Below are positions 1 through 64,000 of a stretch of DNA of 64,000 bases, one piece after another (positions within the stretch are counted from its first letter, which is position 1; the number at the start of each line of letters is the position of its first letter). Under the pieces are notes generated by a model. That model made no database searches. It saw only the letters and a program-made list of their open reading frames with translations, and had not been told where the DNA came from. The stretch comes from Elusimicrobiota bacterium (GTDB lineage Bacteria; Elusimicrobiota; Elusimicrobia; Elusimicrobiales; UBA9959). The stretch is from assembly GCA_026388155.1 (NCBI GenBank), contig JAPLKI010000010.1:248001-312000 (forward strand), read 5' to 3'. Both the position numbers and the translations under genes were made by a program.

Positions 1-2074
1 GTTCAATGGTTTCACGGTCCGGGTCACGGGGATTAAGCCGCAGGCATTCCAGAAAATGCTTCCGCATCTCTTCGGTTTTGCCCAGTTTCTGGGCGGTGAT
101 GCCCATTTGACGCTGAACATCGCCCGGGCTCAGTTGAGTGTCCAGAAAGGCGGAATCGGGCATTTTTTCCACTAACTCGTATTTTAGATAAGCCTGGCCG
201 GCCTGGCCCATCTCTTCCAGCGCGCGGCCTTCGAAAAATAACCCGCGCGGATCGCCCGGAGATTCCTTTTGCAGAAGCCTGAGGACTTCAATCATGCGGG
301 GAAAATTACGCAAGTTAAACTCCAATGTCATCTCTCCCACCAGGGAAGGTCCCCCCGATAGTCCGTGTTTCTTATAGAGCTCGAACGACCGATGGTACCA
401 ATTCCGGGCTTTTTCGGGTTTGTTCATCCTGCTGTAAGCGTCGCCGAGACCTTTTGCCGCCGCCGGCGCTTCCCACTCGCCCTTCTCCACTATCGCGCTC
501 AGCGGGCCGACGGCATCCTGCGGCCGTCCCTCATCAATGGCGTTCGATGCCGTACTGACGCCTTCCCGTCCCACCTGTCTCAGAATTTCTCTAAAGGGCC
601 GGGCATCGCCCGGGCGCCCCTCCCTATCGTAGGCGACGGCCAATTCTTCGAGCATATCCAGAATGGGCAGCGCGACCGCCCGGCCCCACGCTTTCCTCAA
701 GAATTCTTCGGCGCTAACGGGGCCGTCGCCGGAAAGAAAGGACACGTTCTTTCTTAAAGTATCGGACCGGAGCAAAACTAGGGAACTCCACACATTTATT
801 CTCGCCAGTGTTAAACCGCAATACATCGTCAGAACGATAAAAACCCCTGCCGTGACCCGGCGGGTTCGTTTCCGATCCGGCCATTTTTCCTGAAGCGTTT
901 TGCCGGCCCAGACGAGGAGAAGGCAACTGCCCAGCGTCGGTAAAAACAGATACCGATCGGTCATCCAGATGCGGAGAGTAAAAAAAGTGTTCATCGTGGT
1001 GGCGAGAGGCAGGCCGAACAAAGCGAAGGAGTAGGCCGCTGCGGGAGCGCGTTTCCGAAGCAGTATAAACCAGGAAACGAGCGCGCCGAGCAGGGCCAGT
1101 CCCAGCAGCGCCACCCATTGCGGATACCATCCCTGCGAGGAGACCATATATTTGGCATTCAGCGCGAGCGGGGCCAGAGAGCGGGCCGCGTAGAGCGCGA
1201 AAATTTTGAGGAGCACTTCGATCCGGCCGGAGGCCGTAAGCCCTCCCAGCACACTCATATCTTTAAGCAGGGCGCCGCTGCCCTCCTGGGCTCCGACGGT
1301 CATCAGCACGAGTCCCGCGGCCAGGCCGAGCAGCGGTATTTTGTCAAGGTACCCGCGCCAGCCGACGCGGGGAAAAAAGCAGAGATCGTAGGCGAGAAAG
1401 ACTAAGGGGAGAACCGCCGCATACCCCTTGGCTCCCAGGGCAAGGCATGTCCAAAACATCACGAAAAGGTACTCTCTAAAAGGCCACGCCTGGCCGGTTT
1501 TGCGTGAGTTCTCGCGGATATCGGCGTAGCGTTTGTACGCGATCAAAGCCGCGGCGTAGAAGACCATGCAAACGACGTCTTTACGGCAGGCCAGCCAGGC
1601 GACCGGCTCAACATGCAGGGTATGGGCTGAAAAGATGGCCGCCCCCATCAGCGCCCAGAATCTATCGCCCAGTACCCGGCGAAAGAGTTCGTAGGCCAGG
1701 ATCACCCCGGCGGCGTAAAAAACAAGCTGGGTGATATGGCAGCCCGGGATCCATTGCCCCCAAACGGATCGGTCGAATAAATAGGTGAGAGTTGTGACCG
1801 GATGGTAATTGGCAAAAAAAGGCCGGGTGAAGATATCCCGTAGATGGGCGAGCGTCAGCCCATCAAGCCGGGAATCCTCAAAAAGATAAACCGAATCATC
1901 CCAGTGGTGCAGCGCAAATCCGAGCGTTCTGCCCCAGAGAAGCCAGGTGAACGCCGCGAGCAGGGCCGCGGCTCTCCACTTCCCGCCTTCCAGCCACAAG
2001 GCCACCCGGCCTGGGAGGGCCGGCCTTGACCCGTGACCGGAAGCCTTTATCTTTTCCGTCTTGCGAGGATCCAA
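1..2074 (-). CDS. GT-C-like polytopic membrane protein with C-terminal TPRs (TMTC-like), 3' end beyond window
   Basis: The minus strand stays open in one frame from an in-frame TGA at 2087-2089 to base 1, so the C-terminus lies outside the window. The N-terminal part has a short loop with HHWDDSVY, then NYHPVTTLTYLFD and HVEPVAWLACRKDVV, followed by many hydrophobic segments. This pattern of acidic and histidine residues in the first loops resembles TMTC-type and other GT-C glycosyltransferases. The last third is soluble and helical with TPR-like phasing (KAWGRAVALPILDMLEELAV, GRALEEMGQAGQAYLKYELV). I chose TTG at 2074 because AAGGAA lies six bases upstream; no ATG is available near the start. 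The likely role is sugar transfer from a polyprenyl-phosphate donor to a protein or glycan at the membrane, inferred from fold only. Confidence 0.72.
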   Translation of the reverse strand, partial: MDPRKTEKIKASGHGSRPALPGRVALWLEGGKWRAAALLAAFTWLLWGRTLGFALHHWDDSVYLFEDSRLDGLTLAHLRDIFTRPFFANYHPVTTLTYLFDRSVWGQWIPGCHITQLVFYAAGVILAYELFRRVLGDRFWALMGAAIFSAHTLHVEPVAWLACRKDVVCMVFYAAALIAYKRYADIRENSRKTGQAWPFREYLFVMFWTCLALGAKGYAAVLPLVFLAYDLCFFPRVGWRGYLDKIPLLGLAAGLVLMTVGAQEGSGALLKDMSVLGGLTASGRIEVLLKIFALYAARSLAPLALNAKYMVSSQGWYPQWVALLGLALLGALVSWFILLRKRAPAAAYSFALFGLPLATTMNTFFTLRIWMTDRYLFLPTLGSCLLLVWAGKTLQEKWPDRKRTRRVTAGVFIVLTMYCGLTLARINVWSSLVLLRSDTLRKNVSFLSGDGPVSAEEFLRKAWGRAVALPILDMLEELAVAYDREGRPGDARPFREILRQVGREGVSTASNAIDEGRPQDAVGPLSAIVEKGEWEAPAAAKGLGDAYSRMNKPEKARNWYHRSFELYKKHGLSGGPSLVGEMTLEFNLRNFPRMIEVLRLLQKESPGDPRGLFFEGRALEEMGQAGQAYLKYELVEKMPDSAFLDTQLSPGDVQRQMGITAQKLGKTEEMRKHFLECLRLNPRDPDRETIE

Positions 2075-2144
2075 TCGAATTTCCTTTCACTTGCCACGGC
2101 CGAAAGAAGCGGGCCAGGCATCCATTTACCGAAGTAAATATAAA

Positions 2145-2180
2145 AGTTTTTTGCTTGTGACCTGTGACTTGCGACAGATT
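2145..2180. repeat. short word array (CTTGTGAC-type), single arm
   Basis: Imperfect tandem words TTGCTTGTGACC TGTGACTTGCGAC lie between two minus-strand genes. The same word recurs at 56085-56124 between pal and the polyprenyl synthase gene. It belongs with the word-array elements described elsewhere in this list, but only one arm is visible. Confidence 0.5.
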
Positions 2181-2199
2181 TGGCCCTATGGCTCAAATC

Positions 2200-5163
2200 T
2201 TACGTGAACGCCGCCGCGCCTCGTCCCTCCGAGCCGTCAACGCGGATGTCAAGCGGAGAGCTGAGGCGCAGGTGTCTTACATAGGCCGTTTCATGCAACA
2301 CCGCCATGCTTTTCAGCCAGGGCCAGTTTATAAAGCCTTCCTTGCTGTAGGAGTTGATCGTAAAGTAGCCTATGCCGAGTGAAGTTACGTTGTGGAAAAA
2401 ATGCGTGCCGTAGGACGGATCCACCGAAAAGCCCTCATAGTCGGCCTCAACTATCACTTTTGAATTTGAAATGTGGTCCCACTTTACCGGTATGCCGAGC
2501 GCCGGGTCGCTTGAGCCCCAGCGGCCGGGCCCGATAAGAAGATAGTGGCGGTTTTCCAGCTTCAGGCGCGAATTCAGCTCGCCTATCTGTTCGGCTATCT
2601 CGCGCGTTTTTAAAGAGTTAAAGGTTTCCGGTTTAACGTATATAAGGTCATACACATCTCTTATATGACCGTTGCCGAGCGTCATGGCGCTTAAACATAC
2701 CAGGTTTTCTTTTTTCAGCTCCTCTAAGTGCACTTTTTTCAGGAAGCTGCGCGACACCATGGGCCGCATCTGTAAAATATTAAATTCCGCGGTCTTGTTC
2801 TTCTTGTCAAGCACGCAGGCGAATTCCATTTCAATATTGGCGCCCATGGCCTCTTTGCCGGCTTCCGAGAGAGCGCTCAGGATGCTTGAAAGCGGAATGA
2901 GCTCGTTTTTAAGAATGGGGGCGAAGGTTACGAGCCGCGCGCCGGGGCGGGAAACATCGTCGTAAATCACGTCGTTCTCGGACGAGTAGGTGGAGCCCAC
3001 GGCCTCAAGCGTTCCGTCTTCGGCCGCCAGGTCAGCGTCAAGAACGGTGAGCGCGGATTCATCGTCGTATTTTAAAGCGGCCTCTTTTCCGCCGCCAAGC
3101 GCAAGGGCTATGAACTTTTTCTGCGAGTTGCGCAGGAAATCCTTCAGGGTGGAAAACTGGTGTAAATTCCTCGGGTGCTCGGGCGAGAAGCGGAGAGAGG
3201 TGTAGCCGTCCACTATGGTCTTTCCAAGGCCGAGCGCTATGTGCACTATGGGGTTCTCCGGCTCAAGCGGCGGCACCGGATAATAGTTATAGGACTGCAT
3301 CACCCCCGCGAAGTCGGGGTAAAATCTTTTTCCGCCCGCGTACGGCAGCCCCACCACTTTTTGTATCACCACGGCCATTTTTTCTTCTTCCGCCATGTGC
3401 GGGGCAAATTTCCTGTAGGCCTGCGCTTCCCTTGAAAAAGTCGAGGCGTATACGAATTTAACCGCTTTCTCAAGTTCCGCCAGGCGCAGGGCGTCGTCGG
3501 GGGAATCGTTCGGAAGGAAGTAGGTTTTATAGACCCCCGCGAAGGGCTGGGTTTTTGAATCCTCTAAAAGCGAAGACGAACGCACGGCCAGGGGCCCTTC
3601 CAGCTTTTCCAGCACCGCGCGCAGATCGTCGCGCACATAATCCGGAAGCGGCGCGCGCTCGAAAAGCTCGGCTATACGCGCGTTAGAATAATTTTCGCTT
3701 ATGAGCGAGTCCAGGCCGTTCTGCTCAATAAAGAAATCAAAGACATCGGTGGCGATAACTATGGTGTTCGGTACCGTAACCCGCACTCCCGCGAATTTAT
3801 CCTGCAGGTCGCTCTTCGCAAGAAGGAAATCCACGAACGCCAGCCCCCGCGCCTTGCCGCCTATGGAGCCCGATCCTATTTTGGCGAACGGCGTTTCATC
3901 GTCAAAAAGCTTTCTGTCGAATTTGAGCACGGTGCCCAGCTGGGTTTTATAGATAAACTGGTGCAGGGTTTCTATCAGATACTTGCGCAGGGCCTCGCCG
4001 TCCTTGAACTCGGATATTTTCTTGGGAAGTATGTTATAGGCAATTTCAAATTCCGTGCGCGCGAACAGCCATTTCGAAAAATGGTTGCGGCTCGCGTGGT
4101 AAAGCACCGATTCCGCCGGCACCGTTTTTAAAAGCTTTGTCATAGTGTGCAGGTCGGCGGCTCTGGCGAACTCAAAGCCGTTCTTGTCGGAGAATATGAA
4201 ATCTCCGAAGCCGAAATAGCGCAGCATAAAGCCCCTGAGCTGGCGCGAAAGGTCGGGGGAGGCTTTCCTCATAAAGGTGGCGCCTAACTCGCCCGCGCGC
4301 GCCGCGAACCGGGTGTTCGAGGACTGCAAAAGAACCGGCATGTCCGGATTGTCTTCTTTTATTTTTTTTGTGAGGCGGAGCCCCGCGTCTTCCACGCAGG
4401 TTTTCCCGATGGGGTATTCTATATCGCTTATAACTCCAAGGATGTTCGTCTTATATCTGGAATAGATTTCCCAGGCCCTGTCGTAGTCCCGCGCGAATAA
4501 AATTTTCGGCCGGGCTTTAAGGCGCAGGGCTTTCTTGGCGGGGTTAAGCTCTTCGGCCATAACTATCTGGGTTTGTTTCAGCAGTTCGGAATAAATTATC
4601 GGGAGGTAGGAGGAATAAAATTTGATATTGTCCTCCACCAGCAGGACCGCCTGCACGCCCACCTCGGCGTCGCGCTCAAAATTGCGCGCGTCCTCGATTA
4701 AATTTATGATGGCTGAAAATATGCGGGTATCGCCCTGCCAGAGGAAAACCCCGTCGGCGAGCGCCTGGGCCGCCTCCGGAATGTTTTTCGCGTCGGAGAC
4801 ATTGAAAGACAAGAGCACCACCGGTATTTCCGGTTTCAGGTGCTTCAGGACGGTGAGGAAATCGGTCATGTCGGTTTCGCCCACCTGTATCATGGCTATT
4901 ACCAGGTCGTAGTGGTTTTTTTCAATTTTTTCAAGAGCCTTTTCTGCGGTCGGCACGCGGGTTATTTTAGGGGCCGTGTGCACCGAGGCGTCAAGCATCT
5001 CTCCGAAAAGCGCTTCGTTCAGGCGTTCGTCATCGGCGAGCAGGAAAGAATCGTAAAGCGAAGCCACCAAAAGGACATTTTTTATCCTCTTCGGCATCAG
5101 TTTTTCAAAACCGCCGAATTCAGCCTGATATTCCGCTATGGGCTGGCTGCGCTTGGGTTCCAT
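2200..5163 (-). CDS. PPDK-N (pyruvate/phosphate dikinase N-terminal, ATP-grasp) protein with two N-terminal receiver-like domains
   Basis: 987 aa. Residues about 27-155 and 170-310 look like two receiver domains: the second has VLLVEDN and ISDIEYP, placing an acidic residue where the phospho-acceptor Asp normally sits, while the first is degenerate. From about 430 comes a PPDK-N/PEP-synthase ATP-binding domain: GSGSIGGKARGLAF, VPNTIVIATDVF, LAVRSSSLLEDS and FAGVYKTYF. The swivelling phosphohistidine domain and the PEP-utilizing C-terminal barrel of true PpsA or PpdK are absent; instead there is a distinct C-terminal region with LIGPGRWGSSDP and YGTHFFHNV. It is therefore unlikely to be a complete PEP synthase. 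A nucleotide-dependent phosphotransfer or regulatory role is inference. No clear Shine-Dalgarno precedes the ATG. Confidence 0.8.
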   Translation of the reverse strand: MEPKRSQPIAEYQAEFGGFEKLMPKRIKNVLLVASLYDSFLLADDERLNEALFGEMLDASVHTAPKITRVPTAEKALEKIEKNHYDLVIAMIQVGETDMTDFLTVLKHLKPEIPVVLLSFNVSDAKNIPEAAQALADGVFLWQGDTRIFSAIINLIEDARNFERDAEVGVQAVLLVEDNIKFYSSYLPIIYSELLKQTQIVMAEELNPAKKALRLKARPKILFARDYDRAWEIYSRYKTNILGVISDIEYPIGKTCVEDAGLRLTKKIKEDNPDMPVLLQSSNTRFAARAGELGATFMRKASPDLSRQLRGFMLRYFGFGDFIFSDKNGFEFARAADLHTMTKLLKTVPAESVLYHASRNHFSKWLFARTEFEIAYNILPKKISEFKDGEALRKYLIETLHQFIYKTQLGTVLKFDRKLFDDETPFAKIGSGSIGGKARGLAFVDFLLAKSDLQDKFAGVRVTVPNTIVIATDVFDFFIEQNGLDSLISENYSNARIAELFERAPLPDYVRDDLRAVLEKLEGPLAVRSSSLLEDSKTQPFAGVYKTYFLPNDSPDDALRLAELEKAVKFVYASTFSREAQAYRKFAPHMAEEEKMAVVIQKVVGLPYAGGKRFYPDFAGVMQSYNYYPVPPLEPENPIVHIALGLGKTIVDGYTSLRFSPEHPRNLHQFSTLKDFLRNSQKKFIALALGGGKEAALKYDDESALTVLDADLAAEDGTLEAVGSTYSSENDVIYDDVSRPGARLVTFAPILKNELIPLSSILSALSEAGKEAMGANIEMEFACVLDKKNKTAEFNILQMRPMVSRSFLKKVHLEELKKENLVCLSAMTLGNGHIRDVYDLIYVKPETFNSLKTREIAEQIGELNSRLKLENRHYLLIGPGRWGSSDPALGIPVKWDHISNSKVIVEADYEGFSVDPSYGTHFFHNVTSLGIGYFTINSYSKEGFINWPWLKSMAVLHETAYVRHLRLSSPLDIRVDGSEGRGAAAFT

Positions 5164-5211
5164 GACTATTATTTTACTAAATTGCCGGGAGTGGGGGGGC
5201 GTCCGCTACGC

Positions 5212-5263
5212 AAAAGAAAAGCCCCGTACTTTGGCCCCTTTGGGGAAAAAGCGCGGGGCTTCG
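5212..5263 (-). terminator. intrinsic terminator of the satP-like gene
   Basis: Read on the minus strand, AAGCCCCG and CGGGGCTT flank a loop containing a second small hairpin (CCCC AAA GGGG) and are followed by TTCTTTT. It lies directly downstream of the acetate-channel gene and upstream of the PPDK-N gene. Confidence 0.7.
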
Positions 5264-5284
5264 CAGTCCGCGGTCAAACAACTA

Positions 5285-5899
5285 TCACTTTTTTTGGAAG
5301 AGCGGTCTGCCTGCGGGGAATATGACCCTGCCGGCTATGGGGTTTATAAGCATGGCGAAAGCCAGCCACAGGGCGATAAGCCCCATCAGCACCGTAAGGC
5401 AGCCTATAAGAAAGGATAGTGCCGCCGCAGGCGCCGGCCCGGCGAAATGTTTTACTACCTTTGCCAGAAAAAGCAGGTCAATATCCAGAAGGAAGGCGAA
5501 AAGCAGGCTGCTAAAAAATCCGAAGCCGTAGGTAAGCACCGCGAATATAAGCAGCAGGGTTATGTCTATGGCCAGCAGGATGCCGGCATCCGGTATAAAG
5601 CCGTTCGCTATGGAATTAAGCGTCCAGGCGTTTATCGCCCACATAAAGGAAAATGCCGTGAACAGCGTGCCGCCCAGCACATTCTTGTTAGTGAGGCTCA
5701 TAAGGCCTGCCAGCATCTGACAGCCGGTGCCGAACAGCAGCGCCCACACCGCCGCCGTTTTGAAACCTGCCGGGGTAAGCGAGCAGCCGAAAGCTATGGG
5801 TGTAAGCGCGGCGCAGCCTATGGCAAGGCCGATAAGCCCAAGCGGCGTTGGCTCGCCGAAAACCGGGGTGTTCTGTGACTGACCGGGATTTTCATTCAT
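5285..5899 (-). CDS. satP: GPR1/FUN34/YaaH (SatP) family acetate/succinate transporter
   Basis: 204 aa with six hydrophobic segments. The family signature is seen near the N-terminus as EPTPLGLIGLAIGCAAL, matching the NPxPLGL motif of SatP/AceTr channels. These move acetate and succinate with protons across the inner membrane. The start is ATG at 5899, preceded by TAGGAGAAAT, a good ribosome-binding site; the frame remains open further upstream, but that stretch is intergenic repeat. Only the family, not the substrate, can be read from sequence. Confidence 0.85.
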   Translation of the reverse strand: MNENPGQSQNTPVFGEPTPLGLIGLAIGCAALTPIAFGCSLTPAGFKTAAVWALLFGTGCQMLAGLMSLTNKNVLGGTLFTAFSFMWAINAWTLNSIANGFIPDAGILLAIDITLLLIFAVLTYGFGFFSSLLFAFLLDIDLLFLAKVVKHFAGPAPAAALSFLIGCLTVLMGLIALWLAFAMLINPIAGRVIFPAGRPLFQKK

Positions 5900-6206
5900 T
5901 ATATTTCTCCTAAATCCGAATTCTTCAGTTGAAGAATTCCCCTTCGCAGTGCTCAGGGACCGCTTCGCGGTGGATACGCCCTCGGCCATCTTATGGCCAT
6001 AGCCTTTGAAACGGCACCTACACAGGTATTGCAATGTTTCTGTTCCCTGTGTTACTCAGTGAAACCTATCTTGAACTGCAGGATTCGGGTTAAAAGCGCT
6101 TGTGCCGCGGCGCCGGATTTGGAATTATAGCATTTGACTCTAAAATAACTTGCCAGCTACTTCCCCATTTGCTAAAAAGTAAGTGGCTTATAAGTTCCAC
6201 TTATTT
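5900..6206. repeat. intergenic repeats, including one copy of the 47-bp repeat (5984-6030)
   Basis: The stretch holds the palindrome GAATTCTTCAGTTGAAGAATTC at about 5919-5940 (22 bases, centred on CAGTTG), a 47-bp repeat copy at 5984-6030 ending in GGCACCTACACAGGTATT, and near 6074-6092 CTGCAGGATTCGGGTT, which resembles the end hairpin of the 230-bp element at 15271 and 39703 and may be a decayed remnant. Confidence 0.6.
6149..6181 (+). promoter_or_regulatory. candidate promoter, TTGCCA-17-TAAAAA
   Basis: TTGCCA, 17 bases, then TAAAAA just upstream of the transglutaminase-like gene. Nearly the same block, including CCATTTGCTAAAAAGTAA, recurs at 6914-6946 upstream of the PfkB-family gene, so the two genes may share a promoter type or a short duplicated sequence. 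Confidence 0.4.
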
Positions 6207-6896
6207 ATGAAATTCAAGGCTGTCGAGTTTTCGCGTTTTTCAAAAGAGCAAACAGGGATTCTCCGGCGCCTGGACACCCCGCGCAGGGTCCAGGACTTCC
6301 TCGACCATGAGCTCGCCTACAATGATGAAAAGCCGGATACCTGCTTTTCGCCGCTCGGCGTGTTGAAACATGGGAAAGCGCATTGCGTGGAGGGGGCGAT
6401 GCTCGCCGCCGCGGCGTTTCTTTTCCATGGCCGGCCGGCATTACTTCTTGACCTGAGAGCCAACGGCAGGGATGATGACCATGTGATCGCGCCGTTTCTT
6501 GAAAACGGCAGGTGGGGCGCGGTGGCGCAGTCGCATTTTTGCGGCCTGCGCTACAGGGAGCCGGTCTACGCTTCCAGCGCCGAACTGGCTAAAAGCTATT
6601 TTGAGTTCTACTACAACAACCGGGGGGAAAAAACCCTGCGCGAATTTTCGGTTCCGCTCAAGGCCTCGGATTTAAAGCCTGAATGGCTTTACTCAGGGAA
6701 AAACGTGTTTTTCGTAAGCAGGAAACTGGACGCCGTAAAGCACTACCGGGTGCTGGGCAAATATCCGGAAAAAAGCCTTCGCAAGGCTGATTCGCTGCTG
6801 TTTGAGGCCGAAATCCTTGGCGGCGTAAAAACGCCGCTCTCCCGCCGCCGCGCGCGCCCTTACGCAAACATGGCCCTGCCGCGCAAACTGTTTTGA
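6207..6896 (+). CDS. transglutaminase-fold (cysteine peptidase-like) protein
   Basis: About 229 aa from ATG 6207. GKAHCVEGAMLAAAAF carries the candidate catalytic Cys, and GRDDDHVIAPFL the candidate His; this Cys-then-His order and spacing fit the transglutaminase-like/arylamine-transferase superfamily. No signal peptide is visible, so the protein is probably cytoplasmic. A GTG at 6183 is in frame, but it overlaps the candidate promoter. The C-terminus is basic (LSRRRARPYA). Neighbours give no pathway clue. Substrate unknown. Confidence 0.7.
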   Translation: MKFKAVEFSRFSKEQTGILRRLDTPRRVQDFLDHELAYNDEKPDTCFSPLGVLKHGKAHCVEGAMLAAAAFLFHGRPALLLDLRANGRDDDHVIAPFLENGRWGAVAQSHFCGLRYREPVYASSAELAKSYFEFYYNNRGEKTLREFSVPLKASDLKPEWLYSGKNVFFVSRKLDAVKHYRVLGKYPEKSLRKADSLLFEAEILGGVKTPLSRRRARPYANMALPRKLF

Positions 6897-6913
6897 TTGT
6901 CCTTTTGTCCTTG

Positions 6914-6946
6914 CCAACTTCTCCGCCATTTGCTAAAAAGTAATAG
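6914..6946 (+). promoter_or_regulatory. candidate promoter upstream of the PfkB gene
   Basis: TTGCCA, 17 bases, TAAAAA, with the same flanking CCATTTGCTAAAAAGTAA as at 6149-6181. It lies about 65 bases before the kinase start. Confidence 0.35.
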
Positions 6947-7011
6947 TGGATTAGATCAAAAGCCGGTTTCAAAAGCCAAATAACGGTCGCTGTCCTAATT
7001 TCCAATAAAAT

Positions 7012-7923
7012 ATGAAAAAGAATATTTTAGTCGTCGGTTCTGTCGCGCTGGATTCCGTGCAGACTATTCACGGGAGGACAAACAGGGCGCTTGGAGGCTC
7101 GGCTGTGCATTTTTCCATTTCCGCTTCCCAGTTCGCGCCGGTGAGAATAGTGGGAGTGGTGGGTGAGGATTTTCCCTCCCCTTTCCGCCGGCTCTTGAAG
7201 CGCCGCAACATAGACCTTGAGGGTATGACGGTCATGCCCGGCAAGACCTTCCACTGGAAGGGCAGGTATAATGAAGATTTTAAAAATGCCACCACCCTGG
7301 CCACGGAACTTAACGTTTTTAAGGATTTTAAACCTAAACTCAGCCCCTCGCACAGTAAGTGCGGGGTGCTGTTCCTGGCTAACATCGACCCTGACCTGCA
7401 GTGGGATGTGCTCAGCCAGATGGATAAGCCGAGGCTTGTGGCCTGCGACACCATGAATTACTGGATAACCCTCAAGAAGAGTTCCCTTAAAAAGCTTTTA
7501 TCCAGGGTTAATCTGGTTTTTATTAATGAAGAAGAAGCCCGCCAGCTGACGAAAGAGTATAACCTGATGACGGCCGCAAGACTGCTTGCCAAAATGGGCC
7601 CGCAGATAGTGGTGATCAAGAGGGGCGACAGCGGCTCCATGCTGTTCTACGACGGAGAGACTCTTGCCATGCCCGCCCAGCCGATAGAAAAAGTAGTGGA
7701 CCCTACCGGCGCCGGAGACACTTTCGCCGGAGGTTTCGTGGGTTACCTGGCCGCGTCCCCCGACTGGCGTAATTTTAACGTTTTGAAACGCGCTATGGCC
7801 TATGGAACGGTGTTGTCTTCTTTCAGCGTGGAAAATTTCAGCGTCAGAAGGACGGAGAAACTCTCCATGTCCGAAATAAACAAGCGTTATAGCAAGTACG
7901 TAAAGTCTCTTTCAATAGTGTGA
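7012..7923 (+). CDS. PfkB-family carbohydrate/nucleoside kinase
   Basis: 303 aa. The N-terminus ILVVGSVALDSV and the glycine-rich GRTNRALGGSAVHFS form the substrate lid region, and VVDPTGAGDTFAGGF is the PfkB signature 2 with the catalytic Asp in GAGD. The family phosphorylates sugars, adenosine or similar hydroxyl acceptors using ATP. The length is usual for the family. The substrate cannot be read from these motifs; ribokinase-like and adenosine-kinase-like activities are both possible. No strong Shine-Dalgarno precedes the ATG. Confidence 0.88.
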   Translation: MKKNILVVGSVALDSVQTIHGRTNRALGGSAVHFSISASQFAPVRIVGVVGEDFPSPFRRLLKRRNIDLEGMTVMPGKTFHWKGRYNEDFKNATTLATELNVFKDFKPKLSPSHSKCGVLFLANIDPDLQWDVLSQMDKPRLVACDTMNYWITLKKSSLKKLLSRVNLVFINEEEARQLTKEYNLMTAARLLAKMGPQIVVIKRGDSGSMLFYDGETLAMPAQPIEKVVDPTGAGDTFAGGFVGYLAASPDWRNFNVLKRAMAYGTVLSSFSVENFSVRRTEKLSMSEINKRYSKYVKSLSIV

Positions 7924-7990
7924 AATCCCCTGCCTGGCCCTTTCGGGAAAAAGGGCGATAAATCATATAATTTACCCGAAAAATTCAACC

Positions 7991-8125
7991 GGCCGTTCGA
8001 AGGCCATAGGCCTTTGATAAACGACCCCTTCCAGACTATTTAAGGGACACCGCATGGCGGTTTCCACCCTTTCCCAACGGCTGAGGGGACACCGCATGGC
8101 GGTTTCCCCTCCTGCGCAGGTATTG
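7991..8125. repeat. two diverged copies of the 47-bp repeat (7991-8040 and 8079-8125)
   Basis: The first copy begins GGCCGTTCGAAGGCCATAGG and contains CTTTGATA; the second contains GGGGACACCGCATGGCGG and ends GCGCAGGTATTG. A shorter piece, GGGACACCGCATGGCGGTTT, lies between them at 8044-8063. The region lies between convergent genes. Confidence 0.55.
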
Positions 8126-8148
8126 AATTTTCCGGGAAGGCTTAAGGC

Positions 8149-9231
8149 CTATGGCTTAGGGCTGAAGGTTTTTTGCGTGTCGGCGAATTCCACCACCTGG
8201 GGCGCTATCAGCGGTTCGAAGACCGGCACAAAGATGTCTTTGTGGATGGATTCAAGGCTGGCCTTGTAGTCTAAAATGTAGGAGAAATGCCAATCTCCGA
8301 AGTTGCGTATTTTTATGAGGTCATGCTCGGCCAGCTTTTTGAGCGCCTTATTGTGCAGGATGAGGTCTATAAGAGCGGGTTCTACGTTTTCAACGTCCGA
8401 GTCGATCTGGGCGTTGGAGTCGGCTGCGGGTATGGCATTTGAGTAGGGGTCGCGGCTTGCCCAGATATTTTTCCAGGTTCCGATATTCGCGGGTTTGGAT
8501 ACGTCCTTAAGGAAATGCGCATGATTGATTTCAATAGCACGGAACAGCCTGACCACCGCGTTGCCCGGCACCAGCGGCGAACCGGCGGTGATTAATCTCT
8601 CTATCTTTATTTCAGGGTGCGACAGGCTGACACGGTGCAGGGTTTCATGAATGAGGACTGTGCCCCAGCTGTGCGCCAGGATATGGATGGGCCTGTTTTT
8701 ATAGGTTTCGTGTACCTCTATCAGCTTTTGTTCAAATTCCTGGGCGGCTTTCGCGCTGTCCTCCGGGTCCCTGGACCAGATAAAAGGAACGAGGGTTATT
8801 TTGTTCTGGGCATATTCCGGCGTTTCGGCGATCTTAGCCTCCAGATAATTATCCGGCAGACGCGCCGCGTGTTGGTCCGGCCCCGCATTGTCTTCGCCGT
8901 TTTCCAGTAAGAAACGGTCTTTATTGAAAGAAACTACGGCGTTAACCAGGTCAATGTCGTTGTAATCTTTTTTTGGAAAGAAGAAATTAAAAAGTTTTCT
9001 AAGGTGATCCACATCAAACGGCCCGCAGCCTATCTCGCCGAAGTCCAGACCCGACACGGTGATAACGACAGGCTCCCTGCCGGCTAAGGAGGGAGCCGGA
9101 GCAGCCGCCGGTATGGCGTTTATGCCCGCGGTCCCGTTGTAAAGGGAATCAAATGAAATGTCCTGGGCTCTAAGGTTAAGTCCCAGGAACGCTAACACTG
9201 CGGCCGAAAAAAGAAAGCTTTTTTTCATCAA
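8149..9231 (-). CDS. secreted alpha/beta-hydrolase (lipase/esterase-like)
   Basis: 360 aa. An N-terminal signal peptide (FLFSAAVLAFLGLNLRAQ) is followed by DISFDSLYNGTAG and an Ala/Pro-rich linker. ILAHSWGTVLIHETL has the nucleophile elbow GxSxG-like motif AHSWG with Ser about 188. The FDSL-then-proline linker is shared with the NlpC/P60 protein at 10576-11382, suggesting a common export or processing signal. It could act on lipids, cell-wall or other extracytoplasmic substrates. The identity of the acid and His of the triad is not certain from reading alone. Confidence 0.72.
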   Translation of the reverse strand: MMKKSFLFSAAVLAFLGLNLRAQDISFDSLYNGTAGINAIPAAAPAPSLAGREPVVITVSGLDFGEIGCGPFDVDHLRKLFNFFFPKKDYNDIDLVNAVVSFNKDRFLLENGEDNAGPDQHAARLPDNYLEAKIAETPEYAQNKITLVPFIWSRDPEDSAKAAQEFEQKLIEVHETYKNRPIHILAHSWGTVLIHETLHRVSLSHPEIKIERLITAGSPLVPGNAVVRLFRAIEINHAHFLKDVSKPANIGTWKNIWASRDPYSNAIPAADSNAQIDSDVENVEPALIDLILHNKALKKLAEHDLIKIRNFGDWHFSYILDYKASLESIHKDIFVPVFEPLIAPQVVEFADTQKTFSPKP

Positions 9232-9398
9232 TAACCCTTAACTCTAGTGTCGCACAAAACATGACTCTTATCAAGGGTCGTATGGCCTGATTTCTTATAG
9301 GCCTAAAGGGCATAGATTTACCGGAGGATGCCTGGTTTTTCTTAAAATTCAAGATTTACCCCCGGTACTATTTGCTAGAATATTTACATTCCTTGAAC

Positions 9399-9465
9399 AA
9401 AGGAGGCGCAATTATGAAAAAAATCACAACCAACAAAACAACCGCGGAAGCCGCCTCCTTTTTAT
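9399..9465 (+). promoter_or_regulatory. hairpin pairing a Shine-Dalgarno with the end of a 20-codon ORF
   Basis: AAAGGAGGCG at 9399-9408 is perfectly complementary to CGCCTCCTTT at 9452-9461, which is followed by a short T/A run. The ATG at 9414 lies in the loop. It could be a long-loop terminator or a translation-sensitive switch upstream of the kinase gene at 9566. Confidence 0.45.
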
Positions 9466-9476
9466 TCCCTGATTAA
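9414..9476 (+). CDS. possible 20-codon leader or small protein
   Basis: ATG at 9414, preceded by an ideal AGGAGG, encodes a 20-residue peptide starting MKKITTNKTTAEAA and ending FLFPD. Its own ribosome-binding site pairs with codons 13-16. It is followed by a GC-rich hairpin region (GCGGCTCCGCC, GCCGCCGCGC) before the RIO-like kinase gene. The Thr-rich sequence recalls leader peptides, but the downstream gene is not an amino-acid biosynthesis gene, so attenuation in the classic sense is unlikely. Translation is unproven. Confidence 0.35.
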   Translation: MKKITTNKTTAEAASFLFPD

Positions 9477-9565
9477 TTGACTTGATTCCGGAACACCGGC
9501 GGCTCCGCCACGGAGGCCGCCGCGCATTGCGCGCGGCCGCCCCGCCTACACAAAACGGAGCCTGA

Positions 9566-10312
9566 ATGAATTATATTAAAGAATCGTACTCCTGCCCGGA
9601 AGCGTTGAGACAGTATTTTGACGACGGTACCATAAACGGTTACGAGCGCATCCTGAGCGAAGGCAAGGAGGCGGTGGTCCATGTCGTATCAAAAAGCAAG
9701 AGTGCCGGAAAGCTGTATTACGCCGCCAAGGTCTATAAAAAAAGGGAGGAGCGCGCCTTTAAGAACAGGGCGGATTATTTTGTGACACAGAACCTGTTCA
9801 CGAGGAGGGAGTTGCTGGCCGTTCAGAAAAAAAGCCGCTTCGGCAGGGCGGTGGAGGAGGCAGTATGGCAAAATCGCGAGACGGTTTATCTTAAAGAGCT
9901 CTTTGCCGCCGGGGCGGATGTGCCCGCTGTTGTTAAAACGGGGCAGGGCTCGTTTGTGATGGAATACCTGGGAGACGGGAACGAGCGCGCATTTAAGCTG
10001 GTGGAGGCAAGGAGCGAAATAAAAGACCCTCGCGGACTTTTCGTGCGCGTAATGCGCAATGTGGAGTTATTCCTGCGCTGTAATATAGTCCATGGCGACC
10101 TGTCGCCGTACAATGTGCTGTATTACAGGGGCAGGGTGGTGGTGATAGACTTTCCCCAGGCTTCGGACCCAAGGCGCAATCCCAACGCCCAAATATTGTT
10201 GCTGAGGGATCTCCGCAATATCTGCGCCTTCTTCGCCAGATGGGACGTCCCCTCCGACCCAGAAGCCCTCTTTAACGATTTGTGGAATAAATACCAGTTG
10301 AACGAGATCTAA
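9566..10312 (+). CDS. RIO-like atypical protein kinase
   Basis: 248 aa. NIVHGDLSPYNVLYY is the catalytic loop with HGDLSxYN, and VVVIDFPQASDPRR replaces the DFG segment with the RIO-type IDxxQ. LYYAAKVYK supplies the candidate ATP-anchoring Lys. These match RIO1/RIO-like kinases, which phosphorylate or hydrolyse ATP in ribosome-linked or unknown roles in bacteria. GGAG lies five bases before the ATG. The upstream 20-codon ORF and hairpins may regulate it. The substrate cannot be inferred. Confidence 0.82.
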   Translation: MNYIKESYSCPEALRQYFDDGTINGYERILSEGKEAVVHVVSKSKSAGKLYYAAKVYKKREERAFKNRADYFVTQNLFTRRELLAVQKKSRFGRAVEEAVWQNRETVYLKELFAAGADVPAVVKTGQGSFVMEYLGDGNERAFKLVEARSEIKDPRGLFVRVMRNVELFLRCNIVHGDLSPYNVLYYRGRVVVIDFPQASDPRRNPNAQILLLRDLRNICAFFARWDVPSDPEALFNDLWNKYQLNEI

Positions 10313-10328
10313 CATCCCAAAGGAACCT

Positions 10329-10556
10329 GGTGTGCTAGCTCAGTAATTAAATAACCGTTTTGGAGTAAATTAAACGGGGTGGCAGCAGGGGCATTTCGCA
10401 GAAGCCTCCGGAGCCCGACTTGGGCTTGCAGTCAGAGGAGGGCGAGGATGGCAGGGGCCGACGCGCTGGAGGACCCCGGTTCTGCGGGGTGCCCCTGCTG
10501 ACAGGACCCGGAAATAATTACCGAATTAGTGAGTATTAACACCGGGTTTCTTTTTG
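10329..10556 (+). ncRNA. candidate structured RNA ending in an intrinsic terminator
   Basis: Bases 10383-10403 pair with 10480-10500 (CAGCAGGGGC against GCCCCTGCTG, with a small internal mismatch block), enclosing further helices such as AGCCC GACTT GGGCT at 10413-10427. An outer imperfect helix joins GGTGT...CTCAGTAATT at 10329 with AATTAGTGAG...ACACC at 10542, and competes with a terminator hairpin (ACCCGG ... CCGGGT then TTCTTTTT) at 10506-10556. The length and long-rod shape are 6S-like, but I do not recognise a 6S signature. It may instead be the 3' UTR of the kinase gene. Confidence 0.4.
10506..10556 (+). terminator. intrinsic terminator
   Basis: ACCCGG pairs with CCGGGT, followed by TTCTTTTTG. 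It ends either the kinase transcript or the candidate RNA at 10329. Confidence 0.6.
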
Positions 10557-10575
10557 TCAGACGCCGGCGTTTCCG

Positions 10576-11382
10576 CTATTGCAGAAGCGCCCCGAAGGTT
10601 TCGTTCGCTGAAAGCTGCAAGGGATGAATGTTAACCACACTGCCCTTGTTCGGCGCCTCTATGACCGTATAGCTGCCGTCCTGTTCTTTGCCCATGAATA
10701 CTATTACGTGGTGGGCAGGCGTACCGACGAAAATCAGGTCTCCCGGCTGCAGCTGATCCACACTTTCCCTGGGGGCCGCGGCTCTTTGCTGATCCGCCGC
10801 GGTGCGCGGAGGCGTTTGCGCAATACACCCTGATTCCAGCATTGCCGCCACCACAAGGCCGGAGCAGTCCACGCCGGAGTGGGAAGTTCCGCCCCAGACA
10901 TACGGCACCCTTTCTGCCGCAAAACCCTTCAGTTTTTCTATGAACGCCTCGCGGCATCCGCCAGGCTGCATATCCTGGAACGTCATCGGGATAGTAAGAG
11001 ACTCTGTCGCGGGGGCATCCTCTCCGATGCTTGCGACGCTTACCCAGCCCTGAGTGTTGGTCCATTGTCCTGCTTCGGAATTATATTCGCGGCGGTTGAT
11101 CGCAACGTTATATAAATCACCGGTTCTGCCAATGACCTTGACGCGCTCACCGCCGCGCAGTTCCGCCAGGATGTCGGAATCCCCGCCGGTCCGCTCCGGC
11201 GCGCTGAAAACCCTGGTGCCGTCCTTCTTGGCGTAGAATATCACTTCTACGGGAGTGGGAGCCGGAACGGAGATAGCCTGCATATCCCGGCTGAAGCTCG
11301 TTCCGAGCGAATCAAAACTGACATCCGCGTAAAGATGTCCGCATACGCTGAATGCCGCAAAAGCCGTTAAAATAAGTTTCAT
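10576..11382 (-). CDS. secreted NlpC/P60 cell-wall hydrolase with SH3-like domain
   Basis: 268 aa. Signal peptide (MKLILTAFAAFSVCGHLYA), then DVSFDSLG and a VPAPTPV linker, a bacterial SH3-like region about 48-118, then NlpC/P60 at about 140-268. PYVWGGTSHSGVDCSGLV contains catalytic Cys about 173, and TPAHHVIVFMG the catalytic His about 225. Such enzymes cut peptide stems of peptidoglycan (often gamma-D-Glu to meso-DAP). RBS GGAGG lies near the ATG. The post-signal FDSL/PAP segment is shared with the hydrolase at 8149-9231. Confidence 0.88.
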   Translation of the reverse strand: MKLILTAFAAFSVCGHLYADVSFDSLGTSFSRDMQAISVPAPTPVEVIFYAKKDGTRVFSAPERTGGDSDILAELRGGERVKVIGRTGDLYNVAINRREYNSEAGQWTNTQGWVSVASIGEDAPATESLTIPMTFQDMQPGGCREAFIEKLKGFAAERVPYVWGGTSHSGVDCSGLVVAAMLESGCIAQTPPRTAADQQRAAAPRESVDQLQPGDLIFVGTPAHHVIVFMGKEQDGSYTVIEAPNKGSVVNIHPLQLSANETFGALLQ

Positions 11383-11694
11383 AACGCCTCCTTCCCGCCT
11401 TCATGGATAGTGTAGCAGCCCGCCGAACGCGGCGGCAGGGCGTTTAGACCCACCTTCTGTAGGGCCAAAGGACCTAGACGCAAAGGTGGATGAAATTTTA
11501 GTCTCGTCGACAAAGGTAAAATGAGCTTTTTACGGCTTTGAGTATAGAAGCGATATTAAAACCGCGGGCCTAAGGGCCTATAGGTATTTTGCCCGGAAAT
11601 TACTGCCCTTTGCTCCCATGTGGGATTTCATCCTTTTAAGGTAGACTGTTTCAGTAGTCCAAAAGATCATATTTTCGTTTCAAAATAGGACAAC
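11383..11694. other. intergenic region with unassigned small structures
   Basis: 312 bases between divergent genes. CCACCTT (11450-11456) pairs with AAGGTGG (11483-11489) around GGGCCAAAGGACCTAGACGC; CGGGC and GCCCG pair around 11565-11595; GGATGAAAT at 11488 can pair with ATTTCATCC at 11624; and GACT/AGTC forms a small hairpin at 11644-11659. A shared 5' regulatory RNA is possible for the zinc-phospholipase-like gene. AGGA lies just before its ATG. Confidence 0.3.
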
Positions 11695-12774
11695 ATGAAA
11701 AACAAATTGCATACCTGCGCGCTGGCTGTCATAGGCGCGCTGGCTATTCTGCCGGTATTTACTGACAATCTTCTTAGCTGGGACCAATTCTTACCGTACG
11801 TATACAATTCCCACACGGTAATCACAACCGATGCCGCGATGGCGTCCAACCAGACATTGCGCGCATCCCGCGCCGGGGAACTTGCCGGCTGGGCCAAGAG
11901 CCTTTATTCGCGTATACTCCCCAGGATCCCATACGATCGGTGGCCAATGGGAGTATCGGAACTTTCGGGAGGTTTCTATCCCGAAATCTATCTGGACGAC
12001 GGCACTTATTACACAATGAACAGGCTTGAGGAGGGGAACTCCGTGGCCGACAAACCCCGAATGTTCTCCAAGTTCCATTCCACAGTCCTTTTTAACGCTT
12101 ACTGCGATTTTTTTACCAACAAAATGGGCTGGACTAAGGACGCTGAGGGCTGCAAGGAACTGCCGAACGTGGGAGTAGGAATGCCGCTGCATTTTCTCCG
12201 CGGGTACACCGAAACCGGCGGCAAGCCTGTGCTCTGGCCGGCGGCCGATTCCTGCCGAAAGGGCGTGGACGTTATCCGGGCTCTGACCGGCGAGGCCTGG
12301 GCGCACTGGAAAAAAGGGCGGGCTGAAGCCGACAAAACCGCGGCGATGCGGGAATATGAGAAGATGTACATGTTCGCGGGTATTGGCGCGCACGCGGTGG
12401 AGGATTCTTTCGCGCCGGCGCATCTGCAGCGCTCTCCCGGCGATTCGCATGTCATCACGGATCTGTGTTACTACTATGACAATAAGGTGCTTCCGCCCTC
12501 GGAAGCTAAAGTCTGCGCCCACGGCGTGGGTGACGGCAATGAGCCCAGGGACAGTATATATTTCCAGGGAAATGTCCAATACCCGGGCAATGCCATGCTG
12601 CGGGGGCTTGCGACGAAAGCCGCGCAGGCCTATCTTACGGGCTTCGCGAACGCGGCGCTTGACGATGTAAAGGGCGGCAACGCGGATGTTGAGGCCTTTC
12701 TCGAAGATTTCCTGGTCACCGGCAAAGATGAAGGAAAAGGCTACCTAAACTGCGCGACCCTTGACCGGCAATAG
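11695..12774 (+). CDS. zinc-dependent phospholipase C / S1-P1 nuclease-like secreted protein
   Basis: 359 aa with an N-terminal signal segment (LAVIGALAILPVF). FAGIGAHAVEDSFAPAHLQR gives H233, D237 and H243, the HxxxD...H pattern of the all-alpha zinc phospholipase C/S1-P1 superfamily, in which three zinc ions hydrolyse phosphodiester bonds. The N-terminal residues that would supply the first zinc ligand are less clear. A good terminator follows. It is most likely periplasmic or secreted; phospholipid or nucleic-acid substrates are both possible. Confidence 0.62.
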   Translation: MKNKLHTCALAVIGALAILPVFTDNLLSWDQFLPYVYNSHTVITTDAAMASNQTLRASRAGELAGWAKSLYSRILPRIPYDRWPMGVSELSGGFYPEIYLDDGTYYTMNRLEEGNSVADKPRMFSKFHSTVLFNAYCDFFTNKMGWTKDAEGCKELPNVGVGMPLHFLRGYTETGGKPVLWPAADSCRKGVDVIRALTGEAWAHWKKGRAEADKTAAMREYEKMYMFAGIGAHAVEDSFAPAHLQRSPGDSHVITDLCYYYDNKVLPPSEAKVCAHGVGDGNEPRDSIYFQGNVQYPGNAMLRGLATKAAQAYLTGFANAALDDVKGGNADVEAFLEDFLVTGKDEGKGYLNCATLDRQ

Positions 12775-12787
12775 GATAACAACTTAG

Positions 12788-12834
12788 GCCTCCCATCCCT
12801 TACCCGATTAAACGGGAAGGGAGGAGGCTTTTTT
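12788..12834 (+). terminator. intrinsic terminator after the phospholipase-like gene
   Basis: GCCTCCC...CCCTT pairs with AAGGG...GGAGGC, with a small loop pairing CCCG/CGGG, followed by TTTTTT. A textbook rho-independent terminator. Confidence 0.85.
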
Positions 12835-12847
12835 AAAAAGTAAATTT

Positions 12848-13741
12848 ATGAAAATATTGAAAATAGAGAGTGTTTTCGGCGGCCTGCCGGAACTTGAAAC
12901 CCCGCGCTTAAAAGGTATCCTTGTATGCTGCGTTTTGCCGGTACTCCTGCTTTTGCCGCGGATATCCTATACCCAGGAGACAGGCCCGGGCAATGCCGGA
13001 GCCGCCAATTTCAGGCCTGTCCCCGCGGTTTCTGCCGAAGCGGAAACATCTTATCCTAACCCGTCCAATTACAAAAACTTTAAGTATCACGCCGTAATTA
13101 TAGGCGTGGATATCATGAACAAGAACGGTTCCGGGTCCACCTGCCATAATCCATTCGCAATGCGGTTGGCGGCCTTCCTTAAAAAATGGCGCTGCTTCCC
13201 CAAGGGCGGCATTACGGTGCTGAAGGGCGCCAAAGCGACAAAACGGCAGATCAAAAAAACCATCACCGCGCTTCATCTGGGCCCAAAAGATGTTTTGGTG
13301 ATATATTACGGCGGACACGGAGATTTAAAAGGGATTATCAGCATTGACCGGAAAAACAATTACATATCGCCCGCCGAATTATCCGACTGGGCCGAAAGAT
13401 CGGGCGCCGGGTTTAAAGCGCTGCTGGTGAGCGCCTGCTATTCCGGTATATTCGTCCGCCCGGAGGAAAGGGGAAGCGGCTTCCAAAGGCCCGGGTTCGC
13501 TGTGGTCGCCAGCGGTGAAGAAGAGGGGACATCGACATATACGGATAAGGGGATAGGGTTCGGCCCATATCTTTGGAAGCTGCTCAATATACAACAGGGG
13601 AAGGCCGGCAGAGCCGTTACCCTGGGTGAATTCATGGATTTTATCAAGAAAGAAAACGCCGATTGGGAAGAGAACGGCACTTACCGCCTCAACGACGGAA
13701 GAAGTTCCGGGCCGGAGGATTCGGTTCTCTTCTGGAATTGA
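12848..13741 (+). CDS. secreted caspase-like (clan CD) cysteine peptidase
   Basis: 297 aa. A hydrophobic segment at about 23-40 suggests export. The core begins YHAVIIGVD and contains VIYYGGHGDLKG with His about 157 and LLVSACYSGIF with Cys about 197: the His...Cys dyad of the caspase/metacaspase/legumain fold. TCHNPFAMRLAAFL and the following Lys-rich strand fit the first helix and strand of that fold. Target specificity is unknown; metacaspase-like (Arg/Lys) or legumain-like (Asn) cleavage cannot be told apart here. It starts 13 bases after the terminator of the previous gene. Confidence 0.75.
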   Translation: MKILKIESVFGGLPELETPRLKGILVCCVLPVLLLLPRISYTQETGPGNAGAANFRPVPAVSAEAETSYPNPSNYKNFKYHAVIIGVDIMNKNGSGSTCHNPFAMRLAAFLKKWRCFPKGGITVLKGAKATKRQIKKTITALHLGPKDVLVIYYGGHGDLKGIISIDRKNNYISPAELSDWAERSGAGFKALLVSACYSGIFVRPEERGSGFQRPGFAVVASGEEEGTSTYTDKGIGFGPYLWKLLNIQQGKAGRAVTLGEFMDFIKKENADWEENGTYRLNDGRSSGPEDSVLFWN

Positions 13742-13861
13742 AAAGAAAAGCAGGAGCCTGATCCAGGATATGAAGATTTGCCACGCGGCCGCTATTTTCG
13801 CATAATATTAAAGAGTTAAGTCCGCTGATAAAAACGTCAAAATTTAAAGGCCGGTTTTGCC

Positions 13862-14449
13862 GTGAAAAAAATAATATTTCTGTCCTGCATTTTCGCGCTG
13901 ACGGTATCCGGCGCGGCCCAAAACGGGGTAAAAAAACATAAATTAAGGATGGTAAAGGGGGGGAAGAAAATGACTCTTACAATAACCAGTTCCGCGTTCA
14001 AGCACAATGCCTATATTCCCAAAAAACATGCCTGCGGAGGGGAAGACGTGTCGCCTGAATTGAGATGGGGGGACCTGCCCGGCGGAGTCAAAAGCATAGC
14101 CGTCATCATGGACGATCCCGACGCGCCTCCCGGCGCCTGGGTGCACTGGATACTGTTTGACATCCCGCCGGCGCTGACCGGCCTGGAAGAAAATGTCGCT
14201 AAAAACAAGACCCTGCCGGACGGCTCCAAGCATGGGCTTGTATGGGGAGTTAATGACGGCGACTTTAACCGGGTGGGATACTACGGGCCCTGCCCGCCCC
14301 CGGGCAAACCACACCGCTATTTCTTCAAAGTATACGCGCTGGACAAGGTCCTTGGCCTGAGCGCCGGGATAACAAAGAACGCCCTCCTTAAAGCCATGCA
14401 GGGCCATATCTTAGCCCAGGGCGAACTTATAGGCCTTTATAAAAGCTGA
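13862..14449 (+). CDS. YbhB/YbcL-type PEBP family protein, exported
   Basis: 195 aa from GTG. Signal peptide MKKIIFLSCIFALTVSGAA, then the PEBP/Raf-kinase-inhibitor-like fold: VKSIAVIMDDPDAPPGAWVH and HWILFDIPP carry the conserved DPDAP and HWxxxxIP anion-pocket motifs, and YYGPCPPPGKPHRYFFKVYA the second pocket motif. In E. coli YbhB and YbcL are the counterparts; the bacterial function is poorly defined. The domain is complete. Confidence 0.85.
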   Translation: MKKIIFLSCIFALTVSGAAQNGVKKHKLRMVKGGKKMTLTITSSAFKHNAYIPKKHACGGEDVSPELRWGDLPGGVKSIAVIMDDPDAPPGAWVHWILFDIPPALTGLEENVAKNKTLPDGSKHGLVWGVNDGDFNRVGYYGPCPPPGKPHRYFFKVYALDKVLGLSAGITKNALLKAMQGHILAQGELIGLYKS

Positions 14450-14505
14450 TTGAACACAAAGCCGGGCTCCTTTTTGGGGTATGGGTCTTACCAATGAAAA
14501 TTTGG

Positions 14506-14537
14506 CTAACCTCCCCGTTTGCCGCATAATATCCCCG
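14506..14537 (+). promoter_or_regulatory. candidate promoter TTGGCT-17-CATAAT
   Basis: TTGGCT, 17 bases, CATAAT, about 130 bases upstream of the TPR lipoprotein gene. A similar CATAATAT block precedes the genes at 16438 and 18806. Confidence 0.35.
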
Positions 14538-14671
14538 GTTGGTTTGCGAAAAATCGGTGGTTTTGGGACAGCCTCAAGTCCCCTATAATGCCGTCAGGAT
14601 CTGAAAAACAAATTTGCGTATAAAGCCGAATTCTTTAAGCCGGTCTGAACCGGTACAAGGGGGAAAATACA

Positions 14672-15262
14672 ATGACAGCCAATTCGTCGCTTTTAAAACT
14701 TGCCGCCCGGGCGGGCGCCGCCGCCGCGCTCTGCGCGCTTTGCGCCTGTTCCGCTTCCAGGCCGAGGCCCACAATAAAAGCGGATTCGCCTGAGGATACT
14801 TCCCTGCGCGCTTACAGCCTGGGGAACGCCGCGCTGGAAAAAGGCGATACCGCCGAAGCCCTGCGCGACTTCCATCGCTCCATCGGCCTGGATCCGGAAT
14901 ACCAGTTCGGTTATATCGGGCTTGCGCTCGCCCACTCCGCCCAGGGCGATTACCAGGCCGCCGAAACCTACATTAATAAAGCCATACAGCTCAATGAGTC
15001 CAACCCCGAGTGCTATGTGGCCCACGGACGCGTTTATCTGGCGCAGGGCGAATACGATAAGGCCCTGTATAAGTTTAACCTGGCCCTGGCCAATGACGGC
15101 ACATACGCGCCGGCCTATTACTGGAAAGGCCGCGCCTTTGAGTTGGGAAAAAATGAGCGATCCGCCGCGGAAATGTACCGGAAAGCGCTTGAAGCGGACC
15201 GGGAGTTCCTCATGGCCGGGGAAGCCTTGAAAAGGCTGCAGGATGCGGAGAAGACAAAATAA
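14672..15262 (+). CDS. TPR lipoprotein
   Basis: 196 aa. The N-terminus ends with a lipobox, LCALCAC, so the mature protein is probably lipid-anchored at Cys. At least four TPR units follow (for example ALEKGDTAEALRDFHRSIGL, AHSAQGDYQAAETYINKAI, VYLAQGEYDKALYKFNLALA). TPRs serve as a protein-protein scaffold; it could belong to an envelope assembly. RBS GGGGGAAAA precedes the ATG. It is followed directly by one copy of the 230-bp repeat element. Confidence 0.82.
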   Translation: MTANSSLLKLAARAGAAAALCALCACSASRPRPTIKADSPEDTSLRAYSLGNAALEKGDTAEALRDFHRSIGLDPEYQFGYIGLALAHSAQGDYQAAETYINKAIQLNESNPECYVAHGRVYLAQGEYDKALYKFNLALANDGTYAPAYYWKGRAFELGKNERSAAEMYRKALEADREFLMAGEALKRLQDAEKTK

Positions 15263-15270
15263 AGTGTTGC

Positions 15271-15500
15271 GCTAGCCCGAATCCTGCAGTCAGGATTCGC
15301 CCGGAGGGCAGCTCTTTTGCCCTATGATTCAGAAACTTATTGGGCAAAAGGGCTGGCTTGCCCCGCCCTTTTACGCTCATAGGCGAGTTTTGAGTGCATT
15401 TTTTGTGCGTGCCGCACCAAGTACACATTTGCCCTGCTTACCGTCGGAAAAGGGCGGCCCCTTCGGGGCGAAAGTTGCAGTTAACTGCAACTTTCGGGCT
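15271..15500. repeat. 230-bp palindromic element, copy 1 (MITE-like)
   Basis: It begins GCTAGCCCGAATCC and ends CAACTTTCGGGCT, so the ends are short inverted repeats, and it is packed with nested hairpins: GAATCCTGCAGTCAGGATTC, a pair around GGGCAAAAG, and GTTGCAGTTAACTGCAAC. A second copy of the same length lies in inverted orientation at 39703-39932. No ORF of its own is credible. Confidence 0.75.
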
Positions 15501-15534
15501 GGAAACTTGAATGTAAGCAGGTGCCTTTTTAAAA

Positions 15535-16068
15535 ATGGAAAAAATGCTTATAAAATATAAACAATTTATTAGGGGACAGTCCCCAAAAAGGTGCCAGGCA
15601 CCTTTTTATGAGTTGTGGTTTACGGTTCTTATTTTGGTTTTTCCCGCTGTTGCAAAGTCCGGCAGTACTGAAACCGTCAGCGCCCCGGAGCAGTACCAGC
15701 AGCAACAGCAGCGGCCCATCATACTTTACGGCAATACCGCAGTGATACAGAAATCGAATGATAATAATTCTGTCGGACTCCGGCAGGAGAATCCGGTGAA
15801 ATTAAAAAAGGCCGCGGGGCCGGAGTCTAAGAAAAAGAAAAAAAACCGTCTGCGCGGCAAACAGGGAGGGAAGCAGGAAATGGCCGTGCTGGCAAAGAAA
15901 AAACTGGTGCCGGTGCATTTTAAAGAGGCAGTGTCGCATAAGTCGCCATATACCTGTAAATGGGCGCTGGGGAAAGTTTTTGAAATTATCGCCGGTTCCA
16001 GGACTATGCGGAGCCCCGAACCGCAAAAACCCCTGAAAATCCAGAACAACGATAAACCGAAGGATTAA
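15535..16068 (+). CDS. unrecognised Lys-rich, possibly exported protein with repeat at its start
   Basis: 177 aa as read from ATG 15535. The first codons run through two palindromes (GGGGACAGTCCCC and AAAAAGGTGCC/GGCACCTTTTT, 15571-15606) that look like an inserted intergenic repeat, so the true start may be a later TTG within ELWFTVLILVF. That hydrophobic segment could be a signal peptide ending AVAKSG. A polar Gln-rich linker and a strongly basic middle (ESKKKKKNRLRGKQGGK) follow. I recognise no family. The coding status itself is moderately supported. Confidence 0.45.
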   Translation: MEKMLIKYKQFIRGQSPKRCQAPFYELWFTVLILVFPAVAKSGSTETVSAPEQYQQQQQRPIILYGNTAVIQKSNDNNSVGLRQENPVKLKKAAGPESKKKKKNRLRGKQGGKQEMAVLAKKKLVPVHFKEAVSHKSPYTCKWALGKVFEIIAGSRTMRSPEPQKPLKIQNNDKPKD

Positions 16069-16099
16069 ATTTTTTTTAAATTAATACCGCGAGATGCCA

Positions 16100-16345
16100 A
16101 GTCGGGGTCCTGCCGGTGGAGATTGTCCTCGGGGGCCGGGGGGGAGAGGGCCGGGCATGGGGTTGCCCTTCCGCCACGTAGGAACCCCTCCCGTGGTTTC
16201 CCCCCGAAGCGGGGCCCCCCATCCGCTATGTGGCTCCAGAGCAACCCCATGCCCGGCCCTTGATGAAGTTCTTTAATAAAAATATCCCCGCCCCGTTGAT
16301 ACATCTTCACCCGTCCCCAAGGTCGCAGCCAGCTTATAAAAATTT
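16100..16345. repeat. GC-rich covarying hairpin element, copy 1
   Basis: GGGCCGGGCATGGGGTTGC at 16148-16166 is the exact reverse complement of 16241-16259. Between them lies the conserved core (GGAACCCCTCCCGTGG...CGGGGCCCCCCATCCGCT). A conserved tail with AAGGTCGCAGCCAG and TTATAAAAA ends the element just before the promoter of the next gene. Five copies are present in the window. Confidence 0.8.
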
Positions 16346-16437
16346 GTGCCATATCTCCAATTTGGTGCATAATATCTGAACAGGTTAGATGACCATAGAT
16401 CAAAATTAAAGTCCTGGCCTGTTTTTGGGAGTGTGAT

Positions 16438-16776
16438 TTGAAAATAAAAATATTTTTCCTGTTGTTTATGACTTTGCCCTGCTGCGGGTATTGCGCCGAA
16501 AGCTGGACGCCGTTAAAGCTGCAATTGTACGGTGAGGCGGCGTTGCCGGATGCGGACCGGGTTATGGGCATAAGTTTGAATTTCTTCGGATATTCGGACA
16601 GCATCTACGGGCTTCAGGCCGGTTTTTATAACTCAGCCGGGAATATTCACGGCATTCAGATAGGTCTGATAAACATCTGCAAGGGCACGTTAAAAGGGGT
16701 CCAGCTAGGTTTCGCGAACATCGGCGGGAGGAACGCCGTTCTGCCCGTGACTATCGGAATCAACATCGGATTTTAA
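16438..16776 (+). CDS. small exported LA_2272-type surface-repeat protein
   Basis: 112 aa from TTG (GGGAG upstream; no ATG is available). Signal peptide MKIKIFFLLFMTLPCCGYCA, then repeats of the form GLQAGFYN, GIQIGLIN and GVQLGFAN, the short beta-repeat seen in LA_2272-type surface proteins. The function of these proteins is unknown; a beta-rich surface or outer-membrane role is likely. The protein is short, with only about three repeats. It is flanked upstream by a GC-rich hairpin element. Confidence 0.6.
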   Translation: MKIKIFFLLFMTLPCCGYCAESWTPLKLQLYGEAALPDADRVMGISLNFFGYSDSIYGLQAGFYNSAGNIHGIQIGLINICKGTLKGVQLGFANIGGRNAVLPVTIGINIGF

Positions 16777-16843
16777 AGTAGTATATGCGGAAGACTTTGT
16801 TCGGGGAAAAGACAACGGGAGCCTTTCATTTATAGGAGGGAGC

Positions 16844-17737
16844 GTGGCTAAAAAAGCGAGTTTAACATTGGCGGCGGTTTTATGTTTATTTGTCGGCGCA
16901 TGCTCAGATAAACCAAAGGATACCGCGGCATATAATGACAGCGGACTTGCCTACGGTCAGAAAGGCGAGTATGACAAGGCGATAGGGGAATTTTCAAAGG
17001 CGATAGAAGTTAATCCTAAAGATGCCGCGGCATATAACAGGCGCGGGATTATCTATAGTAAGAAAGGAGAATATGACAAGGCGATTGAAGATTTCTCCAG
17101 GTCGATAGCAATTAACCCGCAGTATGCCGGAATATATGCTAATCGCGCAATTGCCTACGGGCATAAGGGAGAGTCTGACAAGGCGATTGAAGATTATTCC
17201 AAGGCGATAACAATTGACCCAAAGCCTGCCTGGGTATATTTTAACCGTGGAGTTATTTACTATGACAAGGGCGATTATAATAAAGCGATTGAGGATTTTT
17301 CCGAGGCGATAGTAATTGAACCGAAGGATGCCTCGGCATATAATACCCGCGGAGTTGCCTATTTTAAGAAGCGCGAATATGATAAAGCGATTGAGGATTT
17401 TTCCAGGGTGATAGCGATTGATCCGAAGGATGCCTCGGCATATAATAACCGCGGGCTTATCTATGGCCAGACGGACGAGTATGACAAAGCGATCGAGGAT
17501 TGTTCCAGGGCGATAGCAATTGAACCGAAGGGGATTTCGGCATATTATAACCGCGGACTTGCCTACAGCCGGACGGGCGAGTATGATAAGGCGATTGAAG
17601 ATTATTCCGAGGTGATAGCGCTTGACCCGAAAAATGCCAAGGCATATAATAACCGCGGAATGCTCTATGGTGTGAAGGGTGAGCATGACAAGGCGGCAGC
17701 TGACGAGGAAAAATACCAAAGCCTATCTCAAAAATAG
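16844..17737 (+). CDS. TPR lipoprotein, seven to eight repeats
   Basis: 297 aa from GTG 16844 with TAGGAGGG upstream. Lipobox VGACS gives a lipid-anchored Cys. Consecutive 34-residue TPRs follow, each with the form AYNRRGIIYSKKGEYDKAIE and NPKDAAAYN. The repeats are highly alike at DNA level, so the repeat number may vary between strains. It probably acts as a scaffold in the envelope. The next gene begins 47 bases after its stop. Confidence 0.82.
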   Translation: MAKKASLTLAAVLCLFVGACSDKPKDTAAYNDSGLAYGQKGEYDKAIGEFSKAIEVNPKDAAAYNRRGIIYSKKGEYDKAIEDFSRSIAINPQYAGIYANRAIAYGHKGESDKAIEDYSKAITIDPKPAWVYFNRGVIYYDKGDYNKAIEDFSEAIVIEPKDASAYNTRGVAYFKKREYDKAIEDFSRVIAIDPKDASAYNNRGLIYGQTDEYDKAIEDCSRAIAIEPKGISAYYNRGLAYSRTGEYDKAIEDYSEVIALDPKNAKAYNNRGMLYGVKGEHDKAAADEEKYQSLSQK

Positions 17738-17783
17738 TCACACCAAGAGGAAAAAGGCGCCGGCTGACACATTTTTACACACT

Positions 17784-18419
17784 ATGCGCAATAAAATCCT
17801 GCTGTTAATTTTTATCTCTTTTTCCGCCTGCGCACGCGCGGGCGGGCCTAAGCCCGTGCTGCCGGCAGACGCCCTGCCTGTTCCCATCGTGCGGCAGCCC
17901 TCCGGCTACACCTGTGGCGCGGCGTCGCTTTTGGCGGTACTGTTCTACTGGCAGGTTTACACCGGCAATCTAAGCGGGCTTATTGAAGTAACGGGCACCA
18001 CGCCCGCCGAGGGAGCGACTCCCCAGGGGCTTGTGAAAGGCGCGCAGAAATACGGCCTGAGCGCCTATTACAAGGAAATGACTTCGGTGGAAGATCTGCG
18101 CAAAGCGTTTGTCAGGGGGGATACTGTTATTGTGGATATTCAGGCCTGGCCGGACAAGCCGGGGGAAATGTCATGGGCCAAAAGGCGCGAGGATGGGCAC
18201 TACCTGGTGCTGACGGCCTTGGACGGGCAATACGCCTACTTTATGGACCCGTCGGTGGGGACGGGGTACACTTACATACCGATTGCCGAACTTATGGAGC
18301 GCTGGCACGACTATGAAAATCTGAAAACCGGTGTCTGGAACGACAAGCAGCTAGCCATTTTCATCAGTGGCAAAACCCCGCTGAAAAAATACCCCGCCCC
18401 ACTGGTTCCTACGCTGTAA
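17784..18419 (+). CDS. exported C39-like cysteine peptidase
   Basis: About 211 aa. The ATG at 17784 opens a signal peptide (NKILLLIFISFSACARAG). PIVRQPSGYTCGAASLLAVL has the Q...C arrangement of C39 peptidases, DGHYLVLTALD the catalytic His, and YFMDPSVG the Asp. C39 family members cut double-glycine leaders when fused to ABC exporters, but this is a stand-alone exported form without a transporter, so the substrate is unknown. An upstream ATG at 17679 overlaps the preceding gene and would lose the signal peptide, so I rejected it. Confidence 0.8.
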   Translation: MRNKILLLIFISFSACARAGGPKPVLPADALPVPIVRQPSGYTCGAASLLAVLFYWQVYTGNLSGLIEVTGTTPAEGATPQGLVKGAQKYGLSAYYKEMTSVEDLRKAFVRGDTVIVDIQAWPDKPGEMSWAKRREDGHYLVLTALDGQYAYFMDPSVGTGYTYIPIAELMERWHDYENLKTGVWNDKQLAIFISGKTPLKKYPAPLVPTL

Positions 18420-18420
18420 T

Positions 18421-18645
18421 CACCACCGGGGAGCGGGTCGGGCATGGGGTTGCCCATTCCGCCACGGTGGGGAACCCTCCCGTGGTTCCCCTCCACCCTA
18501 CCGGGTGGAGCCTCCCTTCCGCTATGTGGCTCCAGAGCAACTCCATGCCCGGCCCTTAGTGGTATCTCTTTAATATAAATATCCCCGCCCCGTTGATACA
18601 TCCTAACCCGCCCCAAAGGTCGCAGCCAACTTATAAAAACTTACG
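18421..18645. repeat. GC-rich covarying hairpin element, copy 2
   Basis: The arm at 18435-18453 (GGGTCGGGCATGGGGTTGC) pairs with 18537-18555, with G-U and one mismatch. The core is as in copy 1, though its inner loop differs (TCCACCCTACCGGGTGGA). It ends with GGTCGCAGCCAACTTATAAA. It fills most of the 386-base gap between the C39-like gene and the HNH gene. Confidence 0.8.
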
Positions 18646-18729
18646 TCCATCCGGTCATCTTTACCAATAAAAATATTAAAAATTACACATTTGTGGCATA
18701 ATATCCCTATATCCGGATTAGGAGGTATA

Positions 18730-18813
18730 ATTAGTTATTTTGTTGTCAATACTCCGCTTTGTAAGGTAAAAAATCTTGGTAACGGAGCACATGTAAAACA
18801 ATCAAATGAATAA
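18730..18813 (+). other. 27-codon open frame with strong Shine-Dalgarno but no standard start
   Basis: TAGGAGG at 18718-18724 is followed by an open frame beginning ATT at 18730 and ending TAA at 18811, overlapping the HNH start codon by the ATGA-type arrangement. It reads NTPLCKVKNLGNGAHVKQSN. It may be a remnant of a larger upstream gene or a translational-coupling leader. ATT starts are rare, so coding is doubtful. Confidence 0.2.
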
Positions 18814-19126
18814 ATGGGGTATCCCAGATTGGCTTGAGTATGAGGTTCGGCAACGTGACAAGCTGTGTGTCTATTGCAGAACTCCAATGCTTGAATTTCC
18901 CCCTGCAGATGGTTCACGCAAATCTGTCGCGACATGGGAGCATATTGTTAACGACGCTAGAATTATCACACGAGAAAATATTGCAAGATGCTGTGCTTCC
19001 TGCAATTCAAGTAAAGGAACAAAAAAGCTTTCTTTTTGGATTGAGTCAAACTACTGTAAACGACATGGAATTCATCGGGAGACGGTTGCGGATGTCATTA
19101 AGGAAGCGCTAAAACGTGATGCCTAG
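18806..19126 (+). CDS. small HNH endonuclease
   Basis: 106 aa. CVYC and CCASCNSSKG give two CxxC-type zinc knuckles around the HNH core WEHIVND, and ENIARCC carries the Asn. This is a stand-alone HNH domain of the McrA/5-methylcytosine-restriction superfamily. The base composition is noticeably more AT-rich than the neighbours, and the gene is bracketed by two inverted GC-rich hairpin elements (copies 2 and 3), which suggests transfer or recombination. It could act in defence, in mobility, or as a remnant. Confidence 0.8.
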   Translation: MNKWGIPDWLEYEVRQRDKLCVYCRTPMLEFPPADGSRKSVATWEHIVNDARIITRENIARCCASCNSSKGTKKLSFWIESNYCKRHGIHRETVADVIKEALKRDA

Positions 19127-19269
19127 GGTGGGTGGATTTAGCGTTACCAACGATTTGGGTGGGGAACCTTAATTTAAAGATATCAGGATAAAGAACAGCG
19201 AAGGGGTGACGGTTGGATTTGTTTGTGAGGGTTTTCATTAGGCTTCTTACCGCATATTATAATAATTTT

Positions 19270-19440
19270 CTTTAAGGGCTAGGCATGGGGTTGCTCTGGA
19301 GCCACATAGCGGATGGGGGGCCCCGTTTCGGGGGGAAACCACGGGAGGGTTTCCTACGTGGCGGAATGGGCAACCCCATGACTGGCCCGCTCTTCCTCCC
19401 CGACCCCCGCAAATAAATCCCGGCGGCAGGACCCCGCTCT
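19270..19440. repeat. GC-rich covarying hairpin element, copy 3, inverted
   Basis: GGGCTAGGCATGGGGTTGC at 19276-19294 pairs with 19370-19388, and the core appears as the reverse complement of copies 1 and 2. The flank CGGCGGCAGGACCCCG matches, in reverse, the GGGGTCCTGCCGG start of copies 1 and 4. Confidence 0.8.
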
Positions 19441-19481
19441 ACCTTGCGCCACTTCTATAATTAACTGTTTCAATTCCATAT

Positions 19482-19519
19482 AAAAAACCGGGCGGAGCTT
19501 TTGGCTTCGCCCGGTTTTT
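19482..19519 (-). terminator. intrinsic terminator of the phospholipase D gene
   Basis: ACCGGGCGGAGC and GCTTCGCCCGGT with an A run on one side and TTTTT on the other, so it could work in both directions. Between it and the gene end lies a one-armed word array (TATTCGC/TATTCAC type) at 19520-19560. Confidence 0.85.
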
Positions 19520-19556
19520 GCTATTCGCTATTCACTATCTTACTATTTGCTCTCCC

Positions 19557-21176
19557 CTATATCGACCCGGAGACCTGGTGCGCCAGGTGGTCCAGAATGC
19601 TCGGGGAATAATTGTTCATCAGCTCGCAGTTGGGGAGGTCCGCTTCGAACAGGCGCAGCTCTATGTCCTGCGCCAGCCTGAAATCGAAGACTACCAGGTT
19701 AAGCTCGTCGTTATTCTTCAAGCTGCGCTCGTCCAGGTTGGAAGAGCCGAAAGTTGCCCAGAGGCCGTCAAACACGGCCACTTTTTCGTGCGCCATGCGC
19801 CCCTTGTATTCATATATCTGAACGCCCGCTTTTGCAAGCTTCGGATAGTTGGCGCGGGAGGCGTGCTGGACTATGGGTATATTATTGTCCTGCGGCAGTT
19901 CCAACTGTACTTTCACGCCGCGGCGGGCCGCGTCGCAAAGCGCGTTGATAATATCCTTGTCGGTGAAATAAGGGTTGGCTATACGGATAGAGTTCTGAGC
20001 CGTGCCTATGACGCGCAGGTACATGGCCTTTATGTTCTGGTCGCCCCAGCCGACGTGCGGGACCACTTCCGTCTCGGCGCCGTCCGGATATTGCTCTATA
20101 ACCGGGAACAAGTCCTCGCCGGCGGAGAAACTGCCGCCCGCGGCAGTCCAGCGTTCCACGAAAGATTCCTGAAGCTTTGCCACGGCGGGGCCCACTACCA
20201 GGGTCTGCTGGTCGTGCCAGTCCACCTGGTAGGACCTGCCGATGTTCATGCCGCCGGTAAAGCCCGTTTTCCCGTCTATGACCACCACTTTGCGGTGGTC
20301 AAGGTGGCCCTCAAGGGCGGCCAGCGGCTTTTTCACTATTATGCTGACGCCGCTAGAGCGCATTGAATCCAGCATCGTTGTCAGGGCGGGGGTATGCTCC
20401 GCCGCCGAGCCGTGCTCGTCTATCATCAGGCGCACTTTCAGGCCGGCTTTGGCCTTGGCTGAAAGTATGTCGGCAATGCCCTGCCCTATATTATCGGCCT
20501 GCAGTTGGAATATCTCTATATGTATGGACTTTTGCGCGCTTTGCAGAGCCGCTGTGGCCTCGGGCAGGAAATCCTTGCCATCTATAAGGAACTTAATAAG
20601 ATTGCGGCCGGCAGGGACGGCTTTGGTCACATTGTGGATATATGTGCGCAGGCCTTCCCAGTCGCCGGGTACCACGGTGCCGCGGTATTTCTTCACCAGG
20701 TCCCTTACGTCTTTATACCAGCCCACGGAACGTTCGAGTTTCCCCTGGTCCAGGCGGTAGTAAACGTAGTCGAAAGAGGCGGCGTCCGGGGCCGAGGCCA
20801 GCACGCGCATTATGGCTCTTTCCAGATTTTTCTGGTCCGGGTCCTGGCTGTCGGAATTATTATTCTGATTGGGGTTTGAATCCTTCAGCAGGGCCTTAAT
20901 CATCTGCAGCTTCTGGTCAGGGGAGGCCGCGGACAGGGCTTCATCGCTCATTTTCATTATTTTTTCTGAATCCCTGCTGACGAAAGTTTTGCTTACCTGG
21001 CTTAGATCGATAACGGCCTGCGGCGGCTGCGGGGCGGGCACGCTCACGCTTCCGGCGCCTGAGGCCAGTTCTTTATAAGCGGGCCCTTGGGCGGCGTATG
21101 CGCCCTGGGCTGAGACTGTCGTGAAGAAGAGAGTGAAAAGGACTGCCGTTGAACGGTTGTGTTTTGTGTTTACCAT
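19557..21176 (-). CDS. secreted phospholipase D / cardiolipin synthase-like protein
   Basis: 539 aa. Signal peptide ends near AAQ; then AYKELASGAG and SVSVPAPQPPQ. Two HKD motifs: HLDHRKVVVIDG (H294, K296, D301) and RMAHEKVAVFDG (H463, K465, D470), each followed by the TGGxN or GSSN segment. This is the complete PLD pair that hydrolyses or transfers phosphatidyl groups, as in cardiolipin synthase. Unlike ClsA it has no N-terminal membrane helices, and a long helical insert (about 60-190) precedes the first domain. The PAP linker resembles that of two other exported proteins here. Confidence 0.85.
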   Translation of the reverse strand: MVNTKHNRSTAVLFTLFFTTVSAQGAYAAQGPAYKELASGAGSVSVPAPQPPQAVIDLSQVSKTFVSRDSEKIMKMSDEALSAASPDQKLQMIKALLKDSNPNQNNNSDSQDPDQKNLERAIMRVLASAPDAASFDYVYYRLDQGKLERSVGWYKDVRDLVKKYRGTVVPGDWEGLRTYIHNVTKAVPAGRNLIKFLIDGKDFLPEATAALQSAQKSIHIEIFQLQADNIGQGIADILSAKAKAGLKVRLMIDEHGSAAEHTPALTTMLDSMRSSGVSIIVKKPLAALEGHLDHRKVVVIDGKTGFTGGMNIGRSYQVDWHDQQTLVVGPAVAKLQESFVERWTAAGGSFSAGEDLFPVIEQYPDGAETEVVPHVGWGDQNIKAMYLRVIGTAQNSIRIANPYFTDKDIINALCDAARRGVKVQLELPQDNNIPIVQHASRANYPKLAKAGVQIYEYKGRMAHEKVAVFDGLWATFGSSNLDERSLKNNDELNLVVFDFRLAQDIELRLFEADLPNCELMNNYSPSILDHLAHQVSGSI

Positions 21177-21580
21177 GGTTATAGTTTATCTTCTATCAAG
21201 CGGGAAGGGGAGAGGCGAACGTCTCAAACGTCCGGGGTTTTTTGGCCCCACTGTTTATGGGTATATCGGGTACTTAAAAAATCGGGGCAGGCCCTGTGGC
21301 CTGCCCTCTGATGGGTCTCATCCTTACTGCTCTGCTCCGCACTGTTCTGTACTATTCTGCGCTGCACTTCACCATCCTGCTCTGCACTGCTCTCACTTGA
21401 GACCCTGTACCTTACTTCTAATTAGAGTATAGCTCCCAAAACTCCAAAGCGCAAGGGCCCTCCGGGTATAAAAAAATACAACTCACCGGACCCCGGCAAA
21501 ACAAACCGGGCGGAGCTTTTGGGGCTCCGCCCGGTTTTACATTCGCTAACCGCTATACGCTAGCTGCCAGCCGCTATTGC
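21177..21580. repeat. gap with enclosed CTGCTCTGCACT-type word array
   Basis: GGGTCTCA (21313-21320) pairs with TGAGACCC (21398-21405) and encloses a pyrimidine-rich array of words such as CTGCTCTGC, CACTGTTCTG and CTGCGCTGCA. A second hairpin, GGCAGGCCCTGTGGCCTGCC, lies at 21283-21302. No ORF is credible. Confidence 0.5.
21503..21539 (-). terminator. intrinsic terminator of gdhA
   Basis: ACCGGGCGGAGC pairs with GCTCCGCCCGGT, loop TTTTGGG, T-run on the minus strand. The stem is almost identical to that at 19482, and as there, a one-armed word array (TTCGCTAACCGCTATACGC) separates gene and terminator. Confidence 0.85.
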
Positions 21581-23029
<1,449 letters not shown>

Positions 23030-23190
23030 TTATACTACAAACCTATAATTCGGATTGTCAACACATCCGCGCATCACTATCTCCCGATTAGAAAAAAACA
23101 ATGCCTGCGGCCCGGCTTATTGTGTAAAATCTAAGTGTAAAACCCAGTGACGGCTGTATAAATTTTTCTGGTCTATCAGGGAGATATTTT

Positions 23191-24747
23191 ATGAAGATAG
23201 GCATTCCTTTTGAAATTACGGAAGGCGAAAGCCGGGTGGCGGCGGCCCCGGAGACGGTGGCCGAACTTAAAAAACTCGGCGTGGAATTTTTGGTGGAATC
23301 GGGCGCGGGAGCGGCCGCGCATATGTCGGATGAGGCGTTCAAAAAAGCCGGCGCGGAAATAACCGCTGACACCAAAGCCATATGGGCCAAAACCGATGTG
23401 GTGCTTAAGGTGCGCCCGCCCGCAATGAACGAGAAACTTGGCATGCACGAGGTGGATTTGCTTAAGGAAGGCGGCGCGCTGGTAAGCTTTGTGTATCCCG
23501 CGCGCAACAAAGATTTGCTGGACAGATTCGCGGCCCGTAAGGCCACGGTCCTCGCTATGGACATGATCCCCCGGATTTCCCGCGCGCAGAAAATGGACGC
23601 GCTGAGTTCCATGGGCAACATCGCCGGCTACAGGGCCATGGTGGAGGCGGCTAACCTTTTCGGGAGATTTTTTACGGGCCAGATAACGGCCGCGGGACGG
23701 GTTCCGCCGGCCAAGGTTATGGTGATAGGAGCGGGCGTGGCGGGACTTGCCGCCATAGGCGCGGCCAAAGGAATGGGCGCCATCGTGCGGGCTTTTGATA
23801 CGCGGCCCGAAGTGAAGGACCAGGTAAAAAGCATGGGCGCGGAATTCCTTGAAGTGGACATGAAGGAAGACGGGACCGGCGTGGGCGGCTACGCAAAGGT
23901 CATGAGCCCCGAGTTCATCAAGGCCGAAATGGAGCTGTTCAAAAAACAGGCCGCCGACGTGGATATAATCATCACCACTGCACTCGTTCCAGGCGCCAAG
24001 GCTCCGATACTTGTCACCAAGGAGCATATTTCCGTTATGAAGCCCGGGTCGCTGGTGGTGGATATGGCGGCCGAACAGGGCGGCAACTGCGAACTGACCA
24101 AGCCCGGAAAGGTCGTGGATGTCAATGGTGTCAAGATAATAGGCTATACCGACCTCGCTTCGCGGCTGCCCAACCAGGCCAGCAAGCTTTACGGCGCCAA
24201 TCTGGCGCATCTTCTGAAGCATATGGAGATACAGAAAGGCGTCAATATCAACATGGAGGACGAGATAGTGCGCGGCGCGCTAGTGGCTTATCAGGGAAAA
24301 ATAACCTGGCCGCCGCCGAAGCCCAAAACGGACCCGTCCGCGGTGGCAAAGGCCCAGACGAAGGCCCCGGCAAAACCCGCGGCGGCCGCGCCGCCTAAAG
24401 AAAAGTGTTCCTGTGCGCGCAACGCCGTGCTGGGGATAATTGCGGCGGCGGCGCTTATCGGCATGGGGTTATCGGCTCCGCCTGCCTTCCTGGCGCATTT
24501 CACGGTTTTTATACTGGCTATTTTCGTGGGGTACATGGTCATCTGGAACGTCACTCCGGCCCTGCACACTCCCCTGATGAGCGTTACCAACGCCATCAGC
24601 GGCATCATCGTGATAGGGGCCATGCTTCAGATCTCCGGCGCGGGCTGGACCTCCTGGACCGCAACAATAGCGGTGCTGCTCGCCTCGATAAACATTTTCG
24701 GCGGGTTCCTTGTTACGCGGCGCATGCTTAAGATGTTCAGGAAATAA
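23191..24747 (+). CDS. pntA: NAD(P) transhydrogenase subunit alpha (PntA)
   Basis: 518 aa. [20 protein letters not shown] begins domain I, which binds NAD(H); [20 protein letters not shown] is the Rossmann dinucleotide motif and [16 protein letters not shown] the end of domain I. An Ala/Pro/Lys linker at about 385-410 leads to a Cys-containing stretch and three to four C-terminal membrane helices (domain II part), so this is the fused alpha form. The enzyme uses the proton gradient to reduce NADP with NADH. RBS GGGAGA. Confidence 0.95.
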
Positions 24748-24755
24748 GGAAAAAC

Positions 24756-26174
24756 ATGGAAAATATAATCCAGCAGAACGGAATATTGATCATATCTTAT
24801 ATTGTCGCCAGCGTGCTGTTCATCCTGAGCCTTGGCGGCCTTAGCAACCCTGAATCTTCGCGCCGCGGGAACTGGTTCGGCATTATCGGAATGGCGATAG
24901 CGGTCATAGCCACGTTCTTCCACCCAAGCGTGAATTCGCAGGGGTACGCGTTGCTCATAGCGATGGTTGTTATAGGCGGTGCTATAGGCTCGGTAGTGGC
25001 GGCAAAGATAGCGATGACCGCGATGCCCCAGCTTGTGGCCGGCTTCCATAGCTTCGTGGGTATGGCTGCCGTACTTGTGGGCATAAACAGCTATATGGGA
25101 AGCGCAGGGCTTTCGGGCGCGGCGCGCACCATTCATGAAACCGAGGTCTTTCTGGGCGTGTTCATAGGCGCGGTAACGTTCACGGGATCTGTGGTGGCCT
25201 TCGGCAAGCTGCAGGCCATCATACGCAGCAAGCCGCTTCTCCTGCCCGGCCGACATCTGCTGAACATCGCCATGCTGCTTGCCACCCTTTATTGCGGTTA
25301 CCTGTTCTTCGGAGTGGAAGACCTGATGGGCCAGGGGATGTCTGCGCTTATCGCAATGACGGTGATAGCTTTCGCGCTGGGCGTGCACCTGGTTATGAGC
25401 ATAGGCGGCGCCGATATGCCGGTGGTGGTGTCCATGCTTAACAGTTATTCCGGTTGGGCCGCCGCGGCAACCGGCTTCCTGCTTGAGAACGACCTGCTTA
25501 TCATAACGGGTGCGCTTGTGGGCTCAAGCGGCGCGATACTTAGTTACATCATGTGCAAGGCCATGAACCGCTCGCTTATCAATGTTATATTCGGCGGGTT
25601 CGGCGCCTCGGAGGGAAAAATAGCCGCCGCCGGAACCGGGATAGCCGGGGAAGTGGTGGCGACAAGCGTGGACGAAGTGGCGCACATGCTTATGGAAGCC
25701 AAGAACGTGATAGTGATACCCGGCTACGGCATGGCCGTGGCCCGCGCCCAGCATCCCGTCAAAGACATTTCGGACAAGCTGCGCGCAAAGGGCGTGAACG
25801 TGCGGTTCGCCATTCACCCCGTTGCAGGGCGGCTCCCCGGCCACATGAACGTGCTGCTTGCCGAGGCGAACGTGCCCTACGACATCGTGCTTGAGATGGA
25901 CGAGATAAACAAGGACTTCCCGGAAACCGACGTGGCACTGGTCATCGGCGCGAACGATATCGTGAACCCCGGCGCGCTTGAGGATCCCTCAAGCCCGATT
26001 TACGGTATGCCTGTGCTTGAAACCTGGAAAGCTAAAACAACGGTGGTGCTGAAACGCAGCATGGCCGCGGGTTATGCGGGCGTGGAAAACCCGCTTTTCT
26101 ACAAAGAGAACACCCGGATGCTGTTCGGCGACGCCAAAAAAAGCGTGGAAAGCGTTCTGGCAAAACTGCAGTAA
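24756..26174 (+). CDS. pntB: NAD(P) transhydrogenase subunit beta (PntB)
   Basis: 472 aa, starting eight bases after pntA with AAGGAA between. It has about eight membrane helices (the rest of domain II, the proton channel), then domain III from about 300 with [40 protein letters not shown] and [14 protein letters not shown], the NADP-binding signatures. Together with PntA it forms the complete transhydrogenase. Confidence 0.95.
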
Positions 26175-26240
26175 GGTCAGGCTTTGCGCAAATCTCCCGT
26201 CCGCCACAGGCGGCGCGGGGGATTGGATTTATTCTTACTT

Positions 26241-27281
26241 ATGAGCTCTATTTACGCGCTGTTCGCGGCTTTTCTTTTCGCGCTTTCCATGCCGCTGGGC
26301 AAGTTGCTGCTCGGGCATCTCGCGCCGCTTGAACTTTCGGCTTTCTGCTATCTGGGCTGCGCGCTCGGGCTTTTCGGCTGGCGGCTTATCGCCGGACCTT
26401 CCGCCGCGGCCGAGCGGTTTGGCAGAAAGGACTTCAAGTGGGTGGCGGCTTTCACTCTTTTCGGCGGCGTGGCGGCGCCTCTGCTTTTGTTCGAGGGCCT
26501 GAACTTAAGCCATTCATCGCAGGCATCGCTGATGCTGAATTTTGAGCTGGTATTTACTTCTCTTATCGCCGTCGTTTTTTTCAGGGAGCGCGGCGGATGG
26601 CGTCTTTGGGCGGCGGTGGCGCTGATAACCGCTGGCGCCTTCAGCCTCGGATTTGACAGGGGCGTGCCGGGGACGGGTAGGGGTTTGCTTTTGGTGGGGC
26701 TTGCCAGTTTTGCCTGGGCTTTGGATAATAATTTTACGGCAAGGGTTTCCGCGAAAGACCCGCTTACTCTTGCCGCCATCAAGGGGCTGGCCGGGGGGCT
26801 GGTGAATCTGGCGCTGGCTCTGGCGGTCTATGGCCGGGCGGCTCCGGCCGCGCCGGCTGTTTTGGCGCTAGCGCTCGGGGCGGTAAGTTACGGGGCCAGC
26901 CTGGTGTTTTTGATACTTGCCATGCGCGCTCTGGGCGCCGCCAGAGCGGGGGCATTTTTCGGAGTGTATCCGTTTATGGGGGCGCTGGCCGGCCTTCTGT
27001 TTTTGGGCGAAACGCTAAGCGCGGGCCTTATAGCGGCGTTCGTGTTTACGGCGGCCGGCGTCGCGCTGCTTACGGGTGAACGGCACTCGCACCGGCATTT
27101 TCATCCGGCCCTCGAGCACGAACACGCGCACTTGCACGACGCGCATCACAACCATCCCCACGGGGCCGCAAATCCCCTGCCCTGGCACAGCCACAGTCAT
27201 ATTCACAGCCCGCTTTTCCACGAGCACGGACATATTCATGACGAGCATCATCAAGCCAGCGCTGAAGAGCTGAAGAGCTGA
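26241..27281 (+). CDS. EamA/DMT-family transporter with a histidine-rich tail
   Basis: About 346 aa from ATG 26241, with ten hydrophobic segments in two EamA repeats (SSIYALFAAFLFALSMPLGK and the second from about ASFAWALDNNFTA). The C-terminal 60 residues are full of His, with Glu and Asp (HSHRHFHPALEHEHAH, HNHPHG, HSHSHIHS), so a cytoplasmic metal-binding tail is likely. The family exports metabolites, but the tail suggests a metal-linked cargo or regulation. The last codons (GCTGAAGAGCTGAAGAGCTGA) belong to a word array, so the stop is repeat-supplied. A TTG at 26184 is in frame but weak. Confidence 0.78.
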   Translation: MSSIYALFAAFLFALSMPLGKLLLGHLAPLELSAFCYLGCALGLFGWRLIAGPSAAAERFGRKDFKWVAAFTLFGGVAAPLLLFEGLNLSHSSQASLMLNFELVFTSLIAVVFFRERGGWRLWAAVALITAGAFSLGFDRGVPGTGRGLLLVGLASFAWALDNNFTARVSAKDPLTLAAIKGLAGGLVNLALALAVYGRAAPAAPAVLALALGAVSYGASLVFLILAMRALGAARAGAFFGVYPFMGALAGLLFLGETLSAGLIAAFVFTAAGVALLTGERHSHRHFHPALEHEHAHLHDAHHNHPHGAANPLPWHSHSHIHSPLFHEHGHIHDEHHQASAEELKS

Positions 27282-27420
27282 AGTTCCTGCACCCCTTCCC
27301 GGGAATTTGCCACAGGGAACACCACATTGCGGTTTCCCCTGCCTCCGGCGTTGTCCGTGACTGTGCCGTAACAGGGGCTCTGACTGTCAGACGGCCGGAG
27401 CTTTCCGCCTGAGGCGGGGT
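27258..27420. repeat. word array (GCTGAAGA) and weakly palindromic intergenic sequence
   Basis: The GCTGAAGAGCTGAAGAGCTGAA words cross the end of the EamA gene; related GCTGAAGAGCTGG words occur at 54530 upstream of tolB. CAGGGAACACCACATTGCGG at 27315 resembles part of the 47-bp repeat (GGGACACCG...GCGG). Confidence 0.5.
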
Positions 27421-27569
27421 ACTCACCTTGAATTATTGCCGCAAAGAGGACAGCCGGGCCTTTTTATTTATATAATTAAATATCACTTTCACTCCGCCGT
27501 TTTATTCGCAGGAAAAAACGGGGGAGAATAATGATTTTTGTTTTCCTTACTCACATAAGAGGTTTCCAA

Positions 27570-30500
27570 ATGTATCTCAAAAGTGTGGAAATAAGCGGGT
27601 TTAAATCTTTCGCGAACAAGGTCAGGGTGCAGCTGAAGCCCGGCATCACCTGCGTGGTGGGCCCCAACGGCTGCGGCAAGTCCAATGTGGTGGATTCCAT
27701 AAAATGGTGCATAGGCGAAATGTCGTGGAAGTCGCTCAGGATGCCGTCCATGATGGATGTCGTTTTCGCGGGCACCACCAAGCGCCAGCCTCTTAACATG
27801 GCCGAAGTGTCCATGACCTTTGACAACGAATCCCGAAAACTCCCGCTGGACTTCAGCGAGGTTACCATTACCCGCAAAATTTACCGCTCCGACGAATCCG
27901 AATATTTCATAAACAAGGTGCAGTGCCGCCTGAAAGACATACGCGAAATGTTCATGGATACAGGCATAGGCACCGACGGTTACGCCATCATAGACCAGGG
28001 CGAGGTTGAATATGTGCTGTCGGCGACAGCCGAGGAACGGCGCGAGCTTTTTGAGGAGGCGGCGGGCGTTTCCAAATACAAGGCCAAGCGCGAAGAGGCT
28101 TTGCGCAAACTGGAAAAAGTGGACCAGGACATGGCGCGGCTGTCGGATTCCATGGTCCTTATAGACGAGCAGGTAAAAAAACTGGACAGCGAGGCAAAAA
28201 AAGCCCGCCTCCAGAAAAAATACCAGGAAGAACTCGCGTCCGCTGAAATGGCTTTTCTGGTAAAAGAAGACGCCTCCCACAAGGCGGGACTTGACGCCGC
28301 GAAGGCCAAGCTTGAACCGGTGAACAAGGAACTTGGCGAAATAGCCGCCGCCATAACGGCCCTTGAGGGGGAAATAGCGGCGCTTAATTTAACCCTTGTA
28401 AACAAAGTCGAAGATGAAAGGGCTCTTAAAGAGGCAGTGGCCGCCGTAAAATTTGAAAAAAATAATACCGAAGGGAAAATAGTAAATAACGGCCTGCTGC
28501 TCGAGGAAATAAACCGCCAGAGCGACTCGCTGAATATTTCCGAAACGCGCAACGCCGAAAGCCTTGTCAAGGACGAACCGCGTCTTAAAGAGTTACAGGC
28601 CGCGTTGGCGCAGGGAGTCGATGGTCTTTCAGCGGTTAAAGCCGAATACGACGGCGCTTTCGCCGCGCTTTCAAAACTGGACGGGGACGCTCTGGCGCTC
28701 GGTGAGGCCGCTGAAAACCTTACAAAAGTCCTTTCCGATTCTTACCAGTCGGAAATGTCAATTTCAAACGCTTCGTCCGCGGCCGCTTCGGACATCGGGC
28801 ATTATAAAGACAACCTTTCCGGCCTGCGCAAAGATCTGGCGGATCTGGCCGCGTTAAAAACAGAATTGGAAGCGCGCGTAAACGGTCTTAAGGAAAAAAT
28901 GAATTCCGCGACCGCTTCCCTGGCTGCGGAGAACGCGGGCCAGGCCGGGCTTGAAAAGGAAAGGGACTCTAAGGCCGCGCGCCTGGCCGAAATTGAAAAG
29001 CGGCTTGCCTCCGCGCGCGAAGAAAAAGCGTGGGACCAGTCCCGCCTGGAGGCTATACTCGCGCAGGGAGAGAAAGATTCATACTGGGTGGGCATAAATA
29101 ACGTGCTTAACTCCGGGATTTCCGGATTGCGCGGTACCCTGCGGCATTTAGTGAGCGTTAAAAAAGAGGATAAACTTGTCCTTGAGGACGCGCTGGGCCG
29201 TTTTCTTGACTCCGTGGTCTGTGAAACGGCGGGCGCGGCGCAGGAAGCCATAGGTTACCTGAAGCACCTTGGCAAGGGCCGTTGCCGCTTTTTGATCCTT
29301 GACCGCGTGCAGAATATCGGCGCCGCCTCTTCCTGGGACGCGCCTAATGCCCGCAAACTGCTTGAAAAGATTTCCTGCGACGGCGCTTATCAGCCCCTGG
29401 TGGCAAATTTGCTTTCAGACGTGTACGCCGTGGACGGCTCGGTTATGGGTCCGTTCTGGATGACCGGCGGAGTGGAAACCGTGGCTTCAAATGAGCCCTA
29501 CTGGGAAGAGGAAGGCGAACTGAAAGAAAATATCAAGGCGCTTGAAAGCGAGCTCTCGCGCCTTGAAGCGGAAAAAACCGCCGTGGCCGCGGGACTTTTG
29601 GGAAACGAAGCGGCGCTGGCCGCCTGCGGCGAAAAGATAAACGCCCTGAACATAGATTATCACCGCGCAGAAGCCGAGGCCCTTGCGGCCGAAAATGAAG
29701 TGCGGCTGAAAGCGCAGAACCTTGATTTTACCTCGGCTGAAATAGGAAAAACCGAAGCGGCCCTTAAAAACGCCGAAGAGCAGCTTGGTCTTTTAACTGA
29801 AAAGCTTTCCGCCGCTAAAACCTCCACCGAGGCCAAAAAGGCCGAAGCCGCCGCCCTTGAGGATAAAAAAGCCGCCTTGAATTCCGAACGGGACCGCCTG
29901 AACGGGGAATTGGGGGCGAAAAAAGCCCACCTGGACAATTATAATCAGAATCTGCAGGGCGACCGTGACGAGTGCGCCCGTCTTGAGACTTTGATCAGGG
30001 AACTTGGCGAGGAACGCTCTCACTTCTCGCAGCGCAGGGCCGAACTTTCGGCACGCCGGGCCTCCGTTAACGAAGAAACCGGCGTAAGCGCTCTGCGCCG
30101 CACCGAACTGATGCACGACCTGGCGGAAAAAGAAATAATGGAGCGCCAGATAGCCGGCGAGCTCAACGAATTACGGAACAGCTACGAGCGGCTGAACGCC
30201 AACCTGCGCGACAATAACGAGTTGAAAACGGAAGGTGAAAAGACGCGCTACCAGATAGAAATCGAGATGAACACCATTACTACGAGGGCGGAGGAAACCG
30301 TAAGGCGTCTTAAAGACGACTGGAACATCACCCCTTCGGAAGCTGCGGTCAAATGCGCCGGCGTTGAAACGGATGCGGAACGCGTGAAATTCCTTAAGAA
30401 GCGCGTGGAAAATATGGGCGCGGTCAACATGACGGCCCCTGAGGAATACGATACTCTGACCGCCCGCTATAATTTCATGAATTCGCAGGTGGAAGACCTT

Positions 30501-31049
30501 AACAAGGCCAAGGCGGACCTGAAGTCGGCCATCTCAAAAATAAACGAAACCACCAGGGATAATTTTAAGGACACCTTTGACAAGGTTAAAACCCATTTTA
30601 AACAGATCTATGCTTTGCTTTTTAACGGAGGCGAGGCCGAACTTATACTTACCATGCCCGACAATCTGCTTGAAACCGGGGTGGAGATACTGGCGCACCC
30701 GCCGGGCAAACGCCTGGTGAGCATTTCCCAGCTTTCAGGCGGCGAAAAGGCTCTCACGGCGCTGGCGCTCCTGTTCAGTTTCTTTTGCGTCAACCCGTCG
30801 CCTTTCTGCGTTATGGACGAAGCCGACGCGCCGCTGGACGAGGCCAATGTGGAGCGGTTCGTGCGCCTGATACGGGAGTTCTCGGCCACCACGCAGTTTA
30901 TAGTTATCACCCACAATAAACGCACCATGGAAGCGGCCGATATACTTTATGGCGTCACCATGGAGGAACTTGGGGTGTCCAAGGTGATTTCCGTGGACCT
31001 TAAAAAGGCTTCGGCGCTTGCCGAAAAGCCGGAACCGGTGACAATCTGA
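27570..31049 (+). CDS. smc: SMC chromosome partition protein
   Basis: 1159 aa from ATG 27570. MYLKSVEISGFKSFANKV opens the ABC head; VVGPNGCGKSNVVDSIKWC is Walker A; long coiled coils run to a hinge around residues 500-650 (GISGLRGTLRHLVSVKKED, GRCRFLILDRVQN); the C-terminal head has QLSGGEKALTALALLFSFF (signature) and PFCVMDEADAPLDEANV (Walker B). The length is typical. It works with ScpAB in loading onto and compacting the chromosome; ScpA and ScpB are not in this window. An upstream frame at 27531 adds 13 residues outside the conserved start. Confidence 0.96.
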   Translation: MYLKSVEISGFKSFANKVRVQLKPGITCVVGPNGCGKSNVVDSIKWCIGEMSWKSLRMPSMMDVVFAGTTKRQPLNMAEVSMTFDNESRKLPLDFSEVTITRKIYRSDESEYFINKVQCRLKDIREMFMDTGIGTDGYAIIDQGEVEYVLSATAEERRELFEEAAGVSKYKAKREEALRKLEKVDQDMARLSDSMVLIDEQVKKLDSEAKKARLQKKYQEELASAEMAFLVKEDASHKAGLDAAKAKLEPVNKELGEIAAAITALEGEIAALNLTLVNKVEDERALKEAVAAVKFEKNNTEGKIVNNGLLLEEINRQSDSLNISETRNAESLVKDEPRLKELQAALAQGVDGLSAVKAEYDGAFAALSKLDGDALALGEAAENLTKVLSDSYQSEMSISNASSAAASDIGHYKDNLSGLRKDLADLAALKTELEARVNGLKEKMNSATASLAAENAGQAGLEKERDSKAARLAEIEKRLASAREEKAWDQSRLEAILAQGEKDSYWVGINNVLNSGISGLRGTLRHLVSVKKEDKLVLEDALGRFLDSVVCETAGAAQEAIGYLKHLGKGRCRFLILDRVQNIGAASSWDAPNARKLLEKISCDGAYQPLVANLLSDVYAVDGSVMGPFWMTGGVETVASNEPYWEEEGELKENIKALESELSRLEAEKTAVAAGLLGNEAALAACGEKINALNIDYHRAEAEALAAENEVRLKAQNLDFTSAEIGKTEAALKNAEEQLGLLTEKLSAAKTSTEAKKAEAAALEDKKAALNSERDRLNGELGAKKAHLDNYNQNLQGDRDECARLETLIRELGEERSHFSQRRAELSARRASVNEETGVSALRRTELMHDLAEKEIMERQIAGELNELRNSYERLNANLRDNNELKTEGEKTRYQIEIEMNTITTRAEETVRRLKDDWNITPSEAAVKCAGVETDAERVKFLKKRVENMGAVNMTAPEEYDTLTARYNFMNSQVEDLNKAKADLKSAISKINETTRDNFKDTFDKVKTHFKQIYALLFNGGEAELILTMPDNLLETGVEILAHPPGKRLVSISQLSGGEKALTALALLFSFFCVNPSPFCVMDEADAPLDEANVERFVRLIREFSATTQFIVITHNKRTMEAADILYGVTMEELGVSKVISVDLKKASALAEKPEPVTI

Positions 31050-31783
31050 TGCTGTACGGCATTTTTTCGGACGTGCATGCGAACCTGGAAGCCTTCCGGG
31101 GCGTGCTTGGGTTTTACGAAAAAAACAAAGTGGAACATTTCCTGTGCTGCGGAGATCTGGTGGGATATGGCCCTCAGCCGCAGGAATGCGTCGAGCTTGT
31201 AATGGCGCTTAAAGATTATCGTTCCGTGCTCGGCAATCATGACGCGGCTGTGACCGGGCGCATGGATATGAAGTGGTTTAACCCGAACGCGATTGCGGCT
31301 ATTGAGTTCGCCCGTAAAAATTTATCCGGCTCTGCCCTTGCTTTTCTCTCCGCGCTGCCTGAAAGAATTGAAACTCCGGATTTTACCCTGGTGCACGGTT
31401 CGCCCAGAAAACCGCTGACCGAATATTTACTCGGGGAAATACAGTTTTTTGACAACCTTAAATTTTGGACCGTATCGCCCTGTTTTATGGGCCATACCCA
31501 CATGCCGGCCTATTTCCGGCAGGACGCTTCGGGCCTGCCTGAGAACGATTTTTTGGGCCCCATGCGGCGCGTGGCCGCGGGCGGAGGACGCCTTATGCTT
31601 AACCCGGGCTCGGTCGGCCAGCCAAGAGACGGGGACCCCAGAGCCTCCTGCGCGATTTACGACACTGAAAACAAGGTTTTTGAAATTTTCAGGGTGCCAT
31701 ACGACATAGAGAAAACCACCCGGCTTATAAGCGAGTTTAAGCTGCCGGTCATCCTGGGTGAGCGGCTGGCGTTCGGCTTTTAG
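31049..31783 (+). CDS. calcineurin-like metallophosphoesterase (YfcE/MJ0936 type)
   Basis: 244 aa. Its ATG overlaps the smc stop by one base (TGATG). YGIFSDVHANLEAF (D-x-H), CCGDLVGYGPQP (GD), VLGNHDAAVTG (GNHD), LVHGSPR and MGHTHMPAY (GHTH) are the five metal-binding motifs of the phosphodiesterase superfamily. It hydrolyses phosphodiester or phosphomonoester bonds with two metal ions; the substrate is unknown. It is probably co-transcribed with smc. Confidence 0.9.
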   Translation: MLYGIFSDVHANLEAFRGVLGFYEKNKVEHFLCCGDLVGYGPQPQECVELVMALKDYRSVLGNHDAAVTGRMDMKWFNPNAIAAIEFARKNLSGSALAFLSALPERIETPDFTLVHGSPRKPLTEYLLGEIQFFDNLKFWTVSPCFMGHTHMPAYFRQDASGLPENDFLGPMRRVAAGGGRLMLNPGSVGQPRDGDPRASCAIYDTENKVFEIFRVPYDIEKTTRLISEFKLPVILGERLAFGF

Positions 31784-31890
31784 TACTAGCCATATGCCGT
31801 AGGCTATAAGCCATAAGCTACAATGAACTCCTTAAAAAAGAGTATGGCTTATGGCACTCTATAGCGTATGGCAGTCTTTGTGGAGGAACA
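31784..31890. repeat. word-array hairpin (CATAAGC/TATGGCTTATG words)
   Basis: Left arm CCATATGCCGTAGGCTATAAG pairs with the right arm CTTATGGC...CGTATGGCA; the loop contains GAACTCCTTAAAA, a partial match to the shared loop motif. The response regulator RBS follows directly. Confidence 0.65.
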
Positions 31891-32274
31891 ATGAAAATCT
31901 GCATATTAATAGTTGACGATGACGAGAATTTTATAGAGACGCTCAATGACGGTTTAAAGCTCAAAGAGCCCGAGGCGGAAATTTCAGTGGCGAGATCCGC
32001 CCGTGAGGCTCTTGACGTGCTTTCCAAGGTGTCGCCGTCCATTATCATACTTGATGTTCAGCTGCCGGATATGCACGGCGTTGAGTTTTTGCGCGTGCTC
32101 AGGGACTCCCCGAAGCTTAAAAAAACCCCCGTGGTCTTTATTTCCGCCAAATATACCGAGCCCGCGGACCGCTCGGAAGCCATGCTTGCCGGCGCCGGAG
32201 CGTTTTTTTCAAAGCCCGTCAGCGTTGAAGAGCTGTGGGCCGAGATGGTCTATCTGCTCGGTAAGAAGAAATAG
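31891..32274 (+). CDS. single-domain response regulator
   Basis: 127 aa. ILIVDDDENFIETL is the acidic pocket, IIIILDVQLPD-like IIILDVQLPD contains phospho-acceptor Asp55, VVFISAKYT the Thr/Ser switch and FFSKPVSVEEL the Lys. No output domain. GGAGGAA RBS. No histidine kinase is next to it, so its partner lies elsewhere. A CheY-like or relay role is possible. Confidence 0.9.
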   Translation: MKICILIVDDDENFIETLNDGLKLKEPEAEISVARSAREALDVLSKVSPSIIILDVQLPDMHGVEFLRVLRDSPKLKKTPVVFISAKYTEPADRSEAMLAGAGAFFSKPVSVEELWAEMVYLLGKKK

Positions 32275-32286
32275 CGCTTGTGGTAT

Positions 32287-32340
32287 AATATTAATCAGCG
32301 AATGGCGAATAGGGGATAGCGGATAGAAAACAGACGGGGA
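32287..32340. repeat. one-armed word array (GCGAATAGG words)
   Basis: AGCGAATGGCGAATAGGGGATAGCGGATAG lies between the response regulator and trxA, without a visible complementary arm. Confidence 0.5.
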
Positions 32341-32481
32341 AAATAAATATAGTCTGCCGGGATCAGGCCGCAAAGTCTAAGCGTGAAATTTAATCTTTGA
32401 GCGTTTATTCCATACGGTTTATCGCCGCCGGTTTTTATTCCAGACCGATGCGCACAAACGGGGAGTTAAAAGGAGATTCCA

Positions 32482-32805
32482 ATGCCAACTGAAATACAGC
32501 TGACCGACGCCAATTTTGAAGAGGAAGTGATAAAATGCGCCACCCCGGTGCTGGTGGATTTTTGGGCGCCCTGGTGCGGCCCCTGCCGCATGATAGGCCC
32601 CATCATTGAGGAACTGGCCAAGGAGTATTCCGGCAAAGCAAAGGTGTGTAAGTTGAATACCGATGAATGCCCCGACACCGCCGCAAAATACAATATTTCA
32701 GCCATACCCACCATACTTTTATTCAAGGGCGGCAAGCTCGCGCAGGAACTGGTGGGACTTCAGCAGAAAGAAAATATAAAACGCCACCTGGACGAACTGC
32801 TGTAA
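32482..32805 (+). CDS. trxA: thioredoxin
   Basis: 107 aa, the usual length. VLVDFWAPWCGPCRMIGPII has the redox-active WCGPC (C32, C35), and YNISAIPTILLF has the cis-Pro loop. It reduces disulfides in cytoplasmic proteins. AAGGAG sits six bases upstream of the ATG. Confidence 0.96.
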   Translation: MPTEIQLTDANFEEEVIKCATPVLVDFWAPWCGPCRMIGPIIEELAKEYSGKAKVCKLNTDECPDTAAKYNISAIPTILLFKGGKLAQELVGLQQKENIKRHLDELL

Positions 32806-32965
32806 GCCCTCAAGGAGGGGGCGACAGCAGGTAAAAGCATAGCGGAGTTTAAGGCAAGAAATATTATTACTTCCACCTTCCACCCCTGTGGCGCGGCTGC
32901 GGTCAGCCGCAACTATCGATCAGAAATCATAATACTTCGTCTTCACCGTACCGGCAATCAATAAA

Positions 32966-35647
32966 ATGAATTCCCAGCGCGTTTTTATAGTTGACGCCCA
33001 CGCTTTCCTGCACAGGAGCTACCATGCCCTGCCTAAGCTTACAAATTCAAAGGGGGAGGAAGTTGGCGCGCTGTACGGTTTCATGCGCCTGCTCCTTAAG
33101 CTGGTGCGGGAGCAAAAGCCCCATTACCTGGCCGTGTGTTTTGATTCTCCCGGGGGGTCGTTTCGCGATTCCATATTCCCGGAGTATAAAGCCAACCGCA
33201 CGGAAACCGAAGCGCCTCTGGTAAGACAGCTGGGCAGCGCGCGCGAACTTACGGCCGCTTTGGGATTCAAGGGCGTTTACGCGAAGGGTTTTGAGGCCGA
33301 CGACCTTATTGCGGCGCTTGCCGGAAAGTTTTCAAGGGCCGGAGTGGAAACCGTAATAGTTTCAGGGGACAAGGACGCGTGCCAGCTTGTGGGCCCTCTT
33401 GTAAAACTTTGGGACGGCTCAGCGCAGGTTTTTTCGGGGCCGGAGGCTGTGCTTAAGAAATATGGCGTAACGCCCGCGCAGCTTGCCGATTACTTTTCTC
33501 TTACAGGCGACGCTTCCGATAATGTGCCCGGAGTTCTGGGCGTCGGCCCAAAAAGCGCGGCAAAGCTTATTAATGAATACGGGAGTCTCGCGGCGGTGCT
33601 CGAAGCCGCCAAAAGTCCGGAACTCGCGTCCAAAGACAAGGCGCTTGCCAGGGTGGCGCGGGACTTCGCTAATGCCGAGCTCTCAAGGCGGCTTATTCTG
33701 CTTGATACGAACGCGCCTGTAGAGGCGGATTTTGAGGCTTTTATCCCGGCCAGGCCCGATATGGCCGTTCTTGAAGCTATGGCTAACCGCCTTGAGTTCA
33801 GGGAATTAAGGGCCATGTGCGGCGCCGCTGCGGGGGGCGCGGGGCCCGCCGGAGAGTCTATGTCGCTGTTTGCGGCCAATACCGGGGTAAGTGCCGTATC
33901 AGAGGCCTATGGCCCTCGGACGGCCAAACCCGAAAATCTGCCGCCTATAAAAACGCCGGATGAAATTCTTGTTTCCGTTCCCGATATGCTTTCAGCGTAC
34001 GCTTTTGAAGGGGGGATTGCCCTCGGGTCATCTTCCGGAGTCTGCCTGCTGGAAAAAGGTTTTTTTTCTCAAAGCCAGGCGGCTCTGGCAATTGCGGCCC
34101 TTAAAAACCCGGCTATTCATAAAACCGCTTTCGGCATTAAAAGCGCCATGCATTCGCTTGGTTTTGAAGCGGGTGAAAGCCCCATGAATTTTTTTGAACT
34201 TGAAACGGCCTCGGCTCTTCTCGGCGCGGGGGATAAAAAGCGCGGGCCGCAGAACCTTGCTTTTGAAAAGCTTGGACGCGCTCCGGCGCAGGAGGGCTCG
34301 CTGGAAGAAAAACTGCTTGTCTGCGGCCATCTTGGGGAACTTGCGGTGAAACTGAAGGGTGAGCTTGAGGCAGCCGGGCTTTGGAAAGTTTATGAAACGC
34401 TTGAATTGCCGCTTACGGCCCCGGTTTACGCCATGGAAAAAACCGGCTTTATGGTGGACATGGCAATGCTGGGCGAACTCTCGCAGGATTTCGAAAAAAA
34501 ACTCTCCGCCATTGAAAGCGAGGCTGAAGCGCTTACCGGAGAGAAGGTAAACCTTAACTCTCCCAAACAGCTGTCATTCCTTATATATGAAAAGCTTAAT
34601 ATTCAACTGGACGAGCAGCAGAAGCGGATGTTCAAGACCAAAGAGGGCCTTTCAACCGGTGAAGAGGCGCTTAATTTCCTTAAGGCCGCGCACCCGGTAA
34701 TCCCCAAAATACTTGAGTTCCGCGAAATATCAAAACTGAAAAGCTCTTTCGTCGATAATTTGCTTGCGGCCGCCGACTCAGGCGGCAGGGTGCATTCAAC
34801 TTTTGACGCTATCGGCACGGCCACCGGCCGCTTCTCCAGTTCAAAGCCCAATTTGCAGAATATCCCGGTGCGTTCCGAGTACGGACAACTGGTGCGCAAG
34901 TGTTTCGTAGCGCGCGAAGGTTTTTCACTTTTAAGCGCCGACTATTCGCAGATAGACCTTCGGGTACTGGCGCACAACTCGCTTGATAAGGCGCTCGTAG
35001 AGGCCTTCCGCTCCGGCCAGGACATACACCTGCGCACGGCCTCCGAAATTTTTAATTGCGCCCCGGAGCTGGTTACAAAAGAGATGCGCCGCTCCGCCAA
35101 GGCCATAAATTTCGGCATAGTGTACGGCCAGGGCGCGCAGGGCCTTGCCAGAGAGCTCGGCATAAGCCGCGCTGACGCCGCCAAATATATAAACCACTAT
35201 TTTGAAGTTTACTCTGGAGTAAAGGAGTGGATCGATAAAACCGTGGAGACCGCAAAAAAAGACGGTTTTGTCGCCACTTTCACGGGCCGGCGCCGGACCC
35301 TGCCGGAGTTGAAAGCTTCAAACCCGCATATAAGGTCTTTTGCCGAAAGGGCGGCGGTTAATACGCCTATTCAGGGCGGTTCCGCCGACATTATAAAGAA
35401 AGCCATGATACGAATATGGGGCTTAATTAAAGATTCCGATGGGGTTTTTATGCTTTCTCAGGTGCATGACGAGCTTATCTTTGAGGTGCGGGACCCGCTG
35501 ATCGAAGAAACGGCCGCGCTTGTAAAACGCGAAATGGAAAGCGCTTTCCCTCTTGTCGTGCCCCTGAAAGTAGAACTAAAAGCCGGAAAAAACTGGCAGG
35601 ATATGCACGAAGTGACAGCGAATAGTAAGATAGCGAATAGCGAATAG
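32966..35647 (+). CDS. polA: DNA polymerase I
   Basis: 893 aa. The N-terminal 5'-3' exonuclease has VDAHAFLHRSYHALP, FEADDLIAALA, VSGDKDACQL and GDASDNVPGVLGVGPKSAAK. The middle 3'-5' exonuclease fold lacks the acidic metal ligands (the expected DxE is AFEGG, and the KFD position reads FGIKSAMH), so proofreading is probably lost. The polymerase domain has LLSADYSQIDLRVLAHNS, KAINFGIVYGQGAQGLA and QVHDELIFEV. It acts in primer removal and repair. The last residues (ANSKIANSE) and the stop TAG are encoded by the word array that follows. Confidence 0.95.
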   Translation: MNSQRVFIVDAHAFLHRSYHALPKLTNSKGEEVGALYGFMRLLLKLVREQKPHYLAVCFDSPGGSFRDSIFPEYKANRTETEAPLVRQLGSARELTAALGFKGVYAKGFEADDLIAALAGKFSRAGVETVIVSGDKDACQLVGPLVKLWDGSAQVFSGPEAVLKKYGVTPAQLADYFSLTGDASDNVPGVLGVGPKSAAKLINEYGSLAAVLEAAKSPELASKDKALARVARDFANAELSRRLILLDTNAPVEADFEAFIPARPDMAVLEAMANRLEFRELRAMCGAAAGGAGPAGESMSLFAANTGVSAVSEAYGPRTAKPENLPPIKTPDEILVSVPDMLSAYAFEGGIALGSSSGVCLLEKGFFSQSQAALAIAALKNPAIHKTAFGIKSAMHSLGFEAGESPMNFFELETASALLGAGDKKRGPQNLAFEKLGRAPAQEGSLEEKLLVCGHLGELAVKLKGELEAAGLWKVYETLELPLTAPVYAMEKTGFMVDMAMLGELSQDFEKKLSAIESEAEALTGEKVNLNSPKQLSFLIYEKLNIQLDEQQKRMFKTKEGLSTGEEALNFLKAAHPVIPKILEFREISKLKSSFVDNLLAAADSGGRVHSTFDAIGTATGRFSSSKPNLQNIPVRSEYGQLVRKCFVAREGFSLLSADYSQIDLRVLAHNSLDKALVEAFRSGQDIHLRTASEIFNCAPELVTKEMRRSAKAINFGIVYGQGAQGLARELGISRADAAKYINHYFEVYSGVKEWIDKTVETAKKDGFVATFTGRRRTLPELKASNPHIRSFAERAAVNTPIQGGSADIIKKAMIRIWGLIKDSDGVFMLSQVHDELIFEVRDPLIEETAALVKREMESAFPLVVPLKVELKAGKNWQDMHEVTANSKIANSE

Positions 35648-35726
35648 CGAATAGCGAAAAAGCTGATAATAAAATTTTCCGGCTACTACTATTAGCTTTC
35701 TTACTATTTACTATTCGCTACTTAAT
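35614..35726. repeat. word-array hairpin (ATAGCGA words) overlapping the 3' end of polA
   Basis: GCGAATAGTAAGATAGCGAATAGC repeats run through the polA stop; the right arm AGCTTTCTTACTATTTACTATTCGC sits before the rhomboid start. The gene end and the array overlap by about 30 bases. Confidence 0.75.
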
Positions 35727-36560
35727 ATGAACCTGGCTCTCGAATCTTTCAATAATCTGCCCCGCGTTACCCGGTGGCTGGCCGTAAGTTTTTTTGCCGG
35801 CTGGCTCCTGGAGCTGGCCTTCGGCCCAGTGTTAAACGTGTATTTCGGCCTGGTTCCGCAGCTTACGGCCGGGCAATATTGGTTTTGGCAGCCCCTGACC
35901 TATATTTTTATCCATGCCGGCTTCTGGCATTTTCTCTTTAACGCCTTCATGCTTTGGATGCTTGGGCGTTTTCTTGAGCCGATAATGGGCTCCGCACGGT
36001 TCTTGCGGTTTTTTTTGTTCTGCGGAGTTGCGGCCGGGCTTTTTACCGTTTTGATATCGCCGCGCTCCGTTATACCGGTGATAGGCGCTTCAGGGGCGAT
36101 TTATGGCCTGCTTGCCGCTTTCGCATTTTACTACCCGGACATGAAAGTGTATTTATATTTTATTTTCCCTTTAACCGCGAGACAGCTGGCTCTGGCGCTG
36201 GGGGTGCTTGAATTTACGCTCAGTCTTGCCGTACCCGGTTCAAAAATAGCTAATGTCACGCACTTAAGCGGCCTGATTTTCGGCTGGCTTTACCTGAAAG
36301 CGGGGACGCTTGACCCTACCACCTGCTTCAAATCGAAGATTTGCCTTCGGCAAATAATCCCACCGCCTGCCGCAGGTGGTGGAATAAGCAGGTGGTGGGG
36401 TGAAATGCCGCAGTGGCCCTGGGCTAAGAAGGATAAAATTGAATCTGAGCGCAATGAAACTGACGCCTTGCTTGAAAAAATCTCAAAAAAAGGCCTTGGC
36501 TCCCTTTCTAAAAGTGAAATTGAAAAGCTTAGCCGTTATTCGCGGGGAGGGAACGCATGA
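35727..36560 (+). CDS. rhomboid intramembrane serine protease with in-frame palindrome
   Basis: 277 aa. Six hydrophobic segments; HAGFWHFLFNAFMLWMLGR is the rhomboid loop and second helix (the H..HxxxN part), VIGASGAIYGLLAAFA carries the nucleophile Ser, and VTHLSGLIFGWLYL the catalytic His. Rhomboids cut membrane-spanning substrates. After the last helix, codons for PTTCFKSKICLRQIIPPPAA come from an in-frame palindromic repeat (36317-36400), ahead of a charged tail. Its TGA stop overlaps the likely ancestral ATG of coaE. Confidence 0.9.
   Translation: MNLALESFNNLPRVTRWLAVSFFAGWLLELAFGPVLNVYFGLVPQLTAGQYWFWQPLTYIFIHAGFWHFLFNAFMLWMLGRFLEPIMGSARFLRFFLFCGVAAGLFTVLISPRSVIPVIGASGAIYGLLAAFAFYYPDMKVYLYFIFPLTARQLALALGVLEFTLSLAVPGSKIANVTHLSGLIFGWLYLKAGTLDPTTCFKSKICLRQIIPPPAAGGGISRWWGEMPQWPWAKKDKIESERNETDALLEKISKKGLGSLSKSEIEKLSRYSRGGNA
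36317..36400. repeat. palindromic repeat inserted in frame in the rhomboid gene
   Basis: CCACCTGCTT (36319-36328) pairs with AAGCAGGTGG (36386-36395); nested inside are CAAATCGAAGATTTG, GCCTTCGGC and CCACCGCCTGCCGCAGGTGGTGG-like pairs. The insert keeps the frame and has no stop in the coding frame. Confidence 0.65.
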
Positions 36561-36575
36561 GCCGCCTTGAATTTT

Positions 36576-36669
36576 GGCCGTCTGTGAGACACCGTCCATG
36601 ATACGGCACCTACGCAAGTATTGGCCGTCTGCGGGACACCGTCCATGACACGGCACCTGCTCAAGTATT
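36576..36669. repeat. two tandem 47-bp repeats at the coaE start
   Basis: Copies at 36576-36622 and 36623-36669 begin GGCCGTCTG, contain GACACCGTCCATGA and end GGCACCTACGCAAGTATT or GGCACCTGCTCAAGTATT. If both are taken out, ATGAGCCGCCTTGAATTTTG joins GAAAGCAAAGCTTAAACGC in frame with the CoaE P-loop region. The second copy itself provides the ATG now in frame with coaE. Confidence 0.8.
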
Positions 36670-37367
36670 GGAAAGCAAAGCTTAAACGCCTTCACGGCCG
36701 CTGCATCATTATCGGCCTTACGGGGGCGCCGGCCTCCGGCAAAAGCACGGTCCTTAAACTGTTCCTGCAGGAGGGCGTTTTTTGCGTTTCGGCGGACGCT
36801 CTGGCAAAAGAAGTGTTGACAGAGCCCGAATGTTATAATAGAATCTTAAAGAAGTTCGGCCCCGAGATAGTCCTAAAAGACGGCCTGCCCGACACGCGCG
36901 GGCTCTCCCTGGAAATCTTTGGCGACAGTTCCAAAAGAAAATGGCTTGAGGGTTTGCTGCACCCCGAGATTTTGAAGCGTATTTACTCTTTAATAAGAAA
37001 ATCCCACGCAAAAATAGCGGTAGTTGAAGCGCCTCTGCTTTTTGAAGCCGGGCTCAAAGATTGTTTTGCGTTTACTGTTTGCGTCAGTGCCCCGCCCAAA
37101 GCGCGGCGGGCGCGCGCTTTAAAGCGCGGTTGGAGCGCGGTGGAACTGGAAAGAAGGACCTTGGCGCAGTTTGGAGAGGCGCGCAAGGCCGCTCTCTCGG
37201 ACATTACGCTGATGAACGACGGCGGGGTCGGGGAGTTGAAATTTAAAATAAATGTCCTGTGCGGTTTTTTAAAAGCATTGGGGCCAAAGACAGGGGAAAT
37301 AAATAATGGAAAACACGGCGGAGAAAAATTCAAAAGATGTGAACATGCAGTTAAGGAGAAACCCTAA
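36645..37367 (+). CDS. coaE: dephospho-CoA kinase
   Basis: About 240 aa. [20 protein letters not shown] is the P-loop; [14 protein letters not shown] carries the Asp of the substrate site; [15 protein letters not shown] is the lid region. CoaE phosphorylates the 3'-OH of dephospho-CoA in the final step of CoA synthesis. The start given is the ATG within the second 47-bp repeat; the original start was probably the ATG at 36557 overlapping the rhomboid stop, now separated by a 94-bp, frame-changing insertion. It overlaps the rho start at its 3' end if rho begins at 37306. Confidence 0.88.
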
Positions 37368-38700
37368 AATGGAAAATAATACCAATCCGAATCCCTCTGG
37401 CGGCCCGGTTCCTCAGCCGCAGGGCGCTCAGATAATGCCCAAAATGGATGTAACCGTCATGACCAAAATGACGGTGTCCGAACTGCTTAAAATTGCCGAG
37501 CAGTTCAAGCTTGAGAGCGTTTCCGGCATGCGCAAGCAGGAACTGATAGGAAAGCTTATGGAAGCCCAGGCCAAGCAAAACGGCATTGTGCACGGCGAGG
37601 GTGTTCTTGAAATACTCCCCGACGGCTTCGGCTTTCTGCGTTCGCAGGAATACGACTACCTTTCAAGCCACGAGGACATTTATGTTTCGCCCTCGCAGAT
37701 AAAAAAACTGGGGCTCCGAAAAGGCGACACTGTAAACGGCCTTATCCGCCCGCCCAAGGAGGGGGAACGCTTTTTCGCCCTTCTGCAGGTGAAAACAGTA
37801 AACGGCATTGAGATAGAAAAAATAGGGCACCGCTCGCTTTTTGATAATCTCACTCCGCTGCACCCCAACTCGCGCTTCATACTTGAAAACTCAAAAACCG
37901 ACCTGACTTCAAGGGTGATAGACCTGATCGCTCCCATAGGCAAAGGCCAGCGGGCGCTTATCGTGGCGGCGCCCAAAACCGGAAAAACCATGATACTTCA
38001 GCGCATCGCAAACTCGCTTACCACAAGCCACCCGGAAATAGAACTGCTTGTGCTCTTGATCGATGAGCGACCGGAAGAGGTTACGGATATGAAGCGTTCG
38101 GTGAAGGGCGAGGTGATCGCCTCCACTTTTGACGAGCCGGCCGACCGGCATGTGCAGGTGGCCGAGATCGTTCTTGAAAAGGCCAAGCGCCTGACCGAAC
38201 ATAAGAAAGATGTGGTGATACTTCTTGACTCTGTCACCAGGCTCGCGCGCGCCTACAACACCATCTCTCCCTCAAGCGGCAGAGTGCTCTCCGGCGGCCT
38301 TGAATCCACTTCTCTGCAGCGGCCCAAGCGCTTTTTCGGCGCGGCCAGAAAACTTGAGGAGGGCGGTTCTCTTACCATTATCGCCACGGCTCTCGTGGAA
38401 ACCGGCAGCCGCATGGACGATGTCATTTTTGAGGAATTCAAGGGCACCGGCAATTGCGAAATCTACCTTGATCGTAAACTTTCCGACAGGCGTATTTTCC
38501 CGGCCATAGATATAAACCGCACCTCCACCCGCAAGGAAGAGCTGCTGATGACCGAAGACGAGCTTAACAAAGTGTGGATACTGCGCAAGGTTCTGGCGCC
38601 GCTTTCGCCCGTCGACGCTATGGAACTGCTTTTAACCAAGCTTTCGGCCACCAAATCCAACAAGGATTTTTTGAAGTCAATGGAGATGATTAACCGGTAA
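37306..38700 (+). CDS. rho: transcription termination factor Rho
   Basis: 464 aa. The Rho-N helical domain ([15 protein letters not shown]), the RNA-binding cold-shock-like fold ([33 protein letters not shown]), P-loop [13 protein letters not shown] and [15 protein letters not shown] (Walker B) and the R-loop region [16 protein letters not shown] are all present. It is a hexameric RNA helicase that terminates transcription. Two starts are possible: ATG 37306 with AGGGGA, overlapping coaE, and ATG 37369, just after the coaE stop with AAGGAG ten bases upstream. Confidence 0.95.
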
Positions 38701-38785
38701 AGCGTAACTACTCAGGCAGTCAGAATCCAGCAGCCAGGATTCTGAATTCTGACCCCTGAATTCCATATAATTGGAGTAGTAACGA
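38701..38785. repeat. palindromic word array (CAGAATCCAG/CAGGATTCTG)
   Basis: AGTCAGAATCCAGCAGCC pairs with GGATTCTGAATTCTGAC. It lies between rho and the M23 peptidase gene. Similar CAGGATTC words occur in the 230-bp element. Confidence 0.5.
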
Positions 38786-39706
38786 ATGCGCCTGAAAAAA
38801 AGCTATCTGCTCATCGGCGTCTGTCTGGCCTTAAGCGTTTACGCTTTCGGTATCGGGACCATGACGCCGGGCGATTACGACAGATTTTCAGTTCTCACCC
38901 CGCCCGGTCCTGCGGAGCCCCCTCCTGAGGTTTTTCAAAAAGTGCCGCGCCTTATTCACGCCCGCCACAAGGTGGGCAATGGCGAAAACATAAGGGCGCT
39001 TGCCGCGCGTTACAACACCGATGTGCGCTCGCTTCAAAGCACCAATAACAACGAATTTATTTTCCTCTCTCGCGGCGGCTATATGCGCGTATATAACGGC
39101 CGCGGCCTCCTTTACGAGGTTACAGGCGGAGGAGAAACCCTAAATGGCCTGGCCGCGCGTTTCAAGCCCAAAGCCGGCGACTTTAAAACTTTCAAAGAAT
39201 TGATAATAAAGGATAACGACCTGCCGCCCTCGGCCATGCTCGGCAACTACAAATTTAAAAAAGGCGACAGGATTTTTTTGGCTTCGGTTTATTTAAACCT
39301 GGATACCTACCGCCTGCCCTTTAACGGCGGCCATATCCGCATCAGTTCGTCTTTCGGCTACCGCTATCACCCCATACTGCACCGCCGCATTTTCCACGAT
39401 GGCTGCGATATTCCCATGCCGCTTGGCACTCCGGTCTATCCCTCGCGTTCCGGAACCGTGGCTTTCGCGGGCTGGAAGGGGGGATACGGTAATACTGTGG
39501 AGGTGCGCCACAAAGACGGCTCTGTGGCGCGCTACGGCCATCTTTCAAAGGTGGAAGTGCGCGTGGGCGAGACCGTGCAGAAATCAAAAAATATGCTAGG
39601 CAAAGTGGGTTCCACCGGACAGTCCACGGGGCCGCATCTGCATTTTGAAATAATCACTCCTTCAGGCAGATCCATAAACCCGATGTCCAAAATCGGCAGA
39701 AACTAG
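38786..39706 (+). CDS. LysM-containing M23 peptidoglycan endopeptidase
   Basis: 306 aa. N-terminal membrane anchor or signal (LLIGVCLALSVYAF), LysM-like region (ARHKVGNGENIRALAARYNT) and a second related repeat, then the M23 domain: FGYRYHPILHRRIFHDGCDI (HxxxD), YGHLSKVEV and GPHLHFEI (HxH). This is a zinc endopeptidase or an EnvC/NlpD-like regulator. All metal-ligand residues are present, so activity is likely. The TAG stop (39704-39706) lies inside the end of the 230-bp repeat. Confidence 0.9.
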   Translation: MRLKKSYLLIGVCLALSVYAFGIGTMTPGDYDRFSVLTPPGPAEPPPEVFQKVPRLIHARHKVGNGENIRALAARYNTDVRSLQSTNNNEFIFLSRGGYMRVYNGRGLLYEVTGGGETLNGLAARFKPKAGDFKTFKELIIKDNDLPPSAMLGNYKFKKGDRIFLASVYLNLDTYRLPFNGGHIRISSSFGYRYHPILHRRIFHDGCDIPMPLGTPVYPSRSGTVAFAGWKGGYGNTVEVRHKDGSVARYGHLSKVEVRVGETVQKSKNMLGKVGSTGQSTGPHLHFEIITPSGRSINPMSKIGRN

Positions 39707-39932
39707 CCCGAAAGTTGCAGTTGACTGCAACTTTCGCCCCAAAGGGCCGCCCTTTTCCGGCGGCAGGCAGGTGAATGTGCACTCGGCGCGGCGCGCACAA
39801 AAAAATGCGCTCAAAACTCGCTCATGAGCGTAAAAGGGCGGGGCAACCCGGCCCTTTTGCCCAATAATTTGCTGAATTATAGGCAAAAGAGCTGCCCTCC
39901 GGGCGAATCCTGACTGCAGGATTCGGGCTAGC
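39703..39932. repeat. 230-bp palindromic element, copy 2, inverted
   Basis: It starts CTAGCCCGAAAGTTG and ends GGATTCGGGCTAGC, the reverse-complement order of copy 1 at 15271-15500, with the same length. Left end hairpin AGTTGCAGTTGACTGCAACT, right end hairpin GAATCCTGACTGCAGGATTC. Confidence 0.75.
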
Positions 39933-40071
39933 GGTGGCCGGCGCACAAGATCGTAAGAGGGAACCGAATAGGCGTCAGGCTGAAGCAAGAGGGAGAGGCT
40001 TATTTAAAAAGGCAGGGAAATAAAAAATATCCCATCTTTTCCTTCAGCCAGCAGCCCCACGAGTTCAAATC

Positions 40072-40307
40072 GCTAGTGCAACAAGCGGTGGAATTTATAT
40101 GTGTCGTGGCTGCAAGTTCGGGGGTCCTGCCGGCGGATTGCCCTTCGCCCCAGACCCGTGGGGGGACCCTCCCGTGGTCCCCCTCCACCCCGTATTGAGG
40201 GGTGGAGCCTCCTCTCCGCTACTGGGGCGCAGCGGGCAAACCCGCCGTCACCCCCTCCAATTATTCCCACGACACAACGGTATCCTTACTAACCTTGTTG
40301 CACTAGC
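40072..40307. repeat. GC-rich covarying hairpin element, copy 4, with 14-bp inverted ends
   Basis: GCTAGTGCAACAAG (40072-40085) is exactly repeated in reverse as CTTGTTGCACTAGC (40294-40307). Inside, GTGTCGTGG pairs with CCACGACAC, and the variable outer stem is GGCGGATTGCCCTTCGCCCC/GGGGCGCAGCGGGCAAACCC, unlike copies 1-3, while GGGGTCCTGCCGG and the core CCCTCCCGTGGT are kept. Confidence 0.75.
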
Positions 40308-40403
40308 ACCTTGAATGTGCCCCCTCAGCCTTCAGCCTTTTCCTGTCCCGTCAATATGGTATAATCTATAACGGTGTAATTTTAATTTTTAAGGAAAAAA
40401 CTC

Positions 40404-40763
40404 ATGAAAACCGATATCCACCCTAAATACAGCATTTGCGAAGTTACCTGCGTATGCGGCAATACTTTTCAGACCCGCTCTATCAAACCGGCCATCAAAG
40501 TCGAGATATGCTCGGCCTGCCATCCTTTTTATACCGGCAAGCAGAAACTGCTCGACACGGCCGGCCGCGTTGAGAAATTTAAGAAAAAGTTTGCCGCTTC
40601 CGACGGGAAAATGGTGGTGCGCAAGCCCAGAAAGGTTATAAAGGCTTCCGTGTCGCCCAAGCATAACAGTAAAGCTAAAAAAGTGCTCTCCTCCGCCCCC
40701 AAGAAAACAGAGGCTAAAACTGAAAAAGCCCCTAAAGCGGAGGCGAAACCGGAGACCAAGTAG
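40404..40763 (+). CDS. rpmE: 50S ribosomal protein bL31 with C-terminal extension
   Basis: 119 aa against about 70 for a usual bL31. [20 protein letters not shown] with CVCG and [13 protein letters not shown] gives the four-Cys zinc form. The extra 45 residues are rich in Lys, Ala and Pro, so the tail could bind RNA or be disordered. RBS AAGGAA lies upstream. Adjacent to prfA and prmC, a frequent grouping in bacteria. Confidence 0.95.
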
Positions 40764-40824
40764 CTGTTTTTATATTTAAGGCAGGCGTGTTCATATTTTG
40801 AAGCGCCTGTTTTTTATTTACAAC

Positions 40825-41895
40825 ATGAAAGAAGAAGAGCTTAAAAAAATAAAAGAAGAATTTTCGCAGGTGGAGGACAGGCTGGCCTCGGGCGGGCTTG
40901 CCCCGAAAGATATTGAGGCTCTGTCCAGACGGCATTCCTATCTTGACAGCGTGCTTAAAACTTCAGAGGAGCTTGAAAAAGCGCGTGAAGAGACGGAAGG
41001 CGCCCGCAAGATGATTTCCGAGCACGATCCGGAGCTGGCGGCCATGGCGATCGCGGAATATGAAACGCTTAAAACCCGGTTGGCCGGGCTTGAAAAAAAA
41101 CTGAAGCTTCTTATACTCCCGCCGGACCCCGCGGATTCAAAAAATATTTTTCTTGAAATAAGGGCCGGAGTTGGAGGCGACGAATCGGCGCTTTTCGCTT
41201 CCGACATGCTGCGGATGTACACTAAATTCGCGCAGGCCATGGGCTGGCGGGTGGAAATAAGGGATTTGAACTATACCGGCCTTAAGGGCATAAAAAACGC
41301 TGTCCTCTATATCTCGGGTCAGGAAGTGTATTCCTGGCTCAAGTACGAGGGCGGCGTGCACCGCGTGCAAAGGGTCCCGCAGACCGAGGCTTCGGGCCGG
41401 GTGCATACATCTACCGTTACCGTGGCCCTGATGCCTGAAATAGACGTAGTGGAAATAAAGATAGATCCGAAAGATCTGAAAATGGACACCTATCGCTCCG
41501 GCGGGGCCGGCGGGCAGAATGTTAATAAGGTGGAAACAGCCGTGCGTCTGACGCATCTGCCAACCGGTACGATCACGCAGTGCCAGCAGGAACGCTCGCA
41601 GGGCCAGAACCGCGAGAAAGCTATGCAGCTCATGGCGGCCAAGCTCGCGCGCTTTTCCGAGGAATCGCAGGCTCAGTCGCAGGCGGGGGAACGAAAAAAG
41701 CAGGTGGGCACTGGAGACCGTTCGGAAAAAATACGCACCTATAATTTCCCCCAAAGCCGTGTGACCGACCACCGCGTGCAGCTATCCTGGCATAATATCG
41801 ATGAACTTCTGGACGGCAATATCAGGGCAATGCTGGAGGAAATAAGACTGGATATGTCAACGAAACGCGGTGCTGAAGAAAGCGGGGTCCTCTGA
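40825..41895 (+). CDS. prfA: peptide chain release factor 1
   Basis: About 356 aa from ATG 40825. [17 protein letters not shown] has the GGQ motif that triggers peptidyl-tRNA hydrolysis; [19 protein letters not shown] has the PxT anticodon-like motif of RF1 (UAG/UAA), not SPF of RF2. A TTG at 40798 is in frame, but the conserved start seems to be [13 protein letters not shown]. It overlaps the prmC ATG by one base (TGATG). The many TAG stops supplied by repeats would be read by this factor. Confidence 0.95.
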
Positions 41896-42959
41896 TGGTT
41901 CCAGGTCCCGGCATTGCGCGTCCACAGGCTGACAGCTTGCTGAAAGAGGCCGTTGCGCGCCTCACGAAAAACGGCATAGAGGAGGCGGACCTTAACGCCC
42001 AATGGCTTCTGGCCTCGGCCCTTGGCATTGGACGTTTGGAGCTTTTGGCACGGCGCGAAAGGGAAGTTCCGGCCGCGGCGGAAAGTGTTTTTAAAAAAAA
42101 TCTGGAGCTGAAAATAAGCGGATGGCCGCTTGCCTACATATTGGGCGAGCAGAATTTCTGCGGGCTGAGGCTTAAAGTGGATAAAGCCGTGCTGGTGCCG
42201 CGGCCTGAAACGGAGGAACTGGTAGAACTGGTTTGTACCGGGCTGAAAAAACGCTGGGGCCCGCTTATGGCGCCTGCCGCGGGCTTACAGGGCAAGGTTA
42301 TTACCCCATCATCCGTTTCGGGACCGGCAGGCCCCGCCAAAGTCGGGCAAGCCCCGCCCTTTTGGTCCCAACGTAAATCCAAAAGAGCGGGGCAAGGCCG
42401 TTTTGCGGGCCAGAGGCCTTTGGGACGGCACCTCCAGAGGATTGCAGGTGGCGGGGTCACTCTGCTTGATTTCGGCACCGGCTCGGGCGCCATAGCGCTG
42501 GCGCTTGCGGCGCGTTTTCCGGCCCTTAAAGTTACGGCGGTGGACATTTCCGCGCGCGCGCTTAAACGCGCGCGGGAAAACGCCCGCCTGCTTCGCCTTG
42601 CCGACAGGGTGAGGTTTTTGAAAGCGGACAGTCTTGGCGCAGTGCCGGGCAGATATAAAGTGATAGTTTCAAACCCTCCCTATATCCCAACCGGGGCGGT
42701 GGCCGGTCTGCAGGTGGAGGTGCTCTTTGAGCCGAAACTTGCCCTTGATGGCGGCCCCGACGGCCTGAAAATAGCGCGCCGGCTCATAAAGGAAGCCCCG
42801 CGCTCGCTTGAAAAAGGCGGGGAGCTTTTTATTGAAACCGGGGCCGGGCAGTGGAAAGACCTGGCCGGGCTTTTTTCGGGCCGGTTTTGGAGCGAAAGTC
42901 GCGCTCTGAAAGATATTAATGGAAAAGAACGTTTTATTTACGGGAGGATGAGGGAATAG
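41895..42959 (+). CDS. prmC: release factor glutamine methyltransferase with a repeat-derived insertion
   Basis: 354 aa, about 70 longer than typical PrmC. KAVLVPRPETEELVELV and LLDFGTGSGAIALALA belong next to each other in the family, but here 65 residues (about 122-186) separate them; that DNA contains an inverted pair around GCCCCGCCCTTTTGG and a 47-bp repeat copy (42396-42443). VIVSNPPYIPTGAV is the catalytic NPPY. PrmC methylates the Gln of the GGQ in RF1 and RF2. It overlaps prfA by one base. The insert probably loops out of the fold. Confidence 0.92.
   Translation: MVPGPGIARPQADSLLKEAVARLTKNGIEEADLNAQWLLASALGIGRLELLARREREVPAAAESVFKKNLELKISGWPLAYILGEQNFCGLRLKVDKAVLVPRPETEELVELVCTGLKKRWGPLMAPAAGLQGKVITPSSVSGPAGPAKVGQAPPFWSQRKSKRAGQGRFAGQRPLGRHLQRIAGGGVTLLDFGTGSGAIALALAARFPALKVTAVDISARALKRARENARLLRLADRVRFLKADSLGAVPGRYKVIVSNPPYIPTGAVAGLQVEVLFEPKLALDGGPDGLKIARRLIKEAPRSLEKGGELFIETGAGQWKDLAGLFSGRFWSESRALKDINGKERFIYGRMRE
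42302..42455. repeat. composite repeat inserted in frame in prmC
   Basis: Bases 42351-42365 (GCCCCGCCCTTTTGG) pair with 42379-42393, one mismatch, and GGGCAAGCCCCGCCCTTTT resembles the inside of the 230-bp element; 42396-42443 matches the 47-bp repeat. The reading frame passes through without a stop. Confidence 0.7.
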
Positions 42960-43055
42960 CGAATAGGGGATAGCGCAGAGCGGATAGGGAAGGAGTTCCT
43001 TGATTCAGTACCTTCTCCGCTAGTCTCTAGCCCCTCGCCCCTGCATTTAACTACT
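42955..43055. repeat. word-array hairpin between prmC and murA
   Basis: The left arm has GAATAGCGAATAGGGGATAGC words, starting with the prmC stop TAG; the loop has GGGAAGGAGTTCCTTGATTC (shared loop motif in reverse); the right arm has CGCTAGTCTCTAGCCCCTCG. Confidence 0.7.
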
Positions 43056-44312
43056 ATGGATAATTTTATAATTCACGGCGGTAAACAGCTTCACGGTGAA
43101 GTTAGGATCAGCGGTTCAAAAAACGCCGCCCTGCCGATACTGGCGGCCACGCTGCTTACCAGAGAAAGATGCGAAATAAAAAATGTGCCCGAACTCAGGG
43201 ACATCCGTTCCACCTTTGAACTGCTCAATTACCTGGGCAAGAACTGCTTTTACGGGTATGGCGATTTTGTGGCCGAGGAACGCGTCCCGCTGAAGCTTCA
43301 CGCCCCCTACGACCTGGTGCGTAAAATGCGCGCTTCCATGCTGGTTGCCGGCCCGCTGCTCGCGCGGTTTAAAAAAGCGCGTTTCTCGCTGCCTGGCGGC
43401 TGCTCCATAGGGCTGCGGCCCATAGATATACATTTGGAGGCGTTCAAAAAGCTGGGGGCATCCGTAACATACGAGAAGGGCGATGTGGTGCTCGCCGCCA
43501 AAAAACTGAAGGCGGCGCGCGTTAAATTCCGGTTCCCAAGCGTTGGCGCAACCGAGAACCTGATGATGTGCGCCTCTCTTATAGAGGGCCGTACCCTGCT
43601 CGAGAATTGCGCACGGGAGCCCGAGATAGCGGATCTGGCCGCCGCGCTTAAAAAAATGGGAGCCAGAATAAAGGGGGAGGGCACGGCCCGCATCGAGATA
43701 ATCGGCGCGGAGCGCCTTAAAGGCCTTAAACATTCCGTGATGCCTGACCGCATTGAAACCGGAACTTTCATGCTTGCCTGCGCCGCGGCCGGCGGCCGGG
43801 TGCGTTTGTCCGGGGCCGCGCCAAAAACCGTGGACACGCTTACCAGACATTTGCGTCTGGCCGGGGTTAAGGTGTCGGTTTTTAAAGACGCGGTTGAAAT
43901 AAATTCCGGCGGCGGAAGACCCAGGCCGGTCAATGTCCTGACCAGACCTTACCCCGGCTTTCCGACCGACCTTCAGGCCCCCTGGATGGCCTTCATGGTC
44001 AGGGCACGCGGCGTATGTTCCGTTAATGAACGTATTTTTGAAAATCGCTTCATACATGCTGCGGAATTTTGCCGCATGGGAGCCGACATCTCAGTGCTGG
44101 ACAAGAAGGCGCATATACGGGGAGTGGACGCCCTTTTAGGCGCGCCGGTAATGGCTTCGGATTTGCGCGCGGGCGCGGCTCTGGTGGTTGCGGCGCTGGC
44201 GGCGAAAGGCAAAACGCTGGTGCGCCGGGTGTATCACATAGACCGCGGTTATGAGCGGTTCGAAGATAAGCTGCGGCGCCTTGGAGCGGATATAGAGAGA
44301 GTGAAAAGCTAA
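43056..44312 (+). CDS. murA: UDP-N-acetylglucosamine 1-carboxyvinyltransferase
   Basis: 418 aa. ISGSKNAALPILAATLLT is the N-terminal substrate loop; SLPGGCSIGLRPIDIHL has the catalytic Cys (fosfomycin-sensitive type); VMPDRIETGTFMLACAAAGG and PGFPTDLQAP are further family motifs. It transfers enolpyruvate from PEP to UDP-GlcNAc in the first committed step of peptidoglycan synthesis. Confidence 0.96.
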   Translation: MDNFIIHGGKQLHGEVRISGSKNAALPILAATLLTRERCEIKNVPELRDIRSTFELLNYLGKNCFYGYGDFVAEERVPLKLHAPYDLVRKMRASMLVAGPLLARFKKARFSLPGGCSIGLRPIDIHLEAFKKLGASVTYEKGDVVLAAKKLKAARVKFRFPSVGATENLMMCASLIEGRTLLENCAREPEIADLAAALKKMGARIKGEGTARIEIIGAERLKGLKHSVMPDRIETGTFMLACAAAGGRVRLSGAAPKTVDTLTRHLRLAGVKVSVFKDAVEINSGGGRPRPVNVLTRPYPGFPTDLQAPWMAFMVRARGVCSVNERIFENRFIHAAEFCRMGADISVLDKKAHIRGVDALLGAPVMASDLRAGAALVVAALAAKGKTLVRRVYHIDRGYERFEDKLRRLGADIERVKS

Positions 44313-44404
44313 CGGCAGTGGCTAGCGTATAGAGGCGAGAGGTTAGTGGTGGAATAAAGAACTCCTTCCCTGACCCCTATGCGCTATCCTCTAACCCCTA
44401 ACTT
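44313..44404. repeat. word-array hairpin between murA and folC
   Basis: Left arm GGCTAGCGTATAGAGGCGAG and GGTTAG words; loop AAGAACTCCTTCCCTGA; right arm CCCCTATGCGCTATCCTCTA. The loop motif is shared with the elements at 45690 and 57920. Confidence 0.75.
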
Positions 44405-45691
44405 ATGATTTCTTTTGAAGAATCTGAAAAACTTTTATTGGGAAGACAGGGCGTTGTTAAAAAAGACAACTTTATGGCCGCACTGGCTTGCCTTGAGCGG
44501 TTTGGCAACCCGCAGGATAAAATAAAGTCCATTCATGTTACCGGCACCAACGGCAAGGGTTCGGTGTGCGCGCTTTTTGAAGCCGCCCTCCGTTCGGCGG
44601 GGTTAAAAACAGGCTTATTTATTTCACCACACCTGATCGACCTTACCGAGCGGATACAGGAGGGCGGCGCCGAAATAAGCCGCGCTGATTTCGCCGCGCT
44701 TTTTGAAGAGGTTTACGCAGCCGGTCCCGAACTTGGCTTTTTTGAAATTTTAACCTGCATGGCTTTCCTGTACTTTGAAAGGAATAAAACCGATATTGCC
44801 ATTATAGAAGTGGGGATAGGCGGGCGTTTTGACACCACCAATGTCATAAAGAAACCGGAGCTTTGCGTTATAACCTCGGTTGAACTGGACCATAAAAAAT
44901 ATCTGGGTGATACTTTAGGTTTGGTGGCTTCTCAGAAAGCGGGCATTATAAAGCGGGGTGTTCCATGTCTGGCTCCGGTTTTGAGCGCTGAAGCTATGGC
45001 GCCTATAATGGAAGAAGCTGAGCTTAAAAATTCGCCTCTGCACTTTTTCGCCCCGGAATTTGAAATAAAGGCCTATAATTGGAAGAGCGGCTCCATGACG
45101 CTCTGCCATAAAAAAACAGGCGAGCTTTATCCCTTCGGCATTTTGGGCGAGCGCCAGAATTCAAACGCCACACTGGTTTACGAAGGGTGTGAAATACTCT
45201 CAGGTCTCGGCTGGCCCCTGAAGAAAACGCACACGGCAGCCGGTTTTGAAAAGGCGCGCTGGCCCGGCCGGTTTCAGGTGTTTAAAAGCGGGCCCGCATT
45301 CGGAGGCGCGGTGTTCGTGGTTGACGGGGCGCATAACCCGGAGGCGGCCGCGGCTTTCGTGCGTACCTGGGAGGTTTCGCCTTTTGCCGGGGGCAACGCC
45401 GCATTCGTAATGGGCATGCTTGAAGACAAGGATTACATACGCATACTTGAGATTATCGCGCCGCACGCGGCAAAAATTATTTTTACAAGGCCCGCTTCTT
45501 CGCGCGCGGTCGATCCCTGCGCGCTGGCCGATATTTTTTCCCGTTTAAGGCCCGACGCCTCGATCGAGGTCCAGGAAAACGCGGAGGCGGCTTTATTGTC
45601 GGCGTCAAAAAGCGGAACGGCGGCGGTACTGGGGTCGTTCTACCTGGCTGGAGCCGCGCTGAAAATATTAAAGGCAGGGGTTAGCGGCTAG
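44405..45691 (+). CDS. folC: folylpolyglutamate synthase / dihydrofolate synthase
   Basis: 428 aa. IHVTGTNGKGSVCALFEAAL is the Mur-ligase P-loop; KTGLFISPHLIDLTERIQ and VGIGGRFDTTNVI are FolC signatures; VVDGAHNPEAAAAF is the C-terminal domain motif. It adds glutamate to dihydropteroate or folates. The C-terminal codons for VSG and the stop TAG fall within a word array. Confidence 0.93.
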   Translation: MISFEESEKLLLGRQGVVKKDNFMAALACLERFGNPQDKIKSIHVTGTNGKGSVCALFEAALRSAGLKTGLFISPHLIDLTERIQEGGAEISRADFAALFEEVYAAGPELGFFEILTCMAFLYFERNKTDIAIIEVGIGGRFDTTNVIKKPELCVITSVELDHKKYLGDTLGLVASQKAGIIKRGVPCLAPVLSAEAMAPIMEEAELKNSPLHFFAPEFEIKAYNWKSGSMTLCHKKTGELYPFGILGERQNSNATLVYEGCEILSGLGWPLKKTHTAAGFEKARWPGRFQVFKSGPAFGGAVFVVDGAHNPEAAAAFVRTWEVSPFAGGNAAFVMGMLEDKDYIRILEIIAPHAAKIIFTRPASSRAVDPCALADIFSRLRPDASIEVQENAEAALLSASKSGTAAVLGSFYLAGAALKILKAGVSG

Positions 45692-45777
45692 GGGCTAGCG
45701 GCGAGGGTTCAGAAATCAGGAACTCCTTCCCTAAACTCTAACCACTAACCTCCAGCCCCTATAATCGAGAGGTATTT
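45680..45777. repeat. word-array hairpin between folC and the ROK kinase gene
   Basis: Left arm GGTTAGCGGCTAGGGGCTAG; loop CAGGAACTCCTTCCCTAAA; right arm CTAACCACTAACCTCCAGCC. It supplies the folC TAG. Confidence 0.75.
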
Positions 45778-46731
45778 ATGCTTGGCATAGGAATAGATAT
45801 CGGCGGTACCAACACCAAACTCACGGTTTTAGATAGAACCGGCAGGTTCTTTCGGGAAGAGCGGTTCCACACCGACCCGGGAGCTGGTCCCTCCAGTTTC
45901 ATGAACCGGCTTTGCGGAGTATTAAAAGCTTTCAAAAACTCTTACGGAAAGAAACTTGTTTCCGCGGGCGTCGGTATAGCGGGCGATGTGGACCCGGAAA
46001 AGGGCCTGCTGCGTTTTTCGCCTAATTTAGGCTGGAGCCGGATGGAGGTGGCCGCTCCCATAAAAAAGATGACGGGTCTCTGTTGTTTTGTGGAAAACGA
46101 CGCCAATATGGCGGCCTGGGGAGCGTATGTGCTGGAACTAGGCCGCGGGCCGGGTAATGTTCTGGCTATAACACTGGGCACCGGCATAGGTGCGGGGCTT
46201 ATAGTGAACGGCGGGCTTTACCACGGCGCCACCGGCTCGGCAGGAGAAGCGGGACATGTGAAAATAGTCCCCGGAGGGCGACAATGCCATTGCGGCGGGC
46301 GCGGCTGCCTTGAAGCCTATTGCGGCAGTTACGCCCTGTTGCGCGAGGCAAGGGCGCGCATTCCGGATGCCGAGGCTTTTGTTAAAAAATATAGCGCTCC
46401 CGGCCGGGAGAAACTGAACACGATCTGCCTTACAAAAGCGGCCGACGCCGGCCATAAAACAGCGGTGGATATTTGGGCTGAGATGGGCGGCTCGCTGGGC
46501 CGGGGGTTAGCGGGCATGCTGCTTCTGCTCAACCCCGATTGCGTGGTGCTTACGGGGGGGGTGTCCAGGGCGGCCAGGCATTTCATGCCGGCGCTTAAAG
46601 AGGTTTTTCGCGCCCAGCAGATAAAGACGCCATTTAAAACGGTGAAAGTAAAGATCGCCAAAAATGCCGACCTGGGCGCTTACGGCGCGGCCTTGTTCGG
46701 GCTTGAGAAAGCGGAGAACGGCAGGGCATAG
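45778..46731 (+). CDS. ROK-family glucokinase-like sugar kinase
   Basis: 317 aa. GIGIDIGGTNTKLTVLD is the first phosphate-binding loop; VENDANMAAWGAYVLE has the catalytic Asp; GEAGHVKIVPGGRQCHCGGR followed by GCLEAYCG is the ROK signature with the zinc-binding Cys cluster. ROK kinases phosphorylate glucose or N-acyl sugars with ATP. No DNA-binding domain is fused, so it is a kinase, not a ROK repressor. GAGAGG precedes the ATG. The stop TAG lies in a word array. Confidence 0.88.
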   Translation: MLGIGIDIGGTNTKLTVLDRTGRFFREERFHTDPGAGPSSFMNRLCGVLKAFKNSYGKKLVSAGVGIAGDVDPEKGLLRFSPNLGWSRMEVAAPIKKMTGLCCFVENDANMAAWGAYVLELGRGPGNVLAITLGTGIGAGLIVNGGLYHGATGSAGEAGHVKIVPGGRQCHCGGRGCLEAYCGSYALLREARARIPDAEAFVKKYSAPGREKLNTICLTKAADAGHKTAVDIWAEMGGSLGRGLAGMLLLLNPDCVVLTGGVSRAARHFMPALKEVFRAQQIKTPFKTVKVKIAKNADLGAYGAALFGLEKAENGRA

Positions 46732-46880
46732 CGAATAGTGAATAGCGAAATAGGGAAGGCCGTTTGCTGGGCATAGCCCTTGATACGGCACCTACGCAAG
46801 TATTGGAAATACGGACCTTTATGATTTATCTGTTTCTATAAGCTATTCGCTAACCCCTATTCGCTGGCAATGATTGTTAA
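46728..46880. repeat. word-array hairpin with a 47-bp repeat nested in its loop (46758-46804)
   Basis: Left arm GCATAGCGAATAGTGAATAG; right arm CTATTCGCTAACCCCTATTC; between them a full 47-bp copy ending GGCACCTACGCAAGTATT. This shows one repeat class inside another. Confidence 0.75.
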
Positions 46881-48959
46881 ATGAAAATAGTTTTTTTGAC
46901 GCTTGTACTTTATGTATGCCCGCCTCTGGCGGGGGCTTATGATTTGCCTTCCTCCACCGGCACGCACCATATGGATTTTTCGGCCGATGAGGGGCAATTT
47001 AACGAATACACCAGGGTTATAAACCTGAAAGGCAACGCGAGCCTGAAAGAAATTTCATCTGAGGGCAAGACGCTGAAAATAATGCGCGCCGTGGAGATGA
47101 GCGTTAATATGGCAAGCCGTACGGCCGTTTCCCCCGGTGATTTTGTGATGGACGACGACACAGGCACAATTTACGGCAAAAGCGGTGTGTTCGATTACGG
47201 AGCGGATTCCGGCTTTGTGACGGACGGGCGTCTCGCGTATAAAAATTTTATTTTCCGCGGCAGCCGCATAGAGTTCAATGAGCGCCGCTACCTTTACAGG
47301 AAGGCCAGCCTTACCAGTTGTGACGAAGAGCCGCCGCATTACCGCATAAGGGCCAGCCGCATTTACCTGGTGCCAAACAGGTATTTTCTGGCTTACAATA
47401 CCGTGTTTTTTCTTGGCAGGGTGCCGATTTTTTATTTTCCGGTGCTTTACCGGCCTTTTGGCAGCAGCGGTACGCCTTTTGCGGGGAATTTCCGCCCAGG
47501 CTATGACGAGAGGAACGGCGTTTATGTCAAGTCGACCTTTGTCTACAAGTTCAACCCGAACCTCAGCGGCAGGCTTTTTTTGGATTATTTCGCCAAGAAG
47601 GGTTTTGGCACCGGCGGCGAGGCGGATTACCGGAAGCCGGAGAAAAACATCTCAAACCTGTCCGTTTACCGCATAAGGGAGACGGGCTCGAAACTCGACC
47701 GCTGGGGCGCCAGCGGCGGCTACTGGCACAGCTTTAACCGTTTCAGCGAAAGCGACCCCGCCCGCTATTACAGCCAGTCATCCTTTCGCCTGCTCTCAGA
47801 CCCGGACTTTAACAATGATTTTTTCCGCAACAACCCCTTTGCCGTAAGTCCCGACAAACAGGCGAGCCTTGCCTTTACCCGGCAGTCAAATTACACGCTG
47901 ACGCGCCTCAGCATTTCCGAGCACTATGTACGGAGCGCGGACTTAAAGAGCTTTATCAAGGATTCCGAATCTGCGCCGAGGCTTGATTTTAATACCGTGC
48001 CTTTTAAGGTCGGCCCTCTGCCGGTTTTAAATTCCTTCACAGGGGATTTTGAAAACGCGCTGGATACCGGAACAAACCAATACCAGCGCAGGGGCCGCGG
48101 CGTCTGGACGATGTCAAAACCGGTGCCGTTCAGCAAACATATTATACTCTCGCCTTCGGTTTTTTACGATCAGTCGCTTTTTATCGCCACGTCCGCCGTT
48201 ATGGCTGATCAGTGGATAGGCCGCTACGGCTCCAATGTCAATCTGCGCTACGACAGTCTTTGGGGCGCGTTCGATTTTAAATATTCATACCTGCGCCGCA
48301 TGAAAGTTAACCGCCTTGGGCCGGACTCAAAGGCGGCCGACAAGGGGGAGGAGATCAAGTCAATATCCCCGGAACTTTTTATAATGCCGCGCAGAGACAT
48401 TTACTTTAAGTCCCAGACTTCCTACGATCTTCGGGATTCCTCGCATTCCGTTTTTTCCCAGCGCCTGTCCCCGCTTATCTCCGAATTATATTACTCGCCG
48501 CGCCAGGGGCTGGATATATATCTTGAGGATTCTTACATTTTCGGGAATGGCAACCGCAGTTTTATCGCCCAGATTAACGTGGGCGACGAAAAAAACTACT
48601 CGCATTCCGGCCTTGCAAATTATAACTCTGACCCCAGCGTCTACATTCTCAACCAGACGTTCGGTTTTAAACCGCGCCCGGACTCCTCCTGGCGCGTTGA
48701 GGGCGTTTTGCGCTTCAAAACCGTGCCCGCCGGTTTTATAAGGTTTTCGGAATTTATTTTTTTTGAAAAGAGCCTGATAGTTTACAAGGATTTTCACGAT
48801 TTCAGGACAAAGTGGGAAGTCCGCACCCGCACGGGGGCTAAAGAGTTTTATTTCCTTATCAGTTTGAAAATGAACGATCACGCGGCGAAAGACGACTTGG
48901 ACGCTGATTCCAGGAAATTCTGGCATCCCTGGCGGAAAGAGGGGGAGGTCCGGGACTAG
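46881..48959 (+). CDS. lptD: LPS-assembly protein LptD-like outer-membrane protein
   Basis: 692 aa. Signal peptide MKIVFLTLVLYVCPPLAGA, OstA/LptA-like jellyroll (residues about 30-170), then PPHYRIRASRIYLVPNRYFL and FLGRVPIFYFPVLYRPFG, hallmark LptD sequences, followed by a long beta-barrel with alternating aromatic strands. It inserts lipopolysaccharide into the outer leaflet with LptE. This is strong evidence for a Gram-negative outer membrane. It is shorter than E. coli LptD, and disulfide cysteines are few. The stop TAG is in a word array. Confidence 0.88.
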   Translation: MKIVFLTLVLYVCPPLAGAYDLPSSTGTHHMDFSADEGQFNEYTRVINLKGNASLKEISSEGKTLKIMRAVEMSVNMASRTAVSPGDFVMDDDTGTIYGKSGVFDYGADSGFVTDGRLAYKNFIFRGSRIEFNERRYLYRKASLTSCDEEPPHYRIRASRIYLVPNRYFLAYNTVFFLGRVPIFYFPVLYRPFGSSGTPFAGNFRPGYDERNGVYVKSTFVYKFNPNLSGRLFLDYFAKKGFGTGGEADYRKPEKNISNLSVYRIRETGSKLDRWGASGGYWHSFNRFSESDPARYYSQSSFRLLSDPDFNNDFFRNNPFAVSPDKQASLAFTRQSNYTLTRLSISEHYVRSADLKSFIKDSESAPRLDFNTVPFKVGPLPVLNSFTGDFENALDTGTNQYQRRGRGVWTMSKPVPFSKHIILSPSVFYDQSLFIATSAVMADQWIGRYGSNVNLRYDSLWGAFDFKYSYLRRMKVNRLGPDSKAADKGEEIKSISPELFIMPRRDIYFKSQTSYDLRDSSHSVFSQRLSPLISELYYSPRQGLDIYLEDSYIFGNGNRSFIAQINVGDEKNYSHSGLANYNSDPSVYILNQTFGFKPRPDSSWRVEGVLRFKTVPAGFIRFSEFIFFEKSLIVYKDFHDFRTKWEVRTRTGAKEFYFLISLKMNDHAAKDDLDADSRKFWHPWRKEGEVRD

Positions 48960-49080
48960 GGGTTAGAGAATAGCGAACAGCGAAGCAGGGGAAGAAGGTT
49001 AAGAAAAACAAAAAAACATCAAAATCCGTGTTTCCACCCCTATTCGCTATTCGCTTGAGTTTCGTAAAATGATAAAATAG
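48957..49080. repeat. word-array hairpin between lptD and the epimerase gene
   Basis: Left arm TAGGGGTTAGAGAATAGCGA; right arm CCCCTATTCGCTATTCGC. The loop is A-rich rather than the usual CTCCTT motif. Confidence 0.65.
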
Positions 49081-49101
49081 ATTTCAGGAGAAAATTTAAA
49101 C

Positions 49102-50058
49102 ATGAAAAAACGGCTTTGGCTGGTTACCGGCGGGGCGGGTTTCATAGGCTCCAACATAACGGAAGAACTTATAAAAAGAGGGGAGCGGGTGCGTGTTTTT
49201 GATAATTTCTCCACCGGCAGGAAAGAGAACCTGGAACCTTTTGCCGGTAAATTTGAACTGGTAAAAGGCGATTTGCGACAGCCCCCGGACCTTGTCCGCG
49301 CCATGAAGGGTGTTACTTATGTTCTGCATCAGGCGGCTTTCCGTTCCGTGCCCAAGTCCGTTGACAATCCCCGCGCCGCTAACGATAATAACGCCACCGG
49401 CACGCTTAACGCTTTAATGGCGGCAAAAAAAGCGGGGGTGAGACGTTTTGTGTATGCGGCCACAAGTTCCGCTTACGGGGAATGCCGCGTGTTCCCGCAG
49501 AAGGAAAGTTTGCCGACCGCGCCGGTATCGCCTTACGCGGTGAGCAAACTGGCCGGGGAGCATTATTGCCACGTGTTCGCGAAAACTTACGGGCTTGAAA
49601 CCGTGGCGCTGCGCTATTTCAACGTGTTCGGACCAAGGCAGAATCCGGAATCCGTTTACTCGGCTGTCATTCCGAAGTTCATGGAGCTGGCAGCGCAGGG
49701 CCGTCCCCTTGAGGTGCACTGGGACGGCAGGCAGTCCCGCGATTTCACCTTTGTCAGCAATGTGGTGGACGGTAATATACGCGCGGCCCTGGCGCCAGGG
49801 GTTTCCGGCAAGGTGTATAATGTAGCCACCGGGTCAAACATCTCGCTTCTGGATATTGTCAGGGAACTTGAGCGTATTCTTGACCGGAAAATAGAAAAGG
49901 TTTTTCTGCCGAAGCGCCGCGGCGATATCCGTAAGACTTACGCGGATATTACCCGCGCCCGCAGGGAGCTGGGCTTTAAGCCGCTGGTGATGTTCCCGGA
50001 GGGCATCAAGCTTACCTGGGATTATTTTTTTAAAAAGTTCAACGGAGATAAACAATGA
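49102..50058 (+). CDS. NAD-dependent sugar-nucleotide epimerase/dehydratase
   Basis: 318 aa, extended SDR family. LVTGGAGFIGSNITEELI is the NAD-binding motif; YAATSSAYGEC has the Ser/Thr and SPYAVSKLAGEHY the Tyr-x3-Lys catalytic pair. It resembles UDP-glucose or UDP-GlcNAc 4-epimerases (GalE/WbpP). Substrate is inferred from family only. Its last bases overlap tdk (ATGA), so the pair is translated together. RBS AGGAGA. Confidence 0.87.
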   Translation: MKKRLWLVTGGAGFIGSNITEELIKRGERVRVFDNFSTGRKENLEPFAGKFELVKGDLRQPPDLVRAMKGVTYVLHQAAFRSVPKSVDNPRAANDNNATGTLNALMAAKKAGVRRFVYAATSSAYGECRVFPQKESLPTAPVSPYAVSKLAGEHYCHVFAKTYGLETVALRYFNVFGPRQNPESVYSAVIPKFMELAAQGRPLEVHWDGRQSRDFTFVSNVVDGNIRAALAPGVSGKVYNVATGSNISLLDIVRELERILDRKIEKVFLPKRRGDIRKTYADITRARRELGFKPLVMFPEGIKLTWDYFFKKFNGDKQ

Positions 50059-50618
50059 TCTTTAATGTTTCGTCGGGGTCCGGTTGGATCGAAGTGGTCT
50101 GCGGCAGCATGTTTTCCGGCAAGACCCAGGAACTGATACGGCGCCTTAAACTGGCGAACATCGCCCGGCAGAAGGTGCAGGTTTTTAATTCTCATCTGGA
50201 TACGCGCTACTCCAAGGAGCATTTGGTGTCGCACGACAAGACTATGCTGGCGGCTAAGCCCGTAAAAACCGCTAAGGAGATCCTTAAAGAAATAGCTCCG
50301 GACACGCAGGTGGTGGGTATAGATGAGGCGCACTTTTTCGGGGAAGAAATAGTGGAAGTCTGCCAGAAGCTCGCGGATTCTGGTAAGCGCGTGATAGTGG
50401 CGGGCCTGGACCAGGACTACCGCGGCTCGGCGTTTTTAAACATGGCAAGGCTTATGGCCGTGTCGGAGTTCGTGACCAAGAACCTGGCGATCTGCATGGT
50501 TTGCGGCAACCCCGCACATTTCAGCCAGCGTTTAAGCGACAGCGGCCGCAGGATAGAGGTGGGTTCGGGAGACAAATACGAAGCCCGCTGCAGAAAGTGC
50601 TTCAAGCCTGAAAAGTAA
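50055..50618 (+). CDS. tdk: thymidine kinase
   Basis: 187 aa. VVCGSMFSGKTQELIRRLKL is the P-loop; VVGIDEAHFFGEEIV has the DEAHFF motif; VAGLDQDYRGSAF and CMVCGNPAHFSQRL plus CRKCF give the lasso and zinc ribbon of type II TK. It phosphorylates thymidine in the salvage pathway. Confidence 0.95.
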   Translation: MIFNVSSGSGWIEVVCGSMFSGKTQELIRRLKLANIARQKVQVFNSHLDTRYSKEHLVSHDKTMLAAKPVKTAKEILKEIAPDTQVVGIDEAHFFGEEIVEVCQKLADSGKRVIVAGLDQDYRGSAFLNMARLMAVSEFVTKNLAICMVCGNPAHFSQRLSDSGRRIEVGSGDKYEARCRKCFKPEK

Positions 50619-50736
50619 AAATGCCGTAGGCCATAAGCCATATGCCATAAGCTTCGGGAGGTCCTTATAAAAGCATATGGCATACGGCTTCAAGCATATG
50701 GCAAGTAATGATAGTTATTTAAATAAGGCATCCGAT
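50619..50736. repeat. word-array hairpin (CATAAGCCATATGCC words)
   Basis: Left arm GCCGTAGGCCATAAGCCATA; loop TCGGGAGGTCCTTATAAA; right arm CATATGGCATACGGCTTC. The same words as at 31784. Confidence 0.7.
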
Positions 50737-51231
50737 ATGTACATCCCTAAAGACAGCAACACCCCCAAACTTTTCCCGGACTTTTTCCATCTGGGCGTCA
50801 AGCTTGATTCTTCCAACCGCTGGCTGAAGCTGGCTTCGATCATCCCGTGGGAGCGTCTTGATGAGCTCTACGGACGCTATTTTTCAGAGACAGGCCGCCC
50901 CGCCAAAGATTCGCGGCTCGTTTGCGGACTTCTCATTCTTAAACAACTCAAGAACCTGTCGGACGACGAGGCCGTCAACGAGTTCAAGGAAAATCCTTAC
51001 ATACAGGCCTTTTGCGGCTGCGAGTATTTCGTGACGGAGAATGCGCCGGCTTCCGGGCTTCTTTCGGAGCGCAGGAAGCGTCTCGGAGAGGATTTTTTTG
51101 ATTACCTTGAAGGCGACGTGGCCAGGATACTCCGAGAGCAGAAATTTGTCCGCCCGAAATCGCGCGCCCAGGAAAGGCCCGGCATCCTGGGTTCCATCAT
51201 CACCTCCATCCGCGGTCTGTTCGGAAAATAA
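50737..51231 (+). CDS. stand-alone IS5/IS1182-type transposase N-terminal domain (DUF772-like)
   Basis: About 164 aa. WLKLASIIPWERLDELYGRY, GRPAKDSRLVCGLLILKQLK, DEAVNEFKENPYIQAFCG and SERRKRLGEDFF match the N-terminal region of IS5/IS1182-type transposases. The DDE catalytic part is missing, and the protein ends with a short basic tail (ILGSIITSIRGLFGK). No IS ends or second half are seen downstream. It is either a degraded transposase or a domesticated domain; the intact frame favours the latter slightly. Upstream in-frame ATGs lie in the word array. Confidence 0.65.
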   Translation: MYIPKDSNTPKLFPDFFHLGVKLDSSNRWLKLASIIPWERLDELYGRYFSETGRPAKDSRLVCGLLILKQLKNLSDDEAVNEFKENPYIQAFCGCEYFVTENAPASGLLSERRKRLGEDFFDYLEGDVARILREQKFVRPKSRAQERPGILGSIITSIRGLFGK

Positions 51232-51324
51232 ACCTTCCGTATCATTTTAATATCTGCTCAGTAAAAACCGGTAGCCGCTTCATGCGCGGTTAAATCGGTT
51301 CACTGGAATTTTTTTGCAGGTTTG

Positions 51325-51535
51325 CAAAGTCGTGGCGACCAGCGGGTTTGGCATCCCGCTCCCGCAGGAACCCCTCCCGTGGTTTCCCCCCGAAACGGGG
51401 CCCCCCATCCGCTAAGGGAGCGGGATGCCAAACCCGCCGGTTCCACTCCCAAAATTTTCCTTCCTTACTTTATATAAATAACCCCACCCTGATGGTGAAT
51501 CCTATCCCACCCCCAAGGTCGCAGCCAAGCCTATA
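51325..51535. repeat. GC-rich covarying hairpin element, copy 5
   Basis: Outer stem GCGGGTTTGGCATCCCGCTC pairs with 51416-51437; the core GGAACCCCTCCCGTGGTTTC...CGGGGCCCCCCATCCGCT is nearly identical to copy 1, although the stem is not. It ends with CCCCCAAGGTCGCAGCCAAG. Confidence 0.8.
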
Positions 51536-51580
51536 AAAAACTCAGGCTACTTTTATTAAAAAAGTAGCCTGAGTTCTTTC
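51536..51580 (-). terminator. intrinsic terminator of the PD-(D/E)XK-like gene
   Basis: ACTCAGGCTACTTTT pairs with AAAAGTAGCCTGAGT, loop ATTAA; T runs on both sides, so it may be bidirectional. Confidence 0.85.
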
Positions 51581-51591
51581 TGCACCCGAAA

Positions 51592-52818
51592 TTATATTTT
51601 ATGTTTGTGAAGATATGAAACAACAGGTTTGTAGGTATTATCGATTACATCGAGCACAAATTTTTTAAGTCCCTCGGATTCCACATTTGTAATGTCACTA
51701 TCAGCAATCTTATACTCAGGACCTGCCCAGATACACCTCCAACAAGGCCATTGCTTCATGGTGCCTTCGAGTTTCGGCAATTTTGATTTGACAGCCTTTC
51801 GCATATTTTCCGCGTATTCGACATATTTAGGCGACTGACCAGAACCATCCTTTTTACCACACCATGCCATTAGTCTAATAGTAAAAGTGGCTGAGTTATC
51901 ATCCGAATGTAACTGGTAATAAACCTCAAAATCATCTTGATACAAGCCTTGAAGTGAAATGTTGAATTCTCGGGGATATGGTGTTGCCCTAGGATGATGC
52001 CATGCAATATATGCGCTTGGATATTCAGTCTTTAATTCTCGCACCAAATACTCGTAGATTAAATTTCTCAAATTTGGTAAAAAAATATTTTTCCTAATCA
52101 GTTCTAAAGCATTTTGTCTTCTCGGACTACTGGAAATCTTTGTTTTTATAGAACTTTTCACAGTCCCTCCGTTTGTGCACTCTAAAATATGCTTTTCAAT
52201 ATAAATCGGAAACGCTTTGAGTAACATTTTCGCATCTGCGTTCTGGCACCTTGCTTGAGAGTGTAACGCAACGGGGAGTAATTCTTTATAAGATAGTGCA
52301 CGAACCAGACAGTTAGATGCTAATTTATCGCTTGCGGTTTTTGGAGCTTTTCCCAATGGATTAAGGAAGACCAATAATTTGGGTGATTTCGGAAAAGAAT
52401 GTATGAGAGCTTTCTGATAGTCGGATAATTGAGCATCTCTTTCTTTTGCAAAAACTTTATTTTCTATTCCTAAAGCCAATATTGTTTTGCTCGCCCCCTT
52501 GCTCTGAGAATCTTTAACTGTAACTAATATATCAAGGAATTTATTCTCATGTGTTTTCCAAGGAGAAGAAGTGTTGGACTCAAGTGAGTCACAAGATTTA
52601 ACATCCTTCTTGAAAATCAAAAGAAATTGTTTAAGAAAATAATCCCCTAAACCATGTGACTCACCGCTATTTAAAAAATACGCAATAATTCTTGAAAAAG
52701 CATTCTCATTAATAAGATCTTGAAAAATATCCAATACTGAGTTGTTGTCAGCATATTTCTCAAATTGGTGAAAGAAATTGTCATCTAGCAGCTTTAAGAT
52801 AGTAATCATGTCTCGCAT
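51592..52818 (-). CDS. PD-(D/E)XK nuclease superfamily protein, AT-rich, probably acquired
   Basis: 408 aa. NENAFSRIIAYFLN, KFLDILVTV and ALGIENKVFAKERDAQLSDYQ form an (E)...D...E-x-K core with the QxxxY extension, as in the PDDEXK_4-type nucleases. The remaining region contains AYIAWHHPRATPYP and a C-terminal WPCWRCIWAG stretch. It is markedly more AT-rich than its neighbours, flanked by a transposase stub and palindromes. It is probably a restriction or defence-type nuclease, but no partner gene (methylase, helicase) is adjacent. Confidence 0.68.
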   Translation of the reverse strand: MRDMITILKLLDDNFFHQFEKYADNNSVLDIFQDLINENAFSRIIAYFLNSGESHGLGDYFLKQFLLIFKKDVKSCDSLESNTSSPWKTHENKFLDILVTVKDSQSKGASKTILALGIENKVFAKERDAQLSDYQKALIHSFPKSPKLLVFLNPLGKAPKTASDKLASNCLVRALSYKELLPVALHSQARCQNADAKMLLKAFPIYIEKHILECTNGGTVKSSIKTKISSSPRRQNALELIRKNIFLPNLRNLIYEYLVRELKTEYPSAYIAWHHPRATPYPREFNISLQGLYQDDFEVYYQLHSDDNSATFTIRLMAWCGKKDGSGQSPKYVEYAENMRKAVKSKLPKLEGTMKQWPCWRCIWAGPEYKIADSDITNVESEGLKKFVLDVIDNTYKPVVSYLHKHKI

Positions 52819-53000
52819 ATTTTAATTATTTATTGGCTGACGCCCCTAATTACTTTGGATATTATACCCCAAATCAGGGCCATGGCTTAAATTTTTACAA
52901 GCTTGGTTGCGATCTTGTGGGCGGGTAATTCGGCTGTATCATAAAAGGGCGGGGTTGTTATAATATTTTAAAGTTTTTCACGGTTTATAATAAATATCAC

Positions 53001-53200
53001 AAAGGAGCCAGCAGGTTCCCTGGGCGCTCCATTCGAGGGTTTTAAGTCCGTGGTCTGGAGCGTATCGCTATCATTAGCGACGGCGGTGAATGTCTGAGCC
53101 TCGCACTGTGTGCGAGGCGAGTTCGCACGCCGGCGGAAGACCACGGGCTTCTTCCCCAAAACCCGGTCTCGGAGCGCCCAGGGAACCTGCTGGCTCCTTT
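53001..53200. repeat. 200-bp palindrome with 30-bp perfect arms and internal hairpins
   Basis: Bases 53001-53030 are the exact reverse complement of 53171-53200. Inside, GGGTTTT/AAAACCC (53037-53043, 53157-53163), CCGTGGTCT/AGACCACGG (53048-53056, 53138-53146), CGCTA-TCAT-TAGCG (53066-53079) and GCCTCGCAC-TGT-GTGCGAGGC (53098-53118) form a branched fold. TATAAT-like sequence lies at 52960 upstream. It could be a structured RNA, a mobile palindrome or a large terminator after tolB; no ORF is credible. Confidence 0.7.
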
Positions 53201-53226
53201 AAATAAATAATTATTAAATCCAGAAA

Positions 53227-54516
53227 CTACGGCCCCCAGTTAGGGGTATAGGAATTACCTTCAAGTTCGGTAAGGGGATGCGGGGCGCTGCCGTCGGAAT
53301 CCATTATGAAAATTTCTCTGCGGCCGCGTCTTGTTGAGGTAAAAGCTATAAAACGGCCATCGGGTGACCAGGAGGGGTCTTCATTGTTCCCCGCTTTATT
53401 TGTGAGGCGCCGTATTTGGCCGCCCGTGAGGTCGGTCAGAAAAATATTCATGTTCTCCTGGGGGGTTTCGCGCCCGGAAAACACTATCCAGTCGCCCGCG
53501 GGGGACCATGAGGGCGAATCACACCAGTTCAGGCGGGTCAGGCGGCGTATTTTGCCGGAATCCGTTTCAAGCACATGCACCTGCGGGTTGCCGGAGCGGT
53601 TCGAAATAAAGGCTATCTGTTTGCCGTCGGGAGAATAGGTGGGCGAGGAACTTACCGCGAAATTGGTCAGGAGTTTTTTCAGCGCTTTAGTAACCACGTC
53701 AAGAGCGTAGATATTGGGGTCGTCGCCCCGCGACAAAGTCATTACCATGGTCATTCCGTCGGGCGAGATGCCGCCGGGAATATTGAGGCCCTGAAAGGTG
53801 GTGAAGGGTCGGATCTTGCCGGCTTTCATGTCAATTTCGAACATGTCGGGGTTGTTGTAACGGTAAGTGGTGTAATAAATGCGCGAAGCGTCCTGTGACC
53901 AGCGCGGCAAAAGGGCTATTGATTTGTCGTGGGTGAGCCGGATGAGGTTTTCACCGTCGTAGTCAATGGAGTAAATTTCCTTGTTGCCGGTGGTGTTATT
54001 CGCGAAGGCGAGCTTTGAATGGGCGATGCCCCTGCGCCCGGTCAGACGCAGCACAGCGTCGTCCGCGAAAAGATGCGCCGCGCGTCTGAGGGCGCGCGGC
54101 TCGCCCTGATAATACTTGTCAAGCAGTACCTTGCCGGTTTCCAGGTCATAAATCCTTCCTGAGAATGTCCATACTTTTCCCAGGTCCGAAGCTTTGGCCG
54201 TAATAAGATGTCCCGCCAGGTTTTTCCAAAATGCCATGGCTTCAGGACCGGAACTTAAATTGACGGTATTCAACGGTTCTTCTTTTAAATCGAAATATCT
54301 GGAGTAAAGCAGATCCGAACGCACTATATCGCGGAAAGTTTCAGCCAGCTTCAGGTCCTCAGGCGAGTCTAAGCGCGAGGGTAAAAAAGAGGCCAGTGCA
54401 AGCGCGGTTTTGGGGACTTCTCTCTGGTTTTCCACGCCTATATAAACTTCCGTCTCCGCGCGGGCGGCTCCCGCGCGGAAAAGCAGAAATATCGCCAGAA
54501 TGACCGATTTTTTCAT
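53227..54516 (-). CDS. tolB: TolB, Tol-Pal beta-propeller protein
   Basis: 429 aa. Signal peptide MKKSVILAIFLLFRAGAARA, N-terminal domain, then a six-bladed WD-like propeller with repeats such as LLPRWSQDASRIYYTTY, SSPTYSPDGKQIAFISNRSG and DPSWSPDGRFIAFTSTRRG. It is a periplasmic partner of Pal in outer-membrane constriction. The order here is pal, cpoB, tolB on the minus strand; tolQRA is not in the window. Confidence 0.93.
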   Translation of the reverse strand: MKKSVILAIFLLFRAGAARAETEVYIGVENQREVPKTALALASFLPSRLDSPEDLKLAETFRDIVRSDLLYSRYFDLKEEPLNTVNLSSGPEAMAFWKNLAGHLITAKASDLGKVWTFSGRIYDLETGKVLLDKYYQGEPRALRRAAHLFADDAVLRLTGRRGIAHSKLAFANNTTGNKEIYSIDYDGENLIRLTHDKSIALLPRWSQDASRIYYTTYRYNNPDMFEIDMKAGKIRPFTTFQGLNIPGGISPDGMTMVMTLSRGDDPNIYALDVVTKALKKLLTNFAVSSSPTYSPDGKQIAFISNRSGNPQVHVLETDSGKIRRLTRLNWCDSPSWSPAGDWIVFSGRETPQENMNIFLTDLTGGQIRRLTNKAGNNEDPSWSPDGRFIAFTSTRRGRREIFIMDSDGSAPHPLTELEGNSYTPNWGP

Positions 54517-54519
54517 GGA

Positions 54520-54704
54520 TTTCTTAAATAGCGCTGAAGAGCTGGAAGTTCTGAAGCGCTGAAATCGGAACTGGAGCGTTGTATGATTCCGGAGACTTCA
54601 GCGCTTTGTTGAAAACCAAAAAAACGCAACGGGCTTAAGGATTTCCTTGAAATCACTGTTCGCTATTTGCTGTTCGTTGCTCACTGCTCACTGTTCCACG
54701 GATA
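54520..54704. repeat. word array (GCTGAAGAGC, TTCGCTATTTGC words)
   Basis: GCGCTGAAGAGCTGGAAG words pair with GACTTCAGCGC; a second one-armed TATTTGCTGTTCGTTGCTCA array follows. The word GCTGAAGAGCTGAAG also occurs at 27258. Confidence 0.55.
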
Positions 54705-55457
54705 TTAATGGTGCGCGGGTTTTGCCTTGTGCGCGTCGGCCTTGGCGGGGTTAAGCTTTAAAAGATACTCTCTTGCTGTTTTAGCCTCGGCTGATTTTGG
54801 AAAATCCGTTTCTATGGATTGCAGGTAACTGATGGCCTCGCCTTTTTTATCTTCCGGCAGTTTCAATATGGAAAGCGCGTATTTAAGCCGGACTACCGGC
54901 ACGCGCTGTGATTTGGGATATTTCTCAAGAGTGGTGCCGTAGGACATGGCCGCCTCTTTCCAGTGTCCCTTGAGGTATAGCGATTCCCCCAGGTAATAAT
55001 AAGCGCCTTCCGCCATATCGCCCGCGGGGAAGCGGGAGAGATAATTCTTAAAGCCGCTGACGGAGGCGTCAAAGTTATTGTTGAGGAAAGCGGAGTACGC
55101 GTCGTTATATATTTTGGCGGGAAGCAGGGCGGTTTCCACCTCTTCCTGCTGTTTTTTTATGGTCTGCCCTATGGCGTTCACTCGCTTGTTCATGCCCGAG
55201 TCCACTTCATCAAGGCGCGAGGAAAGTTTTTCCATGCGCGAGGTGATGTCTTTCAGGCTTTCCGAGAACACATTCAGGCTTGTGGAGAGATTGTCCATCT
55301 TCACGGCCAGGTCCGCCTGATTTTTTTGCATGTTGTTAAGATTGGTGTTCAGGTCATCCATCTGGCTCTGCATCTGCAGCATGTCATGCTGGGTGGCCAC
55401 GCAGCCGGCGGCGGCTATCAGCGCCGGAAACAAAAGCAGGTGTTTTAGTTTTACCAT
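54705..55457 (-). CDS. cpoB: CpoB/YbgF-like Tol-Pal-associated protein
   Basis: 250 aa. Possible lipoprotein signal (LIAAAGCVATQ), an N-terminal trimeric coiled coil (about 30-110, heptads of MQSQMDDLNTNLNNMQK), then TPR-like repeats (AYYYLGESLYLKGHWKEAAM). In E. coli, CpoB coordinates peptidoglycan synthesis with outer-membrane constriction. It starts four bases after pal and is co-transcribed with it. Confidence 0.87.
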   Translation of the reverse strand: MVKLKHLLLFPALIAAAGCVATQHDMLQMQSQMDDLNTNLNNMQKNQADLAVKMDNLSTSLNVFSESLKDITSRMEKLSSRLDEVDSGMNKRVNAIGQTIKKQQEEVETALLPAKIYNDAYSAFLNNNFDASVSGFKNYLSRFPAGDMAEGAYYYLGESLYLKGHWKEAAMSYGTTLEKYPKSQRVPVVRLKYALSILKLPEDKKGEAISYLQSIETDFPKSAEAKTAREYLLKLNPAKADAHKAKPAHH

Positions 55458-55460
55458 GTT

Positions 55461-56003
55461 TTACTTTGCCTTTACTTTGGTCTCAGCGCGTCTGTTCTGC
55501 TGCCAGCAGGTTTCAGTTTCCTCGCTGCAAAGGGGTTTTTCCTTGCCGTAGGAAATGGTGCCGAGCGCGCTGTCGGAAACGCCAAGGCGGACGTAGTAGT
55601 CGCGCACCTCTTTGGCCCTTTTCTGGCCAAGCGCCAGATTGTATTCGATCGTTCCGCGCTGGTCGCAATGGCCTTCCACCATCACGGTCCAGTCTTTGTG
55701 GGTCTTCAGTATATCGGCGTTTTTCTGCAGGGCCTGTCTTGACGCCTCGGACAGCGTGTAGCTGTCCAGATCAAAATTGACGGTTACAATGTTTTCCTGT
55801 GAAACAAATTCCCCGCCGCGTATATTCGCCTCGTAGCCGGCGGTGTCGGTGCTTTCCTGTATCTCAAGAGTGGGGGCAGTAGTAGTGTCGGTAACCATGT
55901 CGGTTTTGGCGCCGGCGGCGTTTTTTACGTTTTTATTGACGCAAGAAGCAAGACTAAGCGCTAAAAGCGGCAAAGCGGCCAAAACTAAAAGTCTGATTTT
56001 CAT
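55461..56003 (-). CDS. pal: peptidoglycan-associated lipoprotein Pal
   Basis: About 180 aa from ATG 56003 with GGAGGAA upstream. Lipobox LASC (LALSLASCVNKN), then an OmpA-like domain: VNFDLDSYTLSEASRQAL, VMVEGHCDQRGTIEYNLALG and AKEVRDYYVRLG. It anchors the outer membrane to peptidoglycan through diaminopimelate. An earlier in-frame ATG adds six residues before the signal peptide. Confidence 0.95.
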   Translation of the reverse strand: MKIRLLVLAALPLLALSLASCVNKNVKNAAGAKTDMVTDTTTAPTLEIQESTDTAGYEANIRGGEFVSQENIVTVNFDLDSYTLSEASRQALQKNADILKTHKDWTVMVEGHCDQRGTIEYNLALGQKRAKEVRDYYVRLGVSDSALGTISYGKEKPLCSEETETCWQQNRRAETKVKAK

Positions 56004-56084
56004 CAATTCCTCCGTATACATTAAACTCGCGTATATAATCTATAAAAAAAACAGACAAAACACAAACGAATTAACAGGCAGATG

Positions 56085-56124
56085 CGCTTTAACTTGTAAC
56101 TTGTGACCTGCAACTTGCGGCTTG
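56085..56124. repeat. one-armed word array (AACTTGTGACCTGC)
   Basis: AACTTGTAACTTGTGACCTG words upstream of pal, like the sequence at 2145. Confidence 0.5.
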
Positions 56125-57090
56125 TTACGCCGTCCTCTCGGTCAGCGCGTTTATGTAATTTTTTAATTCTGCGGCACGGTCTTTTTCCGGCAGCAGCTCT
56201 ACCAGCGGAAAGATGGCGGCCCGCGCCCGTTCGCGCGCTTTTTCCCGGGCGGCTTTGGCAAAGCCTCTTTTTACCACTATGTCGGCCGCGCGCATCACGC
56301 TTATCAAATCTCTTGAGCCGGAGGCGGAAAAAGCGGCCATGAGCTTTTCAAGCTCCGGTCCGGAAACTTTATCTTTAAGCGCCAAAATAAGCGGCAGGGT
56401 GCGTTTACCGTCAAAAATATCTTTAAATCTGTCCTTGCCGGAGTTTGACGCTTCGCTTTCAAAATCAAGCGCGTCGTCCACCAGTTGAAAGCAGACGCCT
56501 GTTTCCTCCCCAAGACGGGCGCAGGGCTCGAACAGGGCCGGCTTTTTTGCAAGGCGGGACAGGGTGAGCGCGCACCAGCGGAACAAAGAGCCGGTTTTTA
56601 AAGCGATAATGCGATAAATTTCTTCCTCGCTCATGCCCAGGCCTTTTGAATTTTCCTCAAGCAGAGCGCCTTCGGTCATGCGGTGTACGGAGTTCACCAG
56701 CTCTTCGGCCGCGCCAGGCGCCGCCTGCGCCGCCCGGTCAAAGGCAATGGCTATCAGCAGGTCGCCGACAAGTATGGCCTTATTGACGCCCAAAGACGCG
56801 TTAAGCGTGGGAACGCCCCTTCTGGTGGAGGCTTTGTCTACGCAGTCGTCATGCAAAAGAGAGGCCGTGTGCGTAAGTTCGGCGGCAATGCCCACGCGCT
56901 CCGAGAGCGGGCGTTTGATGCCAAGGGCGTCCCCCATCAGGATTGAAAAGCGGGCCCTGGCGGCCTTGCCAAGAAAATTGAAAGGAATCCGGCTTATGTC
57001 AAAAACAGAAGGGTCGATGCCGCGCAAAAGCCCGCCGATCCCGTCATCTACCCGTTTCAGCGAGAGCGCAAGGCCGTCAGTTTTAAGCAT
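56125..57090 (-). CDS. polyprenyl diphosphate synthase (trans-isoprenyl)
   Basis: 321 aa. HTASLLHDDCVDKASTRRG is the first Asp-rich motif (DDxxD), and CFQLVDDALDFESE the second; GVNKAILVGDLLIAIAF and KTGSLFRWC support the family. It condenses isopentenyl diphosphate to C40-C50 chains, for quinones, or to GGPP. The chain length cannot be set from the sequence by eye. It stands apart from other isoprenoid genes. Confidence 0.88.
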   Translation of the reverse strand: MLKTDGLALSLKRVDDGIGGLLRGIDPSVFDISRIPFNFLGKAARARFSILMGDALGIKRPLSERVGIAAELTHTASLLHDDCVDKASTRRGVPTLNASLGVNKAILVGDLLIAIAFDRAAQAAPGAAEELVNSVHRMTEGALLEENSKGLGMSEEEIYRIIALKTGSLFRWCALTLSRLAKKPALFEPCARLGEETGVCFQLVDDALDFESEASNSGKDRFKDIFDGKRTLPLILALKDKVSGPELEKLMAAFSASGSRDLISVMRAADIVVKRGFAKAAREKARERARAAIFPLVELLPEKDRAAELKNYINALTERTA

Positions 57091-57251
57091 GAACGACTAT
57101 TTTAGCATTTTGCCGGCTGAGCGTTTGTTTTACGGGGAAGCCCCGCAGTGTCTGAAGTTATGCTTTTTGGGGAGTTTAAGATGAGATGTCTTTTATCTCC
57201 GATGGCGGTTTTTGTGCTGCGATCACAGGGCTGCTGATTTTTTCAGCCGCC

Positions 57252-57884
57252 CTATTTTATAAAATCCACTTCCGGCCAGTCGCTGGGAGTGCCGTCCACC
57301 GAAGTCAGGCGCGCGTCCTCTTTATTGACAGTGCTCATCTGCTGGAAGGATTCTTTCAGCTCGGAAAGTGAAACGTCGAATTTTTTGACTTTTAAAAGTA
57401 CCAGATAGAAAACCCCCGCCATAATAAACGACGCCGGCGCTATATATAACCACGAAGCCGAATTCAGCCGGAACAGGAAAACCGCGCACAGAAATTCCCA
57501 GAAAGCCAGCACAAAACTCGCTCCCAAAAACAGATAGGAAATGACGATGTTGTATTCGTCGTTTTTAGGCAGCGAGATAACAAGCATTATCAGGGCTATG
57601 TCTATTAAAAGCAGGTACACGGAGCGTAATACCCAGTTTTTCCATCTTTGTTTTGAAACCACCACTATCCCGTAAAACGGGTCGTCAATTATTTCAGCAT
57701 CTTCATACTCTTCGGTTACGGTAGGCTGCGGTATGGCGGGTGTGGCCTGGTTATCTTCGGGGGAATAGTCAAAGCTCTGAGCGTTCTTGTCGGTGTAGTT
57801 AATAGCCGAAACCGGAGCGGCCAAAAGGAAGGCCAGGCCAAGGCCGGCGGCCAGTATTAGCGGGTAATATATTTTTGCTCTCAT
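57252..57884 (-). CDS. unrecognised membrane protein with four helices
   Basis: 210 aa. A signal peptide or first helix (YPLILAAGLGLAFLLAAPVSA), an acidic periplasmic stretch (EEYEDAEIIDDPFYGI), then three or four helices (SVYLLLIDIALIMLVISLP, YLFLGASFVLAFWEFLCAVF, FIMAGVFYLVLLKV) and a Lys/Glu cytoplasmic tail. I recognise no family. It lies between the small membrane protein gene and the polyprenyl synthase gene on the same strand. Confidence 0.7.
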   Translation of the reverse strand: MRAKIYYPLILAAGLGLAFLLAAPVSAINYTDKNAQSFDYSPEDNQATPAIPQPTVTEEYEDAEIIDDPFYGIVVVSKQRWKNWVLRSVYLLLIDIALIMLVISLPKNDEYNIVISYLFLGASFVLAFWEFLCAVFLFRLNSASWLYIAPASFIMAGVFYLVLLKVKKFDVSLSELKESFQQMSTVNKEDARLTSVDGTPSDWPEVDFIK

Positions 57885-57889
57885 TTAAT

Positions 57890-57975
57890 GTCCTTGGATC
57901 AAGGCAGGGGGTGTGGAAATAATGAACTCCTTCCCTAATCCCCTATCCGCTTTCCCCTAAACCCTGCTCTTAATT
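57890..57975. repeat. word-array element with CTCCTTCCC loop motif
   Basis: AAGGCAGGGGGTG, then ATGAACTCCTTCCCTAATCC, then CTATCCGCTTTCCCC words. The loop motif is the same as at 44350 and 45730. It lies between two small membrane-protein genes. Confidence 0.6.
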
Positions 57976-58269
57976 CTAATTCCCATCTTCTTCTCCGAGT
58001 TTCGGTATCACATGCCTGGTGTCGGAATCGATTTTATAATAACTGGTATTGCCTATCTTCAGCTTTTGCGCGGAAAATTGTACTTCTTTCAGCCTTTTCA
58101 TTGTTTCTTTCGGCGCGCTGGCCTTTACTCTTATCTCTCTTTTTACCTGGGTGCGGTCGGAAAAATGCCAATACGCGGATACAAAACTGCCTATCACGCA
58201 GGTGATTATAACTCCGCTGAGCAGGTATTGCTCCCGGTCTTTGCGTATCCAGAACCTTCGTGTGTTCAT
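57976..58269 (-). CDS. small single-helix membrane protein, unrecognised
   Basis: 97 aa. One helix (YLLSGVIITCVIGSFVSAYW) between a basic N-terminus (NTRRFWIRKDRE) and a periplasmic domain of about 55 residues with Lys/Val pattern (VKREIRVKASAPKETMKRL). It starts about 48 bases after valS ends. No family recognised. Confidence 0.65.
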   Translation of the reverse strand: MNTRRFWIRKDREQYLLSGVIITCVIGSFVSAYWHFSDRTQVKREIRVKASAPKETMKRLKEVQFSAQKLKIGNTSYYKIDSDTRHVIPKLGEEDGN

Positions 58270-58317
58270 AAAGCCGCCTTATCAGCTGTCCAGCCGCCCG
58301 GCGGAAATTCCTGAAAT

Positions 58318-61071
58318 TTAATCACTGATTTCCTCCAGGATGGCCGTAAGCCTTGAAATTTTTCCGGCGGTGTCCGAGGATCTGGCTTTTATTTTTTCAA
58401 CTTCGGCGGCCGGGGCGTGTGCCGCGAATAACGGGTCGTTCAGGCGCACAAGGCATTGCGCGTTTTCTAGGCGGATGCGCTCCAGTTCTTTGGCCAGCCG
58501 GCCTTTTTCTTTTTCCAGATCCACCGCCCCGTCTATAGGCATGTATATATTAAAAGGCCCTGAAATGGCGCTTACCGATCTTGGCGGTTTGGCAAGACCC
58601 TCTCCCAGAGTGAAGTCTTCCACCTTGGCCAGCAGTTTAACATAGCCGGCGCCGGCCTTAAGACGTTCAAGCGCGGCCGCGTCGGAAGAGGCCGCCAGGA
58701 TCTTTATTGTTTTGCCCGGCGGTATTTCAAACTGAGCGCGGGCCGTGCGTATCTGGGTAGTCACGTCCATAAGCTCTTTCATAAGCGCCGAAGCGCCGGT
58801 GGCGGTTTTAGGGGTCTCCGGCCAGCTTTCCTGCAACAAATAGCCCGCGTTGTCCTGTTTGCCCTTGCCGTTTTCTATTCCTTCTGACTTCTGGCTTCTG
58901 ACTTCTGATGTTTTAAGATACGGTTTCAGGCTTGAATAAAGCTCCTCTGTTATAAAAGGCATGAAAGGATGCAGAGCTTTCAAGGCGCCCGTAAAAAGCT
59001 CAAGCATGAACCCAAGCACTTTTTCCTTATCCGGCCCGGCAAGGCGGGGTTTTGCCAGTTCCAGGTACCAGTCGCACAGGTCGTCCCATACGAAGGAGTA
59101 AAGCGCGTCCTGGGCCTTGGGAAGGTCGTATTCAGCCATGGCCGCCTTTGAGCGTTCAAGCGCTTCGGCGTAGCGTTCCATTATCCAGCGGTCGGCAAGT
59201 TCGTCCGGGCGCGCGGAGCTTGCCGGTGCTGGCGTTTCAGGCAGGTACATCTGTATGAAGCGCGCCGCGTTGTAAAGCTTGTTCACGAAATTACGGCCGC
59301 CTATTATGGCGTCGTCGGAGAAGGGGATATCCTTTCCTCCCAGAGTCTGCGCCATAAGAGAGAAACGTATGGCGTCGGTGCCGTATTTTTCTATCATAAC
59401 CAGCGGATCTATAACATTGCCTAGAGACTTAGACATCTTTTTGCCGTGCTTGTCCCGCACGATGCCGTGCAGATACACCTGGCTGAACGGCGGACGCCCC
59501 ATATGTTCAATGCCGCTCATTACCATGCGGGCCACCCACAGGTAAAGTATTTCGTATCCGGTGACCAGCACTGAGGCGGGATAATAGTATGCCAGCTCTT
59601 TTGTCTTTTCCGGCCAGCCGAAAATGGAAAAAGGCCACAGTGCCGCAGAGAACCAGGTGTCCAGCACATCCGGATCCTGCAGCAGGTCCGTTCCACCGCA
59701 ATCAGGGCAGGCGGCGGGTTTCTCGAAGGAAATTACAGGTTTGGCTCCCTGGCTGAAAGAGACCCGCGAAAGGTCCCCGCTCTCCGAGAATTTAAGGCCC
59801 GGCCCCGAGCATTTGCGGCAGTACCAGGCGGGAATGCGGTGACCCCACCAGATCTGGCGGGAAATGCACCAGTCCTGTATGTTGCCCAGCCACTCCGTAA
59901 AAGGCTTTTTCCAGGAAGGGGGATAGAATTTGACGTCCCCGTTATCGGCGGCGGCTATTGCGGGTGCCGCCAGGCCTTTCATTGTTACGAACCATTGCTC
60001 GGAAACCAGCGGTTCTATGTGCTGATTGCAGCGGGAACATTTGCTTACTGAATGTTTATAATGTTCCTCTTTTTCAAGCAGGCCGGCTGCGGCCAGGTCT
60101 TCAACTATCAGCTTGCGGGCCGCCTGTACGCTCAAGTTCGAGTATTTGGCCGGACAATTAGTCATGTGGCCTTCATAGGAAATTACGCGTATAACTTCCA
60201 GACTGTGGCGCTGGCCGATCTCAAAATCAAGCGGGTCGTGGGCGGGGGTCACTTTAACCGCGCCCGTGCCGAAGCCTTTTTCCACTCCCTCGTCGGTCAC
60301 CAACGGTATAAGGCGGTCAGTCAGCGGCAGCCGCAGCTTTTTGCCGGCCATACCTTTATATCTTTCATCTTCCGGATGCACGGCAACCGCGGTGTCGCCT
60401 AGCATGGTTTCAGGCCGGGTGGTGGCCACGGTAACAAAGCCGGAGCTGTCTTCAAAAGCGTAGCGTATGTGCCATAACTTTGATTTTTCGTCCTCGTGTT
60501 CAACTTCAATGTCCGAGAGTGCGGTTCCGCAGCGCGTGCACCAGTTTATCATGCGCTCGCCGCGGTAAATAAGTCCTTTCTTCCAAAGCGACCGGAAAGT
60601 TTCGTACACGGAAGCGGCCCGTTTCTCGTCCATGGTGAAGCGCACATTGCCGGGGTTGAGATCGAGGGCGCAGCCCAGCTTGCGAAGCTGGCTTAATATG
60701 AGGGTACCGCATTCTCCGTACCAGGCCCAGGTGCGCTTTAAAAATTCTTCGCGGCCCAGATCGTGGCGGCTTTTCCCCTCGGCTTTAAGCATTTTTTCCA
60801 TTACGTTCTGGGTGGCAATGCCGCCGTGGTCGGTGCCAGGCACCCAGCAGGCTTCCCGGCCGAGCATCCGCTGATAGCGCACCAGCACATCCTGCAGAGT
60901 GTAGGTAAGGGCGTGTCCCATGTGCAGGGCGCCGGTTATGTTCGGAGGGGGGATCACCACAACGAAAGGCTTGCGGTCAGGACTCGGGCTTGAAATAAAA
61001 AGCCTGTCTTTTTGCCAGGCGTCGGCCCACTTGGCTTCTACCGGCTTGGGATCATAAGTCTTGCTTAACAT
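58318..61071 (-). CDS. valS: valyl-tRNA synthetase with a word-array insertion
   Basis: 917 aa. PPPNITGALHMGHALTYTLQ is the HIGH motif, DKHGKKMSKSLGNVIDPL the KMSKS motif, with an editing domain between (ATTRPETMLGDTAVAVHP) and a C-terminal arm of coiled coil (LEKEKGRLAKELERIRLENA). It charges tRNA-Val. At residues about 718-733 the sequence SEVRSQKSEG is encoded by a word array (58880-58910), an extra loop compared with usual ValS. Confidence 0.96.
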   Translation of the reverse strand: MLSKTYDPKPVEAKWADAWQKDRLFISSPSPDRKPFVVVIPPPNITGALHMGHALTYTLQDVLVRYQRMLGREACWVPGTDHGGIATQNVMEKMLKAEGKSRHDLGREEFLKRTWAWYGECGTLILSQLRKLGCALDLNPGNVRFTMDEKRAASVYETFRSLWKKGLIYRGERMINWCTRCGTALSDIEVEHEDEKSKLWHIRYAFEDSSGFVTVATTRPETMLGDTAVAVHPEDERYKGMAGKKLRLPLTDRLIPLVTDEGVEKGFGTGAVKVTPAHDPLDFEIGQRHSLEVIRVISYEGHMTNCPAKYSNLSVQAARKLIVEDLAAAGLLEKEEHYKHSVSKCSRCNQHIEPLVSEQWFVTMKGLAAPAIAAADNGDVKFYPPSWKKPFTEWLGNIQDWCISRQIWWGHRIPAWYCRKCSGPGLKFSESGDLSRVSFSQGAKPVISFEKPAACPDCGGTDLLQDPDVLDTWFSAALWPFSIFGWPEKTKELAYYYPASVLVTGYEILYLWVARMVMSGIEHMGRPPFSQVYLHGIVRDKHGKKMSKSLGNVIDPLVMIEKYGTDAIRFSLMAQTLGGKDIPFSDDAIIGGRNFVNKLYNAARFIQMYLPETPAPASSARPDELADRWIMERYAEALERSKAAMAEYDLPKAQDALYSFVWDDLCDWYLELAKPRLAGPDKEKVLGFMLELFTGALKALHPFMPFITEELYSSLKPYLKTSEVRSQKSEGIENGKGKQDNAGYLLQESWPETPKTATGASALMKELMDVTTQIRTARAQFEIPPGKTIKILAASSDAAALERLKAGAGYVKLLAKVEDFTLGEGLAKPPRSVSAISGPFNIYMPIDGAVDLEKEKGRLAKELERIRLENAQCLVRLNDPLFAAHAPAAEVEKIKARSSDTAGKISRLTAILEEISD
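58880..58910. repeat. word array inside valS
   Basis: On the plus strand CTTCTGACTTCTGGCTTCTG words run in frame through the gene. It is like the arrays between genes, but inside a coding region. Confidence 0.55.
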
Positions 61072-61076
61072 GGTGT

Positions 61077-61204
61077 CCTTCTACTGAGTTGCGTCTAAGA
61101 GTCTTGGGGTCTTAGGGTCTTGGAGTCGAAGAGTCTTAGAGTCAAACCTCGACTCTCAGACGCTCAGACACTTAGACTCTCAGACTCCCAGACGGCTGTT
61201 CCCC
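61077..61204. repeat. word-array hairpin (GTCTTAGA / TCTAAGAC words)
   Basis: Left arm TCTAAGAGTCTTGGGGTCTT words and right arm CGACTCTCAGACGCTCAGAC words are mutually complementary. It lies between valS and hemW. Confidence 0.75.
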
Positions 61205-62296
61205 TTATACAAACTCTCTGAAAACGGCGTTTGAAAGGTACAGCTTACCGCTTTTTATCTTTATCACCCGGCCTTTTTTCTCTATCAGGCCAAGGCGCAG
61301 CAGGCGGTCTATCTCACTGCTGAATTCTATAATTATATCATCTTCGAGTTCAATTCCCGCTGTTTTGCGAAGCCCCAGCATTATGCGCTCCGCCTTTTTG
61401 GCGCGGCCGGCAAGGGTTTCGCTGTATTCGGCCCGGGAGCGTCCATCCGCCAGCGCGGAACTTATGTAGATTTCCAGGTCCGCGGTATTTGTCCGGCGTT
61501 CCCCGGCCAGATAGGAGGCTGCGGCGGCGCCCAGCCCCAGGTAGCTTCCCTGTTCCCAATAATTCAGGTTATGCAGGGACTGGCGGCCTTCGCGCGCGAA
61601 ATTTGAAATTTCATAACGCTTCAGACCCGCTTTCTCAAGCGTTTTCGCGGCCGTTTCATACATATCCGCGGCCGCATCGGGGGTTTCTTTCACTCCTTCG
61701 CGGTGGAAGGGCGTGCCCTCGTGTACTTCAAGCGCATAGAGCGAAATATGTTCCGGCTCCATTGCCAGCAGCCAGGCCAGCGACTCCATAAAATCCGTAA
61801 CGCTCTGGTCCGGCAGGCCGCACATAAGGTCGGCATTTATATTGTCAAAGCCCGCCACGCGCAGCGTTTTGTACGCCCGTGTGAAATCTTCCGCCATAGC
61901 CACGCGCTTCAGGCGGCCCAACAGGCGGTTTTGGGAGGCCTGCAGGCCGAGACTGATGCGGTTTATCCCCGCGGTTTTAAGCAAGGCGGCTTTTTCCGCG
62001 TTAAGGCTTTCAGGGTTGGCCTCAAAAGTGGCTTCCCGCAATTTTGATACCGGCCCGGTAAGGACCGATGTGAGAATAAAGAGTTTTTCCAGCTGAGGAG
62101 GGGAGAGCAGGCTGGGTGTGCCGCCGCCGATGTAGAGCGTATCGAACCTGTAGGCCGGACCTGTGAGCGCGCAGGCTTCTTTTGCCAGCGCTTCCAGATA
62201 TGCGTCAATCCGGTTTTCTTTGCCGGCGTAAGAGATAAAATCGCAATAGCCGCATTTTTTCCGGCAGAAAGGGATGTGAATGTATAATCCGGGCAT
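61205..62296 (-). CDS. hemW: HemW-like radical SAM protein
   Basis: 363 aa. YIHIPFCRKKCGYCDFISYA gives the CxxxCxxC cluster motif of radical SAM enzymes, without the extra Cys of HemN. YIGGGTPSLLSPPQLEKLF and RISLGLQASQNRLLGRLKR are family features; a C-terminal HemN-C-like region follows. HemW is a heme chaperone for respiratory enzymes. It is often misannotated as coproporphyrinogen oxidase. Confidence 0.93.
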   Translation of the reverse strand: MPGLYIHIPFCRKKCGYCDFISYAGKENRIDAYLEALAKEACALTGPAYRFDTLYIGGGTPSLLSPPQLEKLFILTSVLTGPVSKLREATFEANPESLNAEKAALLKTAGINRISLGLQASQNRLLGRLKRVAMAEDFTRAYKTLRVAGFDNINADLMCGLPDQSVTDFMESLAWLLAMEPEHISLYALEVHEGTPFHREGVKETPDAAADMYETAAKTLEKAGLKRYEISNFAREGRQSLHNLNYWEQGSYLGLGAAAASYLAGERRTNTADLEIYISSALADGRSRAEYSETLAGRAKKAERIMLGLRKTAGIELEDDIIIEFSSEIDRLLRLGLIEKKGRVIKIKSGKLYLSNAVFREFV

Positions 62297-62403
62297 AGTT
62301 AAGGGAATAAAAAAAGTAACCGGTAACCAGTAATCAGTAACCGGTAAACATGTTACCGAATTTCCGAGTACTGATTACCGGTCACCGATAACCGGCTCAT
62401 GCT
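62297..62403. repeat. word-array hairpin (GTAACCGGTAACC words)
   Basis: AGTAACCGGTAACCAGTAAT, a loop with AACATGTTACCG, and right arm ACTGATTACCGGTCACCGAT. The words differ wholly from those of other loci, but the design is the same. Confidence 0.75.
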
Positions 62404-63165
62404 TTACGCTTGCGGCGGTTTATTCTTGTTTACAAACATCTCTATAAGGTCTATCGGCATGGGGAAAATGATAGTTGAGGTCTTTTCCGTGGATATCTCG
62501 GTCAGCGTCTGCAAATAGCGCAGCTGTATGGCCGCGGGCGAAGTGCTCATGATCTTTGCGGCATCGGCCAGTTTCTGGGAGGCCTGGAATTCTCCTTCCG
62601 CGTGAATTATTTTGGCGCGGCGTTCGCGTTCGGCCTCGGCCTGACGGGCTATGGCGCGCTGCATATCCTGCGGCAGGTCCACATTCTTTACCTCAACGCT
62701 GGAAATTTTTATGCCCCAGGGCTCGGTGTGGAGGTCCAGTATCTGCTGGAGATTCTGATTTATTTTGTCGCGCTGGGCTAACAGGTCGTCAAGTTCCTGC
62801 TGGCCCAAAACACTGCGCAGCGTGGTCTGCGCCAGCTGGCTTGTGGCATACGTGAAGTTGTCGACATTCAGGATGGCGGACTGCGGGTTGACCACCCTGA
62901 AATATATTACTGCGTTAACCTTTACAGAGATATTGTCGCGGGTTATCACATCCTGCGGGGGGACGTCCATAACCATCACGCGGGTGCTTATGCGGAACAT
63001 CTGCTGTATACCGGGGATAAGGATTATCAGACCCGGCCCTTTCACGCCCGTAAAACGTCCAAGTGTAAGTACTACGCCCCTTTCATACTCGTTGAGTATC
63101 TTGATGCTTGTAAACAGCAACACCACGACTATTATGATAACCGGCATTAAGCCTGCGTTGAACAT
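62404..63165 (-). CDS. SPFH/band 7 (slipin/stomatin-like) membrane protein
   Basis: 253 aa. One N-terminal helix ([15 protein letters not shown]), then the band 7 domain: [39 protein letters not shown]-like core ([14 protein letters not shown]) and the coiled C-terminus [20 protein letters not shown]. Slipins form oligomeric scaffolds at membranes. No NfeD partner lies beside it in the window. Confidence 0.93.
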
Positions 63166-63272
63166 ATTATACCTCCCTGAAAGTTCCGAATCTGCCGCGC
63201 CGTAATACGCTTGGGCGGTTTCCTAGAGTCTACCAAAGAAAGCAACGGATAACAACAGAAAGCGGCTCCGCC

Positions 63273-63647
63273 CTACTTTCCCAGTATCCGCCTCTCCAGC
63301 GTCTTTACACGGGCAACCAGCACTTCGTTGGAGAAAGGCTTGGTAAGGTAATCGTCGGCTCCGCGCTCATAACCCTGCACCTGGTCCTCGGTAAGAGCCC
63401 GTATGGTGAGCAGCAGCACCGGCATATTTTTAAAACGTTCATCAGCGCGTATGTGCCCCAGCAGCTGAATGCCGTCCATCTCCGGCATGTTTACATCAAG
63501 CACGGCTATGTCCGCCCCTTGGGCCTGCAAATGCTCCCAGGCAAGAAGGCCGTTCTCATGCGGAGACGGTTCATAGCCGGCATCGGTTAAAACTTCCGTC
63601 ACCAGAGATCTGAAAGTGTTGTCATCATCCGCCACCAGTATTTTCAT
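63273..63647 (-). CDS. single-domain response regulator
   Basis: 124 aa. ILVADDDNTFRSLV acidic pocket, AVLDVNMPEMDGIQLL with Asp51, LLLTIRALTED Thr, and YLTKPFSNEVLVARV with Lys. No output domain. It is separate from the regulator at 31891, and no kinase is adjacent. Confidence 0.93.
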   Translation of the reverse strand: MKILVADDDNTFRSLVTEVLTDAGYEPSPHENGLLAWEHLQAQGADIAVLDVNMPEMDGIQLLGHIRADERFKNMPVLLLTIRALTEDQVQGYERGADDYLTKPFSNEVLVARVKTLERRILGK

Positions 63648-63708
63648 AAATCAGTCTTTTTCAGAAGTTCGAGAGTCAGCGAATCCTGCTTCCGGCTTTC
63701 GCCCGCCT

Positions 63709-63996
63709 TTAGGGCTTATCCTCAGAAGTTTCCTGCTTCTTCGTCAGCGTTTCCATCGCCTGTGCCTTTGCCTCCAATAGAAGCAGTTTGTTCTTTAAAA
63801 CTATCTGGTAGTCGCGTTCAAGCGTTTCCATCCGTTCTTTCAGCGACTTGGTCAGGCTAAAGGTGCGTTTATATTCAACCGCCGCTGCGGCAGCCGACTC
63901 CTCTGTGAAAGTCTTTTTAAAAGTCTCGAATCTTTTATCACATTCGGCTGTCAGCGCTTCAAATTTGCGCCCGATTTCATCAACGGAGGCTTGCAA
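63709..63996 (-). CDS. coiled-coil protein, possibly partial at the right edge
   Basis: 95 aa as read from a TTG at 63996, but the frame remains open up to base 64000, so the true start may lie outside. Heptads of charged residues (FEALTAECDKRFETFKKTF, LKERMETLERDYQIVLKNKL) suggest a parallel coiled coil. No family recognised. It precedes the response regulator gene on the same strand. Confidence 0.6.
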   Translation of the reverse strand: MQASVDEIGRKFEALTAECDKRFETFKKTFTEESAAAAAVEYKRTFSLTKSLKERMETLERDYQIVLKNKLLLLEAKAQAMETLTKKQETSEDKP

Positions 63997-64000
63997 TTTT

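Follow-up and report, generated by a model that had tools for sequence, protein, structure and literature searches.

Palindromic folded ends of probable non-autonomous mobile defence cassettes in Elusimicrobiota

A nuclease cassette bounded by palindromes

The DNA analysed here, referred to below as the window, is a 64,000-nucleotide stretch (C10:248001-312000) of a 3.36-Mb Elusimicrobiota MAG. On the 3' side of tolB and adjoining an AT-rich acquired gene, as the original prediction had placed it, lies a palindrome at 53001-53200. Its 30-nt outer arms proved to be exact reverse complements, and the two ordered inner hairpins claimed for it, CGCTATCATTAGCG and GCCTCGCACTGTGTGCGAGGC, were both recovered inside a single multi-branched predicted structure. 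The minimum free energy of this segment is -143.6 kcal/mol, against a mean of -75.4 for shuffled sequences (z -13.6), and none of 200 shuffles equalled it; the palindrome is thus far outside chance expectation. Conserved unpaired segments are also present within the fold.

The palindrome is the right end of a larger unit spanning about 51332-53200. The reading of a structured, mobile element made from the letters stood in part: it had missed a G-rich motif upstream of the palindrome, an inverted partner end at 51332-51512 and the nuclease cassette that lies between the two ends. The features of this unit, each with the evidence for it, are:

51332..51446, minus strand: type 3-like palindrome, left cassette end (arms 51342-51437, sequence)
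51483..51512 (C10:299482-299512), minus strand: inverted G-rich end motif of the opposite cassette end (pattern search)
51592..52818, minus strand: cargo, gene for a 408-aa PD-(D/E)XK nuclease (Pfam PDDEXK_4, 3.7e-18)
52919..52954, plus strand: G-rich end motif GGGCGGGTAATTCGGCTGTATCATAAAAGGGCGGGG (pattern search)
52955..53000, plus strand: AT-rich leader from the G-rich motif to the palindrome
53001..53200, plus strand: type-1 structured palindrome, right cassette end (arms, fold z, covariance model R1, at least 23 genome copies)
53001..53030, plus strand: 5' outer arm, exact reverse complement of 53171-53200
53066..53079, plus strand: inner hairpin 1, helix 4, with co-varying stem pairs (fold, covariation)
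53098..53118, plus strand: apical hairpin 2, atop a co-varying internal loop, TGAG/CGAG or CAAG/CGCG (fold, covariation)
53171..53200, plus strand: 3' outer arm, exact reverse complement of 53001-53030

PADLOC assigns the cargo nuclease to its candidate defence family PDC-S26 (8.1e-25). A second cassette, overall at about 18434-19440 of the window, has the same kind of layout:

18434..18555, minus strand: left palindrome, type 3 (approximate limits)
18584..18613, minus strand: inverted G-rich motif (pattern search)
18806..19126, plus strand: cargo, 106-aa HNH-like ORF with a weak PtuB match (1.8e-5)
19126..19164, plus strand: G-rich motif (pattern search)
19200..19440, plus strand: right palindrome, types 2 and 3 nested (approximate limits)

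An ORF homologous to this HNH-like cargo sits in a cassette of a relative (G002). The window further holds a third possible end, a type 3 palindrome at 16061-16330 on the minus strand with a degenerate G-rich motif, for which no partner end was identified.

Copies of the palindrome and conservation of its pairing

BLAST searches with the type-1 palindrome returned 27 matches at no fewer than 23 places in its own genome, at 69-88% identity, and further copies in relatives of the same family. The lack of a second occurrence in any genome, named beforehand as a refutation, is contradicted by these copies, and the dispersal supports the suggestion that the palindrome is mobile DNA beside an acquired region. 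At the DNA level the element was found in 9 of the 41 genomes searched, its own included. The covariance model R1, which scores the 53001-53200 copy at 162.3 bits, matches it in 13 of 199 genomes of the phylum, the matches outside the family being weak. Four contigs (C2, C12, C13 and C18) terminate in copies of the element, as is expected of a repeat that breaks assembly. All the genomes compared are MAGs, and several of their contigs are broken at these repeats, so some of the cassette arrangements described below could be assembly joins.

Rfam searches at E<=1-5 gave no meaningful match, whether for the window copy, for 17 further end loci or for 8 loci of relatives. No match to a 19-mer of the element was found in viral contigs, and none to the element in phage and plasmid records. 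Some 19-mer matches outside the Elusimicrobia had no alignable element around them and are probably due to chance. A shorter core, GAGGACTGTYTGAG-hairpin-CGAGTTCCGCAGC, is dispersed in other Elusimicrobiota families, and the inner-core pattern has one match, among the viral contigs searched, in a proteobacterial prophage contig (the set of loci is L225, L224, L227, L228, L230, L207); given these occurrences, a more widespread superfamily of repeats may include the inner fold. At a few positions within type-1 copies (L019, L021, L022, L024, L029) a repeat of about 47 bp, GGCCGTCTGA...GATACGGCACCTACGCAAGTATTGG, is nested, apparently a second small mobile repeat.

The copies vary in sequence, in the arms as elsewhere, yet stay paired. 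Across 30 aligned copies, 93.7% of cells are standard pairs and 45 of the 60 pairs show two-sided changes, giving a covariation score of 0.386 against 0.152 in shuffles; not one of 500 shuffles attains any of the covariation measures, and the signal is lost when the partners are slid. Two-sided change occurs in every helix except one. Pairing is thus kept in the manner of structured nucleic acids, as had been proposed. The further proposal of recent outer arms around an old RNA interior did not survive the comparison: the arms co-vary between copies just as the interior does, so that the whole 200 nt constitutes one conserved fold. Template-switch correction of quasi-palindromes could account in part for the exactness of the arms; however, since the short inner helices also show two-sided change, correction acting simply on long arms does not explain the pattern in full.

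Mismatches on the palindrome's plus strand comprise 71 G-U against 28 A-C (p 2e-5), an excess that suggests folding of this strand. The internal loop below the apical hairpin alternates in nearly all aligned copies, in a coupled manner, between TGAG/CGAG and CAAG/CGCG, and the form TGAG/CGAG is suggestive of a candidate kink-turn-like motif.

End modules, their cargo and the sites they occupy

Upstream of the palindrome copies, at a distance of about 50 bp, a G-rich double motif of the form GGGYGGG-N(14-26)-GGGYGGGG is conserved. The pattern occurs 30 times in the genome and its reversed control 5 times, and 7 of the 8 matches to a stricter version adjoin type-1 copies. Read from inside to outside, an end module consists of the G-rich double motif, an AT-rich leader with a TATAAT-like stretch after the G motif in several copies, and a structured palindrome of about 100-220 nt. 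Several fold types occur behind the same G-rich motif, 53001-53200 being of type 1. In the paired ends that were read, the G-rich motif faces the cargo and the fold lies outside, inverted at both ends. For many ends there is no cargo, or the motif search recognised no partner. Many such cassettes, cargo-bearing or cargo-free, occur in Elusimicrobiota genomes, for the most part at the 3' ends of genes, with flanking genes in 21 convergent, 22 tandem and 2 divergent arrangements.

Inward-facing end pairs in relatives enclose R-M, nuclease or TA genes, or nothing. The closed cassettes carry a type II R-M pair (L113), a ResIII/helicase-type restriction enzyme with an FRG protein (L115), a 351-aa protein with a weak SfsA/XisH match (L118), DUF2130 (L092), an HNH-like ORF (L180), an HsdR_N nuclease (L191), two nucleotidyltransferases (L233), only a lipoprotein-like gene (L195), or an uncharacterised membrane protein (L243). 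R-M cargo gives Pfam matches to REase_II (7e-95) and N6_N4_Mtase, and in G229 NTP_transf/DUF6036 genes lie between two inverted type-1 ends. Beside single ends we found N6/N4 methyltransferase, Gp49/HI1420-type TA, Mrr, AbiEii, BrnT/CopG-type TA and ORF6N genes. One array (L179, positions 3029-6150, in G001) repeats a unit of an ORF6N gene plus an end module four times in tandem; its ORF6N-domain proteins differ in their N-terminal parts and are nearly identical in their C-terminal parts, which suggests domain shuffling. On the outside the neighbours are, by inspection, mostly housekeeping genes, such as those for groEL, an MFS transporter and thymidylate kinase. At L229 (3854-3932, minus strand) there is a c-di-GMP-I-GGC riboswitch-like match that scores 51.6 bits and so falls short of the gathering score, 59.

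The gap between the DUF772 gene and tolB measures 1,995 bp in the window versus 78 bp in G010, with the same flanking genes. Congeners carry different cassettes at two sites. The C25 site is occupied by an R-M cassette in G000, by a cargo-free 549 bp in G001, and by AbiEii with other genes in G002; here the homology of the flanks ends at the palindrome edges. At the 3' end of groEL there are cargo-free ends in G000 and G002, DUF2130 in G001, and Gp49/HTH_3 (HigBA-like) genes in G252. Inspection of the tolB and C25 sites by eye revealed no clear target-site duplication.

Mobility of the cassettes and the enzyme that may move them

These observations are probably best explained by non-autonomous mobile defence cassettes with folded ends that are moved by an enzyme acting in trans. 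None of the cassettes read was found to contain a transposase or recombinase, and no parent element, that is an IS with these ends, turned up among the loci read. An enzyme supplied in trans would recognise the G-rich motif, the fold or both, and would move everything between two ends as one unit. Its substrate would probably be the fold, extruded on one strand as single-stranded DNA, and the conservation of pairing rather than sequence would follow from this; homologous recombination among the dispersed copies could add to the shuffling of cassettes. A bolder version, which we put forward only tentatively and consider somewhat doubtful, is an undescribed Elusimicrobiota recombination system in which defence and TA cassettes are delimited by interchangeable large folds behind one G-rich motif, with a dedicated enzyme recognising the folds as single-stranded DNA or RNA.

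Alternatively, each palindrome and its leader might form a small mobile repeat of MITE or REPIN type, inserting on its own next to gene ends; cargo would become bracketed through hot spots at these sites or at copies already present, and through homologous recombination that exchanges the contents between copies. That account is possible, if rather unlikely: it would accommodate the frequency of cargo-free, back-to-back ends and of apparently unpaired ones, the free combination of fold types at the ends (with type 3 nested in type 2) and the other short repeats nested inside copies, but it sits poorly with the constant inverted orientation of motif and fold about the cargo and with flank conservation that stops at the palindrome edges at C25. 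Lower still we would place transcription from a promoter in the G-rich/AT-rich leader, yielding a non-coding RNA or a structure at an RNA 3' end, such as a regulatory or antitoxin-like RNA belonging to the cargo. The strong covariation, the one-strand G-U bias, the coupled loop variants and the TATAAT-like stretch speak for such an RNA. However, a simple promoter scan gives no more than shuffles do, Rfam holds no match, and the folds at the two cassette ends point outward from the cargo and differ in type in several cassettes.

Movement of a REPIN-like element by a RAYT, a Y1 HUH transposase, appears more doubtful again, and the case for a RAYT as the mobilising enzyme is weak. Four Y1_Tnp genes are present in the MAG itself, other element-carrying genomes have them too, and the lack of a visible target duplication would agree with such an enzyme; in G099, moreover, a distant relative of the element core lies just downstream of a Y1-like ORF. 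Against this, that ORF falls under the Pfam cut-off, Y1_Tnp genes occur as well in family members without the element, and the Y1 genes examined in the family are mostly flanked by their own, different inverted repeats of 14-24 bp, with a single weak element match (21.9 bits) at the 14 Y1_Tnp loci. Among these RAYT-like genes, L050, L259, L261, L263, L264, L266 and L267 have flanking inverted repeats of 18-24 bp. One Y1_Tnp-flanking inverted repeat, AAAAGGTAGCGTCTACCTTTTTGA, recurs near the inner borders of cassettes. Lastly, an elaborate bidirectional transcription terminator or insulator would suit the position between gene 3' ends and is nonetheless highly improbable: the fold far exceeds the size required and includes conserved segments that do not pair, a terminator belonging to groEL already stands immediately ahead of the element, and no terminator-like site is called at 53001-53200. 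That the structure is more than a terminator requires, as originally argued, is borne out by its recurrence and by the covariation among copies.

The probable mobile cassettes resemble several known systems in part. In mobile insertion cassettes (MICs) passenger genes lie between IS ends; the present cassettes likewise have passenger genes between matching ends and lack a transposase, but no parent IS was found for them, and their ends are folded and of several fold types. In integrons it is the fold of attC rather than its sequence that is conserved, and chromosomal integron cassettes are enriched in TA genes. The Elusimicrobiota cassettes too are bounded by sites conserved in fold and not in sequence; unlike attC, these sites are inverted at both ends instead of occurring once per cassette in direct arrays, the one exception being the ORF6N-unit array. 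TIMEs have 38-bp Tn3 inverted repeats at their ends and make 5-bp target duplications, and in a TIME-COMP two copies of the small non-coding element surround unrelated genes with no transposase inside and are mobilised in trans (PMC4133298). Here also a pair of non-coding elements flanks a passenger region devoid of a transposase (window 51332-53200 and several closed cassettes in relatives). In contrast to TIME-COMPs, each end measures about 300 bp and combines a G-rich double motif with a conserved 200-nt fold, there are no Tn3-type 38-bp termini and, by eye at the tolB and C25 sites, no 5-bp duplication, and the cargo consists largely of defence and TA genes. REPINs are dispersed extragenic palindromic doublets with conserved pairing, for which a Y1 transposase acting in trans has been proposed (PMC3116915). 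The present element shares the dispersal, the conserved pairing and the presence of a Y1 transposase in the genome; it differs in the size of its unit, about 200 nt with inner branches and 60 predicted pairs where REPs measure about 20-60 bp, and it was not found next to the RAYT genes that these genomes carry, which are accompanied by other repeats. Literature searches for the core motif as text and for palindromic mobile repeats of Elusimicrobia yielded nothing relevant in the searchable part, which excludes most subscription journals.

How small defence systems move between bacteria without an accompanying transposase is a long-standing question. If the reading as mobile cassettes is right, the folded ends would be a visible address label of mobile defence cassettes in a little-studied phylum, and searches with the end motif could lead to more defence genes and to the enzyme responsible for their movement. 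Because its pairs co-vary so strongly, the element is also well suited to asking whether selection acts on transposon ends in their folded, single-stranded form. Should a dedicated enzyme indeed read these folds, the phylum would have its own mechanism for shuffling defence genes.
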